Of a stretch of DNA of 10,632 nt, positions 1 through 10,632 are shown in pieces. Position 1 is the stretch's first letter. Each line of letters opens with the position of its first letter. Under the pieces are notes generated by a model, which worked only from the letters and a program-made list of their open reading frames with translations, did no database searches and was not told where the DNA came from. The position numbers were made by a program, and so were the translations under genes. This DNA comes from an uncultured Clostridia bacterium (GTDB lineage Bacteria; Bacillota; Clostridia; Oscillospirales; Ruminococcaceae): the NCBI GenBank assembly GCA_945933905.1, contig CAMEQX010000023.1:1-10632 (forward strand), given 5' to 3'.

Positions 1-890
1 TCGGCTGCGAAATCTCGTTCAAGAAAAGCGAAATTCAACCCGCTTCCGAAACCGAGGCTAAGAAAAATATCACCGAGGCTGCTGAGCAGTATTCGCTCGG
101 GCGGCATTTTGACCGTATCCACGAGTACGAAAAGGCGCTTTACTGGTTTGAAAGAGCCGCGCTTCAGGATTACGGCGAGGCGCAGTGCTATATGGGCAGC
201 TATCGGCTCGAGGGGCGCGGCGGTATTCAGGACGTTGAACAGGCGCGAGAGTGGTTTGTTCGCGGAATGGAAAACGGCGTCGCCGAGGCGGAGTATATGG
301 TCGGGTATTTTTACGCCGAGGGTATCGCCTGTAAAATTGACGAAAACAAGGCTTTCGAGTGCTTTTTAAACGCAGCGAAAAAAGGCTGCGACAATGCGAT
401 AAATATGGTTTCGCTGTGCTATGAAAACCGCGTTCACGTTGCCGCGGACAGAACTCTCGCGGAAAAGTGGCGGAAATTCAAAGCGAACCGAAAAATCTTC
501 GAGGAACCCGCCGCAGAGCCGCCCGAGCCTATCCGTGACGACGGCGAGGAGCTCTATCAAAGCGCGCGGCGGTGTCTTGCGGATAAGGATTTTGAGGGTT
601 CCGCGATGTTCTACAAGCGTGCTGCCGAGGCGGGACATATCCGCGCGATGTGTTCCTACGGAAAGTGTCTTTACACGGGAAGCGGCACCGCAAAAGACCC
701 CGCCGAAGCTTTCCGCTGGTTTTCACGCGCCGCCGACCTCAATTCCCCGATTGCGCAATACAACCTCGGCGTGATGTATCTCAAGGGCGTTTACGTTCAA
801 AAGGACGTCAAAACCGCTAAAGAGTATTTCGCAAGGGCCGTTGAAAACGGTCACGAGGACGCGGAGAAAATTCTTAAAAAGCTGAAATAG
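1..890 (+). CDS. Sel1-repeat protein, 5'-partial
   Basis: The reading frame is open from base 3 to the TAG at 888-890 (295 codons visible), so the true start lies left of the window; the internal ATG at 192 is in the middle of a repeat and is not the start. Seven Sel1-like TPR repeats of about 34-36 residues can be laid out at visible residues 27-59, 60-95, 96-131, 132-165, 187-220, 221-256 and 257-292. They show the usual A-x3-LG-x2-Y, G-x-G and W/Y-F-x-x-A pattern, for example YNLGVMYLKG near the end. Repeats 4 and 5 are separated by a Pro/Glu/Asp-rich linker. Sel1 repeats are alpha-solenoids that scaffold signalling or envelope proteins; no catalytic domain is visible in this part, and an N-terminal domain may exist upstream. 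It ends 7 bases before the iron-sulfur gene, so the two are probably co-transcribed. The family call is firm; the role is inferred from context. Confidence 0.85.
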   Translation, partial: GCEISFKKSEIQPASETEAKKNITEAAEQYSLGRHFDRIHEYEKALYWFERAALQDYGEAQCYMGSYRLEGRGGIQDVEQAREWFVRGMENGVAEAEYMVGYFYAEGIACKIDENKAFECFLNAAKKGCDNAINMVSLCYENRVHVAADRTLAEKWRKFKANRKIFEEPAAEPPEPIRDDGEELYQSARRCLADKDFEGSAMFYKRAAEAGHIRAMCSYGKCLYTGSGTAKDPAEAFRWFSRAADLNSPIAQYNLGVMYLKGVYVQKDVKTAKEYFARAVENGHEDAEKILKKLK

Positions 891-897
891 GTACAAT

Positions 898-1773
898 ATG
901 AAAACACTGAAAAAGTACCTTTTACCGATAATAATGCTTGCTGTTTTTGAGACGATAGCGGTCGTGCTGTGGCTGGTCAACGACAAGATTTTCTATCTCT
1001 TCAACTTCAGCTATATCGGATGCTCAATCGCGCTGGGGATTTTCCTGTTTATTCGCGAATTCAAGTACGCGCGGCACGTCACGCAGCTCCTTGTGGGGCT
1101 TTATATGCTGATTTATCTCGGGCTTATCAGCAACGAAAATATGCAGATTGAAGGCTTTTGGTACAACCTTTTCACCGGAGTTTTCGAGGCGGCTACCATT
1201 CACTACGCAGTCGCGAAGATTGCGGGACCGCTGCTTTTCGGGCGCGGCTGGTGCGGATTTGCCTGCTGGACGGCGATGGTGATGGACTTTCTCCCCTACA
1301 AAACCCCGAAAGCGCCGCGAAAAAAGCTCGGTTTTATCCGATACATAACCTTTGCCGTATCGCTGATTTTTGTCGCGTGCCTGTTTTTAACGCACGTTGG
1401 AAATCTCGAGAAAATTATGTTCTGGAGCTTCCTTATCGGCAATATCCTGTACTATGCAAGCGGGATTATCCTCGCGTTTGTGTTCAAGGACAACCGCGCT
1501 TTCTGCAAGTACGTCTGCCCGATAACCGTTTTCCTGAAACCGATGAGCTACTTCTCGCTGCTGAGGATAAAATGCGACAAGAGCAAGTGCGTTTCCTGCG
1601 GGAAGTGCGAGAAGGTGTGCCCGATGAACGTGAAAATCACCGACAATTCCCGGAAACGCGAAAACAGCACGGAATGTATCTTGTGTATGGAGTGTATAAA
1701 AGCCTGTCCGAAAGGCGCGCTGCCCGCGGGTAAAACAAGCGCGAAATCGGAAAATGAGAATATAACAAACTGA
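898..1773 (+). CDS. Membrane 4Fe-4S protein, NapH/polyferredoxin type
   Basis: This 291-residue protein has about six hydrophobic segments (roughly residues 7-27, 38-54, 59-77, 92-113, 148-166, 174-196) followed by a C-terminal ferredoxin domain. The domain carries two complete 4Fe-4S motifs, C231-x2-C234-x2-C237-x3-C241-P and C260-x2-C263-x2-C266-x3-C270-P. Two more Cys pairs sit at membrane boundaries: C119/C123 in GRGWCGFACW and C203/C207 in CKYVCP, the arrangement seen in NapH/MauN/YccM-type electron-transfer proteins. Such proteins pass electrons between a membrane donor and a soluble or membrane partner; no nitrate reductase or other obvious acceptor is encoded here. The start has only a weak Shine-Dalgarno (AATAGG), so translation may be coupled to the Sel1 gene 7 bases upstream. 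The stop is 17 bases before the TerY-C gene. Fold and cofactor are clear; the substrate and its link to the kinase are unknown. Confidence 0.85.
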   Translation: MKTLKKYLLPIIMLAVFETIAVVLWLVNDKIFYLFNFSYIGCSIALGIFLFIREFKYARHVTQLLVGLYMLIYLGLISNENMQIEGFWYNLFTGVFEAATIHYAVAKIAGPLLFGRGWCGFACWTAMVMDFLPYKTPKAPRKKLGFIRYITFAVSLIFVACLFLTHVGNLEKIMFWSFLIGNILYYASGIILAFVFKDNRAFCKYVCPITVFLKPMSYFSLLRIKCDKSKCVSCGKCEKVCPMNVKITDNSRKRENSTECILCMECIKACPKGALPAGKTSAKSENENITN

Positions 1774-1790
1774 AATACGGAGGAAAAACT

Positions 1791-2141
1791 ATGAAAGCAG
1801 CAGTTATTTTGACGAAATGCAAGGAAACTCACGGGCTTTTCGGAATTCGCGCAGAGCAGCGCGAGGACGAGGCTTGGTACGCGACTTGGGCATTCAAGGT
1901 GTCCGAGCACACGGCTTCCCGCGAGAAATTCGGCGATACGGAAATCTCGGGAAACGTCTATGTGACAACCGAATATCCGTCTTGCCCGTATTGCAGCGCG
2001 AAGGGCTTTTTCCAGTGCAGCGAGTGCGGGAAAACAACCTGCTGGAACGGTGAAAACGAAACCGTCTGCGAGTGGTGCGGAAACGCTGCGGAGACCTCTG
2101 CCGAGGAGAATTTCGAGTCCCTTTCGGGCGGCGGGTTCTGA
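1791..2141 (+). CDS. Stand-alone TerY-C-type zinc-binding protein
   Basis: This 116-residue protein matches the TerY-C metal-binding domain over nearly its whole length. The N-terminal half has the recognisable LFGIR and TWAFKVSE elements. The C-terminal half is a cysteine array: C65-P-Y-C68, C76-x2-C79-G, C84-W and C93-E-W-C96-G. With C10 this gives eight cysteines, enough for two zinc sites. In the family the domain is usually fused to a von Willebrand A (TerY) domain or found beside a PP2C phosphatase and a protein kinase (the TerY-P group described by comparative genomics). Here it is free-standing, followed by an acidic and then glycine-rich tail. A GGAGG at 1779-1783, seven bases before the ATG, fixes the start. 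It lies 27 bases before the kinase gene, so it is probably a subunit or zinc-dependent partner of that kinase. The domain recognition is from memory of the family. Confidence 0.8.
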   Translation: MKAAVILTKCKETHGLFGIRAEQREDEAWYATWAFKVSEHTASREKFGDTEISGNVYVTTEYPSCPYCSAKGFFQCSECGKTTCWNGENETVCEWCGNAAETSAEENFESLSGGGF

Positions 2142-2168
2142 TTTCAGTAATTTTCAGGTGGTGTTTTT

Positions 2169-3437
2169 ATGTTGAAGATAGGCGACAGCGTTGCTCTGGA
2201 GCTTGGCGGCTCGGCGAAAATTCTGAGCGTTCTCGGCTCGGGCGGTCAAGGCACGGTTTATAAAGCGGAATTCGGCGGGAAGGAGTACGCGCTCAAAATG
2301 TACTTCGCGAACAAGCTTCGCAGTCCCGAGATTTTCCGCGAGAATTTGAGCCGTCTCACCGAGGACAAAATCGACGACGCGTTCGTAATGCCGCTGTATC
2401 TCACCGAGAAAATCGACGGGAGCTTCGGTTTTCTGATGGAGCTTGTTCCCGAGGAATACAAGCCGTTTTCCGATGTGCTGAACGCGCGCGTGAAGCTGTC
2501 GGGGCTGTATTCCGTGGTGAATTCCGCGATTAAGATAACGTCGGCTTTCCGTGCGCTCCACAACAGCGGAAAGAGTTATCAGGACTTGAATGACGGCGGT
2601 TTTTTCATTCGCGCAACAGACGGAGATGTTCTTATCTGCGACTGCGACAACATCGCGCCCTACGGCGAACACCTCGGAATTGCGGGAAAACCCGGCTATA
2701 TGGCGCCCGAGATTGTCCGCGGGGAGAAGGCGCCCGACAAGTTCACGGACAGATATTCGCTCGCGGTGGTGCTGTTCAGGCTGCTGCTGCGCGGCGACCC
2801 GCTCGAGGGCAGCAAAGTGCTGAAAAGCGTTTGTCTGACGGAGGGAGCCGAGCGCCGTCATTACGGTTTCGAGCCGCTTTTCGTCTATGACCCCGACGAC
2901 GACAGCAACCGTCCCGTGCGCGGCGTACACAACAATATCATCAAATTCTGGCAGATTATGCCCGATTACATAAGAGAAGCGTTTGAATTTTCGTTCACCG
3001 TGGGCTTAAACGAGCCGCAGAAGCGACTTATCGAGAAGCAATGGCTGGATTTGCTCAAACGGCTGCGCGGCGACATCACGGCTTGCCCTTGCGGGATACA
3101 GAACTTCCTGCCCGCGATGCAAACGGACGAGGACGGAAAGCTGATTTGCCCGTGCGGGACGCACTACGCGAAGCCGCTTTCGCTTGTCGGCGAGAAGAGC
3201 AGAGTGCTGCTGTTTGACGGAGCGCGGGTGTTTGACGAGGATGTGAGGGTGCGCGCGGAGGTTGTCCGCAACAAGAAAAATCCGGCGCTCTGGGGGCTGA
3301 AAAACCTCACCGAGAGCGACTGGAGCTGCGTTCTCCCGAACGGCACGGAGAAAACCGTTTCTTCGGGCAGCGCCGCGCCGATTTTCACGGGAACGAGTAT
3401 TTCTGTCGGCGAGGAAAAATACACGATTGAGGACTAA
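2169..3437 (+). CDS. Divergent protein kinase with zinc ribbon and beta-rich C-terminal domain (TerY-P type)
   Basis: This 422-residue soluble protein has a protein-kinase fold at about residues 15-300. Visible are the glycine-rich loop GSGGQG (23-28), the ATP-anchoring lysine K43 in ALK, and the activation-segment end MAPEIV (178-183). The catalytic loop is unusual. HRD is replaced by Y137-Q-D139, the Asn that normally helps bind Mg2+ is Gly144, and the DFG position reads D-C-D (158-160) followed by N161. Residues 306-330 hold a CPCG...CPCG pair that should bind zinc. The last 85 residues, with WGLKNL and a Gly-rich strand pattern, look like a small FHA-like or beta-sandwich domain. YQD-type kinases of this layout sit beside TerY-C proteins in TerY-P modules, which fits the gene just upstream. 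AGGTGG at 2156-2161 is seven bases from the ATG. It may phosphorylate a TerY-like partner encoded outside the window; activity is uncertain because of Gly144. Confidence 0.82.
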   Translation: MLKIGDSVALELGGSAKILSVLGSGGQGTVYKAEFGGKEYALKMYFANKLRSPEIFRENLSRLTEDKIDDAFVMPLYLTEKIDGSFGFLMELVPEEYKPFSDVLNARVKLSGLYSVVNSAIKITSAFRALHNSGKSYQDLNDGGFFIRATDGDVLICDCDNIAPYGEHLGIAGKPGYMAPEIVRGEKAPDKFTDRYSLAVVLFRLLLRGDPLEGSKVLKSVCLTEGAERRHYGFEPLFVYDPDDDSNRPVRGVHNNIIKFWQIMPDYIREAFEFSFTVGLNEPQKRLIEKQWLDLLKRLRGDITACPCGIQNFLPAMQTDEDGKLICPCGTHYAKPLSLVGEKSRVLLFDGARVFDEDVRVRAEVVRNKKNPALWGLKNLTESDWSCVLPNGTEKTVSSGSAAPIFTGTSISVGEEKYTIED

Positions 3438-3438
3438 A

Positions 3439-3903
3439 ATGGAGATTAGACGAGCGAATTTTGAGGATATTCCGAGGATTTCGGACTTGCTTTTACAGGT
3501 TCACAAGGTTCATTCGGACAGGCGCCCCGACATCTTTCGGCGCGGTTCAAAAAAGTACACCGAGGACGAGCTGCGCGTGATTATTGCGGACAATGAACGA
3601 CCGATTTTCACGGCGGTGATTGACGGGAGAGTAGAAGGCTATGCGTTTTGCGTTTTTCAGCGGCACGACGACAACTCTCTTGAAAAATTCACCACGCTTT
3701 ACATCGATGACCTCTGCGTTGACCAAAACCGCCGCCACGAGCATATCGGAACGGCGCTATATAAATATGTGCTGGATTACGCGCGGGAAAACGCCTGCCA
3801 CAACGTCACGCTGAATGTGTGGGAGTGCAACGAAAGCGCGATGAAGTTCTACTCAAGCCTCGGTCTTTCCGTTCAGAAAACCACTCTCGAGAAGATTTTG
3901 TGA
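3439..3903 (+). CDS. GNAT-family N-acetyltransferase
   Basis: This 154-residue protein covers one complete GNAT fold. Motif A lies at about residues 87-108 (LYIDDLCVD followed by RRHEHIGTAL), which binds acetyl-CoA; the first glycine of the usual R-x-x-G-x-G signature is His, as is common in HIG-type clostridial members. Motif B, with NESAMKFYSSLGL, is at about 126-144. The substrate cannot be read from the sequence; candidates are protein N-termini, small amines or antibiotics. The ATG at 3439 is chosen over the in-frame TTG at 3427 because TGAGGA (3428-3433) is placed as its ribosome binding site and overlaps that TTG. The gene starts one base after the kinase stop codon, so it is almost certainly translated from the same message, as the last gene of the operon. 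No clear terminator follows it. Confidence 0.88.
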   Translation: MEIRRANFEDIPRISDLLLQVHKVHSDRRPDIFRRGSKKYTEDELRVIIADNERPIFTAVIDGRVEGYAFCVFQRHDDNSLEKFTTLYIDDLCVDQNRRHEHIGTALYKYVLDYARENACHNVTLNVWECNESAMKFYSSLGLSVQKTTLEKIL

Positions 3904-4062
3904 TTTTTCATCGGGTTCAAACTGTTGAAAACTGATGTTTATGTTGAATATCTTGTTGAAAATTTATTGTGCAAAATCCACAAGTATAAACGATTTAATT
4001 GTACAAATATAAGTAAAAAAACTGAAATTCGAGAAATATCTCGGAAAATTTCAAAATCTCTG
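3904..4062. other. AT-rich intergenic region upstream of the HPr promoter
   Basis: The 330 bases between the GNAT stop and the HPr start hold no supported gene. This left part is much more AT-rich than the flanking genes. It contains three GTTGAA copies at 3924, 3943 and 3955 (irregular spacing), an inverted repeat TTGTG-N7-CACAA at 3967-3983, an 8-bp palindrome TTGTACAA at 3999-4006, and a longer bulged inverted repeat at 4024-4052. The high AT content directly before a strong -35 could act as an UP element. No strong terminator for the preceding operon is seen. Confidence 0.5.
4024..4052. repeat. Bulged inverted repeat upstream of the HPr -35
   Basis: GAAATT (4024-4029) pairs with AATTTC (4047-4052), and inside it CGAGA (4030-4034) pairs with TCTCG (4039-4043) around an AATA loop, with a GAA bulge at 4044-4046. 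It ends 10 bases before the HPr -35. Read on the minus strand it is followed after AG by seven Ts, so it has the form of a minus-strand terminator, although no minus-strand gene lies to its right nearby. It may instead be a protein-binding site. Confidence 0.45.
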
Positions 4063-4091
4063 TTGACTAAATTGAATATTTTGGATATACT
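4063..4091 (+). promoter_or_regulatory. Sigma-A promoter of the HPr gene
   Basis: TTGACT at 4063-4068 and TATACT at 4086-4091 are separated by exactly 17 bases; each hexamer is one base from consensus. The expected transcription start is near 4098, which leaves a leader of about 136 bases before the HPr start codon. The strength suits a highly expressed PTS protein. Confidence 0.8.
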
Positions 4092-4095
4092 TATA

Positions 4096-4233
4096 TTTGG
4101 AAGGCAGAGTTCGACGAAAACGTACGGATGAAAGAGAAAAGTCCGAAAAAACGGCGAAACGCGTTCCAAAAGCAGAGCAAAGGATTATCGAAGGTTACTG
4201 CTGACAAACACGAATTTTTTGGAGGTTATTGTT
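4096..4233 (+). promoter_or_regulatory. Possible structured 5' leader of HPr mRNA
   Basis: The predicted leader can close with a 7-bp helix TTTGGAA (4096-4102) / TTCCAAA (4164-4170). Within it are short hairpins ACG-AAAA-CGT, CGGAT/GTCCG (4124-4128 with 4141-4145) and GCG-AAA-CGC. A further helix AGCAG (4171-4175) / CTGCT (4198-4202) follows. It ends with GGAGG at 4221-4225, 8 bases before the ATG. I do not recognise a known riboswitch class. Short stems of this size can arise by chance, and the first bases of the outer helix lie right at the expected transcription start. Confidence 0.3.
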
Positions 4234-4497
4234 ATGTGCATGAAAGACATTGAAGTAAAAAATCAGGTTGGTTTACACGCTAGACCCGCTACATTCTTTA
4301 TCCAGAAGGCAAACGAGTATAAGTCTTCTATTTGGGTTGAGAAGGAAGAGCGCAGAGTTAACGCAAAGTCTCTGCTCGGCATTCTTTCGCTCGGTATCGT
4401 AGGCGGCGCTAAAATCCGCATCATCGCTGACGGTTCCGATGAGCAGCTCGCTGTTGACGGTCTCGTAAAGCTCGTTGAGAGCGAATTCGCTGAGTAA
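4234..4497 (+). CDS. ptsH: Phosphocarrier protein HPr
   Basis: This 87-residue protein is the PTS phosphocarrier that accepts phosphate from PEP-dependent enzyme I and hands it to sugar-specific EIIA proteins in the cytoplasm. The phosphorylation site GLHARPA places the active histidine at residue 15. The regulatory site KSLLGILSLGI places serine at residue 46, the target of HPr kinase/phosphorylase in Firmicutes and the basis of CcpA-mediated catabolite repression. Both residues fall on canonical numbering only if the ATG at 4234 is used. GGAGG at 4221-4225 supports the same choice, while the in-frame TTG at 4219 overlaps that site. Having His15 makes this HPr rather than Crh. The gene stands alone between its own promoter and terminator, with no enzyme I gene beside it. 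Its codon choice (many GCT, GTT, AAG) differs from the GCG/CGC-rich neighbours, as expected for high expression. Confidence 0.97.
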   Translation: MCMKDIEVKNQVGLHARPATFFIQKANEYKSSIWVEKEERRVNAKSLLGILSLGIVGGAKIRIIADGSDEQLAVDGLVKLVESEFAE

Positions 4498-4548
4498 TTT
4501 CGCTTTACAAAGCTATTTTCAGACTGTCGTTCTATTTCAATCTATTTT

Positions 4549-4578
4549 AGGGGCAGGGTTTTCTGCCCCTATGTTTTT
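4549..4578 (+). terminator. Rho-independent terminator of HPr
   Basis: AGGGGCAG (4549-4556) and CTGCCCCT (4563-4570) form a perfect 8-bp stem around a 6-base loop, followed by ATG and TTTTT. It closes the single-gene HPr transcript before the M23 promoter region. Confidence 0.9.
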
Positions 4579-4606
4579 GTGAAAATTGAATGAAAATCGC
4601 GAAAAA

Positions 4607-4656
4607 GTTACAAAATAGTTACAAAAAGGTTGCAAAACAGTTACAAATCTGTTATA
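4607..4656. promoter_or_regulatory. Five 11-bp-spaced direct repeats, WalR/OmpR-family binding array
   Basis: GTTACA, GTTACA, GTTGCA, GTTACA and GTTATA begin at 4607, 4618, 4629, 4640 and 4651: five copies with an exact 11-base period (6 bases plus N5). The reverse complement, TGTAAC-N5-TGTAAC, fits the WalR (YycF) consensus TGTWAH-N5-TGTWAH. The controlled gene is a cell-wall peptidase, the typical WalR target. Copies 3 and 5, the two that deviate, coincide with the -35 and -10. Another OmpR-family regulator such as PhoP also binds 11-bp-spaced repeats and cannot be excluded. Confidence 0.6.
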
Positions 4657-4658
4657 AT
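4630..4658 (+). promoter_or_regulatory. Extended -10 sigma-A promoter of the M23 peptidase gene
   Basis: A perfect TATAAT at 4653-4658 is preceded by TGT, giving an extended -10. A weak -35, TTGCAA (4630-4635, four of six matches), lies 17 bases upstream. Transcription should begin near 4665, giving a leader of about 80 bases. A poor -35 with a good extended -10 suits an activator-dependent promoter and agrees with the surrounding repeat array. Confidence 0.75.
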
Positions 4659-4731
4659 AGAAAATGCGGAAAATCCGTTTGTTAAAGATAAACATAATTG
4701 AGGAAAATATTATCCCGATACACTTGCCAAA

Positions 4732-4738
4732 AAGGAGG
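4732..4738 (+). promoter_or_regulatory. Ribosome binding site fixing the TTG start of the M23 gene
   Basis: AAGGAGG lies seven bases before the TTG at 4746. It excludes the upstream in-frame TTG at 4698, which has no ribosome binding site and whose frame reads through this motif. TGCC (4725-4728) and GGCA (4737-4740) can pair across it, a weak potential block to ribosome binding. Confidence 0.8.
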
Positions 4739-4745
4739 CAGAAGG

Positions 4746-6521
4746 TTGAGTTTACCCGAGGATAATTTGGATAAAAACGCCGAGAAATCGACTGAAAATA
4801 AAACGTGGCTTCAAGCATTCGGCAACAAGCTGTATAATTTCATCTCCGCTGCGGGAGAAATGCTTTTTTTGGCGCTGATGAAGCTTGTGACGCTGTTTGT
4901 TCACGGAATTTTGTACATAATCGCGGCAATTCTTCGCTGCTTTGACCGCGTGAAAAAGCATCTCGTGAGATTTTTCAAAAAGGTGTGGAACGTAATCTCC
5001 GCGCCGTTTGTGCGCTATATCAAGGCTTTTAAGGTGGGAAGCGCGGAAATCTCCCGAAAAAAGCGCGAGGACGGCTCAAAAGCAAGCTTCGGCGCTTTTA
5101 TGCGGTTTCTCGGAAGAGCAATTTTCGGAAAACGCGGACTTGCGGTTACGCTGTTTAACTACGCGCTGCCCGTGGTTTCCTGCTTTTTCCTGTTCAATAT
5201 CATCACCTATGCGACAAGCCAGACCTACGCGCTGAAGCTCACGGTTAACGGGAATTTTGTCGGATATGTTGACGATGAAACCGTTTATACCGACGCGGAG
5301 CAAATGCTTCAGGAGCGTATAAACTACACGGGCGCTTCCACGGACGTCGTGACGTTTACGCACACGTTTGAGGTGGATATGGTGGGCTATGGCTCGACGC
5401 TTTCAACCTATCAGGTTACCGACCGTATGCTTCAGCTGTTGGACAAGCAGATTGAAAAGGGCTATGGCGTTTATATCGGCGACAGCTATTACGGCACGCT
5501 CTATGACAACAAGAAAACCGAGGAGGCTCTCGAGGGACTTCTCAACAACTATCGCACGGATAACCCCAAGGAAAGCGTCGTTTTTGAGAAGGATATCGAG
5601 TTTGTGCCGGGACTTTATCTGTCCGAGAGCTTTGTCAACGAGAATTCGCTGATTTCCCTGCTCACATCAAACAGGACGGTTGCCGCGTATTATACGGCGG
5701 TTGAGGGCGACTCGCCTTCCACAATCGTTTCAAAGACAGGGCTTGATTATGACGAGCTTGCGCGGCTTAACCCCGGTTTCAGCGACAAGACAAAGATTTT
5801 TGTCGGCGATAAGTTTATGATAACGCAGGACGAGCCTTATCTCAACGTCATCATCACGCGCGAGGAGCATTATAACGAGATTATCCCCTACGATACGGAG
5901 TACATCACCACAAACAAGCGCTTTAAGGGAGATAATCTGATTACCGTACCCGGTGTGAACGGCGACAGCGCGGTTGTCGCGAATGTTTCTTATATCAACG
6001 GAGTTGAGGTCGCAAGAAGCGTGCTTTCGAGAGTTACCCTCAAAGCGCCCGTTACCCGCATTATCGCAAAGGGTACGATGGACCGCCCGACAATCTCCGC
6101 AAACGCCACAACAACCGAGGCGGGCAAGTTTATCTGGCCGCTCCCCGCGGGCACGGGCAAAATCGGCTATGGCTGGGGAGAATACGCCGGTCACACGGGG
6201 CAGGATATTCTGGCGCCCTACGGAACGCCGATTTTCGCGGTTGACAGCGGCGTTGTCACAACGATTTACTACGAGGAGAACGCAAATTATCTCACTTGCA
6301 ACGGCGGCTACGGAAACCTTGTCGTTGTCACGCACGATAACGGCTTGCAGACCTATTATGCGCATTGCAGCGCGATTGCCGATATATACGTCGGGCAGCG
6401 CGTTACCGCGGGTGAAAACCTTGCGTTTGTCGGGTCAACGGGACGTTCTTACGGAAATCATCTGCACATCGAGGTTCATAAAAACGGTCACAAGGTCAAT
6501 CCCTCGCCTTACCTGTTTTAA
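4746..6521 (+). CDS. Membrane-anchored LysM-G5-M23 cell-wall endopeptidase
   Basis: The 591-residue product starts at TTG 4746. A basic cytoplasmic N-terminus contains a hydrophobic stretch at about 38-64 and a clear transmembrane segment at about 131-155, so the rest should face the wall. Outside come two short modules with a V-N/I-G-x-x-x-G-x-v/l pattern (about 165 and 243). A LysM domain at about 313-360 (AYYTAVEGDSPSTIVSKTG) binds peptidoglycan. A G5 domain follows at about 364-444, ending IIAKGT. The M23/LytM peptidase occupies about 460-587. Its zinc ligands are present: H483 and D487 in HTGQD and H574 in HLH, with H540 (YYAHC) and H572 completing the catalytic set. It should cleave peptidoglycan cross-bridges or stem peptides for growth or separation, and nothing suggests it is inactive. 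The promoter lies in a WalR-like repeat array, which fits this role. The stop is followed by a terminator. Confidence 0.92.
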   Translation: MSLPEDNLDKNAEKSTENKTWLQAFGNKLYNFISAAGEMLFLALMKLVTLFVHGILYIIAAILRCFDRVKKHLVRFFKKVWNVISAPFVRYIKAFKVGSAEISRKKREDGSKASFGAFMRFLGRAIFGKRGLAVTLFNYALPVVSCFFLFNIITYATSQTYALKLTVNGNFVGYVDDETVYTDAEQMLQERINYTGASTDVVTFTHTFEVDMVGYGSTLSTYQVTDRMLQLLDKQIEKGYGVYIGDSYYGTLYDNKKTEEALEGLLNNYRTDNPKESVVFEKDIEFVPGLYLSESFVNENSLISLLTSNRTVAAYYTAVEGDSPSTIVSKTGLDYDELARLNPGFSDKTKIFVGDKFMITQDEPYLNVIITREEHYNEIIPYDTEYITTNKRFKGDNLITVPGVNGDSAVVANVSYINGVEVARSVLSRVTLKAPVTRIIAKGTMDRPTISANATTTEAGKFIWPLPAGTGKIGYGWGEYAGHTGQDILAPYGTPIFAVDSGVVTTIYYEENANYLTCNGGYGNLVVVTHDNGLQTYYAHCSAIADIYVGQRVTAGENLAFVGSTGRSYGNHLHIEVHKNGHKVNPSPYLF

Positions 6522-6547
6522 CAAGCAGACTTTTGTATAATAAAACG

Positions 6548-6580
6548 CGCCGCGTTCTTCGGGAACACGGCGTTGTTTTT
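6548..6580. terminator. Terminator between converging M23 and bile salt hydrolase genes
   Basis: CGCCG and GTTC (6548-6557) pair with GAAC and CGGCG (6563-6572) with one C-A mismatch, around a TTCGG loop. On the plus strand TTGTTTTT follows; on the minus strand the stem runs into TTTTATTAT. It probably stops transcription in both directions, more strongly for the M23 gene. Confidence 0.75.
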
Positions 6581-6605
6581 GTGCAATTTTGATTAGCGGA
6601 GATAA

Positions 6606-7583
6606 TTAGTTCTGATAACAAATCTGCTCCTTTTCAAGCATCGGATAAACCACAAGCTCTGCGGAATTGAGGTTTTCGCGGTTCATATCAACCGCGCAGA
6701 TTTGATGATTGTTGTAGGTCGTGTAGTGGTAAATTCCGCGAGAGCAGTCGGCGCAGCTTGTGTAAATCGTGATTTCGTGCTTTCCATCAGCAAGCTCGCA
6801 GCAGCCTCTTTGCTGGTCAACCGCACCGAGAATGTGGAAAAACTGCGAGAGGGCGTTGTCGGGATTGTCGAGCTTTGAGTTGTTCAGCACGAACGCCGCG
6901 CGCACAAAACGCGACTCCGAGGACAAGTCCCCGGGAAGCCCGATTGCGCCCATTCCCCTGCTGTAAAGCGAAATCGGCAAGTCCGCGCAGAAGCGGTTTT
7001 GCGGCTCCTTCGGCGAGAGGTTGACGTAATTCGCGAGATTTGTGAGCTGCTGCGGGAAGGGCGGGTTGTTCGCCATAACGCCGACAGGGTTGTCATAAAC
7101 GAAAAATCCGCTCTCGACGCTCTCCACAACAATCGTCCCGCTTTTGTCCGCGATTATCCAGTGCAGCCGCGCAATCGGCATTTGCTCCGAGAAAGCTTCG
7201 TTTGTAAGGTTGATTTTCGTGAGAAGCTCGCGCGCTTCGTCAAGATTTGCGCATTTCCCGAGCAAATACGGGATAAACTCGAATGTGGCGAGGTTAATTT
7301 TCTCCGAGGCATTGTCGCGATAAACCGCGTTTCCGACGAAATTCAGCCCTGCCATCGCCAGCCCCTTTTCGTTCACCGCGTCATAAATCAGCGGAAATCC
7401 CCCCGCAACGTGCGCTGTTCCGACAAGCGCATAGTGATTGCTCATCGAGTCTGCGCGGCGGAAATTAAGCGGGAAATTCCGCGGCATAACCACGATGCTC
7501 TCGCCGTAGGAAAACTCATAATCCAGCGTTCTCCCGAAAAAAAGTCTGTCCTTTTGCGCAAGATATGCGGCGGCTGTACACAT
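6606..7583 (-). CDS. bsh: Bile salt hydrolase / choloylglycine hydrolase (Ntn hydrolase)
   Basis: This 325-residue enzyme has the full length of the cholylglycine hydrolase family (C59). The second residue is the nucleophilic Cys2, exposed after removal of Met1. Other family active-site positions agree by number: R18 and D21 in GRTLD, N172/N173 in MANNP, and R228 in SRFVR; GLN at 79-81 is in the substrate pocket. It should hydrolyse the amide bond of glycine- or taurine-conjugated bile acids in the cytoplasm, since no signal peptide is seen. The loop before GLPGD reads YSRG (207-210), a pattern that I recall being linked to taurine-conjugate preference. Penicillin V acylase is the alternative, but the GLPGDLSSESRFVRA region is more BSH-like. 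AGGAGG at 7591-7596 is seven bases before the ATG. The gene lies 54 bases downstream of the EAL gene, behind a terminator-like hairpin, with no room for a separate promoter between them. Confidence 0.88.
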   Translation of the reverse strand: MCTAAAYLAQKDRLFFGRTLDYEFSYGESIVVMPRNFPLNFRRADSMSNHYALVGTAHVAGGFPLIYDAVNEKGLAMAGLNFVGNAVYRDNASEKINLATFEFIPYLLGKCANLDEARELLTKINLTNEAFSEQMPIARLHWIIADKSGTIVVESVESGFFVYDNPVGVMANNPPFPQQLTNLANYVNLSPKEPQNRFCADLPISLYSRGMGAIGLPGDLSSESRFVRAAFVLNNSKLDNPDNALSQFFHILGAVDQQRGCCELADGKHEITIYTSCADCSRGIYHYTTYNNHQICAVDMNRENLNSAELVVYPMLEKEQICYQN

Positions 7584-7596
7584 AAAAATTCCTCCT

Positions 7597-7631
7597 AAAA
7601 ATCATCGCTCACGGTATTTTTTCCGCGAGCG
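7597..7631 (-). terminator. Terminator- or attenuator-like hairpin between the EAL and bsh genes
   Basis: On the minus transcript CGCTCGCGG (7631-7623) pairs with CCGTGAGCG (7614-7606): nine pairs including one G-U, around an 8-base A/U loop, then ATGATTTTT. The wobble would be an A-C mismatch on the plus strand, so the structure is built for minus-strand RNA. The T run touches the AGGAGG of bsh, so it may end the EAL transcript, reduce read-through into bsh, or stabilise RNA ends. Confidence 0.65.
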
Positions 7632-7637
7632 GTGAAA

Positions 7638-9584
7638 TTATTCTGCGTTTTGCACAACTTTTTGCTGCGAGTCTTTGATATAATTCACAAAATCGTTCTT
7701 GGAAATCGCCTTCGAGAAATAATATCCCTGAATGAAATCGCATTTCAGATTTGCGAAAGCGTCAAGCATTTCCTTCGTTTCAATGCCCTCAACCACGATT
7801 TCCATATTCATATCCTTGAGCATTTTGACGGTATTTTGCAGGAAAATCCACATTTTCGGGTTCTCCTTTTCGTCAACAAACGACTTGTCCAGCTTCACGA
7901 TTTTCAGCGGAAGCGACACCACGCGCTTCATATTTGAATAGCCCGTGCCGAAGTCGTCGAGCGAAAACTCAATTCCCGCACGCAAAAGCTTGTTGAGGTT
8001 GTCCGTCATCACGCGCTGGCTGAAAGAAGCGGCGGTTTCGGTTATCTCAAGGTTGATGGAGCGCGGCGAAACGTTGTATTCGCGCATTATGTTGAGGATT
8101 TTGTCGGCAAGGTCGCCGTGCATACACTGCGCAACCGACAGATTTACCTCGATGTAATCAAGCCCGAGTTGCTTGTAATCGCTGCTTGAAACGAACTTGC
8201 AAACTTCCTCGAAAACAAGCTCGCCGATTTTGTGGATTGCGCCGCTTTTTTCGGCGGCGGTTATCAGAAGCTCGGGTGAAATGAAGCCGTGCTCGTCGTC
8301 AAACAGCCGCAAAAGCGCCTCCGCGGAGACAAATCTTCCCTGTTCAACCGAATAAATCGGCTGGTAATAAACCTGAAAACTGCGGTTTTCAAGCGCTCTT
8401 TCGATGATTTTGTTGATGTTGTTTTTGACCTCGAAATCGTCGGGGTGATAAATCTCGGGCGCCTGAATAACCCGCCCGGTGTATGGATTTTTCTCGTGGA
8501 AATCCAGCCCGAACGCCATCAGCGACTTGAAGCTCTCGATTTCCTCGGGACAGCGCGCAAGCACTATCATCGGAGCAAGCGTGATATCAAAGCCCTTGTG
8601 CCGAAATTTCATCTTGAGCTCGTTGTTTGTTAGCGTAGCGAAAGTTTCGGCAAGCGTGCGCTCCTTGTCGTCAAAAACAATCCGAAAACGCCCGCGGTCA
8701 AGATAATACATCTTCCCCTTGTATCCGAGATTTTTGTTGAGCGAGCGGATTTTGTCCGCGGTGATTTTCAGTACCTCAACGCGCTGCTCATATCCAAGCA
8801 TCGAGGAAATGGACGTATAATTCGCGATATTCAGCATAATGACGTGCCAGTGCTTTCCGATTATGAAGGAATTCTTCGCGTCGTGACCGTAAGCCGAGTG
8901 CTTGTAAAGCCCCGTTTCCGTGTCGAGAAGCTCCTCGGGGCGCTGGACGGTGATACTCGCCACAAATAAGCTGAGCGAAACGGCAAAGTTCTCGAGAAGC
9001 TGCTGCGGGAAGAACATATGAAGCACGGCTGCGGCAAGGCACAAAATTGCCATCATCAGCAAGCCCATAATCTTCGACGCCGAAAGCAGCTTTCGGTTTT
9101 TCAGCACGACAAATCCCGTCGCCAAAATATAAACGACAACGCAGAGGTATAGTATGTTAAACAGCGGACCGTGCGTGTAAATACCGTTTTCCGCGCTGAA
9201 AACAAGCCCCGTGAACGCGCTCGTCACCGTCAGAACAAACGTCACCGCATAAGGCAGAGCAAGCGCTATTGTCAGCAGAATTCGCCCTCTTAGTTTGTGC
9301 CACAAATCAAGCAGGCTTATGACAAATAGCAGATAAATCACCGCTTGGAATGTGTGGAACGTGAGATAGCCCGTGTGCGTGAAATATATCGCTTCGACAA
9401 ATTCCTTGCAGTTTGCGTCAAGAATAGTTGACGCTATTTCAAACATCGCGCTTATAAGGCAGGTGAAAAGCGAGCTGAGAAACATTTTATTGGTTCTGCC
9501 CGTGGTTGCCTTGCGGAAAATTATGGAGAACAGCAGCACTAACAATATGAAAATTGCCGCAATATCAAATGAAAAATTTCGCAT
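7638..9584 (-). CDS. 7TM - degenerate GGDEF - EAL c-di-GMP phosphodiesterase
   Basis: This 648-residue membrane protein begins with about seven transmembrane segments (roughly residues 7-24, 33-56, 74-93, 102-124, 140-162, 171-190, 197-213), a sensor-like 7TM module. A GGDEF-like domain at about 223-377 is degenerate: the signature position reads DRGRF (296-300), so no cyclase activity is expected. The EAL domain at about 392-637 has all catalytic features: E422 in EALLR, N481 in VNLS, E513 in LEITE, D543-D544 in DDFGTGYS, K564 in VKLDK, E599/E602 in VEGIE and Q619 in QGYYF. It should hydrolyse c-di-GMP to pGpG at the inner membrane face, with the GGDEF-like part probably regulatory. The ATG at 9584 is preferred over an upstream in-frame start at 9653 because AAAGGAGG (9592-9599) is seven bases before it and the promoter lies in between. 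It has its own promoter. Confidence 0.92.
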   Translation of the reverse strand: MRNFSFDIAAIFILLVLLFSIIFRKATTGRTNKMFLSSLFTCLISAMFEIASTILDANCKEFVEAIYFTHTGYLTFHTFQAVIYLLFVISLLDLWHKLRGRILLTIALALPYAVTFVLTVTSAFTGLVFSAENGIYTHGPLFNILYLCVVVYILATGFVVLKNRKLLSASKIMGLLMMAILCLAAAVLHMFFPQQLLENFAVSLSLFVASITVQRPEELLDTETGLYKHSAYGHDAKNSFIIGKHWHVIMLNIANYTSISSMLGYEQRVEVLKITADKIRSLNKNLGYKGKMYYLDRGRFRIVFDDKERTLAETFATLTNNELKMKFRHKGFDITLAPMIVLARCPEEIESFKSLMAFGLDFHEKNPYTGRVIQAPEIYHPDDFEVKNNINKIIERALENRSFQVYYQPIYSVEQGRFVSAEALLRLFDDEHGFISPELLITAAEKSGAIHKIGELVFEEVCKFVSSSDYKQLGLDYIEVNLSVAQCMHGDLADKILNIMREYNVSPRSINLEITETAASFSQRVMTDNLNKLLRAGIEFSLDDFGTGYSNMKRVVSLPLKIVKLDKSFVDEKENPKMWIFLQNTVKMLKDMNMEIVVEGIETKEMLDAFANLKCDFIQGYYFSKAISKNDFVNYIKDSQQKVVQNAE

Positions 9585-9624
9585 ACTGCGTCCTCCTTTC
9601 CGAAAGCATAATACTCTATTGTTA

Positions 9625-9653
9625 ATTATAACAGATTTCCATAAAAAAGTCAA
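9625..9653 (-). promoter_or_regulatory. Near-consensus sigma-A promoter of the EAL gene
   Basis: On the minus strand TTGACT (9653-9648), a 17-base spacer and a perfect TATAAT (9630-9625) with TGT directly before it make a very strong promoter. Transcription should start near 9618, only about 33 bases before the ATG, leaving no room for a c-di-GMP riboswitch. Confidence 0.85.
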
Positions 9654-9724
9654 CTGATTTTGAATTATTTGACATATATTTTAAAGAAAGTATAAATATT
9701 TGCCTTCCGCTTGTGAAATATTTT

Positions 9725-10632
9725 TTATTGCGACTCCTCGACAATGTTGCTCACCCAAAGACCTTTTTTCACCATAATAAAGCCGATGATGATTTTAATG
9801 ATATCGGCGGCTTGAACGCACGCGTAGATTGCGATTACAGGCAAGCCCGAGAAGGAGCAGAGCAAAAGCGTGAGCGGGATTGTCACAACCCAGCTGAAAA
9901 CGCTGTCGAAAAGGAACGTGATGAAGGTTTTTCCGCCCGAGCGCATTGTGAAATAAAGCGCGTTGAGGTAGCCTTGAACGGGGAAAAACAGCGCGGTTAC
10001 GATGATAAACCACTGCCCGAGGCGCTTTATTTCTTCGGTTGTGTTGTACAAATTCGGGAAAACGCCCGAAACTCCGACAAGAATTGCCGTGAGCACAACG
10101 CACATCACCCCTGTGAACGCCGCAAGCTTCAGCGAGCTTTTCTTCGCTTTGTCGTACTCCGACGCGCCGAGCATCTGCCCGATGACAATTCCAACCGCGT
10201 TTCCCATCGCCACAAACACAACGTTCAGCAAATTGCATAGGGTGTTCGAGATGTTCAGTCCCGCGACTATGTCAAGTCCCAGCGTGGAATAGGTCTGCGT
10301 TATCGTGGCAATTCCCGCCGCCCAGAGAAACTCGTTGAAGAAAATCGGCAAGCCCTTTTTGATGATTTTTGCCGAAACCGCTCGGGGAACAAGCAGCGTC
10401 TTGTAAACGCCCTTCAGGAAGGTGTATTTTTTGCGCTTAGCAAAGGTTACCGAAATCACAATCGCCATTTCGACAAATCTCGCGATAACCGTAGCGATTG
10501 CCGCGCCGCTTACGCCAAGCCGCGCGAAGCCGAAATTGCCGAAAATCAGCAGGTAGTTGAACACAACGTCCACCGCAACCGACGCCACGCCCGCCATCAT
10601 CGGCATAAACGTGTCGCCCGTTTCGCGAAGGC
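9725..10632 (-). CDS. MATE family multidrug/sodium antiporter, 5'-partial
   Basis: The frame is open from the right edge (base 10630 inward) to the TAA at 9727-9725, about 302 codons. The first visible residues, LRETGDTF then MPMMAG, are the conserved loop of MATE proteins before the segment that here reads FNYLLIFG, so an estimated 150 N-terminal residues lie outside; the ATG at 10606 is internal. About eight hydrophobic segments follow, including the second-half IFFNEFLWAAG and GNAVGIVIGQMLGA elements typical of these 12-TM exporters. MATE proteins expel cationic drugs or other organic compounds in exchange for Na+ or H+. The substrate cannot be read here. The gene reads in the same direction as the EAL and bsh genes but is separated from them by a strong promoter, so a shared transcript is not needed. 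Export of bile products is possible but speculative. Confidence 0.9.
   Translation of the reverse strand, partial: LRETGDTFMPMMAGVASVAVDVVFNYLLIFGNFGFARLGVSGAAIATVIARFVEMAIVISVTFAKRKKYTFLKGVYKTLLVPRAVSAKIIKKGLPIFFNEFLWAAGIATITQTYSTLGLDIVAGLNISNTLCNLLNVVFVAMGNAVGIVIGQMLGASEYDKAKKSSLKLAAFTGVMCVVLTAILVGVSGVFPNLYNTTEEIKRLGQWFIIVTALFFPVQGYLNALYFTMRSGGKTFITFLFDSVFSWVVTIPLTLLLCSFSGLPVIAIYACVQAADIIKIIIGFIMVKKGLWVSNIVEESQ

Follow-up and report, generated by a model that had tools for sequence, protein, structure and literature searches.

A putative two-module operator of the WalR/MtrA kind around the promoter of an M23 cell-wall hydrolase gene in uncultured Clostridia

The promoter of a cell-wall hydrolase gene in an uncultured Ruminococcaceae bacterium is threaded by five near-identical hexamers, which raises the question of whether they form an operator and, if so, which copies belong to it and what kind of protein would read it. 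The window analyzed here is a whole contig of 10,632 nucleotides, from an assembly of 1.84 Mb that is 73.5% complete. An earlier note had described five GTTACA-type hexamers at an exact 11-bp period, and we found them precisely where claimed, all on the forward strand: copy 1 (GTTACA, 4607..4612) and copy 2 (GTTACA, 4618..4623), an upstream pair that ends 6 bp before the -35 element; copy 3 (GTTGCA, 4629..4634), overlapping the -35 element TTGCAA (4630..4635); copy 4 (GTTACA, 4640..4645), inside the 17-bp spacer; and copy 5 (GTTATA, 4651..4656), overlapping the -10 element TATAAT (4653..4658). The two imperfect copies thus coincide with the core elements and copies 1, 2, and 4 are identical, as had been stated; the core itself is conserved in relatives. 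Jointly, the five copies carry two mismatches to GTTACA, whereas among 400 dinucleotide-shuffled versions of the window none had fewer than nine, and shuffling of the intergenic stretch 4501-4745, with any word allowed at any period from 8 to 14, gave four mismatches in 2 of 1855 cases and never fewer. Both tests fall far short of the observed match, and a chance origin of the array was rejected.

The gene 3' of the array (4746..6521, forward strand, with a probable TTG start at 4746) encodes a LysM-G5-M23 cell-wall hydrolase according to domain searches, in agreement with the original M23 assignment. By eye, a ribosome-binding site AAGGAGG lies at 4732..4738 and a GGGGCAG/CTGCCCC stem followed by a T-run, which probably terminates the HPr gene before it, at 4550..4577, both on the forward strand. 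Relatives of the M23 gene occur at eight named loci, all in assemblies of uncultured Clostridia or Oscillospiraceae. Three genomes carry a tandem duplication of the gene (G019:C35, G042:C44, and G049:C110). Elsewhere in the window, 6606-7583 encodes a choloylglycine-hydrolase family protein on the minus strand and 2169-3437 a protein-kinase-domain protein.

To separate operator from core promoter, we compared the array with ftsZ promoters of the genus (25 loci, 24 with a readable core). GTTGCA stands at the -35 element in 22 of the 24 readable ftsZ promoters and GTTATA at the -10 element in 12, both counted by eye, and none has RTTACA at the spacer place of copy 4 or 11-13 bp before the -35 element. 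The 22 bp between copies 3 and 5 follow automatically from a 17-bp spacer between a GTTGCA-type -35 element and a GTTATAAT-type -10 element, and copy 3 is not an independent sign of an operator. Since ftsZ carries the look-alikes of copies 3 and 5 without GTTACA, the independent evidence for an operator consists of copies 1, 2, and 4: all five hexamers are present, but what had been called a five-copy array is really an upstream module of two copies together with a half-site in the spacer. ftsZ itself, the second BLAST match in the window's own genome, was dropped from the site set, its orthologues keeping only the -35/-10 look-alikes; own-genome matches with one mismatch at C4, C132, and C230 were set aside by eye as chance.

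The expectation that the repeats recur upstream of orthologous M23 genes holds in much of the genus. Among 45 M23 promoters inspected from 43 genus genomes, 30 have a readable core; of these, 15 carry the pair together with a spacer RTTACA, six, G018 among them, the pair only, three, including G014, the spacer copy only, and six neither, placing the upstream pair in 21 of 30. RTTACA occupies the exact spacer place, +10 from the -35 element, in 18 of the 30 M23 promoters against 0 of 24 for ftsZ (Fisher p 1e-6, kinship ignored). The orthologous half-sites vary among GTTACA, ATTACA, and GTAACA, i.e., TGTWAY when read as the reverse complements TGTAAC, TGTAAT, and TGTTAC; G043, one of the six pair-only promoters, has GTAACA in its spacer. 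Two results count against a two-module operator, namely the six readable promoters with neither module and the 11 genus genomes in which an orthologue is present and the array is absent along with any recognizable core. These 11 genomes, with G049b, make up the 12 promoters that lack a recognizable core, and in several of the 11 the M23 gene visibly adjoins the HPr gene; three further promoters are unreadable, including that of G041, placed there by reclassification. In eight genomes (G003, G004, G008, G017, G043, G044, G046, and G050), copies 2 and 3 are spaced by 10 rather than 11 bp, and this 1-bp shift makes the pair and the core-embedded site separable modules.

On comparative sequence grounds, we lean toward reading 4607-4656 as a two-module operator for an OmpR/PhoB-family regulator (of the WalR/MtrA/RegX3 kind) built around a sigma-A-type promoter, in which the pair would activate and the spacer copy would limit transcription. 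A tandem dimer of the regulator would bind copies 1-2 beside the -35 element and activate, while copy 4 would serve as a weaker site in core-promoter register, helped at most weakly by the -35/-10 look-alikes; once occupied, it would compete with RNA polymerase and so limit expression. The alternative that survives best is plain activation, in which the upstream pair alone matters, copies 3 and 5 simply belong to the core promoter, and copy 4 is a remnant, or an extension of the activator site, with no repressing role. The 6 of 30 readable promoters with a pair and no spacer RTTACA fit this simpler scheme, as does the finding that, among 57 arrays scored for geometry, the spacer copy was seen by eye in none except M23 promoters; we nevertheless hold it doubtful, given that the spacer copy keeps its exact place in 18 promoters, three of which have no pair.

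To find a candidate for the regulator of the proposed two-module operator, we collected top matches to the YycF family, 20 proteins in 12 genomes, all but one of which sort into three groups, with 9, 7, and 3 members. The DNA-binding domain of group 2 is closest to those of RegX3, VicR, WalR, and YycF, that of group 1 to SaeR, and that of group 3 is intermediate. In a sample of 46 chosen genomes, 23 with and 23 without the pair, all 23 genomes with the pair have group 2 at E 1e-60, as do 12 of the 23 without (p 2e-4, kinship ignored); the corresponding figures for group 3 are 17/23 and 10/23 (p 0.07, kinship ignored). The own-genome copy of group 2 lies at a contig end and comprises its first 124 residues. 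The genes in this region run lipoprotein-like, regulator, kinase, DUF1385-like, prmC-like, and recA-like (names by eye), and C. difficile walRK is likewise preceded by a lipoprotein gene, according to the accessible part of that report (PMC9210968). The kinase has a HAMP-HisKA-HATPase architecture with no PAS domain at E 0.001; its best NCBIfam match is the WalK model, matched in the catalytic part only and below the cut-off (235 of 725 bits). The curated YycF cut-off is passed in 0 of 12 genomes, group 2 scoring 217 of 340 bits, and group 2 also lies below the curated MtrA cut-off at 202 of 300. No array was seen in the group 2 operon in the two stretches inspected. Because group 2 and its kinase miss the curated cut-offs and no array was seen in the operon stretches inspected, the system is better said to work like WalR/MtrA than to be WalR, and the earlier naming of WalR is not borne out. 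The best candidate is a predicted WalR/RegX3/MtrA-like OmpR-family protein, and we infer that it most likely comes from the group 2 response regulator/kinase pair behind the lipoprotein-like gene (as at G016:C5).

A different binder, either OmpR-family group 3 or group 1 or a PhoP-type protein, is in our judgment unlikely. OmpR-family proteins are numerous in each genome, and one array (G058) adjoins a group 1 regulator gene and another (G020) an ungrouped response regulator; with these two and the array-free group 2 stretches, autoregulation was abandoned as a guide to the regulator. Group 3, however, is missing at E 1e-60 from six genomes with at least three pairs (G185, G148, G149, G037, G030, and G070), and the nearest relative of the group 1 DNA-binding domain is SaeR. 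PhoP boxes of B. subtilis are tandem TTHACA hexamers at 11 bp, several per promoter, and the arrays with their RTTACA words resemble them in all these respects except the first base: orthologous half-sites begin with G or A, where the PhoP box has T, so that TTHACA repeats are not matched. No phosphate gene was noticed beside the arrays among the annotated neighbors, a subset of all neighbors.

The preferred operator reading also draws on the distribution of its pair. GTTACA-N5-GTTACA is counted 244 times in the 43 genus genomes, with overlapping pairs counted more than once, against 7 for a reversed control pattern, and occurs in 42 of the 43; order-wide, 88 of 147 genomes have a match. When any gap from 0 to 24 is admitted, the word pair shows no overall enrichment (69 matches versus 82 for the control in eight genomes); among those 69, period 11 accounts for 28, period 10 for ten, and period 21 for nine. 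That the repeats are phased A-tracts, bending DNA or serving as an UP element with no regulator of their own, is highly improbable: in 136 of 144 unique pairs the first GTTACA is followed by A, and the next two positions are mostly A/T, but orthologues keep RTTACA while their linkers vary, and arrays are found in both orientations and recur at the same genes across the genus.

The geometry of the 57 arrays was scored by one fixed rule. Forward array-to--35 gaps favor one face of the helix (21 arrays with promoter score >=11, p 8e-6), also when the 3D-type target is kept once (16 arrays, p 1e-4), and in the reverse orientation the phasing is not significant (11 arrays, p 0.24); hand-picked gaps had earlier given p 5e-4 forward and p 0.056 reverse. 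In 6 of the 57, the pair lies 45 bp before the TTGACA -35 element of a DUF348-G5-3D-like gene, a label that rests on Pfam for the own-genome protein and on a similar gene start for the others. Another 13 of 57 are TGTAAC-oriented and end 9-10 bp before an opposite-strand -35, often TTGAAT (e.g., L135, L144, L146, L155, and L184), with up to six copies (L144); several are followed by lipoprotein-like or MBOAT genes. Of 16 array-adjoining genes searched with Pfam, 9 gave no match, several of these being lipoprotein-like by eye; the rest were MBOAT, two ECF-type sigma factors, a GH5 cellulase, a class-V aminotransferase, a solute-binding protein, and a gene with a weak amidase match. By neighborhood, the motif does stand at other envelope genes, including those for the G5-3D protein, lipoprotein-like proteins, and MBOAT; with respect to wall hydrolases, the targets of a WalR-type regulator, the M23 and G5-3D genes adjoin it. 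In three order-mates from family f4 (G027, G068, and G083), several GTTACA-N5-GTTACA pairs lie on opposite strands facing one another, a different layout of the motif, with a start-to-start distance of 21 bp in G027 and G083 (e.g., G027:C6 55766/55787).

We next set the site beside known systems. The reverse complement of copies 1-2 matches TGTWAH-N5-TGTWAH, as originally proposed, and direct TGTWAH-type hexamers with a 5-bp gap and a wall hydrolase target are shared with WalR (YycF/VicR). A further likeness is the tie between position and sign of control: as far as the available text on S. aureus WalR extends, sites upstream of the -35 element are associated with activation, and sites lying between the elements or past them with repression (PMC10746227). 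Unlike WalR, the genus has arrays of up to six copies, a pair and a spacer site within one promoter, and a candidate regulator under the curated WalR cut-off. The view that an array running through the core promoter is unusual beside the single WalR pair holds in part: a core-overlapping site has a precedent in the VicR site at S. mutans gtfC, which overlaps both core elements in the portion of the study available (PMC4168254), but the combination of pair and spacer site at one promoter differs. MtrA of actinomycetes recognizes two short direct repeats with five bases between, and its bldD site overlaps the -10 element, again within the accessible text (PMC5650626); both features are likenesses, while the candidate regulator falls under the MtrA cut-off. 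The S. coelicolor MtrA consensus, KTRACC-N5-GTKACN, is matched in part only, in that the reverse complement of our pair often reads GTAACC (G precedes the first GTTACA in 104 of 144 unique pairs) and the second half has one mismatch. Regulator and site are of a known kind, their placement is unusual, and the operator arrangement is real and conserved; it was not found described in the literature searched, which omits most subscription papers. On the comparative evidence, wall hydrolases would be under control of the WalR/MtrA type in a large uncultured gut lineage as well.

Outside the genus, nine of 12 other family genomes have an M23 relative at E 1e-60, and we read the promoters of these nine by eye; that of G183 is unreadable. 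G190, G135, and G176 have an 11-bp half-site series upstream of the -35 element plus TGTTAC or TGTAAT in the spacer. In G112, G085, and G146, GTTACA-N5-GTTACA lies one base past the -10 element, and in G099 and G156 a TGTWAH-N5-TGTWAH pair lies ~10 bases past it; these five genomes, from two other genera, have the pair in what would be a repressor position. By the S. aureus WalR position rule, the gene would be activated, or subject to mixed control, in some lineages and repressed in others, and these differences in placement suggest that its control has been rewired in evolution. As a tentative extension, which we would not press, an activating pair and a repressing half-site sharing the 11-bp/17-bp register could make hydrolase expression peak at intermediate regulator activity, and the site may have moved from upstream to spacer to after the -10 element, flipping the sign of control more than once across the family. 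Nature thus offers a series of promoters of one gene in which the site stands upstream, within the spacer, at both of these places, or past the -10 element, and with it the question of how position sets the sign of an OmpR-family regulator becomes directly testable.

A cysteine-desulfurase-like gene is adjoined in many genomes by an array, a promoter, and a short transcript-like stretch that constitutes a small-RNA candidate, located in the own genome at about 1477-1572 of L016 (C154) and in other genomes at L158, L178, L061, L138, L145, L149, L153, and L165. Rfam at gathering score gave no small-RNA match in seven loci, and no match in the window or in four own-genome loci; at L193, a weak match to LhrC (29 of 110 bits, E 0.89) serves only as a lead. 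In the candidate, CCTCC lies within an open 5' region, and the loop of its terminator hairpin contains CCCC; across eight aligned copies CCTCC and TTCCCC are invariant, and 5 of 12 stem pairs have changed on both sides.
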